A stretch of 64,000 bases of DNA from positions 1-64,000 of the forward strand of contig QNGE01003667.1 in NCBI GenBank assembly GCA_008508345.1. Direction: 5' to 3'. Each line of letters starts with the position of its first letter. Position 1 is the stretch's first letter. This document shows positions 1-64,000 of the stretch, piece by piece. Source of the stretch: Paragonimus westermani. Taxonomy: Eukaryota; Platyhelminthes; Trematoda; Plagiorchiida; Troglotrematidae. The notes beneath the pieces are model-generated. The model did not search any database. It was not told the origin of the DNA and saw only the letters and a program-made list of their open reading frames with translations. The position numbers and the translations under genes are program-made.

Positions 1-21
1 ACATGCGTTGGGAAATATATA

Positions 22-41
22 TTATTTATTTATTTATTTAC
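22..41. repeat. (ATTT)n simple repeat
   Basis: A short run of TTTA/ATTT units follows the sequence GGGAAATATATATT. It resembles the 3' end plus microsatellite tail of the ~320-bp repeat at 4148-4471, where GAGAAATATACC precedes (ATT)n, so it could be the tail of another copy cut by the window edge. That link rests on about ten matching bases and is weak. Confidence 0.45.
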
Positions 42-1254
42 TCAGCGGCTCCGCTGCTACCGCCACACCCACATAAACGTTGTCATAATTGGAGCTACCT
101 GTCGTAAGTTAGCGGATGGACCCTCGTTTCATTAGCCCCGGCAACGATAATGCCGGCTGTCAATGAAAATAATCTTATAGCAAAGGTTTAACCTTGCTGT
201 GGATAGTTCGTCAAGTCTCAAGATGCCGAGGGATGAACAGATCCTGTGAGCTCTGGACTGCGTCTGTGAGGCTGTATTTCAAATACTCTGCCAGGCGAAA
301 CCGTCATGTTCAACGAGTGCCCAGATAGCGCTGGTGTGGCGTGTGAGTATATGACTGTTGCAACGTTTGAAAGGCTTGATATACTCACAGAGACTGGACA
401 GACTGGAAACCTGTTTAACGTTCTGTCAGTGATCGTAAGGCGATTTCATCCTCGCCTGCAGTATATTGAACTGCCACATTAGTCCTGATCTCTGGGCGAG
501 CATCAGAGGACAACGTACTATCTCCCACGAAGACGTTGAGCAAAGCGTAGCGATGAATCAATGGTCCCAAATACACAAAACAAGATCGGATGTTAATGCC
601 ACGGCACTACTGAACAAATTATCAAGATGAACAGTTAGACAAACTCAACAGTTCCGATCGACAGATCGTTTTCGGGGAATGAGTTACAATTTGCTGTTGA
701 ACGGGTTAAATATGAACTGTAATCACATACCAAGGCATTCCTAGCTAGCAGGGCTCTTCCGAGCAGTCACTAGGTTCGGAACAGTGGTGACGAGCCGAGC
801 TCCAGAAAAGAAGAGGCGCCCACCACTCAGGTGAATTACAATTCGCACAACCACTGAATTGACGTGACAGAACAAAATCTTCCAGATCAAGGTCCGATTA
901 ACGTCCAGATTGCGGAGTAGCAAATGTTTAAGGGAATGGGGTTGAGTCGGATTTTCACATGATTCTAGTTCAAAAGCCAACACATCGGATCACAAAATCC
1001 GAACAGCTCTGGTCCCCAACCTAACCAACTACTAGGTCAAAAGACCTCTGGCCCAACATCTATAAAGCTCGGAGCGTGACGCCAATCTCAAGGAACTACT
1101 ATACAATGAAAACGTTTCTCAATGACTCCGATTACTTAAGCTCCTTGAGTGTCCGACATTGAATAGCGCGTTCAGGCACAAACAGTTCTGCATGACTCAG
1201 ACCCTGCACTCCCGATACGGGCTACGTTCCAGCTGCACTCAAACCGCCTACGTC

Positions 1255-1891
1255 ACTCCTTCTTCCAAAAGGACAGACGTCTGATAACTCGCTTTATTAC
1301 ACCGGACTCAGTCTCCACCACGGCATTCCGCACTATGTCGTCCTCGTCAGCATCACAATTATCCATCACACCTGAAGGCCATGTATTTCTTGCTAGATAT
1401 TCGGAAGTTGTCAATACGACGTCTTTCTGACGGAAATTGCGTTTTTCACGTACCCACTTCTGTCGTACTTGCAGGGTGGGAGGTTACTGTTTCGTCTAGC
1501 GACTCCAGTGAATCCAGCCAGATAAATGGTTTGCTTCCATCTGTGTTTAGACAGGTGTAGCGTCGTCTTATTGGGGCAGATCCCATGACTACCCCGCAGG
1601 AGGAGCATCTCATTGGGTGATAATGCCGGTCCATCTGGAACATCCGATGTAACAGGCACTAACGGTCTGTTATTCAATATTTTTTCCACTTTGACAAGGA
1701 GAGTACACACGGTCTCGTCATGGAGGTTTGTTCAGCGCGGATAGATCCGAGGATGCGCCGAACCGACAGTACGAGGCGTTTCCACANTTCCACACACACC
1801 CCTGATGGCTCGCACAGAGTGGATTATAATGCCGTTGAACGGGCTTTCGTAGTTATTTGCCGTTGATAGAGGCATGCTCTAAGTTACTCTT
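1255..1891 (-). pseudogene. BEL/Pao integrase, end of core and C-terminal domain
   Basis: Around 1780-1730 the minus strand reads WKRLVLSVRRILGSI, where related elements have the GVWERLxRSVK segment. The presumed catalytic Glu of the DDE triad is replaced by Lys here. Codons 1710-1411 give KVEKILNNRPLVPVTSD and SPNEMLLLRG, the very conserved VExxxNxRPLTP...LxPNHLLLLR block. A frameshift near 1480 separates this from a C-terminal stretch (about 1420-1255) with DVVL...ARNTWPSG. One unresolved base (N) lies at 1787. Confidence 0.8.
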
Positions 1892-2334
1892 TCATAGCTT
1901 GAGTTCTTTTTCTGCAGCGGTGCAGTTGGACTCGTTGTCGGAATGGACACTGGTAGGGCGACCCCGTCTCTTAATGAAGTGTATCGAAACCGTAAGGAAT
2001 GAATCATTACTCATGGAATAGGCGACCTCCGGGTGGACAGCTGCGGAATGAAGACAGGTCAGGACACAACCACAACTTTTTCTCTTGCCCCTACCTTTCT
2101 TCACAATGACTGAACCGAAAGAGTCCACATCAACACCGACAAAAGGATGCCAACGCAGTTCTACTCGCACGGGTGGTAAGGGAGTCATCATTTGTCTGCT
2201 CGCGGTGGAGTTCAGACGACGGCAGTCGAAGCAAGCTCCGATGACACGTTTGACGGCGGATGTACCCTGAATAATCAAAACTCGGAGCCTGATTACTGAA
2301 TGTCTCTCCAACACGTGACAGTGGTTGACAATCA
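1892..2334 (-). pseudogene. BEL/Pao integrase, zinc-binding and catalytic core
   Basis: The reading contains SAVKRVIGACFDCRRLN, including the CxxC half of the zinc-binding module. It is followed by VGVDVDSFGSV with the first catalytic Asp, CGCVLTCLHSAAVHPEVAYS, and RRGRPTSVHSDNESN with the second catalytic Asp. These are the standard landmarks of the BEL/Pao integrase that joins element cDNA to the host chromosome. The frame is open over about 140 codons, the best-preserved part of this element. Confidence 0.85.
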
Positions 2335-2874
2335 GGTCTTCCCCATGATGACGCCTGGAAAGTATTACTTCATGTTAGCCAGAATCAGTCGTCCACCCAG
2401 TCACATCATTCCACCAATCAAAGTAGGATTTAACCTGCGAAGTGGACTTGCCTTTGACAGCTGAACTGCTTTTCTAGATCCATGCAATCTCATCAAGAGG
2501 GACAGTTCGTTCGGAATGCTTGCCCTCTGGACCAGACGGATGATATCTTTCTTACCGGGCTGAATTTCGCCCAGCCCTAGGTGATCTGTGTTAACTGTAA
2601 CGTCGATCTGTCGATGCTTCGTAGAAAGCCAATATGACTTGAATCTGCACAACCAGGCTGCAGTATTTGGAAGTTTAGGCCAGCTCGAAATACCGAGCAT
2701 CCAAGACAGAGAGATCTCGTCCACCGTAATCACGTTCACATGAGCCGATGGTCCCTTCGTCTCCACCCTGGCAGGTTCACTTACGGCGGCGAACGTTTTA
2801 GGCCGAGCTACAAATGATTGTGTCAGAAACGGAGGAACTGACAACCAGGCTTCTGTACCTCCGTGGTCGTGCAC
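2335..2874 (-). pseudogene. BEL/Pao pol linker between RNase H and integrase
   Basis: A 157-codon open stretch begins with AWLSVPPFLTQ, the usual WLxGPxFL signature just after RNase H in BEL/Pao pol, and ends with a PLRRLNPTLIGG segment matching the IxRVGGRL region before the integrase zinc-binding domain. Below 2400 the reading continues with shifts into histidines that probably belong to the HHCC module. No catalytic function is known for this linker. Confidence 0.65.
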
Positions 2875-2919
2875 CCCATGTTAGGTTGTCTTTCGACCTC
2901 ACATGTCGTCAGTGATCGG

Positions 2920-3253
2920 GGAATGTCAAATTGTGTACGGCAGTTATTCGGTTTGCAGCAAACGTACTAAACTTGGTGACCGTCTCTTCCAGGTTAGTTT
3001 CATCATGTCAAACACAATTAATCGAGACAATTTCTCGTGGCTTTCCTTGAAGGAGGCTGCTAAGAATCCAACCAATTAAAGATCTGTCTGCGTGGGGTTG
3101 CACGCGCTTTCCGAGTTTCTGATCCATAACCCAGTGAGCTTCAGGCACGTCACATCTGATAAGAATGGTTACTTTAGCATCATGAATCTCGTCGAATGGA
3201 AAATCTTTCAGGTGTGACCATCTTCGGGCTTCCTCTTTTACGGAGGAGACAGG
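2920..3253 (-). pseudogene. BEL/Pao pol start (peptidase-A17-type region), cut before the reverse transcriptase
   Basis: Translation on the minus strand gives DVPEAHWVMDQKLGKR and then DRSLIGWILSSL, the conserved CDVPEAHW...LGWxL pattern that follows the protease in BEL/Pao pol. A stop interrupts the frame about 20 residues later, and the next readable segment already lies beyond RNase H. None of the reverse transcriptase palm motifs could be found. This fragment marks the 5' edge of an internal deletion. Confidence 0.65.
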
Positions 3254-3592
3254 TCATAGGAGTAGATCGGCCACTGAATAAGCATTGTTGATATCGACTG
3301 TCTCTTGTCCGTCTAAGGGAACAATCCTTAGGCAGACATTCTGGCAACGGGTGGTAGTTAACCAGTTCACAGCTGTGACGGACAAGGTGGATTGAATGCT
3401 AGCGACACCGATACACTCGAGTAGATCATCTTTCACTAGAGTGGTGTCGGAGCCGGTATCTAAGAACGCACACGTTGAGATTGGACCATGTATCGGATCA
3501 ATCTTCACTGGTACTATGCACAGCCTTGTACGCTCTTCAATCGTGCTAGCTATATTACAGGTGACCTGATGTCCACCACCTGTCTCGACCAC
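3254..3592 (-). pseudogene. BEL/Pao aspartic protease domain
   Basis: The open frame contains FLDTGSDTTLVKDDL, with the catalytic Asp-Thr-Gly of retropepsins followed by the usual hydrophobic strand. The family protease cuts the gag-pol polyprotein. The active-site triplet is intact here, although gag and pol around it are broken. It follows the zinc knuckle after a frameshift and leads into the pol start at 3250. Confidence 0.8.
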
Positions 3593-3599
3593 AGGCTCT

Positions 3600-4148
3600 G
3601 TGTGCGTGCGGTGCAGCAGGTTATGGTGACATCCGCCGCAACCGACATATCACGACGCGACTTGACCCTGCAGTCTGAGGCCTGGTGGTATAATTTGAGG
3701 CAAACAAAGCAACATCCTAGCCGTCGCGAGCTGTCCCATCTCATGGGTCTTTTGCCACGTCCCGGCTAACGAGAAGGTTAGATGACTCAGTGGGGCCTCT
3801 TTTTGTATCTTACCGGCTTCTCCCAAACGAATGCGATGTCCTCGATCCCTTCCGTTTACCTTCATTATCTACCTGACGATACTTGCTGCGTGCAACTCTC
3901 GCGCAACGCTAGATGAACTCCGTCAGTTCATCAAAGGGCGGCTCTCGTGCCAAACCAAAAATGTGGTCTGCAACTTCTGCCCACATAGGCTGTAGGTGAA
4001 TGTGTAGGGTTCTCACAATACGCTCTGGCGTTACTGCCGAGTTAAGGTCAGTCTCATAGTTCATTTTACTCAACGCAATGGAAGAGTCCCGCATTCGTTT
4101 TTTGGCACGACCTTGAGCATCAGGCCAGCGATCACCTTGTGGAGTCAA
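3600..4148 (-). pseudogene. BEL/Pao gag, C-terminal part with CCHC zinc knuckle
   Basis: Minus-strand codons from 4148 to 3909 give a helical gag segment (AKKRMRDSSIALSKMNYETD) typical of the region after DUF1759. Further on, near 3700-3720, the reading CFVCLKLYHQASDC is a complete CX2CX4HX4C zinc knuckle, the RNA-binding part of gag nucleocapsid. Frameshifts separate the two parts. The first part resumes the gag reading broken off at 4480, with little or nothing missing, which marks the repeat between them as a later insertion. Confidence 0.75.
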
Positions 4149-4413
4149 AATTGATGTAACAAATCAATTATTTTATCGAATTGTGCAGACCCCAAGCACT
4201 ATTTTCTCAGAACCATGAAGCTCGAAGTTTCCTGCTTAAACTTAAATTTTCCCTTCATATAATGTCTATTTTTGTCTGTTTTGTTGCTCTACTTACATAG
4301 CTGACTCGTTGTACAATTTTCAAATTTAGTGTTCAATTATCTACATGCTAAAAATCATTGCGTTGGTCACGCTCTCCTGAGAGCGTTTCTCACAAATGTG
4401 TCGAGAAATATAC

Positions 4414-4471
<58 letters not shown>
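4148..4471 (+). mobile_element. ~320-bp short interspersed repeat with hairpin and (ATT)n tail, copy 1
   Basis: This stretch interrupts the BEL gag reading frame almost cleanly and is matched by a second copy on the other strand at 8126-8402. Shared blocks are an ATTGATGTAACAA start, ATTTTATCGAAT, a TTTTGTCYGTTTT block, a hairpin near the 3' end (arms 4369-4376 and 4379-4386, 8 bp perfect), TTTCTCACA, and GAGAAATATACC directly before the (ATT)n tail. A 3' hairpin followed by a microsatellite is common in SINEs mobilised by RTE/CR1-type LINEs. I see no clear tRNA promoter and no obvious target duplication. It is non-coding. Class uncertain. Confidence 0.7.
4415..4471. repeat. (ATT)n microsatellite tail
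   Basis: About 19 uninterrupted ATT units directly follow the conserved GAGAAATATACC end of the short repeat, so this is its 3' tail. The long pure run suggests a younger insertion or later slippage expansion; the copy at 8126-8402 has only two or three units. Confidence 0.95.
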
Positions 4472-4479
4472 ACTGCGAT

Positions 4480-5036
4480 GAAGCTCCAACGCTGTTGCCC
4501 ACACATCTGGCGTCGGGTAGCAGACCACCTGTCATAGATCTAGCGACAAACTAGTGCTGTAAGTAAAGCTCCTTTAGCAACTGCCGTGCTCTACGATAGC
4601 CAACGCTAAGTTCAGGCATGACGCACTCACCTGTCAACTTCCTGACTGGACCCTTACAGTCATACATTAGGTAAAATAGTCTCTGGCTATCATTTGAAAT
4701 CCTAGATTCGACAAAGCTCTCGAACTGTCTCACGAATTCCCAATAAGTCATGGGGCTGCCATAAAAGAAAACCAGGTTCACCCTGTGGCAGTGTCAATGT
4801 CGCAGATAGTGAAGCTAGTGCGAAGCCTACTGCTGCGCATGACGAGGTCGATACTGCTACTGTGGTGTGGTTTGTCATTGGATTCGAACGCGCCCCACGG
4901 TCATCAAGAAACTTCTAAATATGAGCGTTTCGCCTACTTCTATCGTCACTGTTTTGCGCCCCCACGCTATTCGCAAATATCCTCATATTTATCAGCTAGC
5001 ATAGCGTTTAGCTTAGCCTCCTCTACTTATGACTAA
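4480..5036 (-). pseudogene. BEL/Pao gag, N-terminal part (DUF1759-like)
   Basis: An open stretch of 76 codons (4551-4781) reads FYGSPMTYWEFVRQFESFV and later contains GYRRARQLLKELY. This is the DUF1759-like gag pattern of BEL/Pao elements, in which an FxGDPxxYxxFxxxF segment is followed about 50 residues later by a xNYxxAxxxL segment. Sequence from 4480 to 4550 continues gag past a stop. Upstream, 4785-5036 can be read as the gag N-terminal helix with several stops. Gag would form the particle that packages the element RNA. The reading is cut at about 4472 by the repeat inserted at 4148-4471. Confidence 0.75.
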
Positions 5037-5264
5037 GCCCGCAATAAAACCATCCGTAATTCAAATTCTGCCTTCAGCTGTCTTTCTTTCTGTTCGGAAC
5101 TTAACAACGTAGATCTGGTCTGAACACGGCTGTTACAACTTGTCCTGGAACCAGAGATTGAGATAGAATCAATAACACCTTCAATTTGCTCGACTGAGTT
5201 TAATTGGCCATCCAGAATGTGTTATTTCTTGGGATTGTCAGATATAATCAGGGGTTAGGCGCAC

Positions 5265-5690
5265 TGGAGATGAATGTTGAGTACTGTACGATGTCCACTT
5301 CGTACTGTCGATGCATCGAACGCTGCTGTCGGCACAGTCTTGGAACAATCCGTAAGTGGTGAACAGCAACCCGTGGCCTTTTTCTCTCAGTACGGACAAA
5401 GTACAGCCACTATGAGCGTGAGCTGCTGGTTATTTATTTGGCTATCCGTTACTTTCGACATCTTTCGCAAGGCCGAAACTTCGTTATACAAACCGACCAC
5501 AAGCCCTTGGTAGTTGCTTTTCACGCCAAACTTGATCGTTAGTCCCTGCATGGAATCAGATATCTGAATTACATCTCACAGTTCACCACGGACATCATAA
5601 ACCTACATAGTGACACCAGTATCTTCGCCAATGCATCGCCACGACATGATGCCAACTTAGTCCAGTCACCACCATCAATCTGGCTAAAAT
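5265..5690 (+). pseudogene. Ty3/gypsy RNase H domain fragment
   Basis: The plus-strand frame gives TVDASNAAVGTVLEQSVSGE, then QPVAFFSQYG, then a segment matching ELLAIYLAVRHFRHF with a shift. This is the gypsy RNase H core (xTDASxxAVGAVLxQ...PIAFFSRKL), which removes the RNA strand during reverse transcription. At 5545-5590 the reading IRYLNYISQFTTDI matches the RQLDFISQF segment that follows. Gag, protease and reverse transcriptase are absent upstream, where the sequence meets the start of the BEL element. Confidence 0.8.
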
Positions 5691-5929
5691 GGCCAATACC
5701 CAGCAACACAGTTGGAACATGAAGGACGTCCACATTTGCTGTCACTGTCCCGCTGCCGGCACAAGATGGTGACATTCTGTGCGATGTTTTGACGGGTACA
5801 CTTTTTGTCCAACATTTTCATCAGCGTACCATTTTTAACAGTTTCCACCGTTTGTCTCACCCCAGGAAACGCGGAACAGTTGAAATGATTGCACAACGTT
5901 TTGTTTTGCCCACGTGAACAAAGATGTTT

Positions 5930-6470
5930 GCTTCCGGTCACAACAGTGCGTCGACTGCCAAAGAAGTAAAGTGCACATTCATACGGTTACCACGCCTGGC
6001 GCATTCTGCCATCCAGAGGTTCGATTTTCTCATGTACACTTGGACATCGTTAGAACACTGTGACCCTCCAACGATTTTACGTATACACTGACCGTATTCG
6101 ATCGTTGTACTCGTTGGCCTTTAGTTGTACCAATTAGAGGTGTTCCTGCGAAGACTGTTACCAAAACTTTCTCAGATTATTAGATCGCTAGTTTTAGTGT
6201 ACCATGTCTAGACTTCGTTTCATACCAACCCATCAAAATTGGCGCTGAGAACAAGTCACCGGATTTGTGCATATATGGATTTCTGTTTGTGTGCCGAGAC
6301 GCCCTAAGAAAACTACTACAGCCACGCTACCTCGGACCATTCAAAGTGGTTAACCACGACGAAAAATTTTCCGTTGTTAAAAGACTTGGACGGGGCGAAT
6401 CCGTATCCATTGATCGAAAGAAACCAGCTTACACAGAGCAAGATGTTAACCACTGTAGCGACATTCTTGG
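5930..6470 (+). pseudogene. Ty3/gypsy integrase fragment
   Basis: Translating with frameshifts gives CVDCQRSKVHIHTVTTPGAF, then a segment matching RFSHVHxDIVGPLPPS, then TVFDRCTRWPLVVPIRGVPA. These are the zinc-module CxxCQRxK end and the first catalytic region of gypsy integrase. Near 6300-6425 LRKLLQPRYLGPFKVVNHD and VSIDRKKPAYTEQ form the C-terminal part, where related elements read LQPPYDGPFKV...VSIDRLKPA. The core between about 6190 and 6260 is damaged. A presumed LTR or 3' UTR with AATAAA (near 6672) follows. Confidence 0.8.
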
Positions 6471-6700
6471 TTTGCCACATATTCCAACTATTTTGCCATT
6501 TATTTTGACCGTTGACACTATTGACATTGTTTGGTTGCATGTCTGGATTTTCTCGTAGGTTCGACCGCCCAAGGTCACAATTACACTTGCACCTTCCGGA
6601 CGCTAGCTACTGGTCTGTTGCGCTTTGCTTCTGTTGTGTTTTGCTTACATCTCGCTTTCCCGGTCTCTTTGCAATAAACGTCGTTGTCCTATAATCAGTT
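6471..6700 (+). other. Possible 3' end / LTR remnant of the Ty3/gypsy element
   Basis: Directly after the integrase C-terminus the plus strand carries a stop, then a pyrimidine-rich stretch and an AATAAA polyadenylation-type signal near 6672. That is the arrangement expected at a gypsy 3' end. No second copy exists in the window to prove an LTR. Confidence 0.3.
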
Positions 6701-8125
6701 TTTCTGATTTAATTATTGTGGAGAATAGGCACGATTCTAGACAGAAACGTACCAGTCCTCTACACCATCTTAACCCGATGTTGACTTGAAACAACTCCTC
6801 CTCACTCCAAACATTATTATATCCACATGAAGTTAAGCCCTCTAGTGCTGTTGAACAACGCATCACACGTACAGGAAGGTCAGTATACCGACCGGAACAT
6901 CTAGCATGTTCCGATATGTGATATGGCTGTCAAGCGTTTGATTCATTTTCTCTTCATTGCAAATCAGTTACTTGCACTTCCAACGCAATTCCCCTTCGTG
7001 TTCATACTTGGACCATGTGTAGTCTTCAGATGTCCCACTGATGTTTCACCATCGTTCGTCTGTTTACGAATATCCCATTAAAGTGGTTTTTCATTCCCAC
7101 CACGTACTTACGTTCGTGTTTATCACCAAGGAACGAAACAATTGAACGCTTTTCTACAGTTGAAGGCCGATACGGAGCGGGATAATAAATTTTGTATTAC
7201 AATGTCATTCTGACTCAACTGAAACCTCAACAATCTCTTGTTTAGGTGAGCTAAATAGAGTTTCCCTATTAAGGTCCCCAAATGGAGCATGCTTAATTCT
7301 GTAGCGAGTTAGCCTCGTGACAACTGTCACGAGTTTAAACTTGATCCTCTCGGTAAACTGAGGTCGTCTATACGATCGTCGGGATAATCATGGTTTCTAA
7401 GTTTCCGGAGTTTTTTCAATCTTTTGGCGTGTTTCATCTTCGAAAATCGCTGATTTTTCTCGGTGTTGATATGCCGATAACGTGAGCAAGAAATGCCCGC
7501 AATTTCTGTCTCACAACGAATGAAAAAATTCAGTGAAACCACATTAAATCTCGAAGTTAATGTCCGGATATAATGAAATACATCATCATAGAAGTGGACA
7601 AGTTTGAGGATGTGGTCAGGGCACATGGTCGTAGTAAAATATATAGGACATACAATGGCCACGAAGACGTTGCAAAGTCAAAATTATTTTATTCGTGTAT
7701 ATTCAGTCATGTGTACGCATTACTCAGATAGCTGAAAAATAAACAATGTGCTTAATCATAAATCCACCAAAATGACGTTGTATCAGCTATACTTGAAACG
7801 CGCAAACTTCATGGGGCCTTTCAAATCATCAACTCGACATTTCCGTCGCTTGAGAGGATCCCAAGTAAATCGCTAAATACAACGATAACTGGTTAACAAA
7901 GTTATGTGCTTGATTAACCAGAGCAAAAATAAGATCTCAAACATTCGTCGAAAAGTTTGCATACACATTAGTCGTCATGGTGAATGTAATCACTTCATAT
8001 TTTCTAACATGACGTGCGAGCGTAAGTTCTTTTTCTTGCTCCCATGAGCATCCGTTAAGTGAAGAAATCTTCTGCAAAAAGCATCATCTTAGTTGATAGA
8101 ATCGCAAGATTTTCAACATTTGATA
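6700..8125. other. No recognised gene
   Basis: I see no known domain on either strand. The largest open frame (7327-7662, minus, 111 codons) ends in a Lys/Arg-rich stretch and matches nothing I know; I did not call it a gene. Confidence 0.4.
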
Positions 8126-8402
8126 AAATTATTATTAAAGATAACGGTATATTTCTCAAGGAATCTGTGAGAAACACGCTCGCACAAGCGTGATCAGTAC
8201 ACACATATTCACGTGATTCACACGCGGTAAACTAAATTGATAATTTCACAAAACACCAATCATGAGGACAAAGAAGTAAAACGGACAAAATAATAAGGTG
8301 AAGCTCTAGTATATGAAGAGGCAGTTGGCGAACTAGCTTCTGAAACAATAGTTCTCAAGATTTTTATTATTCGATAAAATATGTTGTGTTGTTACATCAA
8401 TT
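8126..8402 (-). mobile_element. Short interspersed repeat with hairpin, copy 2 (inverted)
   Basis: The reverse complement lines up with 4148-4471: ATTGATGTAACAA start, ATTTTATCGAAT, TTTTGTCCGTTTT, a hairpin before the end (arms 8176-8180 and 8187-8191), GTTTCTCACA and GAGAAATATACC. The hairpin arms differ in sequence from copy 1 but still pair, which suggests the structure matters or mattered. The tail is short and imperfect. It is non-coding. Confidence 0.7.
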
Positions 8403-8529
8403 GTTGCCTCANTACTATGGATTTTATGATGTAACCCTATGTCTTAAGAACCACACAGGACCGTGTGCAATAATCCTACGCCAAGTTTGAGTCCATGGAC
8501 TTGACACGGCCGTCTTTTGAGTGTCTTTT

Positions 8530-8594
8530 GACCGTCTTTTGAGTGTCTTTTTAAAGTCTTAACTGAACACCTTTAAGTCACTCAAAAGACGGTC
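8530..8594. repeat. 16-bp perfect inverted repeat overlapping a tandem duplication
   Basis: GACCGTCTTTTGAGTG at 8530-8545 is exactly complementary to 8579-8594, with a 33-base loop in which TTAAAG and CTTTAA can also pair. The left arm is part of a 22-bp unit that occurs twice in tandem (8510-8531 and 8532-8553). Twenty-odd bases upstream is the palindrome AGTCCATGGACT. No coding frame explains it. Confidence 0.9.
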
Positions 8595-8643
8595 GAACGG
8601 GAAATTTTTCGCAGGCCTTATTTCGTAAATTTTTTTCTCGCGA

Positions 8644-8661
8644 GGGGCCCATGCGGGCCCC
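8644..8661. repeat. GC-only hairpin, 7-bp stem
   Basis: GGGGCCC at 8644-8650 and GGGCCCC at 8655-8661 flank the loop ATGC. The stem is perfect and all G/C in otherwise A+T-rich surroundings. Confidence 0.9.
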
Positions 8662-8890
8662 GCAACGTTTTGCTACTTGAACAATTAACGAAGAGAAGTT
8701 TTTTTCTTCCGACGACAACCGTTGTTGTGTTGTAAGGATTGAGATTCTTATAAAGCTGCAAATGTAAGACGCAGTATTAAACCTTTTCCAACGTAATGCT
8801 GTGTGCCAAAACCGAGCCAGTCAGCGGTAATTTCTTAGTTGCATTTCACATGCATGACTATTTTACTGCTATATTGGTCAACTTACCAAC

Positions 8891-8931
8891 TAATAGTTTT
8901 ATGGATCAGCAACTGATCTATAAAACTATTA
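8891..8931. repeat. 19-bp inverted repeat with 3-base loop
   Basis: The arms 8891-8909 and 8913-8931 are complementary at 18 of 19 positions around the loop CAA. A short frame on the plus strand (8796-9005) runs through it, but such a symmetrical protein-coding stretch is unlikely. Confidence 0.9.
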
Positions 8932-9004
8932 ACAGTTGTAAATCTTTCGGCGGAATGTACTCATCGACGTTGTTAGTTCAGCAGATCACTTTGTCAACAT
9001 TCTA

Positions 9005-9152
9005 GCGTACTTCATGCTTACATGATTAAGCATTGGGTACTTTTAACTCCACTCGTAAATTAGAACAAATGGATGGAATTTCACTCATTTGTCTTACTTT
9101 ACGAGTGAGGCCAAACAGTACCCCACGCTTAAACACAGCTTGAAGAACAAAG
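9005..9152. repeat. Large imperfect hairpin / fold-back sequence
   Basis: The arm 9025-9071 pairs with 9086-9132 at roughly four of five positions, including GGGTACT/AGTACCC, CACTCGTAAA/TTTACGAGTG and ACAAATG/CATTTGT. Pairing probably continues more weakly to about 9005 and 9152. The loop is about 14 bases. It could be a fold-back or MITE-type element or a small-RNA hairpin; nothing decides between these. Confidence 0.75.
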
Positions 9153-9169
9153 TCATTGACAACGAACGC

Positions 9170-10740
9170 GTACGAAATTCGATAACAGTACTTTGTTGAG
9201 ACAGAATCTGTCGACCGTTTTAAAATGAGTGCTGTGTATTTTTATCCCTGTTTCTTACCCTCACAGATGATGGTATCTCCAACAAAATATGAAAGTTTGA
9301 TGAGAAAATCCTGGACGATATGAGCGTGCTTTTTGTTTTGATCCGATGGTTGTACACAATTGTTTCGTCATTCATGCTGTAATACATGCGCTCGTCATCG
9401 TTCTTATCCTTCTGATATTCCGTGAGTTGAGCGTGTTGCATGTGATGTACGAATTCCCCATGCACTCCGGTCACTCATCGTTGTGCGTTGTGTTGCAGCT
9501 GTTGGATGTCTTCCCTGGACACCGTCAGTCTTCGATTGCGAAAGTATCACATTTGACGTCACGGGCAAGCTGTCAAGCAGATGATCTCAGCTCTCCCTAT
9601 GTGAGAAGCACATGCGCGCAACCAATGGTTATGGGCGGTCATGGAGAATTCCAGCCATCACTCGGACAAGCACAGGTTTCTCACCCCGATTTCGACTTTG
9701 AAAGTTTGGAGTTCATAGTTATAGTCTATCTGGCTGGTGTTCCTGAGAGAAGTATGGACCTCATTTGAAGCTTATTGAACAAAGCAGCAGCCGAGTGTTT
9801 CGCATGACGGTTGTCCGCCCCACAGTTCCAGCACCAGTCACTTAGGAAACGCTTCGCCGGTTATTTGTAAAACTGGAACATCCGGCGGTCTACCGGGAGA
9901 ATTTCTTTAGTTGCCTTCAGAGACCGGAGGGATCGGTTGGCAGTTTCTTGCGAGATCTTCGCGAGCTTGCTTCAGAGGTCTTCAAACAATTGACCTCCGT
10001 TGATTGCGAACGAAACATCTGCGAATAGTTCTTCATGGGCCTCTGAAACCGAGGCCTGCGAAAAAAAATCATTCTGAGGCTAGCAGAGAATTTACCGGTT
10101 GTTGTGATAAAAGCGAGGGTTTGTGAGGCCCTTGAACAGTTGGACTAGAAGCAGGTTGCCAAGATGTCAATTTTCTCACCTTTGCTCCAACACACACACT
10201 CTCTCTAGAGCCACTCCCCAGACGAAACCAACCAGCTGTCCCGGTGGGTGGGGAGTGTTTGTGTTGCAAGCTGCTCAGCAGGCGCGCACATAACCCGCGT
10301 CATAACTTGCTGACTAGTCCCGGATCCCCGAAGAGTGGGACTCTGTCTGTTTCGTATTGAGCGTTATGTTTCGTTATCTCACCAGAATGTTTTGTTAACA
10401 TAAAATCTTTACTCGTTAGGGGTAGCATTAATAGGGAGGCGGTTCTGTTTTTAGTTGATATTGGAGCTTCGTGCTCCTTGATACACGCGCAACTATCAGC
10501 CAGGCTAACGGGGTGCCGGAGAGCTGTAGGAAAACCGGTGCCCTTTCTGCCGCGAACAGTATCGAAATGTGGTTGGCATGTAGAACACGATAATCCTACA
10601 GGCCTTCGCACTCGTTTATCATGTTGGTTGTACCGAGGACAGAAAGGTGTAGAGCTAACCTCAGGTCTGCTTGATGTGTGCGTGATGGAACGGCTGGGTT
10701 GAAGGTATCGGCAAGACTGGGTGCACCTTTTTCATGAACG
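9170..10740. other. No recognised gene
   Basis: Two open frames stand out by length, 9346-9768 (plus, 140 codons, hydrophobic start) and 10300-10611 (minus, 103 codons). Neither has a motif I recognise. The minus strand was checked for the missing RNase H-integrase half of the gypsy element at 12931-14880 and none was seen. Confidence 0.4.
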
Positions 10741-11038
10741 CGGGTTTAACTCGACCACCATCATAATCATAGACAGCAATACATTAGTGGTTCACACTAA
10801 TGCTTAACTGCCACATAACCATGAAGAAAAAGCAAACCCTATATAGGAAGAGAGAAAAGGAAAAAAGAATGGGACTGGAAGGGACCAAACTACTGAAAAT
10901 GACTACGTCCATATTCGAACATTCAACATCAAGGTGCCTACACCTTGCAAACAAACAACCGAGCTGCGAGTGAGAGTAAGGCGTCATCAGCGAGACAGCT
11001 TCCCTACAGCTTTCACTGCCCCGCGTCATTAAGTGCAC

Positions 11039-11581
11039 TCACTTCACAGAAAGCTCGGCCAAACAACAACATTCATGCCACTGAGCTCGATTGGCCGCTA
11101 TCTCACCTAAAGTCCTCAGCCACCGACTCTGTGAGTCGCGAGGACCCCAGCCCGGGAGACGAACACGACCCACGGCGGCCAACCCCTTGGTGAACAACTT
11201 CATTTCCCTACGCCAGGTCATTGTCTGACCACTTCGCACCTTGCACCAGTCGGCCGCAGTGTCAGCGAACAGTGCTCGGTGTGGCAGACGACTATCTGGC
11301 ATCCTTAATACGTGATCTAACCATCTAAGCCTGTGCAAACATAGTGACTCGACAAAAGAACTCGTTTGGCAATCACTACCAAACACCTGCTTTCTAACCT
11401 CCTCGTTACGTACACGCTGGTGCCAACCGATACGAGCGATTGAACACAGACATCGGTGGTCAAATACTTCAAGGCGGTTCACGTCTTCTACCCTGAGTGG
11501 CCAGGTCTCGCTGCCGTAAAGTAATACGGCCCTCATCGTTGTCTTATAAGCACAACCTTTAAGCTTCAGAGAAGTACACAT
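11039..11581 (-). pseudogene. C-terminal domain of the RTE-like element
   Basis: The 180-codon frame contains LKGCAYKTTMRAVLLYGSET, VEDVNRLEVFDHRCLCSIAR and LRWLDHVLRMPDSRLPHRAL. This is the conserved stretch found after reverse transcriptase in these LINEs (AAIRSVLLYGSETWxL, RLxxFDHRCLRxIxxI, RWxGHVLRMPxxRLPxxAL). It ends in a normal stop. It is out of frame with the preceding segment by a small shift near 11585, where MCTSLKLKG should connect to LRHLW. Confidence 0.8.
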
Positions 11582-11587
11582 CGGTCG

Positions 11588-12908
11588 CTAGAGATGCCTC
11601 AAATTAGCGAATACCGCCCCAGCCTTAGAGATGCGCGCTCCTATTTCATTCCCTACACCTCCACCGCTGCTGATGCAGCTTCCCAGGTATACAAACCGGT
11701 CAACAACCTCCACGACTACATTATTTAACATCAAATCTACGTAGTCACAGCAATCCTGCAGAAGCACTTTGCATTTTGAGGCTGCAAAGCGCATTCCGAA
11801 GTATTTNNNNNNNNNNNNNNNNNNNNNNNNNNNNNNNNNNNNNNNNNNNNNNNNNNNNNNNNNNNNNNNNNNNNNNNNNNNNNNNNNNNNNNNNNNNNNN
11901 NNNNNNNNNNNNNNNNNNNNNNNNNNNNNNNNNNNNNNNNNNNNNNNNNNNNNNNNNNNNNNNNNNNNNNNNNNNNNNNNNNNNNNNNNNNNNNNNNNNN
12001 NNNNNNNNNNNNNNNNNNNNNNNNNNNNNNNNNNNNNNNNNNNNNNNNNNNNNNNNNNNNNNNNNNNNNNNNNNNNNNNNNNNNNNNNNNNNNNNNNNNN
12101 NNNNNNNNNNNNNNNNNNNNNNNNNNNNNNNNNNNNNNNNNNNNNNNNNNNNNNNNNNNNNNNNNNNNNNNNNNNNNNNNNNNNNNNNNNNNNNNNCCGC
12201 AATGCAATTGCGGACCTCAGTCTCAGTGGGTGGTTCCAAGTCTACCGACCAGGGCACTGCATTACAAGTTTGTGGCGGTAACGCCGTGGACGCAGGAGGC
12301 CAGTTAAATTGACCCTCAAAGTGTTCCGCCCACCGCTCTAACCTCCTGGACTTAGCATAGATGAGTGTGCCATCTGTCTCGCTGATAGCTTCACTGACAG
12401 ACGGTCGCCTGGGTCCAGTGTCACGGATAAGCTTAAACAGTGTGCCAGTGTTTCCTGAAGCAAAAACCGTCTCCATTCCATTAAATTTTCCTAATAACCA
12501 AGCCTCACGATCAGCCTTTAGGCTACGTTTCAGTTTCCTACGGACATCTCTTCTACACTTGTTATATGAACTGCCAGGAGGGATGTTCCGCCTGGCTTCT
12601 AACAACTCCGGAGATTTCCCCGAGATCCGATGTTTGATCATTCCATGTACCCCCGTTCCGCATGCCACAGTACCTGCTTCACGAATGACCTGTGTGATCC
12701 GGGTCCAGGAGCGATCAGGATCTTCGGAGTGAGAACAACTGAGGCAGGTTTCTAAGCTGGTTTGATACTTATGCATTACCGACGGTATAGTCAGTTTCTC
12801 AACAGCCAATCGTTGCTGTCGTTGGGGTCGTTGCTCAGCAAAAGTGAGTACAAAACGACAACGTACCAGCGCATGATCTGAATCTAGGTACGTGCAGAGA
12901 ACTGCCAT
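11588..12908 (-). pseudogene. Endonuclease end and reverse transcriptase of the RTE-like element (gap inside)
   Basis: The frame starts with YLDSDHALVRCRF, the Ser-Asp-His catalytic motif of APE-type endonucleases, here only the last part of the domain. It continues through RRKLKRSLKADREAWLL, RRLERWAEHFEGQFN and TETEVRNCI, the linker before reverse transcriptase. After the gap, FAASKCKVLLQD and FVYLGSCISSGGGVGNEIGA are the thumb-side motifs (usually FAxxKCKVM and FxYLGSxIS). The YADD active site must lie in the missing bases. Outside the gap the frame is open, so this copy is fairly young compared with copy 2. Confidence 0.8.
11807..12196. other. Assembly gap (390 N)
   Basis: An uninterrupted run of N lies inside the reverse transcriptase of the RTE-like element. 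From known family members I would expect clearly more than 130 residues between the flanking motifs, so the true missing sequence is probably longer than the run, or this copy carries a deletion. Confidence 1.
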
Positions 12909-12930
12909 AGGTCACCACTGAATTTCCACG

Positions 12931-13095
12931 AGCCGTTGTCCCGGCTTCAACGGTTCTATCAGAAGCGTCAGTTACAATCGACAACTGTGCGCCACGGTCG
13001 GGATGAGCGAACAGGGCTATTTTGAAAGTAGCTTCTTCAATCTCTTGGTAGGTCACACACTGAGTCGATGAGGGACAGTTTATGACCGCCTCCAT
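12931..13095 (-). pseudogene. Ty3/gypsy RNase H start, cut by the RTE-like insertion
   Basis: The reading FKIALFAHPDRGAQLSIVTD followed by ASDRTVEAG matches the connection-RNase H start (ATLLAHPxxxAPLxLxTDASDxAVGAVL). About 10 residues after the catalytic Asp the match ends and sequence of the RTE-like element begins. The junction is at about 12930. Confidence 0.75.
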
Positions 13096-13284
13096 GGAGA
13101 TGATCGACCATTGGCTAAATAATATGCACTCAGTGAGGAATGAATCAATGGTAATAGTTTACCAGGCCGCAAAACCTGCGTGGCTGCTTAGAGGAAGAAG
13201 GTCCAGAATAATCTTGGACGGTTTGTTAAAGAAGGCAGCAGTGCTGTCGGCTGAAAGCTGGCGAACAGACACTCGATATTCGAC

Positions 13285-13850
13285 TTACCTAACAGATTTT
13301 ATCGAGTTGACTGTCGTGTCGTAGTTAGTCAACCGTACAGACAAGGTACACAGATATGAAAGATGCTCTTCCTCGGAAGAGCTAGCAACTAAGATGTCAT
13401 CGATGTATGGATAAACAATACCGATGCAGCGGGCGACCTCGTGTATAAAGCGCTGAAAGATCTGGGCTGAGTCGGTAAATCCAAATGGGACTAATAAAAA
13501 CTGGAAAGGACCAAATGGACTAACCACAACGGTCTTGGGTAAATCTTCGGTCGTTACTGGAATGTTTTGATAAGCGCGGACTAAATCAATTTTGACGATA
13601 CTCCTTTTGCCCTTGAGACAGGTTTTATGATGCTGCTTGTGCTGAATGGGATACTCATCCGTGACTGTTATTTAATTGAGGCTGTGTTAGTCACCGCGAG
13701 AGCACCGTCCTTCGATTTTTTGGAACCAAATTTAGCGGTGAGGTCCAAGAACTATCGGAAGGGTGAATAATTCAGAGTTTGAGCATGAGTTCGGATTCTG
13801 CCTCAGTGGGTTTAAGTTTCTTGGAAGCCAACCTGTGGAGCCTAGAGGAT
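13285..13850 (-). pseudogene. Ty3/gypsy reverse transcriptase
   Basis: Minus-strand motifs in order are IIHPSDSSWTSPLNLVPK (near 13770), KIDLVRAYQNIPVTTED (near 13570), VSPFGPFQFLLVPFGFTDSA (near 13500) and YPYIDDILVASSSEEEHLSY (near 13400). The catalytic YxDD is present as YIDD. Frameshifts lie upstream of the KIDL motif. Family enzymes copy element RNA into DNA. Confidence 0.85.
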
Positions 13851-14178
13851 AAAAATATGCCTTTGGTTCCGATGTGATGGGTGACACTGAAGGTCATGGC
13901 AGGCACGGCGTTTGCTGTCTGGATTTGTTTTGGGGACCACTAAATTAATTTCTCAAAAGATGGTGGAGCAGCCGGTTTCGCGTAAGTAAGGCTGGTGGCT
14001 GCAACAGTCGAGCGATTGCCGTCAATGCTCGGACGTGTAACGTCATCTGTTAGCTTCCGACGTCGGGTACCGACTAAAAGGTCGAAATGCCAGAGAAAAT
14101 CGATACTAGTGATGTGGAATGAAACGGCAGCAACGACGAAGATCTAACTAAAGTTTGCCCGGTAGCCCAAATCTAACG

Positions 14179-14365
14179 TCAGTCAACGCTGGCCGAAATC
14201 CTGGATGGTAGTGCCGTTGGAAACGCACAGATTAGGAGCGCTTGATTTGTCACCTCGGAATGAGCCTGTGGGACTAAGCGAACCTTCGCTCTTGTGTCCA
14301 CTAGGAATGCGGTTCCTGTGGAAAGCTCTCGAACGAACATAATGAGAGTGGATGCTCCGGCGTCG
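14179..14365 (-). pseudogene. Ty3/gypsy protease with mutated active site
   Basis: The reading STGTAFLVDTRAKVRLVPQA aligns with the gypsy protease segment whose core is FLVDTGAEVSVVP. The Gly of the catalytic Asp-Thr-Gly is Arg here, so the enzyme would be inactive. The position, between the gag knuckle and reverse transcriptase, fits. Confidence 0.75.
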
Positions 14366-14880
14366 TCAGTCACCATTACGCGTCGACGGTGCAGTTCCTC
14401 TGAAGCGATAAGGGAAAGGAGCAAGGTGTTGTGCACCTAATAGCTTTAGCACCATACTGCTCACGGTTCCAATGATAGCCTTTACGGGACTGTGAATTAC
14501 GTTGATGGGGAGACCTGCCGTGGACATCGGTTCTGAAAACAGCCAATCGTCATATTGTGTAGGTCTCTGCTCAAAGCAGCCAATTCTGCTCATACGTCTT
14601 TGGTTTCCACAAGGTCGGTTGAGTAAGAACCGACAGGCTGCTCCGCAGCAAGGGTGGTATGGGTAGCACTTACTCGAGAAGTACTGACGTTGCTCTGAAA
14701 TGGCTGGAAACATTAGATCACTTGGTAGGTGATCCCGGCAGCTTCTGACGGCAGTTGAGAGCGAGCTACGGACACAACATCCTGGGCTGTCTCAGGCAGC
14801 CTCTGCATCCAGAGCTCTTGCAGCATTGACTCGTCCATGTAGGCATCGCAGATGAGCTGCTAACTATGAAAATTCGGTCA
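14366..14880 (-). pseudogene. Ty3/gypsy gag end with CHCC-type knuckle
   Basis: Codons from about 14850 give ESMLQELWMQRLPETAQDVV, matching the LLRELFLQRLPxxVRxxL block of flatworm gypsy gag. At 14713-14600 a Cys/His cluster (CYPYHPCCGAACRF...RPCG) resembles the CHCC nucleocapsid knuckle known from the CsRn1 group of gypsy elements in flukes, rather than the usual CCHC knuckle. A stop separates the two. Confidence 0.65.
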
Positions 14881-15330
14881 GATCTAATATTTATATACAG
14901 TCCGCAAAGATAACGAGATGCCGCATAAAAACAACTTACACCGACTCACCAAATAGCGTGAAACGGAAATACAGAAGTTAGATACTTCCACTCAACGAGT
15001 AAAACTGGCGAGTTCTTAGAGAAGCCACGTGACCACCGGTCACTGGTGCTTGTTCAAACACAAACATAGTCCCCGACTTGACGCACTGAACATACAAAGA
15101 GCATTAATGAGGACTCTCTTATTCGAATTACAAGATACGTTTAGTCTTGGACTATGGGCGCTTCATGAGTGCTTACTATTTTACATACTGTCCTCTTTAT
15201 ATAACTGGCCAAGATATGATGGATCTGGGTTAATCATTGAAGCATCAGTTGTTAATGGGAGCAGGCAACAGTAGCTTACACTGCTACTCGGGTTCTGGTA
15301 GTCGCGTGTTTCGATGCTTACAACCACAGA
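14881..15330. other. No recognised gene
   Basis: The stretch between the gypsy gag end and the CR1-like 3' end has no motif I can name. It may include the 5' end of the gypsy element. Confidence 0.35.
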
Positions 15331-15335
15331 GCCAG

Positions 15336-16300
15336 GTACGATAATGTACGATAATGTAAGAAACAGGCGCAGCGTCTGAGCTAAGAAAAATACTGACTAG
15401 GGTAAACGAAGGCAAAGTTGGCCAGTAACACAGAGAGGCGTTGTGAATAGGTTATGTCTGCACTCTAGTTGGTTACGTTTCATCTCAATTTTGAAAGAGT
15501 AGTCTCTTGTTATTGCCCTATTAAGCACCGATTTTTATGGATTTGATGCCCAAAAGTGTGAGAATCAGCTGGTTCTTGATCACCTCTGATCCGACGGAAA
15601 TCTAGAGAATAGCTATTGAGCTCCGTTAGACGTATATTATAAAGCCAAGTTATTGACCAACGAACGGCCTTAGTTGCGCGTCGTTGAAAATTTTCGAGGG
15701 CCAGTTTATCCTTCTAATGAATGGGAGGTCAAATAAAAGGTCCGTTTTGGAGGTGTGGCTAAATGGGACTGTTATATAGAAGCTTGAAACAGGAGGGGTT
15801 AAACAACCCAAAAGTTTAATTGAGTAGCACCAAAGCTTTGCTGGTCTTCCTGACATTCGTAATCACTTTGGGAAGCAGAATAAAAAACGCAGAATGGAAG
15901 CCTTCAAGTTTTCCCATGAGAAACAACAGAAAAGAGACGTTATTCGAATTGTAGATAGTATTCGACAGGTATCAAGTATGCACAATCTTACACTTCTCGG
16001 TGTTAACTTCGAGCTTATTCTTCGGGGGCCAGTTGAATAAGGCACTCAAATCTTCTTGTAGAATAGTGTACGCGTTGGATGTGTCTAGTGACTGCCAACT
16101 TTTAACGTCATCCGTAAACAGTAGCGACCAGGACGAAATCGGGAGCCAGAGGTCATTGGTGAAGCTAACGAATAGGAGTAGATCAAGGACATAACTTTGG
16201 AGAATAGCACTGAAGTTATCTTGGCGGGTGAAGCACACACAGTTGATATTTTGTACATATCTCGTTGATTTCAAATTAGATTTAAACATTTGATGAGGGC
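15336..16300 (-). mobile_element. CR1-like non-LTR retrotransposon, 3' fragment
   Basis: On the minus strand 16289-15972 reads LDLLLFVSFTNDLWLPISS and then SLLFTDDVKSWQSLD and LFNWPPKNKLEVNTEKCKIV. These match the CR1/jockey reverse transcriptase block VLGPLLFxxFINDLP, LFADDVKxW and W...NKLxFNxxKCxxxH; the catalytic FADD reads FTDD. Down to about 15490 follow thumb-domain segments, including KLALENFQRRATKAVRW. The 3' end is marked by two and a bit copies of a 10-base unit (GTACGATAAT on plus, 15336-15358), like the short tandem tails of CR1 elements. The 5' part is missing. Confidence 0.75.
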
Positions 16301-16640
16301 TTACGCCTGTTGGTGTCCTGGCGTCGATTTTCTCACGACTTGGCAGCTCTCCTCAGTTGCCAGAAACTTGTAGACGGCGCCAGTACCTTATGTGTTTGAG
16401 GCAAAGCCACTGCCATCGACTCAATGGGATTTCGCACATCTTTACCGGAAGCCAACCAGTATGCCGCGCTGTTGAAACAATTTCCAGGAATCTACCAACG
16501 TACATTCAATAACACGGCTTCGAAACATGAGGTTTTTTATCACATAATCACCAAGGGACCATCCAAAATTGTCAAACTACAACAACCTTGTCGTCAGCAT
16601 AATTAAGATCAGTCATCCAGCCGCCAGATAGGAAGTACAC
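16301..16640 (+). pseudogene. Ty3/gypsy fragment upstream of reverse transcriptase
   Basis: The plus-strand frame reads ALLKQFPGIYQRTFNNTASK and then HEVFYHIITKGPSKIV. Gypsy pol has the same pattern (LLxxFPDIxRPxFxxxxxKHGVxHHIxTxGPPV) between protease and reverse transcriptase. The match stops after about 60 codons and no reverse transcriptase follows; instead an LTR-like sequence begins at about 16651. Confidence 0.7.
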
Positions 16641-16650
16641 ACCGGCACCC

Positions 16651-17067
16651 TGTGAGTGTGGCAGACAGTCCTCCATCGTTCCATCTTTAATGTTCGTCGC
16701 ACTAAGTCGCGTTTTCCCCAGGTACGCAATTATCAGACGCAAAAAGCAAAAGGCCGTTGAGGAGAGACCAAATCTTTATTCGACGAAATGTACAGGTGGT
16801 CTCTGATAGCGCTATAAAAGGCACCGACACGCGAAATAGCTAGAGAGGCTAGAGACCGGCCGTCGACGAGCGAGTAAACCGGGAGAATGTGACACGTGTG
16901 TCCTTCAGGTTCGCGCCACGGTCACACGACATGTAGACAAACAATCGGACAGCATGCATCATGCGAGCTTTTTTAATAGCCTAAGTATAAAATGCGACTA
17001 TGAGTTTTGGGACTATTTTATACACCATACCGCAAGCAGGCCAGTGAAATCTCCAGGCCGCTACACA
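16651..17067 (+). repeat. LTR-like sequence A (TGTG...CTACA)
   Basis: This stretch aligns along most of its length with 18141-18573. Shared landmarks are TGTG at the start, a GCACTAA...CGTTT block, TACGCA, CAGACGC, GAGACCAAA, GGTCTC, a CACCGA-ACGCGAA-AGCTAG block, GACGAGCG, CATGCATCA, TTTTA-ACA-C-TAC-GCAGGC and CTCCAGGYCRCTACA at the end. TG...CA ends and about 420 bp fit an LTR of a gypsy element. It may be the 3' LTR of the fragment at 16301-16640 or a solo LTR. No target duplication was found. Confidence 0.65.
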
Positions 17068-18140
17068 GTTGCGTACCTGACACTTTTGGGGCCAAACCGA
17101 ATTTGTAGTCGTACGGGTTTAATTGAAAGGCACACGGCTGATGGAACTCTTAGATTAGGCTTTTTCACAATGAGTTGCTAGAACGAAAATACACATTTTT
17201 CAACCTTCGTGATCGATGAACGTGGTCCATTTATGAAAGTATGAAGCCCTGCATGTATTCCATCATAAATCAATAGATTTAAATATACATCCGTAGGCAG
17301 GGGCGTAGGCTCAAATCACATAGTCCACTGCAAAGTTCACTAGCCTTTGTTGTGTTCACCACACACATTTCTCAGGACGGACAAAAATGATTTACTGCGT
17401 TGCACGTAGCATGCTTTATAGTGTGCCTTAAAGAACACCTTCAGGTGTTAAATTTCCTTCAAGTTTCTGCAGAGTGGCATTATTTTATGATCACTAGCAC
17501 TAGTTGAGTGCTTCGTGTTTCGAACTGGCCTTTACTTGTGTCGTACGCTCTCTTAGTGTGTACAATTTGTTCCTCCTAGCTGATGTATGGACAGAAAACA
17601 ACTACACATGCGACGCATTCCACTTGGTTTTACTAAGACATTGACTGGTCGTGACATCCCACGAAGTACCACAAAGGATTAGCAGTTTCTTAGGTGGAAT
17701 TTGTCCTCCGTCCTTACTTTGAGCTAGACGCTATAGCTCTTAGTATTTCCTGTTTACCTCAAATGCCTACTGCCGTTTGCTTAAGTCTGTCGCAAAGCTC
17801 GCATTCAACACAATGGATAAGGACGATTTTCATGCAAGGATTACAGATGAACACAATGTCAACACGTAGTTACATATTATCAAATACTGTCTTAAGCACT
17901 TATTACATTTACACACATAGTTGATGAGTTTCTGAAGTAGTTCTATGCTTTTCTTTCCGTGTAATCTGCAGATTCCTCCACATGTAAGGTTAAAAACGGA
18001 ATAACTTTAGCCGTATACGATCTTGTGATATCCCAAACTGTCAACACAGTTTGTTAAACCCCACCAGGCAACAACAGCTTATGCTGAAGAATACTGTAGA
18101 AAAAGTGAGACTTAAAATAGAAGTCAAGTTAAAGGATCTG
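17068..18140. other. Sequence between two LTR-like repeats, no recognised domain
   Basis: About 1.07 kb lies between the two similar sequences. A 76-codon frame (17694-17924, plus) has no recognisable motif, and I see neither a clear tRNA primer-binding site after copy A nor a polypurine tract before copy B. Confidence 0.4.
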
Positions 18141-18573
18141 TGTGGGCATTAGACAACATGTATGTCAATAACGCATTACGTGACAATTTTAGTGCGTAAG
18201 TGCACTAAATTAACGTTTCCTCAAGTGTACGCAGAAATACCAGACGCGAAATGAAAATACAAATAATTGCGAGACCAAAAATATGTTATGCAATGATTAC
18301 AAATGGTCTCGATCAGAGCTAGGCGACACCGATACGCGAACAGCTAGGGAGGATAAGGATCCGACCGACGAGCGCGCGAGCAAGTCGAAAAAAGCGTGTC
18401 GCGCTTGGCACGCATACGCCGACAAGCATGCCAACAAACAAACGCGACCTCATGCATCAGGCAGACGGCAGGCGAAGATCCTTAAGGTCCTATGTACAAT
18501 GTGAGCTAAGATTTTAGGAAGGATTTTACACATCGTACAGCAGGCAGACTGAGGGTATCTCCAGGTCACTACA
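18141..18573 (+). repeat. LTR-like sequence B (TGTG...CTACA)
   Basis: This is the diverged partner of 16651-17067, in the same orientation. It starts with TGTGGGCATTAGACA and ends with CTCCAGGTCACTACA. The middle part (about 18380-18440) is richer in G/C and contains an open frame of 73 codons which I regard as chance. The sequence after it gives no evidence for another internal region. Confidence 0.65.
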
Positions 18574-21500
18574 ATAAATACTCGTCACACAAAATTTTGA
18601 GCGGGTGAATTCTGACAAGTAATTCCGACTTACGGCAAAATTCGAGCTAAAATATACGTGAGAGTATGCCAGAAAAATGAGCGGTAATACTATACTCAGC
18701 CGTTGCCACTAACTAACAAAATGTGTGAAGTGGTGTAAAGTTTATGTAAACTGTTACCTCCGAACGAAACCAGTTTGATTTCGCCGGGGCTTACTTATTT
18801 GTGGAACAATGTATTTGAGCATTTGCGCTGAAATCACCCGCTCCATTCAAGGACTTATAAACATAGGCCAAGCATTCTCTTCTCAAGCGATGTAAACATT
18901 TCCGACACCAAAACTTTTAGAAGACTGTGGTGGCCAAACTTCAGAAACTTCGTTACACTCGATGGACATAGACTAAGTTTGCTTTATGAACCTGTGTTAG
19001 TTATATGTAACTTACTGATGCTGGTCTTCCGAAAGTTCCTGAAAAGCAAAACCCTCCAAAGAGTGATGCGAAGTCGTAAATTGTTGATTCTTAGAAAATG
19101 GACGGAACGATACTGGCTAATTCTTGATTTATCGGCTTGACTCTTACAATAGGTAAACTTTTGGGGACACTAACAAGGAAGACGGGAGCTCACCTCTTTT
19201 GATACACATTCTGTGACTCACTGCAATATGGGTTCAAACAAGGATACTTCTGTCTCATAAATCCCCATGGTGAGAAGCAAGAGTTTTCGGGGACGGTAGA
19301 TCAAAGCCGTAAAGATAGTACATAGTAAATTTACTGACGCCTCGACTAGGGACCGCAACGAAAGCTGTGTATGAAACTGACTGAGCGAGATGGCTTTATG
19401 GTATGTACGCGGTTCCGTAAATCACACAACAGTTTGTCCATGTTTAAGCGGACATTTCTCTTCGGCATTCTGTGAGCAACGGGGCACATTTGTACTTGCC
19501 TTGCGTCCCTCGTATCTGTTCACTTTATATCAGTGCCCTTCCTGATCTATTGTAGTTGCTGTCGCAGCTGTTCACAGACGACTGTAGGATGTGTTTACTC
19601 GTAGACACTTCATGGGGACCGGATATCCTGTGAATGTGTCTCTAACCAGCACTGTATCTGATCAATAAATTGACCACTACAAATTAGTGTTAACAAATGT
19701 GCAGTGACCTGAACATTGCCTCAGTTTCAGCCACGTCTGCGTATGCGTCTGCTGTATGCTGTGAATCAGTAGATGGATCGCAGTTTCGTTGTCCGGATAC
19801 CTTCAAGGCCGATAGTCAGTGGTAACAGGCTACCAGAAAATGATTTTTTGATGTGGATAGCTCAGTGTGTTGACCGGTGATACGTTTGGCAAACTTCTCA
19901 CTTCGTTTGTCAAACTGAACCATTATTAGTGTCTAGGTAAACTTGCCGTCCTGAATGAAGCGTGGACATCCTCTTTGATATACGGTTTAAAAGACTTGTC
20001 ATACGGACAAAAGTAAATTGAACTGGGCGTGAGGCCAGCCTTTTACTGACCACCAAGGATAACTGATATTTATCCATCGTGAATTAGCGTGATGTATTCG
20101 CTGTGAATCCTTACGAGATTTTATGCCGGCGCGATAGCAGGACTTTTATGGCTCCTGATGGTGTTGAACAAACGTTGGCCAGATCATTTGGGGACGGAAT
20201 GCGGCTTTTCCTACGCGTAAATCTCAAATGAGCTTAGCTATCAAGGCACATAGCAAGCACTTATTCCTTAGGAGATTTAGAGCGCAATGTTTCTACTCTA
20301 GAGACTGATTTTACGTTTTTTCCTGACGTCCGCTACCCTTTACCTCCTAATTTTTGTTATATACTGCTTGCTTATCATTCACCCCTTTGTCCGCCTTGGT
20401 TCTTGGCCGTTGCCAACTCTTTCCCAATCATCGAGCAAGGCAAGGCGGCTGCTTGACCGAGATTGCCGATTGTTCCACATTTGGCATTAGAGTTGCATGC
20501 AAACAGTGTTGTCAGTATTCTTTGTACGTGATTTTCTGTTGGACTGGAGCACCTGTCTTTGATCCAAAAACTGCGAGTACGACGTTGAAATTGATTAGCG
20601 GAGGTATCTATCACAAAGTATCTTACTAATCCTCTTCACCGCAAAATTGATAACTGGAACTTTTCTCGGCTGGAGTGGGCGATCTATTCCGGCGTTCAGA
20701 CGCGCCGGAATAGGCAGAAGATTACAACACGAATGTCGTGTTGGAAGGTATCAAATAAGACCAATTTTCAATGATGTGTCAAGACGGAACAACAATAAAA
20801 TATTCAAAACATTCGTGGTTTGGCAAACAGATTTGTGTGCGTGGTCGCCCCAAACAATTTAGATCAGAGGCGTTTTAAAGAGCCGTATTCCTGTCGGTAT
20901 TGTTCGTACGAAGAACAAAACTATAGGAATTACAGCCGAAGTGCATACTAGATAAGTAACTGTCGACCATAGGAATTCTACGCAAATCAAGTCGCGAGCA
21001 CTGCGGTTGTCAGCGGATGCAAGACAACGCATGTAACTATTACGTGCAAAGTACATGTTATTGTAAGACGCAAGTACATAAGGTTTCGTGGCGATGGTGT
21101 GCGCGTTCGATTGCAGCTGGATACTGTGTCACATACCGCACTCGTTTCGTTTTACCTTTGGTGATTGATCGGTAAACGTCAAGTGGTGAAAAGAGAGTAG
21201 ACTGCCAGAAATGTTCCCGGTAACATCCTGTGCTGTTTTGGAATGGATGAACGCACGGACACACTGGACAATGTTCAGGTGGAAGGCGTTTGCTAACTCT
21301 GATTGTCCTAATCTGCATCTCATGGTAGTAAACTACATAGGCGAGAGCTGCATCATCTGAACAAACCTGTGGGTTACAAAGTCATCAGCGGCATCCTTCA
21401 CTAGATTCGGTTATTGGATACGAAAGTAGGTTGGCTGAGTGTGGGGGGTATCTAGCTGTGTACGATTTTCATTTTTCAACACAGAACTAAATCGTGCAAC

Positions 21501-24500
21501 GCACCGGTGACTTCTTTAAATAGGCGTGTAAGACTAGTTTTGCCACTGTAATGTATGCTTGTCTTAGTATCGACCAGGGGATTGGAGTCCGTCTGATATG
21601 ACGTTATCTTACCAGTGGTGTTTGCGTTATATCCAGCACCAGGCCACACTGCACGATGTTTGCTAATATATTTAAACAAACTTCTCGATCGTAGAACTCA
21701 CTTAGTAAGAGGTTCGATAGCAAGAAAGTGAGCACACAATCACTGATTGGTGGCAGATAAACTTACTTATTTTTAACATGGTCTTTATTAAGTATCCGAT
21801 TCAGCGTGGTAGCTGGAGACTTTCGCTTGATGAAATGGTAAAGGTGGCTGTTGGCTGTTTTAGCTGTTCTATGACCTAGAAGCAGAAGTTTTAGGAGCAA
21901 ACGTTTCCTCTGGCTATTGGGGTCGTGTGATGGCTTGCCAGATTAACCTTGATATACTTCGTTCTCACTTGGATCGGTATTCATTTCCCCTCGACATATT
22001 AGAAGAAAAATCGGCGGGTCTTCCTACGTCTCACAACTTGCAGCTTTTTAGACGATAAAGCAGATTCCCCACCTGTGTAAGTGGCACAGAACCGTGAAAC
22101 TGAGTATAGTTGATTTCTAGCTTGCGTGCTTTCCCATATATCCATTTTGACATTTATTCAGCGTTTCTTAGAGAATGTGAACCGATTCGTCCCCGGTTGG
22201 CTCGGGACAGACGATAGTGTGGGCTTTACTATGTAGATGTGTATGCAGAATACGCCTAATGTTGAGGACGCTTGGGACGTGTCTCGGAGCACATTCCAAA
22301 AGGGCTAGTAAACAACAAAACCGGCACTGTCTTATCTTCAATCCCACAACACTTGGGAGAAACTAGACGTGTAATTCAACTGGAGAAAGCTTTTCGTATG
22401 TTGTACCGCTCCACCACTAAGCACACTATCTTTTGTTGAGACCGTTGCCACACTCCCTTTGTGTGCAGAATCACTTGGTAGTTCACCTGTCACTACCATG
22501 GTGGTAGCGTGGCTTCCATCCCGTCCATGTCCGCTCACCTAGGTGTTCGGAACCACATCTGACCACCGTTCATCGAATGAGCGACAGCCGCATTCGAAAG
22601 CAGCTGCTGTACGGGTGAATGAAATCTTGTAAACGAAATCCTGGTTGTAAAAACTAAAATACCAGGATGTTATCCGGGTAGTTCTTACGCGTTGTAACGT
22701 TGGTTGTAGATGTTAGGAAGAATTAACGTTGAACCGGACGGTCTGGAGAAATATGGTCCAGACGGGTGTCCGCAAGTCCAGTGGACAATTATTGCGCGGC
22801 CGAGAACGGAAACGCGTGGCACGCAAGGGAGCCATCAATGCCGTAGGTCGTGACGATATGACTATGGTGTTGCGATGTGTGCGGCCGCGAATGCGCTGGT
22901 CGCTTGGTGTTAGTACACCATCAGAGCACTCATATTACACCGTCGGTCAACAGACAACGAGTGCATTAGGGGCAAGTAGGTTATATCACATCAGCCAACG
23001 ACTGCGGTCGCTTAATGTTCACCCGCCACCTTCTTCAAAAACATGGATGTCTGTGGCCTCCTACCTTTCCTTTTCTTCAGCTTTTTTGGTGTACTGTATG
23101 ATGAATGCTTGTCTGTTTTCTTCCAGTCCAACCATGCATTTCTAGTTTACTTCATATTCTTTCTAGAGTGCACTAACATGTACGCCGTTTCATGTACGCC
23201 GTTTTCAATATTTTTTTTTCCAGTGTGTATCTTACCATTGCAGTCTCTGTTTTTCTCAAGTGATAGGGGGTTTAATTTCGAGCTAGTCTATGAATTGGCA
23301 AACTAGAATTCGCCAACACGACAGAAAGGCCTCCTTCACACATCTACTGGTCTTCTTCCTTCTGGCTTACATTAGGTACGTAATGTGTAAGTGGAACCAC
23401 AAGTGGTGCAACGCAAACCAAATTGGCCTTATCCTGGCCTCAAATTTATCTCTTCTGGAATTTGCTTGAGAAAGCTAACACTGGGTCACCTGGACGCAAG
23501 CACTGAACCCAAGCATGAGTGCCAACTTATACACCGCTAGTAATGTTTCCTCTTTGACGATCTCGATCACCTACTTAATGTACCTGCAGCTTCCCCATAC
23601 AGAAAATGTGAAACTGGGGCACAATAATGCTTGAGGGCCTGGCCAACTCTTTGTGGATAAAATCTTCAATGGATACCTCCTCAAAACCAAAAACTTCTTC
23701 AGGTAAAACCTAAATCGTAAGTGACAGGTATCACAAAGAATTACTGATAGTGTTTACCACTACTTCAATGCATAATTGGCTCTCCGTCCCAATTTTAATA
23801 CCCAATAACCAGCCTGCCCCAACGGTTCCTCCCGTTCTATTGTAACATGCAGGCCAGCCGACTCTACTTTGAATGCCTGTGACTTCGCGGACCAACCTTC
23901 GGGCAACGTGGACGCACCAGGGGACGGCGTTCTTCCGAAGTAGGGGTTCGAACAACAGTCCTGGAAAGAGGAACAATACAAACAAGCATGAGCCTAAGGC
24001 CCAACAAGCCATGCACACGACTTACACAAACGAAAGCTAAAACGGCACCGACAACACAGCAGCACACCCCGTTACACAACTCAAATTCAATCCGTGCGCG
24101 CTCGCTGGTTTCGGTTGCGCGTTACACTATCGTCCTTTCCGATTTTGTAGGTGCTTGTTCAATTTGGTCCATACGTTGGCAGTATGTGGATGTGAGCGGT
24201 TGGTGGTGCTTATTGAGAATGAAGATTAAACATGAGAATTACCCGGTTCTCAATCTCAACTTGTTACGCCTCTGCCTATGTGCAGTCGCCTGTCCGTCTG
24301 TCTACCGCGTCATAGGACGACTTAGCGATCCACACTTTTTCGAGTGAAAAGTGCTGACCGAATGGCTTGTCAGCATTGTTCCAAAGTTTTGTTAAACATT
24401 AGCTGCTAAGCTAGCAGCGATAACTACAAATTGCTTACTGACGTTGAGCACGCAGACCGAAGTACTACAAAATTGGATGAAGATGATGCACTTCGCGTAT

Positions 24501-25600
24501 ACTGTACATGAGCCGCATGGGCAATATCTGTTTGGCCAGTGAATGCCGATACCTCTTGTGGAAATCAAGATTTTGTTCAGATCTCTTAATGCTTTTGCTA
24601 AAAAATCTTGCAAACATTGACGATGAACGTTCAATAATTTGATTTATTCAAAATTACGTTATTGGTGAAAAGTGGTTCGTTTCTAGTGCATAAATTAACT
24701 GACTTTCTGCAAAACACTGCCGTTTCACTTGTCACTTTTCCCTTATTTGGAAGAGTAACCGTTTTTATATAACGTGTTCATTCGTCAGTATGTAATCGCA
24801 GATTTTCAGCTCAGTGATATCACCTCCGCACCTTTGGAAATGGTGTTATGGCAACTGCTAACTGGATTATGTGTTATTTCCTCCTCCCTCATATTTACAC
24901 ATATCAATCTAGTTTATTTTTGTTTATTTTGGTTCAGCGTTATTTCACCGATTGTGGCTTTTTATTCTACCGCTCAGTAAACTGTCTCAAGGTCTCCTTT
25001 CATCACCTATCAGGACGTTATTTTGTTGTACGACCTGACTAGGTCTGATGATAACAACAGTTTTCTTTAACGTAAGAAGCTTCGAAATTCAATCTATATC
25101 TTGTCACCCTGTTTAGCATGTCAGTTGTGATGTCCTTCCCCAATTTTCTCTGAATTTTTCAGTGACTATAGCACACTCGTGGCAGGATCACTCGGACTTA
25201 ATTTCATTCATAGCTATTACGGCCATCATTTTAACCTGCCTTATTTTCTCCTAACCATTTTCCCGTATGACTGGTTTCCGTGCTAGTCCTACCATCCTCT
25301 TTGTTTTCAAAGTACGTGTTATTGTGTACTCCAGTCACACACACCGAAAACACTCACGATTATTTGCTTACGCAAGATTCTACAATAAATAAACAATTCT
25401 TCAGCTTGCATACTTTTCAGTTGAATGTTGTTCACTTGTGTTGCAGTTGGATTATGGGTCTTCTGCTAGAGTTGCTCGTACTATTTGTGTAAAATTACCA
25501 CTGTGGTTGTACTTTCCGAGTGCACAAACTGTTTCTGATATGATATCACCTAAGCATCACTCGTGCGTAAATAGTTCGCTTACATAAATTTCACCTCTGT
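18574..25600. other. Long stretch without recognised genes
   Basis: Seven kilobases with many short frames and no motif I can name. The longest frames (22729-23145 plus, 138 codons; 23988-24347 plus, 119 codons) lack codon regularity or domain signs and overlap open frames on other strands. A perfect hairpin at 20684-20713 is listed separately. Promoter and any 5' exon of the cytochrome b561-like gene may lie in the last kilobase. Confidence 0.4.
20684..20713. repeat. Perfect 11-bp hairpin
   Basis: CTATTCCGGCG at 20684-20694 and CGCCGGAATAG at 20703-20713 are exact inverted repeats around an 8-base loop. It is not explained by a gene. It might be an end of a fold-back element or chance. Confidence 0.9.
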
Positions 25601-25614
25601 TTTCCCATGCGCAG

Positions 25615-25825
25615 AGAAATGCTTCATTTAGTTGGCAGCTGCTTGTTGGACTTCATTCCAACTATTACTTTCCTAACGATCGGATGGCTGGCGTTTCCGA
25701 TGGACAATTTATTTGCCTATCACCCTTTCTTCGTTTCGATCGCTATGCTCGTGTTGATGCCCTACGGTGTACGAATTATGGATAGGCATGTGTGTTGGTT
25801 ACCCGTGCGACCGCGTACACAAATG
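25615..25825 (+). CDS. Cytochrome b561-domain protein, exon with TM1-TM2
   Basis: The exon is bounded by an acceptor (a pyrimidine-rich stretch ending TGCGCAG) and a donor (ATG|GTTAGT). The best start is ATG at 25619, four bases after the splice site, with G at -3; the ATG at 25607 lies inside the acceptor. It gives residues 1-69: a membrane segment (about 3-26), then LFAYHPFFVSIAMLVLM. His35 is the first of the four heme-ligand histidines of the family (usual context LFSWHP). Together with the next exon the protein is 219 residues, near the 220-230 of animal CYB561D-type proteins. An upstream coding exon cannot be excluded, because the usual cytosolic N-terminus of about 20 residues is missing. 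Confidence 0.8.
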
Positions 25826-25926
25826 GTTAGTAACAATTATTCATTCCGAAACTGTTATTGTTGTCATACTGAATGTGGTCAGCTTTGTTGGCCTATCTGA
25901 TTTGTTTCCGTTTTATTTAAACTCAG

Positions 25927-26379
25927 ATCAAGTGGCATTGGATCGTACAATGCATAGCATCGATGTTACTCATTTTGGGAGGCGCTGCAATTTATCTGAA
26001 TAAAACCCGTTCCGGAAAGTCGCATTTCACTACTTGGCATGGACTTTGTGGACTACTGACTCTCCTCTACGTTGCTATTCAACTTTTGGCTGGTTTTGTT
26101 TTCCACTGGAAACTCTGGCCGATACGATTGTTGACCCACAACCAGGCCAGTTTATATCATGCCTATTCAGGATTTGGTCTTTTGATTCTATCAACCCTAA
26201 CCATACTGCTTGGTCTACAGTCGAGCTGGGTAGCCAGCAAATTGAGGGGCTTGATACCGCAAGGCTATGAGTGTGTCATAATCGTGCTGAGCGCCATGGT
26301 TTGTTGCAGCATTATACGAATCGCGTTCCAAATACGAAGGTTTAATTTCCGTCGACTGTTCAGTAGAACAAGGAAGTGA
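25927..26379 (+). CDS. Cytochrome b561-domain protein, last exon with TM3-TM6
   Basis: The 101-base phase-0 intron (25826-25926) ends in TTTAAACTCAG. The exon encodes residues 70-219 and a stop. His73 (KWHWIVQ), His107 (TTWHGLCG) and His147 (SLYHAYSGFG) complete the four-histidine set that holds two hemes. Four membrane segments follow in order: about 74-93, 108-128, 146-168 and 186-207. The C-terminus is basic (RRFNFRRLFSRTRK). Family members pass electrons across a membrane, usually from cytosolic ascorbate to an acceptor or ferric iron on the other side; which membrane is used here is unknown. No other gene sits close by. Confidence 0.85.
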   Translation: MKWHWIVQCIASMLLILGGAAIYLNKTRSGKSHFTTWHGLCGLLTLLYVAIQLLAGFVFHWKLWPIRLLTHNQASLYHAYSGFGLLILSTLTILLGLQSSWVASKLRGLIPQGYECVIIVLSAMVCCSIIRIAFQIRRFNFRRLFSRTRK

Positions 26380-27100
26380 AATGGAATTTTATGTTAAGCG
26401 AACAATGTTTTGAACCGTATTGCCTTCATTTGTTTAATTGCATTTATGAACTGCTCCCAATACTTACGACACTTCAGAATACCAAACCGTTCTTTGGAGA
26501 ACCTTGTTATTTTATCTTCAAGCCATGTAAGTTCCAAAATACAGTGCTTTTGCACTGAAGCGGTTCGTTTAAGGGTTTGTACAAAAACCCATTCACAGAT
26601 CTACGTCAACTAGGTTACGAACTACTGCTTGGCTGGACACGTTCGGCCCAGTTTGTCTGAGTTAACGGTGGTTTCTCTGGTTTCATCGCCTTGGTGTTTA
26701 ACTCATTGAACTTCCGTAAAAAGAACTGCTATTCATCTGTACGCCTCCTTAAGTACTCAATCAGACACACGACGCGAGATAATAACAGTTAGTTTTGTCC
26801 AACTAACCATCCAGTTAAGACCATCCAAATTGTGGGAGACTCCAGAAAGGTCGGAAACAGGTTACTGCGTGGCACTATTCAGTAACTTCGACACACACAA
26901 GATTAAGTCAACTTGTCTGAGCAACACGGTTTCAACGTTTCTCAATTATTCCAAACTTGGGCTTCATAGCAGAAGAGTGTCCGAGTTGATTGGATGGTCC
27001 GTGCTGTCAAGATGGCTTTCACCCCTGACGACAACAACAGATATTTCATATTATTTGTCCGTAGCTACTGGTTGGCTCATATGACTGTATTGTCTACTCG
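26380..27100. other. Probable 3' UTR and spacer
   Basis: After the stop at 26379 there is no further recognisable coding sequence on the plus strand. The first few hundred bases are the likely 3' UTR. No canonical AATAAA was clearly placed. Confidence 0.4.
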
Positions 27101-28520
27101 GTTAGGTGTTCAGCCGTTCACCAATGATCACTGTCAAATTCCGCCACTGTCACAACCACCAATGTGAGACAGGCCAGTGAGACGAATGACATTTAACGTA
27201 TGTAGACCGTGCGAGGGCGGCTAATTGACATGTCTGTTTCAGAATACGAAAAATGAAAGCACCCATATTAATTCGCATTCTGTGCCGAAGCAGTAGATGA
27301 AGGCCTGAGGCTACATACCAAGTGATAGAGTTTACCGGGACAAGTTTGCTATGGTTGGTTATGTATGTTGTAGGATCTGTGGAGAATTTACTACAGCATG
27401 TCCAAAATGTAGGTACTCGGCAGAAAATCCGCAGTCTGAACCAATGAACATTCATAGCTCGGATGTGTGTGGAACGTCTGAATAGTTGAATTTTTCCTCC
27501 CCTCACCGGAGCACACCATGGAACTTGTGTGTTAACCGAATCAGGTGAACGAACGGACCAAGGTGGACTTGAGAGCCACATTGGTTAAGATAGGAGGAGG
27601 AGTGGGCAGTCACAAACTTTCGTCCCCCAGGCCACCCACACCTAGACAGGGAACGACTTGGGTTCTCAGTAAAACCTTTTGGCCCGAAGCTCTGTATCCC
27701 AGGATGGCGGGTGGGTCGCAGTGTACTGGAACTAGTGCTTTTTCCGAGAAGAACGTTCCAAATTTCACTCAACCCCTAACCTGGAAGACCAAGACAATGT
27801 GGTTCGTCAGACCCATACCTATTGACCTACCTGCCGTGAGTGACCCTGTCGGTATGGTTATCACACCGTCCATATTAGCCCATAAGGTCATGCAGATGCG
27901 CAGCCGTCACACCGCTTCAAGGTCCAGTCCCGTTGTGGTTCATTTGATGTCGATGCGTACTACATTTCAGAGACTGGAATCCAGGAAAGTAGTGAAATAT
28001 TGAATTGACAATGCCTGCCCTGTTCACCCGATGCTCGTTTTGCACTTTGGGTAACTTTAGGGCTGTTTTACTGTTCAGGCTGGAGTAGGCGCATTCCCCA
28101 ACACGATGGCTGCAGCTGCGTTGGTAGAGTGGATCCCTGTTAACAGCAGACTGTGCTGTTCGGTTGGTAGGTTCTGTTAAGACTAGTTCACGACGCCAGA
28201 CCTTCTGAAATCTTTTCATTGTGTTGCTTATATTTCAGTTGACTTCAGTGACGTCGGTGCCAAGGGCAACTATCACTAGCCGCTATCCTTAGGTCGACAC
28301 ACAGAACATCTCTGAAGTATGAACCCGGCAGCAAAATCCGGAATCCAGGCTATCCGACTTACACAAAGGACACAACACACCGCCGAAACCACAGCCAAAT
28401 GAGCTGGATGTGAGTGGGAGGTGGTGGTGTACGCGCCATTCATGTCGCTTGGCCCCATCGGCCCAATGCGTTGGTCACCACGGGCCGCGAGCGATAACCC
28501 TCGGCTGTTCACACGCTTCT
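27100..28520. other. GC-richer island with overlapping long frames, unidentified
   Basis: Frames of 143 (27150-27581, minus), 152 (27545-28003, plus), 100 (27917-28219, minus) and 78 codons crowd here, and base composition is more G/C-rich than nearby sequence. Such overlap is typical of a GC-richer stretch with few stops, often a transposon 5' region. The RTE-like copy 2 starts about 1 kb downstream in plus orientation, so this may be its 5' part, but I found no motif to prove that. Confidence 0.3.
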
Positions 28521-29439
28521 CTGTAACCGTTTCAACGCTTGAAAGGCAATGCTGCGTTGGGAACCAGCATCCGCCGGTGAGTGAAAATGGACAAAGTTAA
28601 AATACGATACTTCCTTAACGGAATGTGCCATCACGATAATCTTTTCACCAAAAAGTATATAATAAAATGCTACATTCGTGAAAGACAGATTTACAAGTCA
28701 CTAAAATATTGATCGAAACCTAACCATTTTCTCTTAGAATCTGAGACACGTCGTGTTGTTTTTTAAGTTTATCGCGCCATTTATGGACTCTGACGTGATG
28801 TATTGTGACCATGCTGTGAAAACAACATGCATCGCTTGGCATCTCAGTTTTGTGACCTGGTCACTGAACCGTGTCGTTCCACATCCTGTCAATGCGTTTT
28901 ATTTGACCATTCTATCCGTGTCATGATGAAGGCAGCTTGTTACGTTTTCGACACTGGCGTGGACAGCTCGTTCAACAATGTTGTTCAGATTGAGGTGCTT
29001 TTCTCTCTGAAGACCTGTTTCGCCCTAAAATACGATATGCCCAAGATGTGGAGGCTGTTTAGTTTGGGTCGACAAAATATTCGCATCGTACGGGTTCGGG
29101 TTTGATGATTACGAGCCAGGATAACACGTTGATGTATGTGAGTGCTGTTCGAACTGGAGAGGAACGGAGTAGGTGGCCTGGCAAATATGGTGTTTTCTCG
29201 CAACCTGACTTCTTTAAGACTGCCCAGACTGTAAGTGTAAGTGCTTCTGATGGTGGTTTAAAATCGATACTATCATTTCACACAAAACATCGGACTTTTG
29301 GGCCGTGGGATAACATTTGGTCTGTGCGTGCGTTTGTCTGTCTGCTTCGCTCTGTGTTTGTCTGTCCGTCTCACTTTGTCGAGGATGTGTTATGTTGGAT
29401 CACACTCTTCTCACTTCAGTTTTTCAGACCGCAGTCATG

Positions 29440-29673
29440 CACAACTTTATCTAGACATCTGGTGTCAGTTACAAGCACCCTGACTGGCCAACTTGATGAG
29501 GCCCATTCTCGTTTAGGTGACGCTTCTGTGTTGACACCATATCACTCGGATAATAGTGGGAGGCTGCTGCTACTGTTCATCGAGCACAGACTACTTTTAG
29601 CCGGCAGTGGTTTCAGACATCGTGGGAGTCACTGTTATGTTTGGTGCCCCCTTTTCCGAATCTGTGGGTTATA
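29440..29673 (+). pseudogene. APE-type endonuclease fragment of RTE-like copy 2
   Basis: The reading has TGQLDEAHSRLGDASVLTPY followed by HSDNSGRLLLLFIEHRLLLA and FRHRGSHCYVWCP. This is the GDxNAxxGRLxExxxxLGGRFG...NGxRLLxLCxxxxLxLxxTxFxHxxxHxxTW stretch of LINE endonucleases, which nick target DNA. The catalytic GDxN motif itself is degraded. The longer open frame that begins at 29102 is only partly element-derived. Confidence 0.7.
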
Positions 29674-29939
29674 GTTGGTGGGACGGAACACACTCGGATT
29701 CATATCTTGCGTTGGTGGGCTGCTGGTTTGTCCCAACTTCTGCTGGGCAACGACTCCACCGACACCAATGACCGGTTGTTGAGACACTAGTCAGCCAACC
29801 AGCCTGGAGTGCAAGCCTAGGAGTTATAACCCAGAAGATCTAACTAGCTGTTTAGCTCACATTTCACGGTTCGTGGGCTAGGTTCCAGATAAATCCGTAT
29901 AGCCATTAAATGTCAGAAGGAGCATTACCCTTATCGGCT

Positions 29940-30290
29940 CATGTAGCAAGGTTGAGAGAGATCCATAGGAAGCTAAAGCGTTCCCTGATTGCCGATCGTG
30001 AAGCTTGGCTAATGGCGAAATTTAAAAAAATGGAAACCGCGTTTGCCTCAGGTAGTCTGTTCAAGCTTATCCGTAATTCTGGTTCATTGAGTCCGCCTAT
30101 CAGTGAAGCTACCAGCGAGGCAGACAGCACACTAATTCAATAATAAGCCCGGAGCGTTAGAACACCGAGTGGAACCCTGAGGGTCAGTGTGGCTGGCCTC
30201 CTGTTTCTATTGTTTAACCGCCACGAAACTCGCAATGTAGCTCCCTGGTCTGTTGATTGAGGACCACTCACTTGAACTGAGGTCCGCATT
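29940..30290 (+). pseudogene. Linker before reverse transcriptase, RTE-like copy 2
   Basis: HRKLKRSLIADREAWLMAKF and KMETAFASGSLFKLIRNSGS match the copy 1 reading at about 12500-12420 with some 70 percent identity by eye. After a stop the match resumes in another frame (GWPPVS...PPRNSQCSSLVC), corresponding to NWPPASTALPPQTCNAVPWS in copy 1. This ends near 30290. Confidence 0.8.
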
Positions 30291-30889
30291 TACATTTCAG
30301 TTCCCAAACGTAATTTGGATGCTGTCTGATGCAACGCGCCTTTCTCTCTCTCAAACGTTCCATCCCGGCTTGGATGCTATATTCGGGTCCTTGCTGTACA
30401 GCTTCACCCAGTCTATTAGCGCGGAGTCAGGACGAACATGACTGTAGAAAAACACACTGTAATGCCTATTTCCAGCTCGACAAATAAATGAACTGTATGT
30501 GAATATATATCATGAGTTAGTCGCCAAATATAGCCAACTACACGTTGAACGAATGTCCAGTGGTTTAGACCACTTCACGATTACGTGGCCCAGTTTGGTC
30601 AGTTCCGTAGCCGTTGCACTCTGATTGGTTCATCGGGCTATCACGATACCCACGCCCACCTTCACGCCTCATCCTGGCTGGTTCGAATGGAAAAACTTGT
30701 ACGCCAGTGTTTTGTTGATGAACGATTCCATCAGTCGTCACCGATGACCTGATTAGGTTATTTTGATGATGTCTCCTAACACTGTCCCAAATGTTTTCGT
30801 GCCGGCACTTTTCACAGAATGGGGTCAATTGGTAGTTTCTCGTTTTCAAGAAAGAAGTCAGCGACTCTTGTGAAAACTATCATGGTTTA

Positions 30890-31460
30890 GCTTGCTTCCC
30901 GCTATTTCTAGGGTCCTGGCATCCAGTAAGCTTCATCGACTCATTGCAGCTCGGGAGGCAGATATTGGGGAAAAACAGACATGAGGTCTTCTTGAACCAC
31001 TATGCGTCGATTAGCTATTACTCTCCATCCTTTCCTGGGGCAATCGGCCAACGGTTGGTATGTCATTCGACTATAAAGATGCGTTTGGTTCATTGAATCA
31101 GTTTACAGCCTTCGGATCGTCTAAACGCTGGGGTTTACTGACCAAGTATTTTAGTTTACAGTCAGTGTTTTGTTCCCATCCTTCAGCCCAGATTAAGGTT
31201 TACGGTGAACTGTGTGACAGTTTGAACACCAGAAACGGCGTATGTCAAGGCTGTCCGCTTTCACCATTTGTGTTTACTTTCATCAGATGAAACAATGGAG
31301 GACTGTTTGTGGCACTCACAAGGCGTGTACCTCCTAACTTGTGAGTGAATGACTGATCGTAATTATGCTGACGACAGGGTTGTTGTTTTTTGATAACTTT
31401 CAAGTTACACAAACAAATCTAAATGGCTTTTCGCGTTTCCCTAAAACTTACGCAACGTCA
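30890..31460 (+). pseudogene. Reverse transcriptase motifs, RTE-like copy 2
   Basis: SFDYKDAFGSLNQ (catalytic first Asp block, usually FxDxKxAFDSVxR), then VFCSHPSAQIKVYGELCDSL, then TRNGVCQGCPLSPFVFTFIR (usually SGVRQGCPLSPxLFNxxID), and after a shift RNYADDRVVVF with intact YADD at about 31353-31370. Three of the standard palm motifs are thus visible in order. The Asp-to-Gly change in AFDS shows decay. Confidence 0.8.
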
Positions 31461-31649
31461 CTGGTGGTGACGAAAATGGTCGTATTTCTCAACTACAAGG
31501 TGACAGAATAGAGCAACCTCTAGTCCGTTCCTGATTGACAACAAAATTCAACTAATCCGATACGTCGAATGGTGTTCTGTTAAGTTTTTTTCTAAGTGTA
31601 ATCAATATTTTTCTTCTGTTTTCTGAGTATGTAAGAACCTTATTAAAAA

Positions 31650-34600
31650 AATTCTGAAGGACACCTGCCAGTTATTCCGTCATCTCATCAAAAGCGATGA
31701 GAAGTTGCCGTCTGACCGTTTTCTATCCGACTACAAGTCTGGCGACAAAGCGATTTAGACCATTACTGTTAAGGAAGCCAATCCGCTAGTCGATTTTCAA
31801 GAGTAGAGGATCATGCCCTACTGGTAAGTTTGCCAATCGGACATCGTCAAACAAGAGATTGGACAGACAGACAAGTAGTTGCGTATTGTGGCGTCGTTGT
31901 TAACGCGAGTTTGATGGAGGGCGCAGTGACAAAGGCGCAAAAAATTTTCGCTACCTTTTAGGCAAAATTTTGTATGGCAGAGTTTAACTGCTATTCTGTT
32001 CTCAGTTGCAAATCTGCCATCTAAATTCGCTCACGGTGGACTACAGTGAAGGACAGAGGCAAATTCACAGTGTATCGAAGAAGGGTTACCAACCAGTAGA
32101 CAAACCAAATTAGAAACAGGTGACCGCAGGAAACAAAAGGTGTGTTAACAAGCTGGCTTTATCATATTATTTCGTAGACGTCGATTTCACTTACACCATT
32201 TTCATCATCATCAGAATCTGAACGTAATTACTAGGAATTAAAATGGCAAACCCCAACCAATTCGTAAAGCCACAATGAATTGATCAAGAATATAAACTGT
32301 TCATAACTGTGATCTGCTATCCATAGATGTATGTTCACATCGTGTGGAGAAGTGCAAACATACCGTAAGAGGTATACGGTCGTAGATCCTGACAATGCAT
32401 TACTACGTGGAACTTACCATATGCACACGGGCTATCGTTTAGCTTTCGTAATAACCTATCTATCTCCTTATATACTTGCTAACGAATAAGGATGGAAAAG
32501 ACCGTTTTATTATTGTGTTTCATTTGTTTGTGCCTACAACTCGCAAGTCTAACTCGAAGGTTGTAATCAACTATGGATGCTCATGTGAGTCATTATCGCT
32601 CAAATTTTGATCAGTTGTCAGTCTAAAGTCTACTCAAATTGTTTGAATGGCAATTGGTCTAAGGCACTCTGAATGAATTATCGTAGAAGCTGTTCATGAG
32701 CATCACAGTACTATGTAGATGTCGGTATTCTGAAGAGATGGTAATCCGTTGCCGACTTTTTCCGTCATCAGCTAGCCTTTCCCGAAAGGTTTTCAGTTTG
32801 TGTTTATTAGTTTTCGCCATTGTTGGTTGTCCCGTGAACTTACATAAAACAAGAACACGCACGTTTTGCGCTCGTTTTGTGTCAGTCTGTGCACAGAGGG
32901 TGCAACTGTAGATTGGAAATCTGAGCCTCACAATCGGCTAAGGTACGTGTGTCGGGATGACTAGTGTTAAATAGCGGTAGTCAGTGACCAACAATAGCGC
33001 ATTTGAGTTAATAACGAGGATAGTTGTTTAAGAAAAGGTCAATTATGGTAGGAAAATCAGTGATGCTGAGACGGGTCATTAGTGGACGTTATCTAAATCA
33101 TTGGAAGAAGTTGTGCAGTCTGTAACAGTCATTCACGTTTGTCTGATACAGAACATTCAAAACGATCGTGGATTGTTGCGGGCAACACGTATCAGTATAT
33201 CTCGGGCTGACTGGTAGTAAGTTTTGTGGTGTAACCTGAAAAGTTGGCTGCATCCCAATTCAAGCCACCACTTCGTTTTCCAAATTCAATGGTGCAAAAA
33301 AGCTGTATCATAATACCCAGGGATTTCGCTTTATGTCTCTAGCCACCAGTACCAGCACACATCTGACCCAAGCAACATAATGAGCAAAGATCAACAACTG
33401 ATAACTAACCGTATGGGAATTTGAAAAATGAGAAAGCTAGAGAAACTGGTCAACAAGGTTTCAGATCAAAAGTCTTCCTACCAATATGTATGCAATCGGA
33501 TCCTCATCAGACCCCACCAATCCTAACGCTGACAATACCACCTCGCCTTGAGTGACGAAACGCTTTCAGTCTGAATGACAAGACAGATAAATAACGTAAC
33601 ACTTGAGAAAGCAACCCTTTGTGCCAACCCCAACTGTACCCTTATCGTTGCACTGCATGCGGCCACCAGTTCTTCCAGTAACTCTACGCTCTTGACAAGG
33701 AATATACCATCGTCTTAAAATTCCAACAGGTTACGTATGTGTTCAATCAGATATATGTCTGTGCAGATTTTTTACCACACACGTCTAGGAAAAGACGATT
33801 TGTACAATGCATCTATTTAGCGCGACAAAGACCAACTAAAAATTCCACCTGTTTTTTTATACACGGCATGGGCAAACGTTATCGCTACCGCACACGCCTG
33901 TAGGTCGCCAACTTATGGTAAAACTGATTCATTCACCCAAATGACTCACCCGGCACGACAGCCAATGAAAAATGAGAACTCAGAAAGCGAAATTCACGCC
34001 GAACCAAGCTGCCACCTGATGGTGAAGAAATCGATGAACGTGCGTTGTTCACATCTATGGGCGGTAGAACGTACTAAGCACGATTTCGGATCAAACTGTC
34101 TCAAAGTGTACAGGTAGTTTGCGGCTACGCTGATGAGCTGTTGAAAAGTAATTTCTAGTGAACCGTGTCAACAGTTGGAGTTATTTATCTCTCATGTATA
34201 CCAGCAAAATCGCTCACGGCAACCCGCCGTGAAGTACACACTAGTGAACTCTAAGAATGTGGTCAGTTTTTGCATCACATCTTCACTGTTCGCTTTGGTC
34301 TTCCATTGTCTGCTATTACTTAAACTCCTGAAGTCACCTTATCTATGATAATTTCTCTGCTTACTCGCTTCTAGTTGAATCCCATACCATTTGTGTTCCG
34401 TGTACCGTTGCTGTTCAGTCAGCCATACTAAAGGAGAAAACTGTACGATGTGCGACCACAGTTCATAATCCCTTGTACAAATTCTTCTCCACTGTGCATA
34501 CGAACCACGTCGAATTGGAACCCCAAGAATTTACCCCAAGATGAACAATATTCCTTCCCATCAAGGGTCATTCCGCATACAAGGGCCGTTTCTCTTCAGC

Positions 34601-36760
34601 AAGAGCCACCTGGAAATGTGTAACTCTTTGTAATCTGTTTCATGCTGTTTGCTAACTGCATGTAACCAACGTTTTCGTTCGACCGATCTTGGATTTTTTT
34701 ATACGCAAAACGATGGGCCGATAGCTGCTCATCTTGATCCGACCTAGCAACTGTATCTGAGCCAGCACATCTGCATCGGCTTAAAGGTCATTTGTTTGAC
34801 TTTGACTAGTTCAGAAAGCATGGGCATAGTGGATGAGAACAGGGTCACACACGAATGCACACAACGGAACACTGGGCCGCGACGTATCATTCACACACAG
34901 GTAGACTGCTGGAGATTTGAACAGAACATATTTTGTACACACGCATGCTGAATCAAAGTCATCGGATATGAAAGGCTTAGAGCTAAACGTAAACCGGTGT
35001 TGTACTTTTGAAGAAAGCTGCAAATAACTGCTGCTCACAACAACGGTCCGTCAACCAGTTTACGTTTCAAACGGTACGAATCAGCAAAAAATCGAAAGAG
35101 GAAGAATAAAAGCGGAGAAAGTCACGTGATTTCCAATGAAAAAGCGGATTCACCTTCGACAGAGGGAACCTGGCTCAACGCAACCTTTAATAGTTGATTA
35201 AAAGTAAATGTGTGTACCACTGGCTTCGCTGAATGTGTCCTGCACCCACATCGAATGTTGAAAACTGCTACTGGTGACTGATGAAAACCTAGCGTTGCAG
35301 TTTCTGGGTTTCAGCAGTTTTAGCAATGTATGCGATCTTTCGAGTCTACGTTATCATATGCAAGCGTTTGCTCTACAACAAGAAATTGTGTTGTCGAAAT
35401 GCTGCATGAACGCCAGTGCGAATCTGATGTAAATGCACCCTCGCCGAGTGCAACTTCTTTGTTTAAAACAATAATAGGGGAAAATGCAATGGCGCAGAGC
35501 ACGTAGTGATGCTCTTTTTCTACAACTGACAAGCTCGCAACATTTTCATGAGTTCAAACGAACACCAACAAGAAATTAGCAGACTGTTTCATATCCCACT
35601 AACCGACTAACCACTTCTCTTTTTTGTGCCCTGCTGTTTACCTTTTGCTGTGATTTTTCATGAGAGTCACAACCAACATTATCTTATGCTATAACTACAC
35701 TAGATGGACCGGAATGATCCACACCCAATTTGATGAGGCACACGTCATTGTTGCATTTCTTGTCAAACTGGATCTGAAATGGCAAACCTCCGTAGCAGCC
35801 AGTCCCCTTAGTGTCATCGAGAGGGCGTCTCATTTTACAGGCTGTTGTATTCTCATTGGTTTAAGGTGTAATCGTCTGTTGATATGCACTTCCTAAACGT
35901 GTAGCGAGTCAGACCATAAGGACTAACACTTCAGCAGTTTCGACCTAATCCAATGGGACATTGTCTACTATTTCTGCTTACTAGACCAAATCAGTTTTGG
36001 ACTTTGAAGCTATTAAGTCAATAATTCTGATTGATTTTGTTTCCCAACATTCTTTGAAACAGTTATCCAATAAGACACTCCCAACATCATGGCGGATAAA
36101 TGAAATAGAACAGTTAATGTGATCACGATGTTCCTTTTGATTTACAAAATTAGGTCAATACACATTTAGATTAATCGGCGTTATAGGGCAGCAGAAAACA
36201 AACAGAAATAAGATCACTCATTCGATTATCAATTCAATGTGGCGAGTTCTAGTATAGTCTGCGTCATTAAAATACAACAGATGATTGGTCAAGTATAGAA
36301 CAATGACACGTGCAAACCCACATGCACACAACCGCGAAACAATCAATAAACATCAGGATTCCGTAGTGCACTGTGCGTGTCCCCTTCTACGGTCTGCTAA
36401 AGAGGTCAATTCGTCCTGTGGTGACAGCATCCCTGGCAAGATAAATACAAAACAGGCAGGAACAGTACTTAAGAATACGGCGGTTCACGTCTGTTAAATT
36501 TTCAATGATGAACTATGCATAACAAACATTTGGTCGAGATAACCATTATCTGTCTTGATTCAGCGAATGATTTATGACAGTATTTTGGGAGACAATTATA
36601 TTATTAGGCTGTCTTGAACGGCTGAGTTTTGTTCAATTTAACCTGAGCTAATTGTCCCCATGACATCTGAATTGCGTTGTGCTACTTTGCGGATACGGCA
36701 GCATTACTGATCTGCTGGCAAGTAGTACGACAGATTTGATGATGTCGATCAGATCCTATT
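31650..36760. other. No recognised gene
   Basis: Apart from possible LINE traces up to about 31990, no domain, exon pair or RNA gene could be named on either strand. Confidence 0.4.
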
Positions 36761-36764
36761 GGGT

Positions 36765-36836
36765 TCCGAGTGCATTCGAACCGGCGGCAAGAATCGTACC
36801 ACTTTGCGTTGCGTGTAATTTAACAGCCGAGCTATA
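36765..36836 (-). repeat. tRNA-like sequence (A and B box), minus strand
   Basis: The reverse complement contains TAGCTCGGCTGTTAAA (A-box-like) and, about 45 bases on, GGTTCGAATGC (B-box-like). No proper acceptor or anticodon stems can be folded by eye, so it is a tRNA-derived repeat or a decayed tRNA gene rather than a working tRNA. Confidence 0.45.
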
Positions 36837-37876
36837 GAGTCCCATCAAGAGCTTAGGAGTCTCGCAAACGGACTCTGCCATTCAGCCACCTCTTGTTTGA
36901 AATCCACTAAATTATTTGGGTTGTGTTATCCAGTCAGTTATGACTGGAATCCATCCGCTGGTGTACCTAGTGTGCGCGGATCTGCGGTTGCTAATACTGG
37001 TTCAAATCTCTCTGGTTCACGGAATTTCCACAAACGAGTCTTGTGTAAACTTTGTTAGTTTTGTGTGGACAGCACAAATTTATTCAAGAGTGTCCACGCA
37101 AAACTGAGACAAACAAACAGTGTTTCTATTGACAAAAGCGGTTGAACCTCTAAACCGGAAACCTTTAAATGAAATGTGTTTGCGTAATGTTATTTTGTTT
37201 ATGCAGTAGGGTTCCTGGTTATTTCTGGAAGCTGTTGCATCATATTTGTTGAACGTTTCATTGAGTTTCACAACCTCTGGTACTTTCTAATAAGTAAAAC
37301 CATGATGCCACACATATCTGGTTGAGTTCCTATTGGATTGACTTCTTCTGACAGTTAGAACAGATCTGACAGAAGTTACAACTAGGATGGGTTGAAATAT
37401 GAAGTGAATTGTGCTACACTACTTCGCGGTTCACCACATTGACTTTGGAGACGATATTTACACACAACTTTCTTGCACAAGCAACGTCGAAGTTTACAGT
37501 CCTTTCTTTAGCTAATTGTTAATTGGTATTAACTTGATACACATACCGTACTGGCGAATTGCTATCATTACCCAATCAGGTACGAGCAGCTAAGCAACAA
37601 CGATTGGCAACATTTGAACCAAATCGCCATTCCGAAAAATTGCAACGTACTTCTGCTGACGTGTGTATATTTTCGTAAACACAGTTCTCACTTTGGAATC
37701 TGCTCCAGTGTTCTGGTTGTTTATAATATCAATGTGGAAGTCGAACATTTTGAGTTGAACATGAGCAGGGGACATTACGGGGTTAGTATTTCACATACAT
37801 TGCAACTTCACAGTGAGCGAGCAAACATGATTGGCCCTAGTTTGGTTGTATGATGTGTTCGCAAGTACTGCTCTCG

Positions 37877-37948
37877 GGACTGGTGGCCAAACGGATAAGA
37901 TATCCGGCTGGTATCACCGCGAGTAGCTGGTTCGAACTTAATTCAGAC
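37877..37948 (+). repeat. tRNA-Arg-like relic
   Basis: GTGGCCAAACGGATAAG resembles the D-arm of animal tRNA-Arg (GTGGCCTAATGGATAAGG), and GGTTCGAACTT lies at T-arm distance. The anticodon arm and the second halves of the T and acceptor stems do not pair. It is most likely a tRNA pseudogene or the head of a tRNA-derived SINE. Confidence 0.5.
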
Positions 37949-40900
37949 TAACCGTATTTCGGGAATCAACACAAGCCGGTCGCAGACTTTTGGTGTTCGT
38001 GTAAACATAATGCACCAGTATAATGATTTTTCAAGTATACAAGTAAATGATTTGGCAGAATATGCTCACTAAACTTCTGGTTCATGTGATATCGTCTACC
38101 GTGCGGTTTAATCACAAATAGACTTTAAATGGCGAGTTATTTCTAGTTCGCACCATTAAATATTTTGACGGATTGATAAAAAAAACTTGCTATACGCTTC
38201 CAGTACCATGGTGGATAGAAATTAACCCGCAAACCATACTCGTTTTATTAGTCCCGTTAGAAGGTATTTGCATAACTGTGCATGTGCAGATTAGAATGCA
38301 AGTTACATGTTTCCTTTCCACTTCGGCCAAGGTTTGGTATCGATTTTCACCTCGAATAATGCCAATCATCTCGAGGTACACACAAATATCGATCTTCACT
38401 CGATCAGCTAGCTGGTCGGTATGCATTTTTCATGGCGGGCGGCATTGCAGTCTAGTTGCTCTTTGTACTGTAGTGTGTTATGTGTAAACTATCCTGTCTT
38501 CTTCTATAAATGGTAATGGGCTGTTGTAGCCACTGTCGTGTGTTTGTTCAACTGTCTGCATTTTTGGGACGTAAACTATCTAATTCCTCTTAATGATGTG
38601 TTTCTCCGTCAAGGTACACAACTGACAAGCAACAAAGGTAGTTGCAATTGTTAACACAAACTATGTTTCAGACCTATTGGTAGCTAGAAGTAAGCGGATG
38701 TGAGGCGAGGTGATTCATCATTCTATGTGTGATATTACCGCAGCGCTTGGTGATTCTTCAAGGATGTGCACTACTAATGCTGCATAGACTGCATGGTAGT
38801 GATTACGGAGCGGTCAAAATTTGGCTATTTAAAACAAGGAAATCAACAAACCGTTATTTTTATCACTCGTTAGGGAAAAGTTTGTTCACTATCGTATAGC
38901 TAAATATGGAAACACGTTGTACACACTTTACGAGGAGGGTATTATCTGCAGACGAATAACAGAGCACCTTCGTTTCCGGAGGTAGACGTTTTTTGCCGTC
39001 TACTTTCTGAAGTTTTCTCTCTGACCAGACAGTTTTTAAGCTAAGTTTTGGAACTTATGCTTTGTTTACTTTCAACTAATGGTGTCGCGTTAAACACATT
39101 CCATTTTGAAATAAACATACATAGAGTAATTAAAAGACTGGTTATAAGAAAATAACAAAGGTTTGCCACAGTTACTGGTGGATACTGGTCGCTAATTAGA
39201 TTTTTCGCTGATCAGTTTCATTTTCTCATGATGAATGAGTTACCTAAAAAACTGTGAGCAGAGGTCAAAGGTGATTTGGCTAACAATCTGCTTCGTTTCA
39301 TACATCGTCAGACCAATTACATAACAGTTTACATCGATGCGAGTAGAACCAAGAGCCAATTTGTCACGTAATTACGTCAGTCAGGTGACCACATGGACAC
39401 TGGGATTGTCAAGCGAGTAACGGGAGCCATGGTACCAATTTTCCCCGAACCCTAAATTGTAGATTGCACAACCAAACGTTGGTAGCTTCAGAGGTGGTCA
39501 GAATATGAAATTTAACTACCGGACAGACGGTAAATGGGCTGGATAGCCACTTCCAGTGGGACTTCCTACCTTGAATCAACAAGGTGTGCTAGAATTGCAT
39601 CCGAAATGGACTTCATCTTGCTCTTAGACAGCCAAATGGGGTGGTGTTCACGTATCCTCCGAGAAAGGCGTCCGATTGTGCGGCCGACTTAGCTTACTGT
39701 ACACGAGAACACAAAAGAGTAAACAGGAAATGAGGTCACACATCTACACGACATGCCTCGTAATCGTACTCTAACCACCAACTTGTATCTGAGCAAGATT
39801 CGTAGTTATGTCGCCCCGTATGTCTCCTCCATTATTCTTCAATGACACACCACTTCGGCCAACGCCTCGTTTTTTTTGTCATATAAACCGTCTTCTTTTC
39901 CTCAGATTGAAGCCTAACTTTCGGTGCCGACAGCTTCATGTGTCTATCAACAAAATTGACGGGTAGACTTTCTCCGTGCACGTCCTAAGAAAAAATAACA
40001 TTTCGGCTTCAGTCGTGTTATCAATACGCATTTTCATGACAAAATGCGTATCAAATTGTGTACGAGGTTTCTTTTCTATCTGACAGACATGCAGCTCAAG
40101 AACAGAGTATACTGGCCTTACCAAGTCCCCTTTCTATGAATAACTGTCTGAAGTGAACTAAATGCTTGACGATCCAGTGCTGTATCAAAATGACAGTTGT
40201 GCCACTTTCCTCAGACATGTTGGAGTCCGTTGTTCAGTGCGGATGTTAGATACACAAAAACTCTGTCTGTCACAACACCCTCGGTAACGTTATGGTTTTT
40301 TAAGTTGAGGTGACAAACAGTATAAGCTTAGTGATCGAAATTCACCGAAGCACACAAACAGCTTCGGAGTTTTGCCACTCGTCAGGTGAAAAAATACAGT
40401 GGACCTCGGGTACACACCTCACTAGGGAAACGATTGATACAAAATTTTGTGTTTGTTTACTCATTCATAACTTGTGTGTGCCTTTTTTCCCATGTAGTAT
40501 CGTTCAAGTGAATAACAACCATCATATATATATATCACTTACGTCACCGTGCTTCTCGCCAGCTCAGTGAGTGTAAATGTCCAACATATTAACAGATGGT
40601 TATGATCATCGTCCAAAGCAAAATCCACGTGACCTTTCTGGACTCAGTTAACTAAGGTGAGGTAACTATAAATTGTTATGACCCTGTTCTTAAACTGGAC
40701 AACTTGTTGTCCAACTTATGTAGGCCATCATACAAAACACAAACGTCATGAACAACAATCCAAGCGTCAAATGCATTGAACTGCAAGATGGCTCCTCCCA
40801 CCCCAGACCCCACGCATCAGAACTTTCACCTGCGGGTGGTCCTTTTCATAGCTGTCTTCATCTAATAGAACACTCTTGGACCAGATTTGCTAGGGAAACT

Positions 40901-41525
40901 CGGTGTTTCAAAATAGGGTAAAAACTGGACATTCACTTGGTCACAACCTTTATAGTCAGACAAGCTTTTAATCAGCCTCTTTCGAACAGACCTAGTCTCG
41001 AATCGCACTCCTTTTGTGACCCGCCAGTAAAGTATATTCTATTCACGGCTTCGGTTTAAATTCCGCTCCACTTATGTGGTAATTCGTATTGATCAGTTCC
41101 CCATTAACCTCACAACAGGCTCGACTTATGCGGTCATACGCGAACAGCAAGTCGCTCGTGAGTAGTGCTAAAGGTTTCTCTATTTTCTCGACGTGAGACA
41201 GCTATGGGTACGATATGCACCACCACTAAGCCCTACTAAGAGCAAAACGGTTACAATGCTTCTGTTCAAAAACGGCCGGCTGAAAGATCCATCTGAGTTC
41301 AAAATTTGCAACCAAATGAAGGTGATCTTCAGGTAACATCGGCCCAAAACACAGTTACTTATCAGCGTTCAGAATGTCCAGTGTTGAAAAATATCAATTT
41401 CGTCTTTCCGTTTTTTAGCTCAGGTAATGCCAAACTTGCTCTGTAGATGTACACAATACCTGTCGACTGTCTGAATACAACATAGCCCTGGATTTTTCAC
41501 CCACGGTTTTCTCCATAATTAACAA

Positions 41526-41604
41526 ATCAGTCAGCTCAGCTGGTAGAGTGCTTGCCGCGTTGAGGCATGCTGTGTCTGCCGCTGGTTCAAGTCCAGCCGA
41601 AACC
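41526..41604 (+). repeat. tRNA-like sequence with good T-arm
   Basis: The D-arm-like segment AGCTCAGCTGGTAGAGTG is followed by TGCC-GCGTTGA-GGCA, which can form an anticodon-type stem-loop, and by GCTGG-TTCAAGT-CCAGC, a perfect 5-bp T-arm. The acceptor stem does not pair and the variable loop is long, so I call it a tRNA-derived SINE head or tRNA pseudogene, not a working gene. Confidence 0.5.
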
Positions 41605-42398
41605 GTGATTTCACAGTTGGGTCTCATCTAAAATCAATTAAAATACTTACTAGTTGTGCAAGTTTGTGGTTTGTTTATGACTGGTTTTTCAAGTGAACGA
41701 CGTTGGAAAATAATTCACAGTAATTTCTGGGTAACACAGTAATCCTTCTTATTGAGTAAGTAGCACAGGTTGCAGGACTCCAATAGTTCCAGTCCCGAAA
41801 AAGCAGTACTTTAACGGTCAGGATCTAAATAACTCTATACCTCCTTCTGTGACTTGGTGAAATGTCTGATTCATCAGTCTGCTCAGAGCGTCATACTATC
41901 ATTTCCTCGCGCACCAAAGTAAAAGTTGAACTACAGTTGAAAGCATTTAATCAGTTTGCTGTCTAAATTCTTGGGGATAGCAATCATCATCTGTTCGTAT
42001 ACCTATTCACATCGTTGTACAGCATCGTGAAAACGTTCACACACAGACTGGTATTATTGCACTAGAACCAGTATTCCCTCCGTGAACGCTTATTTAAAGA
42101 AAAAAGTCTATTCACGCCGAGATCACAGAACAGCTGTGCGTATATCAATCCGAGTTTTTTGCACTCTGTTAATGCATACGGCTTCGTTTTCACTTCCACT
42201 ACTCCTACTCACGTTTGCTACATTTTATTATTGCTGAACTAAGAAATCTTGACAACCAAACTTCACTCTGTTGGGCTGCCTGGTGTGATTTCTTGGCTTA
42301 CCTTAGTTTGACTTGTTTCTAGGTGACAACTGTTACGTTTTAAATGGTTTCATTTCGCCGTGTAACTGCTCTTCGAAAACGATGTTGGCTAGCGGACA

Positions 42399-42548
42399 CT
42401 ACGGGACAACTTGCCTGTATTTTTGGATGAGGTATGTTAGTCCTTCGTAAATTCCGTTGGAGAAGTACAACCGAGCCTGAACGGCAATATCGATTAATCG
42501 GCTAGAAGGTAGTTTTCTTTCCAACAGGTTTCCTGCAAACGTGTATAT
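42399..42548 (-). CDS. C-terminal exon of a TPM/MOLO1-like domain protein
   Basis: The minus-strand reading is IYTFAGNLLERKLPSSRLID followed by IAVQARLYFSNGIYEGLTYL and IQKYRQVVP, then a stop. It fits the end of TPM/MOLO1 domains (LY...G..L...LT...I..I......YF..G.Y.EGL..LI). Possible acceptors are AAACCAG|ATATAC (exon from 42548) or TTTGCAG|GAAACC (from 42532). The exon either runs to the stop at 42399 or ends at 42415 on a GC-type donor (CAG|GCAAGT). The exon at 55668-55884 has the matching N-terminal half on the same strand. MOLO1 in worms modulates levamisole-type acetylcholine receptors; function here is inferred from fold only. Confidence 0.5.
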   Translation of the reverse strand: MYTFAGNLLERKLPSSRLIDIAVQARLYFSNGIYEGLTYLIQKYRQVVP

Positions 42549-43490
42549 CTGGTTTAAAAAGTAAAGTGGATGGTATTGGCAACGATAGCGATAGAAGAAG
42601 CACTGATAACAGAAAAAAATAATCATTAATTGTGTAAATAAAACCGCTACAGTAAACGTTAGTGTGCAGTTGCCCCTAACTTCTATGCACTGTATACGCC
42701 CACTTGCGTGTCCGCAAAATTATGTGCGTGTGGCTTGGCTGGGAGCCAAAACAATTTCGGCCAAACACACGTTACAAGTACTGTCCAGCTGACCTTAGCG
42801 AGAACTGGTTTCCACCGGAAATGTATCACTCAGTTTATTAAACAAGACATCGTTGTCAATATTTGAATTGTAAACCAGAACCTCAATTCATCGGACAACA
42901 CGGCACTTCAGTTTGTTTGGTTATTCAGTGAGAACAGTGTAACACTGTGAACCATAGCTCTGAAGGGACAAATTCTCAGAGTGGTTCTGCTAGCACTTGT
43001 ATCAATGAATGTGCACATGCCAGTTAAATGCAGGAAAGCTTAGGACAGACCGTCGTCTCCTTAAGTCATGTTAACTAAACTGGACAAACATAGGGGATTC
43101 ATTCTAACTGAGTCGATATGAAGGCCACCCACCTCCGTATCACAACATATAAAAAGACCTGAGTTATACCAGTTCAGGTGGAGAACTGTATACTTGACAA
43201 ATGCTTTTTTCCGAAAGCCAAATAAACCCACATTTGAAAATGTTTCAATTAAAGTACGCTTTTTAACAACAAAGTGTGGAAGGGTGACTTGATTAAGGGT
43301 TTTAACTGCAACAAAATGCTTTGAAACTTCTGGGAATTCTTACGCACAGGCTAGTGGAAGTGCAGATTGCATTGTCTTCTAGCACATGGGGGATAAGATT
43401 CCGTACATTCCGAGGTATGCCAAAGCGTGCACAACGCTTTGAGTTGTTGATTGTTAGAGAGCAGAGGAATTTTGGTTGGTATGACCAAAA

Positions 43491-43790
43491 CACTTCTCAC
43501 AAATGATCGGAGCTTACGAACGTCCAAAGAAATCTCAGTTGGCCCCCTTCGAAAAGGTACAATATCCTTGAGGTTCTCCCTTGCTAAAGCTCGTCAGCAA
43601 TGAATAACATTGCAGCAGCCTGGATTTGAACTCCGACCACGCTTTCTTGAGATGGCCTTGTTGACCATTGCACCGTTTATCTCACCTTATGCGCGACCGA
43701 GTGAGCACAAGCGAACGTTCAGTCATACTCGCTTGTGAGTGTTGCTCATACTGTCCGATTGCCCAAAGTGGAGATACTGTCCTGTTAACT
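43491..43790 (-). mobile_element. tRNA-headed hammerhead repeat, degenerate copy
   Basis: It aligns over about 300 bp with 63700-64000. On the minus strand it has an A-box-like CAATGGTCAAC (43660-43670) and a B-box-like GAGTTCAAATCC (in 43619-43634), then at 43560-43602 a 43-base stretch that aligns without gaps to the hammerhead of the other copy with 29 of 43 identities. The core is broken: CTGATGA reads CTGACGA, the GAAA box reads GAAC and the cleavage GTC is lost. It sits inside the presumed TPM/MOLO1 gene region, just upstream of the last exon. Confidence 0.7.
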
Positions 43791-43799
43791 CCAATCGAT

Positions 43800-46530
43800 G
43801 ATCCCAAGACTACGACTTCTTTTTGAGCTGAAACCACAGAACTCACTAGGCCCGCTCAGCGATATTTCGATTACTGGTGAGTAGTAGGGGTTTTTGGTTA
43901 ATAGGACTTGACAATCACTTGGAAGTGTTTGTAACTTTCTTTTTCCTATAGACAGCGCCGGGAAACTTGCGTGATTTTGAATAGCGTCTGAAAACTTCTA
44001 TCACACTAGATTGTAAGTAGATGTCAGTGTTGGATCTCAAAGCTAGCTTCAGCTGTTTTCAAATTCCGAATCCACCCAACCTAGTTGACATTGGCTCACG
44101 GTATCTTAAACTTTAGTCCTGGTGAGAAGATCCGAAGCTTTTTTCTGACTGAATCAACGTGATGAAGAGTATCGCACGTGTTTTTCTCGTCAGCCGAAAC
44201 TCTCGCTTCACGCTGTCAATTATGCGTTGGTTCTTCAAGATTTTTATCAGTATCAGCGGATGAACAAGTTAGCAACTGTTAGAAAACTTATATGACTAAC
44301 AGTAAACAGCGTTTTAGCACCGAATCAAATAGATATTAACGTTTCAGTTGGTTGTTCGAACTTGTGCTCAGCCATATCGTTATATCTGTAGGTGATACTT
44401 GTTAAAGGTTTTCCTCAAAAATCGTTTATTATAAAGAAATAAATATTTTACTTACACGTTCCTTGAAAACTCCATTTTTTAAAGTCTCAGCTCCCTCGGA
44501 CATTTCAAGTTGATGGGGTCATCAAACTGGTTAAAAATCTGTTTTCAGAAGCGTCTCTTGGGAAACTTGATACATCTCGCTCTCGTAGTTCATTCAGAAG
44601 CATGAATCAGATGATAAAAGCCAACGGCTGATCTGATTGTATGCACTGTCGGCAACCACAATTGTACGGTGCCCCGTGTGCAACAAAATGAATTAATCTC
44701 AGTTAGACAGGAATTTACCCTAGATTATGGTTAACAGACGTGAATTTTGATCACGCGGTAAAACTGTGAGGCAGTTAGACGAATCTATGTTGTGTCCGCT
44801 CAAGGTAAACCGACGAGCTACTGATAATCTGGACTACAGACCACGGACCAAAATATGCAATGGCTGCTACAGAATTTGTTCAGTTAACCACTTAAGTATA
44901 TATACTCAGTTTTCCGGAAAAGATTTAACCCAAGGTGGCTTGGAGTCAAATCAGATGGAACCCGGAGTAAGATAAAAATAGGGTATGAAAACGCGCTACC
45001 GCTGGATTATTTCACTAAATATCACTTGCTCAAAGGATGAATTGCTCTGTATTGTTTCAAATTCACAAGCATATGTTATGAATAAAAGCTTTACCACCTT
45101 TGATTATTGTCAATGAAGTTATTTTCAAATAAAATTGCCCACTTGGTTCCCTCCTCAAGACATCGTGAGACGACCTATTTGATTCTGGAAGTGAGGAACC
45201 AACCGCACTAACTTCATGTTTCTGCTCACATTCCACCTTACACCCAGGACTAACCTGGTTAACATAAAGAAAGAATTTTGAACTAAATCCCTATAACTCA
45301 TTGTTTACTATTATGTATTTTCTTTTTATGTGAACAGTAAGATTTTATGTTCGCGCAGATGTTTCATTATGTTCTCTTTCGTGAATGAACACTGCTTTCC
45401 GTCGCGCCGTCCGAACGAGTTTCGAGACTGTGATTCGTCTTCAGTTGCGTTCATTTTAGCCCGTCGGATGCACCACACCGGCTGGGGGATTGGGTTACAC
45501 TCCACGCCGAAAGTGGTCTGTTGTAACATTCTACCAGGAGGGATAACCATGTGTCGTTTTATTCAACTCGTCAATCCTGCTGACCTACTCATTAACAATT
45601 AGTGGTCGTGGATATTTTCGAAGATTTCAAGTTGCAAATTTGTAGATTTATCAACAGTTCCCCTTATTTTCCAGTCTGATCATTTTATGATCGTTCTACT
45701 GTCAGTATCTGTGGGTAAAAATTCGAATGTCAAGCTCCTTGAATTTTGTTTGGTCGGGTCATCGAATCCGATTGTATAGGCCAACAGAAAACGAGGTGTG
45801 ATTGCTTTGTTTTTAAACCTTGAGAGAGACGATTACAAAAATAACCGAACTCACTTATAATTGGTGCAGTGGTCAGTTTCACAACGCACTGAAGGCTGCG
45901 GATTTTAGACAGACTGCAACAACTAGCGAGTAAATGTAGTGAATTTCCGGCCAAGGTGGGATTTATTAACAGGACTCCCCTACGGTTCTTTTGCCAGATA
46001 ATTCGCATTTAAAGCAGACAGCCCACCGATCATCCATTTATACGGGAACTTTGACGAAAACTTTCGATAGATTCCATCAAGAAACGACAATTTTTTAAGT
46101 TAGCCGGTAGTGCTTACCTACCAGGTGTATAACACATGAGATTCGCGGTCCTCTCTGTGCAACCGTCAGCATAGTCGACAAACGACTGTCTTCAGATGAA
46201 ATGGTATTTTATTATACAGTTATTATGGGGCCGAAACAACTGACTACATAATCATTCTGTTTTCAAGTCTAACTGTTTTTGTGCAACCTATACAATAGTC
46301 AAAATATCTGTTACCATAATCAATGGTTCAGTACCAAAGAACTTGACTGAACTGGACGGTGCTCATTTGTTACTAAGGCATACCAACCAGGAAACTCCCA
46401 GTTCAGACAGTGATGATTGCATGAACAATAGCCCCAAATTCTACTGTTGTTAAGATCGCAACGGTGAGCCTTATTTCACCAAAGGGTACTGTTAAACGTA
46501 CAGCTAACCATATTTACGTAGATAAGAAAT
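43800..46530. other. No recognised exon
   Basis: This is probably intronic if the TPM/MOLO1 gene spans 42.4-55.9 kb. A plus frame of 90 codons and a minus frame of 74 codons overlap at 45326-45602; neither has a clear domain. Confidence 0.35.
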
Positions 46531-46539
46531 TTTAGTTGA

Positions 46540-47700
46540 TTCTGGCCCAAATTGTGAGTTTCCTTGGAACTTCAGTGTCATAGGCACGCTGCATCCCGTT
46601 AACGGATCCATTGAGTTAATGTCTTCAGATCCGACAGATAGGTCAGATGATGGGGCTCAGACATTAGTAACACCATCCTATGTGTGCAGACCGAAGTCAT
46701 ATCAACAAATCCAGTTGGACAAAATCTGGTTTTGCCCGATAAAACCATACCATCACTGCTTCATTCGAAACTTCGACTGCTATCCAACCCATTCAGACAG
46801 GAAAATTGTAACAGGATGAGCGCCACGTGATAATCATGGGAGGCATCCCGAAAAGAATAACGGCTGAATTTTACTGTCAGTTGTGTGTTGAAGTGTTTCT
46901 ACTCTCGTACACAGGCTTTGTACTCTCTATGATCCTTGAGAAGTCCCAAAGCAGTGGCCGTTCATGTTTTGGTCATCTTGTCTTGAACACCACATAACCC
47001 GACAGATTTCATTTCCCCCATATCTGCGATTAATCTTCCACATTGAAAAAGATTTATTTTCCCAAAGGCTGACTCAATTTAAACACCCCATTAACTTCTC
47101 GTGTCTCCAGAGGAAATGATCCAAGCAGCCCTCACTATTCTCATCGGGCTGTGCAAGTTTGTGTATGCACCGTTCAATCTTTTGAAGTCTGTAGATTTGG
47201 TTTTGCGATAATTCTTTCGGAACTACGCCTTCCTTGAAGATATTCTTGTGGCAAGTGAGGAAGCTCAGTCCGATGCAAACCTTTAGACGCGCATAAAAAG
47301 TGATAAGGCCGCTGTAACTACGATTGTTTGTTTACTAAGTATCACACAACTTCTATTAGCATTGGGTAGTCTTTAGAATAGGTCACCTCCTTTGAGGATT
47401 ATTCTACTCAACAGTCCAAAATCGTGCCTATTTTCAGCTATCATTAGCTGTTATCGTTGGTTTGTTCCGCGATGTTTTTTTTTACCTAAATTGGTCTCTC
47501 ATAGACTCACAAAAATAAGGATAACAAATGTTTCGTCTTGTCCCCAGGTCGAAAGGGCACGTTCAACAGTCAAAAGAGTGCTAGCTGAGGTAACTGCATT
47601 GGTTCACTTGTTGATCCATAATCGGACAAAAATCACTTGAAAAACTGTTGCATCTCAGCTACACGGTGGTTTGATGTGCGGACGTGAGTTACTGCACAGG
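46540..47700 (+). mobile_element. Strongly decayed Ty3/gypsy pol fragment
   Basis: With frameshifts the plus strand gives a protease-like LVDSGPNCEFP at about 46530-46565, YAPFNLLKSVDLVLR (from about 47160; usually MPFGLxNAxQTFQR), then AFLEDILVASEEAQSDANL (usually YIDDILVAS) and, from 47392, LNSPKSCLFSAIISCYRWFV and VKRVLAEVTALVH, matching the connection region FPxPKxxxxLRxFLGxxxYYRRFI...ALAxATxLAH. Several stops occur. If the TPM/MOLO1 gene model holds, this is an old antisense insertion in an intron. Confidence 0.55.
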
Positions 47701-47719
47701 TTACTGGTAAATCCTCTAG

Positions 47720-50680
47720 CCTTAGGGCGCTGTAAACTCCTCTCAGAAAGAAGAGTTCAGCATATTTACTGCCCACAGTCTGTTGAGCCTTGCTTTCAGT
47801 GCCAACACACAAAAAATGCCTGTTTAAGGAAAATCCACATCTAGGTCAAATTTTGTAAATTCTAGTCGACATATAGGGCTATGAAAAATAAGGGTTCCTC
47901 GCTAAAGCCATGGCGGCCATAAGTCGAACTCGCCACTCGGAACAGTATTGCTCGCGGACTTGGAGATGACCCACACTTATAGCACCTCTGGACATGCTCT
48001 GTTCTTAATCTTGAGTTGCCCATGTTCAAATTCGAAGATTCGGCGGTGCACAAGACCAAAGCTGTCCAACCACGCCTAATCACGCCCCCACATTTCAGAC
48101 GTGTCTGTTCTACTTAGCTTACCTGGTTATTCGTTTCATTACCAAGCAAGTTGGCGAATGGTAACACTCGGAAACGTGCAAGAACTTACATAGATTGTGA
48201 AACACAAATAACCTTCACGAAACCCGGTACTTCCAACAATCCTGAAACACCGCTGCTGTATTCACAACTAGTCGTCAGTCCTTTAATCAAAAGATTACAA
48301 AAATATTGTAAAATACGAGGATTGTTCCGCCACATGGCAATACCACTTGACAAAAATTGCGAAACCGCTAGGATAACGTTCGGAGACGCACGTTCGAACG
48401 ATCTTTCAACTGTCTCAACTTCATATCGGAGTACAGATTTCCAATTCGGACTACTTCGACGTTGTAATTGTCAAAACTGAATGGATATTCATGACGCGAC
48501 TGATCAGGTTGATTGCTTTCACCAAAAGTTAGCTACCACATTGAAAGGTTGAAAAAATACTTAGCCCTTAACTAATCAGTCATCTCCTGTAGTGCTATTA
48601 AATTGATCGACCATTAAAATAGTTAGTGTTTGTACAAACTTGTATTTGATTTGTGTTTAGGTACTACTTTTCCTGGTTAACTTCTTCAGAAAACAGATGC
48701 CTGCTGAACTAATTTCGAATCCACTAAATGGAAACAGTAACTGACATGTTTTATGATGAAAATGTGGCCTCTCCACTTACCAGGATGTAAAACAGGGTAT
48801 AATAGTAACATCTGAAGCTGGATTTAAATGAGTTTGTTCTCCTCTGTATCAATTTCGTTCTGGGGTCCACTCTCCCCAAAGATCGTACACAGAGGTATTG
48901 TACATTGCCAGACTATTCTTTATACTTTATTCCGCACAGTAAGCACAAGCACACTAGACGTTGTCATGGCTGTTTCATAAAGTATTTGAAATCTCTTTTT
49001 GGACGGATATTCTCGTCGTTGACTCTCAGCTGTTGGACCCATGTGATCAAAACGAAATATCTCCTCAGTTCACTCTCATAACCCAATCACACCCATGTCC
49101 ACTCACGCGAACTACCGCATGGATAGTGTTCCGCTTGATCCTCCCAGTTTCCGCTTATTATTGAATGTTATTCTACCTTCTAACTCTGTCAAATACACTA
49201 CATCATGGTACTTTTCGGTTTTGTGTATTTCGGATTTAGCTCCTCATTCAATGCACTCACATACACCTTTGTCGTTCATACCACGTTTTTAGTGCATAAA
49301 CTGCCTATTCTCAGGTGCCTTCTATCCCAATTATGTATGCACTCATTGTGACCGTGGTCTGCATCTACGCGCATGCATTTTTAGCATGCTAGAAGGATCG
49401 CAAAAAGCGGACTAACAATGATGGTCGTAAAAACATGATGTATAACCTATGATTAGTTTCCCTGTCGCTTCATCCACAGCAGTCGCCTCCGAAGTTGATG
49501 GGATTCACAAAATTATTGATGTTCGTGCAAATATATGGGTCGCCTGCTAATCTGTTCACCGATCAAAGATTTTCTTGAATTTTGCGATTTAATATTTCCT
49601 ATGGTTGATACTATTGAACTAACAGGTTCATGGAAGGGCTCAACTTGGAAATTCTAACAGCCACTCACAGGACTTCGTGTGCATTTGTGAGAATAATACA
49701 GGAAACTAAACACTTTATCACTCGACTAAGGATAATCACCCTCATTGTGTAGAGTTAACCTCGTGAATATTTTTTATCAGTGTCAATCTTTTGGAAAACG
49801 CGTAATCAGAAACGCTAACCTACCATACCGTCGTCCTTTGAATAGAAAATAATCATTTTGTCAGATCCCGTATGACAAGTGGATGGTAGGTTCCATTCGT
49901 TGAACAAATAATACGCGAAAATCGATGCGTAGCTGAGCAATCGATCGGGGTTTTCATTTCTTTGCGATGTGAAAAAAAGTTGCAAAAGAAAATATATAAG
50001 TGGTGTTTTTGTAAACAGGTGTTGTTTCCAGACCTGTCCGGAAACGAGATAAGTTGAATAATGTCAGTTAATTACAAGCTAATTATCCAAGACAGGATTT
50101 ACTCTCATGTTGACAGAACCCGGTAAAAATCATGTTAGCATTATTGTGTTGATTAACTCTGTGCCAGCTGGGTTTACGAAGGAAGTCAATTTATCATACA
50201 CCTTAGTCAATTTCGTAAGAATTATGTTAACTATAGTACACACACTCAATACTCGCACTAGTTGCTTAACGATTCCACAGTCCAAAGACAAAACTCAAAC
50301 TGCGCACTCAGAATCTATTTAGTCAGTTAAGCAAATCATTGCTGAAACCGGCTGCTGGATCTTCTCTACGCGACAAAAAACATATTGACTTCAACTATGT
50401 AGACTATACATCCGAGAGTAACTAACAAATCATCTCTACACGTTTTGGCCGAAATCGACTATAGTTAATACACCTGGTTGTCAGAGGGTTTTATAAGCTA
50501 CCCAGCAGCTGTTCTCTAATTCCGACTCCACGATAATTAAGGGACTAAAGATTGTGTAATCAGACCATTGTTTTATGCCACTACGTTCACCTCAATGAGT
50601 GCGTTACAAGGACTCGATCAATATCACAATTTGCCGGCGTCTTTTTTGCAGGACCACATGATAATTTTTGTAACATTATG
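47720..50680. other. No recognised exon
   Basis: Presumed intron of the TPM/MOLO1-like gene. No domain seen on either strand. Confidence 0.35.
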
Positions 50681-50684
50681 GCAT

Positions 50685-50783
50685 ACAGTAATATGATCGG
50701 ACTACTAGAACTGTACACAACTGTCAGCGCTTTGTCATTTCTGCAATGGCCGAACGTCTTGTCGAGGAAATCTTTCCACCTAC
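50685..50783 (-). CDS. Possible internal exon of the TPM/MOLO1-like gene
   Basis: After an acceptor-like TCTAATTTTAG the minus strand reads RWKDFLDKTFGHCRNDKALT and VVYSSSSPIILLYA. TPM/MOLO1 domains have at this place a FAxxLRxxWxFGxCxNDVLLV segment followed by a strand. Position and strand fit between the two better exons. However, I could not find a donor whose phase clearly fits the 42.5-kb exon, and open frames of this length occur by chance here. Treat as a suggestion. Confidence 0.25.
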
Positions 50784-50789
50784 TAAAAT

Positions 50790-53700
50790 TAGATTGTTCC
50801 TCATTACCAAGATCTTTCAAGTCCATGAAGTGGATGACTGATAATTTTAGTCAAAGTTGATCCACGAAAATGTTTCATTCTCCCGAAGAAATATGTAATT
50901 AGGGTAAACCTGTCCGATTGAGTTAGCTGATGTTCGTGCGAGATTGTTCTATATCCACCAGAATGATTTCAAAACCTTTATCTTTCAATATGTAACCAGT
51001 CATATTGAGTACTGTACGCCATGTTGAGAAGTACACAAAAATCTTAATCACCCACCTCAGTGTGTTAAAGTGTGAATCAATCTAGGCATTTGCGATTGTT
51101 ATTGTACGATGGCAAACTTTCCACTACGTTACTTAAACTGATTGTTGTTTCATTGTTTGTGATGGAAATATTTAAATTTGCTCACCCAACTTTCAGTTTA
51201 TTCACAAGCGCGATGGCAATCACCGGGTTCGGGTTGGCTGGACTGCAAGCTGAACTGTCACGATTTTTCAGATTTCGGAACTCCTGGAGCAGCTCGTTCA
51301 AACGATTAACTGTGAGAACAATAAATAAGATGAAAGTTTGAGTTTATTTCATACTTAAATGAAAGTAATCAAACGATTAATTGAAACATGTCTCATTGAC
51401 ACAATCAATTTCAGCAAATACAGAATTACGTGAGTAGATAATGGCGCAAGATAACTACTTTATAATATTTCATGGAAGATTATTACTCATAAGAGCAGGT
51501 CAGGAAAAGAACCTTATGCAAAAAATTTCTTTGAGGTTGATCTCGAACGTTAACTCATCTTCTTCACATCAGGTGACCACAAACAAGTGGATTAATACGC
51601 TACCAACAAAATAAGTTGCTTGCAATTCTCATTAAGATTTTTTGAATAAAGAACATGAACGCCAGTTAAGTTGTTACAGAGCTTGCACTCTGCACAACAC
51701 GAGCGATCACAGAAACCGCAACGTCGGTCTGACAAAACGGTCAATCGGTTGTCAAATGACCAATCACGTCAACATGTGCACGCAGAACCGGGCAAGTTTG
51801 TGACGGAAACGGTCCGTGGCCCGGAGATCAGACACAGCCAGTGTTCTGTTATCTCAGTCACGTGATGTCAGTTCTGTTGGCGGACCAACTTGTTTGTATG
51901 CGACACTGAGTGTATTTACTGCACTCAGGATCCTTGAATCATGCATTTCCTCTACTCCAGTTCACTAATACGGCACAAACAGATGTTACGTGATGTTAAC
52001 ATTTTGTTTACCGACTTCATTCACGTGCACAAAACCATCGGTTTCGCTGACTATCCCTTCATGCACAAAAGTGTCTAAACAACCAGTACATGTGTCGAGG
52101 CACTTTTTGATGGCATACATCACGTGCAATTACTGTTCTTGTTAACATGTGCCCGTTCTACATAAGTTTTAATTTTGCTCACATCTCAATGTTGAAGCTA
52201 ACTAGAACCGCCTCAGCTGACAGGCAAATGACATGCTTAGGTGTCTAACATCGAATAAATATTTTACATTGGACCTTTCTCAGACCGATTTTAGATTCTA
52301 ATTTGGAAACAAATGTCATTTGTCTCCATTTTTTTACATTTCCCCAGAAGAATGACATTAATTTATTTTCATCTTATCAAACTATGTCAAAAATCCATAA
52401 TTTAATTTTGATCTAATGTGTTGTGTGACTGATAAAGTTTGTCCGTAACAACATTTACCGGTCGCACGTCTGTTCGTTGGAACTTCGGTTACCATAGTTA
52501 CACTCTCCTCTAGGTAAGACCATACAGTAACAAATGATTTGTGTTGCTGAAAGTGATCGTTTATTTCCAATCGCCCTTTCTCGTAGGACTGTCAGAAGTC
52601 ATAAGTTACGGTATGACTTTGCACGTGCCCATCAATCGTAGGCACGTGATGAGCATGTAAACACTCCCACTGTCTACAAATGAGATGGTGAACTCACAAT
52701 TATATGATAGCAACCATATGCCACTTTGCCACTTGGTTACATAATTTCTAACAATGATTTCCTGAGGCTCGTTTATTTACACTTTCGCACTTTGTTTAAT
52801 AGGGACGTTGGTAAAATGTTAGTCTTGCAAGCTTTGAACCGCAAACGTACTACAATAGAGGACTCGACTTTTTGTGTTTACTGAATGTCGTTCATCAGCG
52901 GGCGTCCTAACGCATCCCTCTCGTTCAGTTTGGCTTCACTTTCAAGCTTTCCTCCATCCGATTAAATCTAAAATAAGTTATCTTTGAGATAAAAAGGTAT
53001 TACTTAAGTCAAAACTCTCCACTCATTGAAGACAAATGCTGAACCCACTTTCTCTAGGTTAACAATCCCCCACAAGTATCTTTATGTATTCAATTTAAGC
53101 TTCTGTATGGTCTGTTAGTCGAACCAACATTTTGGTTGTAACAAAGCTGTCGCTTTGATGTAATATGACCACAACTGAAAGACACGAGCTTTATGAATTG
53201 AAACGTTTATGAATGAGAATGTTTAAGTCTAGTGACGTTGCGCTTCCCATTCTCAGGTTTTGTGTAGGTTAATATGTTTTTCAAGTATTTAAATATGACA
53301 GACTGTAGAGAAGTACGGAGGTTACAAGCCCTTCTGTGAGAGTGCCTCCCCGAGGGTTGTAATTAATGAGCCTATTGTTCACAACATGAAGTCCCCGAGG
53401 TGGTAAACTTGTGCGACAAAATTCGTTGCATACAAATGGATGGCATGGCTTACCATGAAAGGCATCAGTGTAAATACAGTAACTCAATCATATAAATTCT
53501 CTATGCCGACCCCTACCTATATAATGTTTATCGGCAAGAAAGAATCGAGTTTTAGTGAATTACAACACCACGTTTTTGTTATCTATCGATTCAAGAGGGC
53601 TAGCAAACCAATCCGACCAGAGTAAGTCGTACAGTAATATACATTTGGTTATGCAAATACACGCGAAGTTGAACAGTAGTTAACTACAGACTCTTCCGAC

Positions 53701-55660
53701 AAATATAACTTGTGCTCATACTTGGCCTGTTACATTTAGAAAAACACCCTTCCGAAACATCCTTTCGATCCAGATCGACTTTAAGCTAGAAAAAACGGAT
53801 CGAAAAATCAATCACACTAACACAGTCTTGAACCCAAGATACAGCAATACCACTTTCTTTAAGGACAAACAGTCTGACCAATTTCAATCCACATCAAACC
53901 AGTTCACAACATGATATCAAGCAAATTGTGATTTCGAGGCAAAAGTCTATACAATAAATTTTCACTTATTAGACGATTATATCAAATTTCGTTTAGTTGT
54001 CTCCAAAAAACATTGACCAGCAGTCAGGATCAACAAGGGACCTCTAATTTTCAAAATTGACAACGTCGAAGGCTAACACAAAAAATCCGCTCAGATTCAC
54101 CATTGTTTCTAGAATAACTATTTCAAGAAGTAAATCGGATCTTTCGTAATCGAGTTTCACACTGGGAGTTATAATTTAGTTTACCTTTTTCTACGTCATT
54201 CCTTTGAATTCTTCTCATTTTTCGATTGTACTCTGCAGCGGTGTCGTTTTAATGTCCAGTGATCTATTGCTTTCATCCGTTAACCGACCCCAAAACGAAT
54301 TTGCCTGTTTATTAGTGAACGTGCTGTTCTCCAAAGTGATTCGATTATTAATCAGTTGTAAGATATCCGCACCAAATTTGGTACGAAAGAAGTTGAATAG
54401 TTTGGGCGTCGTGTTTAACATGATATTGATAAACAGATTGGGAATAACACAACGTTACGACCAAGTTGTAATACTCTACGTTTCAACCATCTCGGGTGGC
54501 CTTCCTCAGAGCAGTCTGTACAGTGCAATATTCTACTGCATAAGTTTAGAAGTATAAAGCGAATTTTAAAGGCTGTCATTTACAGTGTATTCAAAACGTT
54601 CGTTTTGGAATTCCCCGCACCTCTACATTACGTTTAGATATTTGTTGAAAACTTATGGAACTCAAAGTGGTATATGTGTAAACAAAATGCGCAAGATGGA
54701 ACATTAATTGCAATCTCGCGGCTACATTTGAGAATAACGAGAGTGTACTGAAAGCAGATGTCCCCAGAATCACACAATTTTTTCTACTAAGTACTTATTG
54801 TTGGGGCTGTCTATGGTAGATTTCTGAGTTCAGCTCATATTGCTTTACTGAAGTACCTGTTACATAAGGTGATATAAAAAAACAATCAGCTTCACAATGA
54901 ATAGAACAACGTCCACAATTGAACGTATCTTCCGCACGCGGTTTTCACTGTCTGTTGGTTCATATTGGTGTATCTCCTAGACTTTAATTTCGTTGTCGTT
55001 AGAGTTTGACTTTTACGAAAACTCACTCTGAGGATGAACTGAAGGGCCACGTGAAATGGTGTGGAAATCACTACTCCGTTAACTAGTCCTAGTGAAATAT
55101 CCCCATTTTCCAGGGTCAAATCAATCGATTTGTCCCTTCATCTTAAAGCACTGACAAATAGCTGTTTTGATCACCCTAGTCATAGTCTATGTGATGTCAC
55201 TAAACAACCATGGTGGACAATAAAATTTGACTGACAAAAGATTTGTATACTTCCTTTCTCCACATTTGGATAGTCATATCATTTATTCACATAGACGGGC
55301 AACCCAAAATTTGGCAAGTATCCTGACGATCAAAACATGTGATTTATTTGTTGTGCAGCGTACTGACTTTAATTTCAGCGACACAGCTTAAGAATCACTC
55401 TCTCGTCTGTAGTACATTTCATCTTGAAGAGTAACGTCTGCTAATGTCTCGAATGAACGTTGGTCAGTTTGGTAACAAATCAAGCATATAGATTAGTAAA
55501 ATCAGTAACTATGAGTACCACAACAACCGCTGCTTAACTTTTTAAACAATGATATCACACACGGTAACCAAAACCAAAACCAGCTTATTTTAAGAAGAGT
55601 GAACTGTACTACACTAGTTTCGGTCATTTTGTTTACAAACTCCATATTCGACCTCATACT
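50790..55660. other. No recognised exon
   Basis: Presumed large intron(s) of the TPM/MOLO1-like gene. Exon 2, which should contain the Cys-rich CxC...C part and follow a phase-1 donor, was looked for and not found. Confidence 0.35.
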
Positions 55661-55667
55661 CACTCAC

Positions 55668-55884
55668 TTTGGTTTACGGTAAGAAGTCGATCAACGTCAC
55701 ACACGTAAGTCTGGGCATGCTCGTAGTTTCCTTTCAGTGGCAAACAGTCTTCTTTGGCACGCATAATATTCGGGTAAGACTGAACTTGTGCAGTGAATTC
55801 CAACGGATAATCGGCTCGCGTTCGCTCGTAGAGAAATATGAACAAAAAGATTGTACACAACAACGATCCGTTTCCTCCAAACAT
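55668..55884 (-). CDS. First exon: signal peptide and start of a TPM/MOLO1-like domain
   Basis: From ATG at 55884 the frame gives 72 codons. Residues 1-24 form a signal peptide with hydrophobic core SLLCTIFLFIFLY and small residues near the cut (TRA). Then come VQSYPNIMRAKEDCLP and QTYVCDVDRLLTVNQ. The pattern YPN(P)xxxxxxC...xxVCDPDxxLTxxQ is the start of MOLO1-type TPM domains, including the CD-DxLL motif. The exon ends at a strong donor, CAAA|GTGAGT, phase 1. The protein would be secreted or anchored outside the cell. With the exon at 42399-42548 it forms a plausible 13.5-kb gene. The other open frames over this stretch have no such features. Confidence 0.55.
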
Positions 55885-55889
55885 GATGT

Positions 55890-58000
55890 TTCGAGCGGTA
55901 ATTTTTCAGAAATGATCCGACACCAATTAACACCTTATGTGTGAGTACTTAAACGAATCATGCCTGACTGGTAATTTATATCGATATCAAATTGTGCGCA
56001 TACGCGGTCGAAATCGTCACAACGTTGTCCGAGCAAATGCAGTATGCGATACAGTATTGTTTATGAAAATTCGAACATGTGTTTACACATTGAGAGGGCA
56101 TGTCCATCCAACCGTCCATCTATATGTCTACCGGCCTTCTACACGTACCTCTAAACGGATGTTAAATACCAAGTTGCGAATCAGACGTCAATTATGTCCC
56201 AGTGTCACTGGTAACCTACTACCCAGTTATTTAATCATTGTATCAACCGACTATTCTATTTACAATCTTCTGAACATCCGATACATTAGTTGGTCTACAT
56301 TTGCCAACGAGAATTCAAACCGATTTAGGCACGTGTGCTGATCACGTTGTGTATTTGGAAATAACACAAATTCTGGGGTTCAATATTTTGTTAATATGTC
56401 AAATGACTACAAACGACCACTAAAAAGGTTCATGTTTTCGTTGCTGAAACAATTTTTACTACTGGTTGCACCATTTTCAACCTGATTCGTTAGTTACGTT
56501 ATAACGTGTTTACAGAAGCACGACCTCTGGGAAAGGCGTCGTCAAACATAGTCTTAGATTGTTCATTATTCTACATACCATAATGTGCCCTCTTTCTACT
56601 CTAGGTGTGTGATAAAAAAATTATGCTGTTTGAGAGTAAGAAGGAAGTTAACGAATTTGCATACGACTGACCTCATCCTTTCGAAATTAGTGTGTTACGG
56701 TATCCGAAGCCAAAGGACGCTTATGAAAAATGCATCACATGTGGCTCGAGCTGAATCACTTGTGATTGCACTCACGCATCATGCATCCAGTGTAAACCCG
56801 AATAAATATGACTAGGAAGTGTGTGAATGCAGACCTTTCTGGTTCAGCCGGTCAGAGATAAGTAACCAGATGATAGACTAGAATGAAAGTGAGATATTCA
56901 TCTAACGGAACCAGAGAATAAGGAGTCAAATGATAAGATTTTAGTTGAGAACAAAGAATCTGATAATATAATCCCGGAAGTATTTCACTGCAAGAGTACA
57001 TATTAGTACAACATATTAGTACATATTAGTAAGATCTGGATAAGGTTCGGACGGAAAGTAAAAGTCTATGGTTGGAGCGAAAACGAAACAATATCTTCAG
57101 CAAACAAAGGATATACACAATGCATACATGTATGTATTTACCAGTGTCGCATAAAATACCTCCTTCGTTGTCCGCAGTAGCACCATCACTATCTGATCAA
57201 ACTAGGTATTGGATTTGACCTTTCCCACTGCGTTTCCTTGAACCTAGTTTCAGAATACTGCAGTTAAACAGAAAATATGCGACTCAGCAGATTTCATGCT
57301 AAAAGTTACACCTCCTGTTTAGTCGGTCGTTGGTCGTTGGAAGATCCATGCTCAACCAGCGGTTGGCGGGGAGTGGGGAAATCCTTTGTAGCACACAGCC
57401 CTACCTGCCTTCAGGCCAATGAAGGACATTTAGAACCCTCGCAGGCTGACGTTGCCAGTGTGAACCATGAAGAAATTTACATTCAGTACATAACTACTGC
57501 AGCGATAACAATAGGTGAGTGTATAGAATTATTCCTTGCTAATTAGTAGTCTTCGTCTCATTTCTGGCTTTAATTGCGTCTAAGTGTTAAGTAGGTTTGA
57601 GAGACGGAACAATAATTAGCAAACAGAGTTACTAGTAAGAAGTAAAGAACCACTTAAATTAATGCTGGTGTTTACTGGAGAACATGGGTTGCCTCTTAAC
57701 AGTTACTTCGGTTCTCGCGGGGCCAGTAAGGGATGCAGCACTAGCCGGCAAGAGCCCCACATCGATCCGAAAGAGTGTGTTATTCAGAGATTTAACTGCA
57801 TACGAGTTATGCTACAATATCAACGAAACCACTTGTGTATATTTATTGGGTTCGTGATCTCCTTAGTCTCTCGCGAACACGATTTTGTGTGCAACTGTGT
57901 GGAGCTCTTTTTATGAGATAGATGGAGAAATTTTATCTGGTTCCAGCTATAGTAAAACTTGCACCGTCTTATACCCGTTTTGACCATGCTGACATGAGAC
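55890..58000. other. No recognised gene; candidate 5' flank of the TPM/MOLO1-like gene
   Basis: The first few hundred bases are the expected promoter side. A 134-codon plus frame (55937-56341) has no motif. A small tandem repeat of an ACATATTAGT unit occurs at about 56999-57030. A frame at 57277-57546 ends at a good donor-like AATAG|GTGAGT but is otherwise unsupported. Confidence 0.35.
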
Positions 58001-58009
58001 TGAAAAAAT

Positions 58010-58360
58010 CAATGTTATGCAGTAACCAGCCAGCCGCTTTCCCTGAACACATTCTGTTTATTATTCAATTCAGTCTCCAGCTTTTCCACAGAACAAATGC
58101 ATCTGGCCCTCTGAATAAGTGTTCGGTACGAAACAGTTGAGTTGCATGTATTGACAAGTCCACTTGTCCACATGAAAAACTGAGCGATAGACTGTTCACT
58201 CACACCTAATCATGAGCACACCAAGAAACGATCGTGTTCTTTATTCTAGGTTACACGAATGTCGCTGTGCAAATTGTTCACCACTCTTAACGCCGTTATT
58301 ACTTGTTTCCAGTTGTTTGCATCATCAAGTGTGTCTCCCACGTATCTCCTGTGTAGCCAA
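58010..58360 (-). pseudogene. Penelope-like element reverse transcriptase fragment
   Basis: The minus strand reads WLHRRYVGDTLDDANNW and VVNNLHSDIRVT, matching the Penelope-type motif WxRYVDDTFxxxxxxx...LNxLHPDIxFT; the catalytic YVDD is YVGD, so it is dead. After a stop the reading SFLGVLMIRCE...TVYRSVFHVDKWTCQYM...NCFVPNTYSEG matches the next block (LPFLDVLVxRxxxxxxTSVYRKPTWTGxYxxxxSFxPxxYKR). The endonuclease that should follow is not on this strand. Confidence 0.7.
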
Positions 58361-58389
58361 CTGGCTGGAATGAAACAGGTAGAGCTTGA

Positions 58390-58835
58390 CGTTCTCAAAA
58401 AGTCAGTGGCTTTGAGTCTTCCCTTCAAACGGAATTTTGTGAGCTCACTGCTACAGAACGGTCTTCAGACAGCCATCAAGTGGATTTTTAACTTTGATCA
58501 GTTGGTTGTATTTTGCAGAAACGTTCGCATCCCATCACTTCCAGATAAACAACCGGCGTCTAACACCAACAAATCCAACATCCACCAGTATCAATGTGGG
58601 TGTGGAGTCAAATACTTTGGCAAAACTAAGCGTCACTTACAGACCAGAATAAGTGAACATACGCCGAATTGGGTCGATCGCCAGATCGTGCAACCGTGGT
58701 TATGTCGTGGTTATGTCAATCGTCGCCACCCGAACATGCAAGCAGCCTACCTCATCCATTGCCTGATACTTGTTGTTTACGCATCATCAATCGGACACGA
58801 TCAAAGAGTTCAATTTAATCGACACGACTACTACC
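58390..58835 (+). pseudogene. Penelope-like element GIY-YIG endonuclease fragment
   Basis: In the frame starting at 58259, residues 54-80 (LPFKRNF...LQTAIKW), 88-97 (NVRIPSLPDK) and 109-139 (HQYQCGCGVKYFGKTKRHLQ, then TRISEHTPNWV) reproduce the C-terminal GIY-YIG domain of Penelope-like elements (YxCxCGxxYVGxTxRxLxxRIxEHxPxW). The YVG triplet reads YFG. The end is scrambled. It starts about 30 bp from the reverse transcriptase fragment but on the opposite strand, so the two were never one reading in this arrangement. Confidence 0.75.
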
Positions 58836-58959
58836 CCACGCCTTCTTCGATATACCGAGGTGATCGCCATGATAGGGAACAGGCCCGTCTTGTGCCTTCA
58901 AACAAAGCTGTTCATCACCCTCTAATTGCCTTAGCGATTATAGGGTTTGTGCACTAATA

Positions 58960-60020
58960 GACGATTGACATTTCGTTGTAATTTGCTTTGCGGATTTATT
59001 TTGATCTGATACAATCTAATAGTCTGCGGGAAACACTTGTAAAGATGCAGCCAAATCTGTCATAGCATAAAACATGTAACACAGCGTTTATGATTCCACT
59101 TTTTGTGATTTACGGAAGTTGGATTTTCGTTTAAATTCATGCGAAGTTGACAGTACTTCAGGAGTTTAAAGTCAACTTTCTCTCCGGACGAAATAAGTAC
59201 GGAGCACTCCGCCATAGAACCTAAGAAAGAGGTGCATCCTCTTTGTATGATATAATTTTTGGAAACGGCGGCCGAAAAAGCCCTACTGGAGTTATCTGAA
59301 TTGGTATTTTGATAGCAGTTGTATCACCCTCTACTGTGTTAACAACTATGACGTCAATTTAACGTTACGGCAGAACCACGAGAATGTTTAATGAGTATAG
59401 AGTTAATGTTGGCTTATTTGTAATACACTGTTCCAGACTTTCCTCCAAATGGGTGCTGTATGTTGCGCTTACTATAAACAGCACTTCTCTTGGATATTTT
59501 GCCTTCTGTTTCACGTGTTTTTAGCCCTGTCCTAAAATGCTACGAAGTCCATCACAGCCGGTCTAAACGGTGGTGATTTTCATCGGAGTGACGTTAATGT
59601 GCGTGACCCAACTAGGTCCTTTCAAGGCAACTGATAATGTGACTCACTCCAATTGCGTTTTCCGTACAACGTTGCCAGCATACTGAAGTTATATCTAGGT
59701 TAGATTTCAAATTATATTGTACACTTCAAAGGTGTAGTGTAACAAAACGTTGTCCAATGGGACTCCGTCCATCCAGTTTTATTGTTGTCGTTAGTAAAAC
59801 ACTACCTCACATTTATTTCAAAGTTAACTGATAAAGTGAGTTCTCTGTTCCGATCTCTGTATGTGAATTCTTTCATTTAGGCTGATAATGTTGTCTGATA
59901 TACACTGTCGTTTGTGAACTCTATAATGCATACATTCGGAAACTAAAGGACAAGTCTCAACGCCAGGAAGATGGAGAACCTGAAGCGATCATTAGAATCG
60001 TGTGTATACATTATGGTTGA
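58960..60020. other. No recognised gene
   Basis: No motif seen on either strand. Confidence 0.35.
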
Positions 60021-60149
60021 GGTGTCACCTAGACGAATGACGATACAGTACCACCCCACGGGTGCGGATATACATTAGCCGCGCCGAAGAGTTTACGCCT
60101 CCTTTGTTTTATGTTTTCAATCAAATTATGAAGGATTTCGTGCAATAGA

Positions 60150-60262
60150 CAACTTTTCAAGCCAAGCGTCTTTGGCGGTGACACTAATAACCATTCGAGA
60201 ACATTTAGTGTCCCATCATGATTCCGGTCCACCGGTGCCATTTTGTCCGGAGTTAAGACTAT
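60150..60262 (-). CDS. Possible exon with an EF-hand calcium-binding loop
   Basis: After an acceptor-like ACAGTAATTTCAG on the minus strand the phase-0 reading is IVLTPDKMAPVDRNHDGTLN and VLEWLLVSPP. DRNHDGTLNVLE (60194-60229) is a perfect 12-residue EF-hand loop: D1, N3, D5, G6, hydrophobic at 8, E12. The E-W ending followed by a Cys some 16 residues later recalls secreted SPARC/testican-type EF-hands, but this is a guess. The frame stays open to 60029. The 3' border and neighbouring exons are unknown. Confidence 0.35.
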
Positions 60263-60269
60263 CTGAAAT

Positions 60270-63200
60270 TACTGTAGTTGGAGCCATGCTACAACTGGAT
60301 TGAAACCCTAAGTTGAGCCTTCCTAGACGAATGCGCACGCGTTGTTGAACGTGATTATGTCCAAACCCTGCATACAGCACTACCAGCTCGTTAAGATATT
60401 AAATCAAGCCATCTGTTTGATTTTCATTCCGCGATGGTTACTGATCACGAAACCTTAAATTTTACCTATACTCCTCATCGATCCGTGTCTGAAAAATCGA
60501 CTACAACGGTAGAACGATGAAATATTGCAAGCTTAGCACACTCCTAAAGCACTTAGATTCGAGATGTGAAATCTATTTTACCTGCAGATTTTTTAATTCT
60601 AGTACACAGTTATGGAAGATTGAAGGTGCCGACTCTCCGCTGATTTCAGCACCTTCAAAAGTATGTATGGATCCGATTTGGGAAATCAAAAGGTACTACT
60701 GGAAACTATGAGTAAGTAGGAGAAGAATGTTAATATCATAAGTTGCACGAATGTCTGCCACTCCTGATGAATAATTATATTACCTCATTGAGAGTGGCTG
60801 TTTTGAGCAATTTACAATCTGATTACCTAAGTATCAAAAACAGAACGTTCGGTTTTCCCGAGTGACAGGTGGCAAGGGCTGAACGACGGTTTGTTCGTAG
60901 GGCTTGACATGCGATATAACGTGCTTATAAATCTCAATCTATGTCCACCAACTAGGGTCTGCTGGGTGTATCTTTTGAGTTATGTTATCGTAGGTATATG
61001 CATCATTTTGGTCTCTATTGGGGAAAAACATAATCTTGTGATAACTAATCATACTTGTTCTCGTTCTCCTGCCGCGTGTTTTATTTTTTAATCAGGTGCA
61101 CATTTCTGCATTTTTGCACTTCACTTAATGTTCAGTTACAGAAGTTTTTATAATGTGATCGTGCTCACGGAAACAGAACACGAAGCGTGTAATGCAGCTT
61201 GCACTCCTGTGTTTGACGTCAATTTTACCACCCATTACATTGAGTGTGAGATTTCGACTGACCTCTGTTCATGTTGTCTCATTTTACGGAGCTGTCGCTG
61301 GGACTGTTTTCGTTCTCAAAAAAACGATGTTCTCCTTTGTCTTCACGTTGCACACAGGTGGTTTGCGAGTGTATGGGTAATTGAGATCAACACGTCTGGT
61401 GTGCTTGTTACACGCTAGAAATCGTTCTCTACTTTATGCCACTCAGTACCCGACCAAACCAAATGCGAATTGTTGACCGCAGGTGTGACTAGCCTGGTCA
61501 CCAACCAACAAGACAATAGAAACCAACCGGTCCAAGTTTCTCAGAACGCTTCAAGATGGAGCAACAAATAAATGGGAACAGGTGATAATAGGGTAAAAGT
61601 CCATCAACCTTCTGCAACTGGAGGAAATTGCCCGTAATAACGGTGTCCATCATGCTTTATACACTGAAAATTGCAGTCGTTTTACTGCCGATAAGAAAAC
61701 TGATTGCCAAAATGTAGTCCAATGAATAGGTGACTAAATGACAAATCCGACACTGGCTCAGAGATCATGAGCAATGATACCCAGTTTGCTTTATTCCAAC
61801 GACACCCAGTTCGATTGGAAAAGTTGCTCGTCACTGGGCCATTGGGCCAACTGTCAGCGAAAATCTCTTCTAAGTCATTATGTAACTGTGGTAGACGCTT
61901 GCTGGCCTGCCAGATAATCAAAAGTGGCTGCTGGAGATCAGATGATAAGAAAAGGAAGCGGAATATCTAGGGAAAGTAACCGTGTTAAAATATTCGATTT
62001 ACCTTCTGATGCTTACTGCTGCTGGAGAAATTGTCCTTCACAAATGAATCTATTGAACCAGTAGTCCGTCATCGTGTTTCGTCCAGTTTTAAAAAATTTT
62101 GGGCAAGACTTACTGTAGTAAAGATGGCTGAATTAGCTACTGAAACTAATTTTGTGGAAGCGGGTCAAAGATAACGGGCGACTCGAAAGACTTACTAGTT
62201 ACTTAGATATGATAGGATGAGTTCGCATCGCTTAGCGGTCGCGGACTAGACGAAAAGTTGCTTCCATTTGTTTCCTACCCAATGCATTATTACAGGCATG
62301 CCTTAGCTTCTAGTAATTGATCATCTAATTAAAGAGTTATATTTACCAGTAAACTATCACTAAGCTGAAATAATAGGAAAGCATGTTTCGACAGATACAA
62401 GCATTTCACTTACTCTCATCACCCTATTGCACAAAACTTTCATCTATCCCGGCTCACCCCAATTTTCCAGAACGGTGTGTGAGAAGTCTTGTGGGTTCAA
62501 GTGGCATGGAAGTAAAACAAGTTTACTTCTGCGCCCAAGCAATCGATTGCATCAACACATTTTGACCATTGGAAGTCAATATAACACGCTTGTTCTAAAC
62601 CATTTCGAAAAATGTCAAAATCCTTCAGTTGTCACTGGGAACAACCGCAGCCAGCGAAGTAATCTGGCCAATCAACTGACTGGTTACTACTGATTGTTCA
62701 GTGGTCACTTACGAAGGGTTTCTGACATGAAATTGAGATACCGGCTCAGGTCGAGTCACAGCTCGGATTACCCAGGAGGCATGCGTTTGGTGAGACATGA
62801 GCAATGGGATAAGTAAGGTGCTGGGAGTACCGGATACAGCATATGTAATCTAAAATCGACCACTGATTAGCACGACAACCATCTTATCACTAAGCTTGCA
62901 TGAAAGGTTACTTTGTAAGCCGCGTACTTGTGTTTTTAGCAGGTATACCCCATTCGATAACGCGGTCGTTTTTGTTGTTATTGTCGTCTTAACTCATCGA
63001 ACTTTCTACTCGAATGCTAAGCTATCGGCTGTCCTCGGAGCTTTATTATGTCTGCCGTTTCACAATGACCGAAGGTCAACGTCCTTCTAACACTACAATT
63101 TGACACTCAACAAACCTATGCTGATACTGACAGACTCAAATTGTGATCAGCTGTTCGTGGGTTGATGTTCCGGCGTAGCATATAACGACCAACCACTAGG

Positions 63201-63690
63201 CGGCTCTCCTAATGATCCTGACTGCAACCATACGTCCTCACTTGTCTGTTCCGGACGCATGTTACTGTGTATACCAGTTCCTGTAGGACTGACATGAACG
63301 CAGTGCCATATTCTTTAGTCGAGTAAATAATTGCACGCAATGAATAAATATCTTATCTCAACGACTTATCTGTTATACTGATAGTCAAGACTGTTTCACT
63401 TGCAAATTTTCCATTGTTGTTTAACAATCCTGAAGGTCCTAAGCACTTTTGCTTGGTGCACTTTCGAGTGTTGCCGAGTGGGCGCGAGTTCATTTCGTGT
63501 TCTTTCCTGCTCTTTCTTGGCTGCCTCTGTTGGTCTCAGACTGGATCAGAGAGGGCTGATCATCATATTTTCAAGCTTTGTTGGAAATATGCCGTTTTCT
63601 TCCAAGCTCCACCGCGCTCCTTCATTTTGGTACCCACTGGAACTAAAGTCTGATTGCACTTAATAAAGGGCTTGCTAGATTTTCATATAG
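60270..63690. other. No recognised gene
   Basis: Frames at 61128-61418 and 61192-61380 overlap and are Cys- or hydrophobic-rich but match nothing I know. A 10-bp hairpin lies at 60620-60658. Confidence 0.35.
60620..60658. repeat. Hairpin with perfect 10-bp stem
   Basis: TTGAAGGTGC at 60620-60629 and GCACCTTCAA at 60649-60658 are exact inverted repeats around a 19-base loop. Confidence 0.85.
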
Positions 63691-63699
63691 ATTGAACGT

Positions 63700-64000
63700 C
63701 ACCCACAAACGATCGTAGCTGTCGCATTCCCATAGATATTCCAGTCGACCACTGTCGAAATGAAGCACTAGACTTGAGTTTCGCTCTCATTGGAGCTCAT
63801 CAGTAGTGTATATCCCTGTCACGGCCAGGACTAGAACTCTGCCCACGCTTTCATGAGGTAATCGTGTTGACCACTGAGTCATTGATCCCACATTGGGCAC
63901 GACAGAACTCATATGTGAACGCTCAGCCACTTTCGCTTATGAGTAGTGATCAGGCTGCTCTACCGCCTTGAGAGGAGACACAGTAACTAGCCTGTTAACT
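63700..64000 (-). mobile_element. tRNA-headed SINE-like repeat with hammerhead ribozyme (runs off the window)
   Basis: On the minus strand the order is upstream homology (from the window end), an A-box-like GACTCAGTGGTCAACACG (63863-63880), a B-box-like AGAGTTCTAGTCCTGG (near 63825-63840), and then the ribozyme (63766-63808). It aligns with 43491-43790 over about 300 bp, including flanking blocks such as ACAAAYGATCGKAGCT on one side and CCTGTTAACT at the other. A pol III-type promoter head followed by a hammerhead is the layout reported for the schistosome SM-alpha repeats. The 5' end lies beyond 64000. Confidence 0.75.
63766..63808 (-). ncRNA. Minimal type-I hammerhead ribozyme
   Basis: Minus strand, 5' to 3': stem I strand CACTA, core CTGATGA, stem II GCTC/GAGC closing the loop CAATGA, core GAAA, a minimal stem III of C/G (after the conserved A-U pair) closing the loop TCAA, cleavage triplet GTC, and stem I return strand TAGTG. 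All core bases required in natural hammerheads are present, and cutting is expected after the C of GTC (between 63771 and 63770 on the plus strand numbering). The very short stem III matches the minimal hammerheads described in Penelope-like elements. Unpaired bases beside stem I could make the loop contact with stem II. Activity is inferred, not shown. Confidence 0.85.

What the first reader, a model, noticed from the sequence alone, without database searches (positions are those of the whole stretch)
63700..64000. Intact hammerhead ribozyme inside a tRNA-headed short repeat
The minus strand has a complete hammerhead core (CTGATGA, a 4-bp stem II, GAAA, GTC) with a 5-bp stem I, placed downstream of A- and B-box-like motifs. 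Seen in sequence: all core bases and pairings. Known: schistosome SM-alpha repeats join a pol III promoter to a hammerhead, and minimal hammerheads with a 1-2 bp stem III occur in Penelope-like elements. Inference: this is a flatworm self-cleaving SINE family that mixes both features (SINE-like head, Penelope-like minimal stem III), possibly mobilised by Penelope-type machinery.
Basis: partly seen in the sequence, partly recalled or inferred. Interest (0 to 1): 0.88.

Follow-up and report, generated by a model that had tools for sequence, protein, structure and literature searches.

The report
Lung-fluke hammerhead SINE-like retroelement family
The window holds one decaying copy of an abundant short retroelement of a lung fluke that carries a self-cleaving RNA and tRNA-like promoter boxes; the kind is known from blood flukes, and the interest lies in insertion patterns that hint at how such elements are copied.

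Summary
In detail: the minus strand at 63771-63803 holds a full type I hammerhead core with the stated helices and A/B-box-like motifs. It is not a chance match (Rfam HH9, E=3e-5 over the window, though below the curated cut-off). The genome is a Paragonimus. The copy belongs to a dispersed family "A" (431-bp unit) filling 3.4% of a 200-kb sample of the same assembly. A second family "B" of similar layout scores above Rfam's type I cut-off; A and B differ by paired changes in all three helices. Unselected copies have decayed almost evenly, core included, while two subfamily consensuses are identical over 50 ribozyme positions. The tRNA-like boxes are internal, about 200 nt into the unit. The short stem III is not a Penelope borrowing: it has Rfam Hammerhead_1 geometry, and its palindromic consensus is predicted to form a double hammerhead. 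Copies can exceed one unit or sit head-to-head, some inside one 8-11 bp target duplication; an apparently young Penelope-like family in the genome shows head-to-head pairs too. Verdict: new members of the known SM-alpha / metazoan-retrozyme kind, with suggestive evidence for Penelope-type copying of circular or multimeric RNA. Transcription, cleavage and mobilisation were not tested.

The parts
63665..64000 (-). Family A copy, 5' part cut by the window end (continues to contig position 64028, then an inverted piece at 64032-64114)
   Evidence: Profile hit, model positions 78-411 in the window; L001 hits
63766..63808 (-). Type I hammerhead with stem I; core 63771-63803, predicted cleavage between 63771 and 63770
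63772..63779 (-). Stem III segment ACTCAAGT; the family consensus ACTCGAGT is a palindrome, broken in this copy
63828..63839 (-). B-box-like motif GAGTTCTAGTCC
   Evidence: family alignment
63871..63881 (-). A-box-like motif TGACTCAGTGG
   Evidence: family alignment
43460..43953 (-). Second, diverged family A copy: nearly one unit (43460-43866) preceded by a short arm of the unit's 3' end (43873-43953, 14 bits only)
43556..43605 (-). Decayed hammerhead of the second copy (CTGACGA kept, GAAA and GTC lost)
   Evidence: no Rfam match at E<=10
40922..41200 (-). Third copy, left arm of a head-to-head pair (model 98-391)
41200..41365 (+). Third copy, right arm of the head-to-head pair (model 254-423)

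Best explanation
A decaying copy of a non-autonomous, tRNA-box-bearing retroelement with a type I hammerhead, of the same kind as schistosome SM-alpha elements and metazoan non-LTR retrozymes. Proposed working: RNA holding more than one unit is made (by pol III from the internal boxes, or by read-through). The hammerhead, best formed as a double hammerhead through the palindromic stem III, cuts it to unit RNA, and a host ligase may close this into a circle. A target-primed reverse transcriptase, most likely that of the GIY-YIG Penelope-like elements, copies circle or multimer from a preferred 3' site, sometimes for more than one lap, and sometimes from both sides of the break, giving tandem and head-to-head insertions. 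Shown by sequence: ribozyme with paired changes, boxes, copy number, tandem and inverted structures, some target duplications, near-identical Penelope-like copies with long open frames. Inferred: transcription, cleavage, circularisation, and the enzyme.
For: Class: structured motif 0.017 per window by chance; Rfam E=3e-5; 35 of 42 listed genome hits over the Hammerhead_1 cut-off and 0 of 14 control genomes; two families with boxes plus ribozyme; 8 of 12 pairs changed on both sides, 92.4% of cells paired against 82.9% shuffled. Source lineages: 0 of 50 ribozyme positions differ between subfamily consensuses against 25 of 237 outside. Dimer: -36.5 against 2 x -14.9 kcal/mol with both cores formed. 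Multimer or circle: 9 head-to-tail joins, 4 with an upstream arm crossing the cleavage site, none starting at it. One-event composites: target duplications of 8-11 bp round three head-to-head and one tandem insertion. Penelope: 6 of 8 close pairs head-to-head, family A 15 head-to-head to 1 tail-to-tail.
Against: The window copy is below the Rfam cut-off and its palindrome is broken. Core decay in unselected copies equals the flanks within a few points; only 3 of 20 unselected copies keep the core. The paired changes are mostly one A/B split, and 87 of 500 shuffles reach 8 such pairs; RNAalifold did not find stem III unaided. The unchanged block between subfamilies is wider than the ribozyme. 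A preferred 3' end near CATCAGTAA fits a linear RNA end better than a circle. The unit consensus has TTTT 12 bases after the cleavage site, which could end pol III transcription (recalled rule). Unit size 431 and GC 48% exceed the published retrozyme figures. No sequence shared by A and Penelope was seen.
Confidence: 0.6

Rival explanations
1. A tRNA-related SINE mobilised by a LINE; the hammerhead only trims its RNA, and the inversions are LINE-type twin priming.
For: Internal A/B boxes; LINE-like elements are very numerous here (36,148 first-look candidates); short target duplications in 5 of 34 insertions.
Against: Both outer ends of the head-to-head pairs are element 3' ends, unlike usual LINE 5' inversions (recalled). 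No close pair among 150 scored LINE matches, against 8 among the listed Penelope-like matches; this control is weak because the LINE family is much larger.
Confidence: 0.2
2. A linear RNA with its own 3' end (for example a pol II polyadenylated read-through transcript) is the template; tandems come from template jumping or from tandem source copies, and no circle is involved.
For: Preferred 3' end near CATCAGTAA; subfamily A1 has AATAAA about 20-25 bases before it (consensus; signal recalled).
Against: Near-constant tandem junction; subfamily A2 lacks AATAAA; no poly(A) seen at the ends listed.
Confidence: 0.15
3. Chance hammerhead-like sequence in an ordinary repeat.
For: Loose pattern expected 0.33 times per window; below curated cut-off in the window; unremarkable folding.
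Against: Structured scan; family A copies over the Hammerhead_1 cut-off (C1600 = L057, 44.7 bits; L027, 34.8 bits); paired changes with family B.
Confidence: 0.02

Closest known systems
Schistosome SM-alpha / Sj-alpha SINE-like hammerhead elements
   Same: Short non-coding dispersed repeat, type I hammerhead of identical helix lengths (Rfam Hammerhead_1), pol III boxes (recalled for SM-alpha from Ferbeyre 1998, paper not held). S. mansoni W36.2 of 335 bp is called SM-alpha-like (PMC8490949, passages).
   Different: Other species and sequence; unit of 431 bases; sequence similarity to SM-alpha outside the ribozyme was not tested (no schistosome DNA on hand).
Metazoan non-LTR retrozymes
   Same: Type I hammerhead in short non-coding repeats, partial tandem copies; reported in platyhelminths too (PMC7229834, passages).
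   Different: Published: 170-400 nt, GC under 45%, dimers to large multimers, expressed as circles. Here 431 bases, GC 48%, at most about 1.8 units in a row (L014), dispersed and often truncated, RNA unknown.
Rfam Hammerhead_HH9
   Same: Best Rfam match of the window copy and of 6 of 7 family A loci.
   Different: 25.0-40.5 bits against a cut-off of 52, so no member by Rfam's rule.
Penelope-like elements
   Same: Head-to-head and tandem neighbours in the same genome; Penelope elements are known to carry minimal type I hammerheads (PMC7761336, passages).
   Different: Family A codes for nothing, its hammerhead has Hammerhead_1 geometry, and no Rfam hammerhead was found in the Penelope 3' flank visible in L009.

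Membership tests
SM-alpha-type hammerhead SINE | Type I hammerhead of Hammerhead_1 geometry | tested here: met
   Family B 43.2-47.5 bits, A copy L027 34.8 bits (cut-off 34), L057 44.7 bits; window copy itself below cut-offs
SM-alpha-type hammerhead SINE | Pol III A and B boxes | tested here: inconclusive
   Box-like motifs in both family consensuses; no Rfam tRNA; promoter activity untested
SM-alpha-type hammerhead SINE | Sequence homology to SM-alpha outside the ribozyme | not tested
   No schistosome DNA collection on hand
SM-alpha-type hammerhead SINE | RNA self-cleavage | not testable with these tools
   Needs in vitro transcription
Metazoan non-LTR retrozyme | Short non-coding unit with canonical type I hammerhead | tested here: met
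   431-base unit; hammerhead. Loop 1 - loop 2 contact not testable
Metazoan non-LTR retrozyme | Monomer about 170-400 nt, GC under 45% | tested here: not met
   431 bases, GC 48%; both near the published limits (PMC7229834)
Metazoan non-LTR retrozyme | Tandem arrangement, dimers to multimers | tested here: inconclusive
   9 head-to-tail joins, up to about 1.8 units; no long array seen
Metazoan non-LTR retrozyme | Expression as circular RNA | not testable with these tools
   No RNA data
Penelope-like element or its pLTR | Encodes Penelope RT, or unit is part of such an element | tested here: not met
   Unit is non-coding; in L009 it lies about 760 bases beyond a Penelope-like frame, whose other copies were not fetched
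Penelope-mobilised element | Insertion structures shared with Penelope-like elements of the genome and not with LINEs | tested here: inconclusive
   Shared head-to-head excess; LINE control weak

The most novel reading that the evidence does not exclude
The insertions record reverse transcription of a hammerhead-made RNA circle by a Penelope-type enzyme: a preferred start site, more than one lap across the re-sealed cleavage junction, and priming from both sides of the break, leaving tandem and inverted copies inside a single target duplication. That would name both the template and the enzyme that move animal retrozymes.
Probability: 0.3. Interest if true: 0.75.

Novelty: new member of a known kind. 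Interest (0 to 1): 0.5.

Why it matters
Which enzyme moves animal retrozymes is open in the papers seen; Penelope elements are proposed on general grounds (PMC7229834, passages; PMC7761336, passages). Here two hammerhead families sit in one genome with an apparently young Penelope-like family, and insertion structures give a concrete signature to test. The families may also account for a few percent of a lung-fluke genome; in P. westermani SINEs were given as 0.96% with no mention of hammerheads (PMC6329441, passages).

Tried and rejected
Chance motif: rejected. Strong fold of the single copy: not found (z 0.48). Intact tRNA: ARAGORN found none in the window (bacterial settings), Rfam none in 16 loci at E<=5. 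Hammerhead in the copy at 43.5 kb: no Rfam match at E<=10. Ribozyme-specific conservation among unselected copies: only about 3 points above the unit. Insertion ends at the cleavage site: no pile-up. RNAalifold on the 44-row alignment gave stem I and three pairs of stem II but no stem III, and two pairs inside the core, so the helix counts rest on a structure that I named. The 19 of 30 intact cores come from loci chosen by similarity to the window copy, so the unselected 3 of 20 is the fair figure. Rows dropped: one search used 34 of the 60 family A rows plus L057; 26 were left out (low-scoring, off-length or duplicate rows, among them the decayed copy at 43.6 kb). One search kept insertions scoring at least 200 bits and left out L001, L030, L022, L015 and L057.

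Full report
WHAT IS THERE. On the minus strand at 63771-63803 the window reads CTGATGA GCTC CAATGA GAGC GAAA CTCAA GTC, closed by CACTA/TAGTG. The core pattern alone is weak (2 matches, 0.33 expected). With helices required only this site remains, against 1 hit in 60 simulated windows. Rfam at curated cut-offs gives nothing in the window; at E-value threshold the best of 4227 families is Hammerhead_HH9 here, 35.5 bits, E=3.1e-5. A- and B-box-like motifs lie at 63881-63871 and 63839-63828.

WHOSE GENOME. A reading frame with cytochrome b561 similarity (PF03188) is 93% identical to a Paragonimus westermani protein and 80% to one of P. skrjabini miyazakii. The assembly has 823 Mb in 9,701 contigs. 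I call it Paragonimus sp.

FAMILY A. A 200-base query gave 44 matches; 4,446 first-look candidates, 40 scored; apart from the window itself most are 81-83% identical. Aligned copies give a unit of 431 bases with A box at 204, B box at 246, core from 282 and cleavage after 314. In twenty 10-kb stretches taken without regard to the element the profile finds 29 hits of at least 25 bits in 12 of 20 stretches, 3.4% of the bases, and none in the reversed sequence. The sample is 200 kb, so the genome-wide share is rough.

FAMILY B. Rfam Hammerhead_1 on the genome lists 42 matches (74 of 136,546 candidates scored), 35 over the cut-off; 0 of 14 control genomes ring. I fetched the ten best with 301 bases each. 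Nine carry another ribozyme, family B; eight of these also share flanks, while L053 shares only about 55-70 bases round the ribozyme. One, L057, is family A. The B consensus has box-like motifs 5' of the ribozyme. Similarity between A and B was detected only inside the ribozyme. B scores 43.2-47.5 bits (cut-off 34). Of seven A loci in the same call, six match HH9 best at 25.0-40.5 bits (cut-off 52) and L027 matches Hammerhead_1 at 34.8. Five more A loci gave 24.1-33.5 bits, all below cut-off.

IS THE RIBOZYME REAL AND KEPT. In 44 rows (35 A, 9 B, selection told in Tried and rejected) 92.4% of cells pair, against 82.9% in shuffles and at most 49.4% with the partner slid. Eight of 12 pairs change on both sides, in all three helices; 52 such cells against 14.9 shuffled, 0 of 500 as high. 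But 87 of 500 shuffles also reach eight pairs, and the changes are mostly one A/B split. RNAalifold unaided missed stem III. In 32 unselected rows the 12 core positions are 69.9% identical to consensus, the whole unit 66.7%, and 3 of 20 rows covering the ribozyme keep the core: most copies decay neutrally. Between consensuses of subfamilies A1 (26 rows) and A2 (15 rows), 0 of 50 ribozyme positions differ, against 25 of 237 at 1-180 and 319-375 (p about 0.01). Positions 376-401 are left out because they sorted the subfamilies. The quiet block is wider than the ribozyme (69-328: 3 of 260), so this does not single the ribozyme out.

DOUBLE HAMMERHEAD. Consensus stem III is a palindrome in both families (ACTCGAGT; ACAGCTGT), as in the Rfam Hammerhead_1 consensus printed. 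Two consensus A ribozymes are predicted to join through it with both cores formed, -36.5 against 2 x -14.9 kcal/mol. The window copy (ACTCAAGT) gives -24.0 against 2 x -9.0, by other pairings. The unit folded as a circle is more stable than shuffles (z -2.9, 0 of 60 as low), though the linear fold is lower still. Dimeric action is published for axolotl retrozymes (PMC7229834, passages).

INSERTION STRUCTURE. Among 100 hits (57 in loci picked by similarity, 38 in unselected stretches, 5 in the window; threshold 14 bits) adjacent pieces are 15 head-to-head, 1 tail-to-tail and 9 head-to-tail across the unit junction. Three of the 15, three of the 9 and the tail-to-tail case rest on an arm under 25 bits. 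In the unselected stretches alone the figures are 6, 1 and 1, with three of the six weak. The junction is nearly constant. Upstream arms start at model positions 59, 222, 267, 288, 343, 360, 364, 369 and 384; cleavage lies after 309, so 4 of 9 cross it and none starts at it. That speaks for an uncut or re-sealed template. Many 3' ends fall within a few bases of CATCAGTAA, others about 28 bases earlier. Of 34 insertions, 6 have flanking repeats of 8 bp or more, against 2.7% for mismatched flanks; one of the six is the element's own tail. The other five (L025 11 bp, L044 10, L013 9, L010 9, L006 8) include three head-to-head and one tandem insertion, so such composites can arise in one event. 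The other 28 show no clear duplication.

PENELOPE LINK. Reading frames near some A loci, and in the unselected stretch L034, look Penelope-like to me (recognised from recalled motifs). Pfam gives GIY-YIG 19.2 bits for L009 (cut-off 22.6) and RVT_1 26.4 bits for L034 (cut-off 29.6), both under their cut-offs. With the L009 frame as query, 151 matches were found (150 of 9,722 candidates scored). Twenty-three listed rows, the query's own locus included, are at least 98% identical, 22 of them without a stop, in open frames of 364-930 codons, so the family looks young. Eight contigs hold two listed matches within 6 kb: 6 head-to-head (two with the same spacing, perhaps related loci), 1 tandem, 1 tail-to-tail. 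A LINE-like frame of the window gave 150 scored matches of 36,148 candidates and no pair within 6 kb; that control is weak, because a larger family leaves fewer true neighbours among the scored. No sequence shared by A and the Penelope flank in L009 was seen; other Penelope ends could not be fetched.

WHAT IS KNOWN. Metazoan retrozymes are described as short tandem type I hammerhead repeats expressed as circles, present in platyhelminths, with Penelope elements as a strong candidate for moving them (PMC7229834, passages; PMC7761336, passages). Four S. mansoni W-element families contain hammerhead-like sequences and one resembles SM-alpha (PMC8490949, passages). A search for 'Paragonimus' with 'hammerhead ribozyme' found 0 papers, and the P. 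westermani genome paper has no 'hammerhead' in its text. The library holds open-licence papers only, and supplements were not read.

VERDICT. New members of a known kind. The insertion structures are the interesting part and remain suggestive.

Noticed in passing
L053:72-265 (G000:C402), approximate: A family B type ribozyme flanked by two long complementary arms, so that it sits in a long hairpin, unlike the other B loci.
   Followed up: no
window 11807-12196: A run of N, a gap or masked stretch.
   Followed up: no
window 11042-11587 (-): LINE-like reading frame (recognised by me, no Pfam match) with 150 scored matches in the genome.
   Followed up: partly
window 13288-13671 (-): Reverse transcriptase frame, RVT_1 59.2 bits; looks Gypsy-like to me.
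   Followed up: no
window 25921-26376 (+): Cytochrome b561 frame, used to name the genus.
   Followed up: yes
G000:C6133:14746-18116 and other places: A Penelope-like family with many near-identical copies and long open frames, including a tandem pair 2,687 bases apart.
   Followed up: partly
L009:2300-2360 (-): The 3' flank of the Penelope-like frame holds CTGAGGA...AAAACGT, reminiscent of a degenerate minimal hammerhead; Rfam did not match it at E<=2.
   Followed up: partly
family A consensus, unit position about 326: TTTT shortly after the cleavage site in the consensus, absent from the window copy; it might end pol III transcription early.
   Followed up: no
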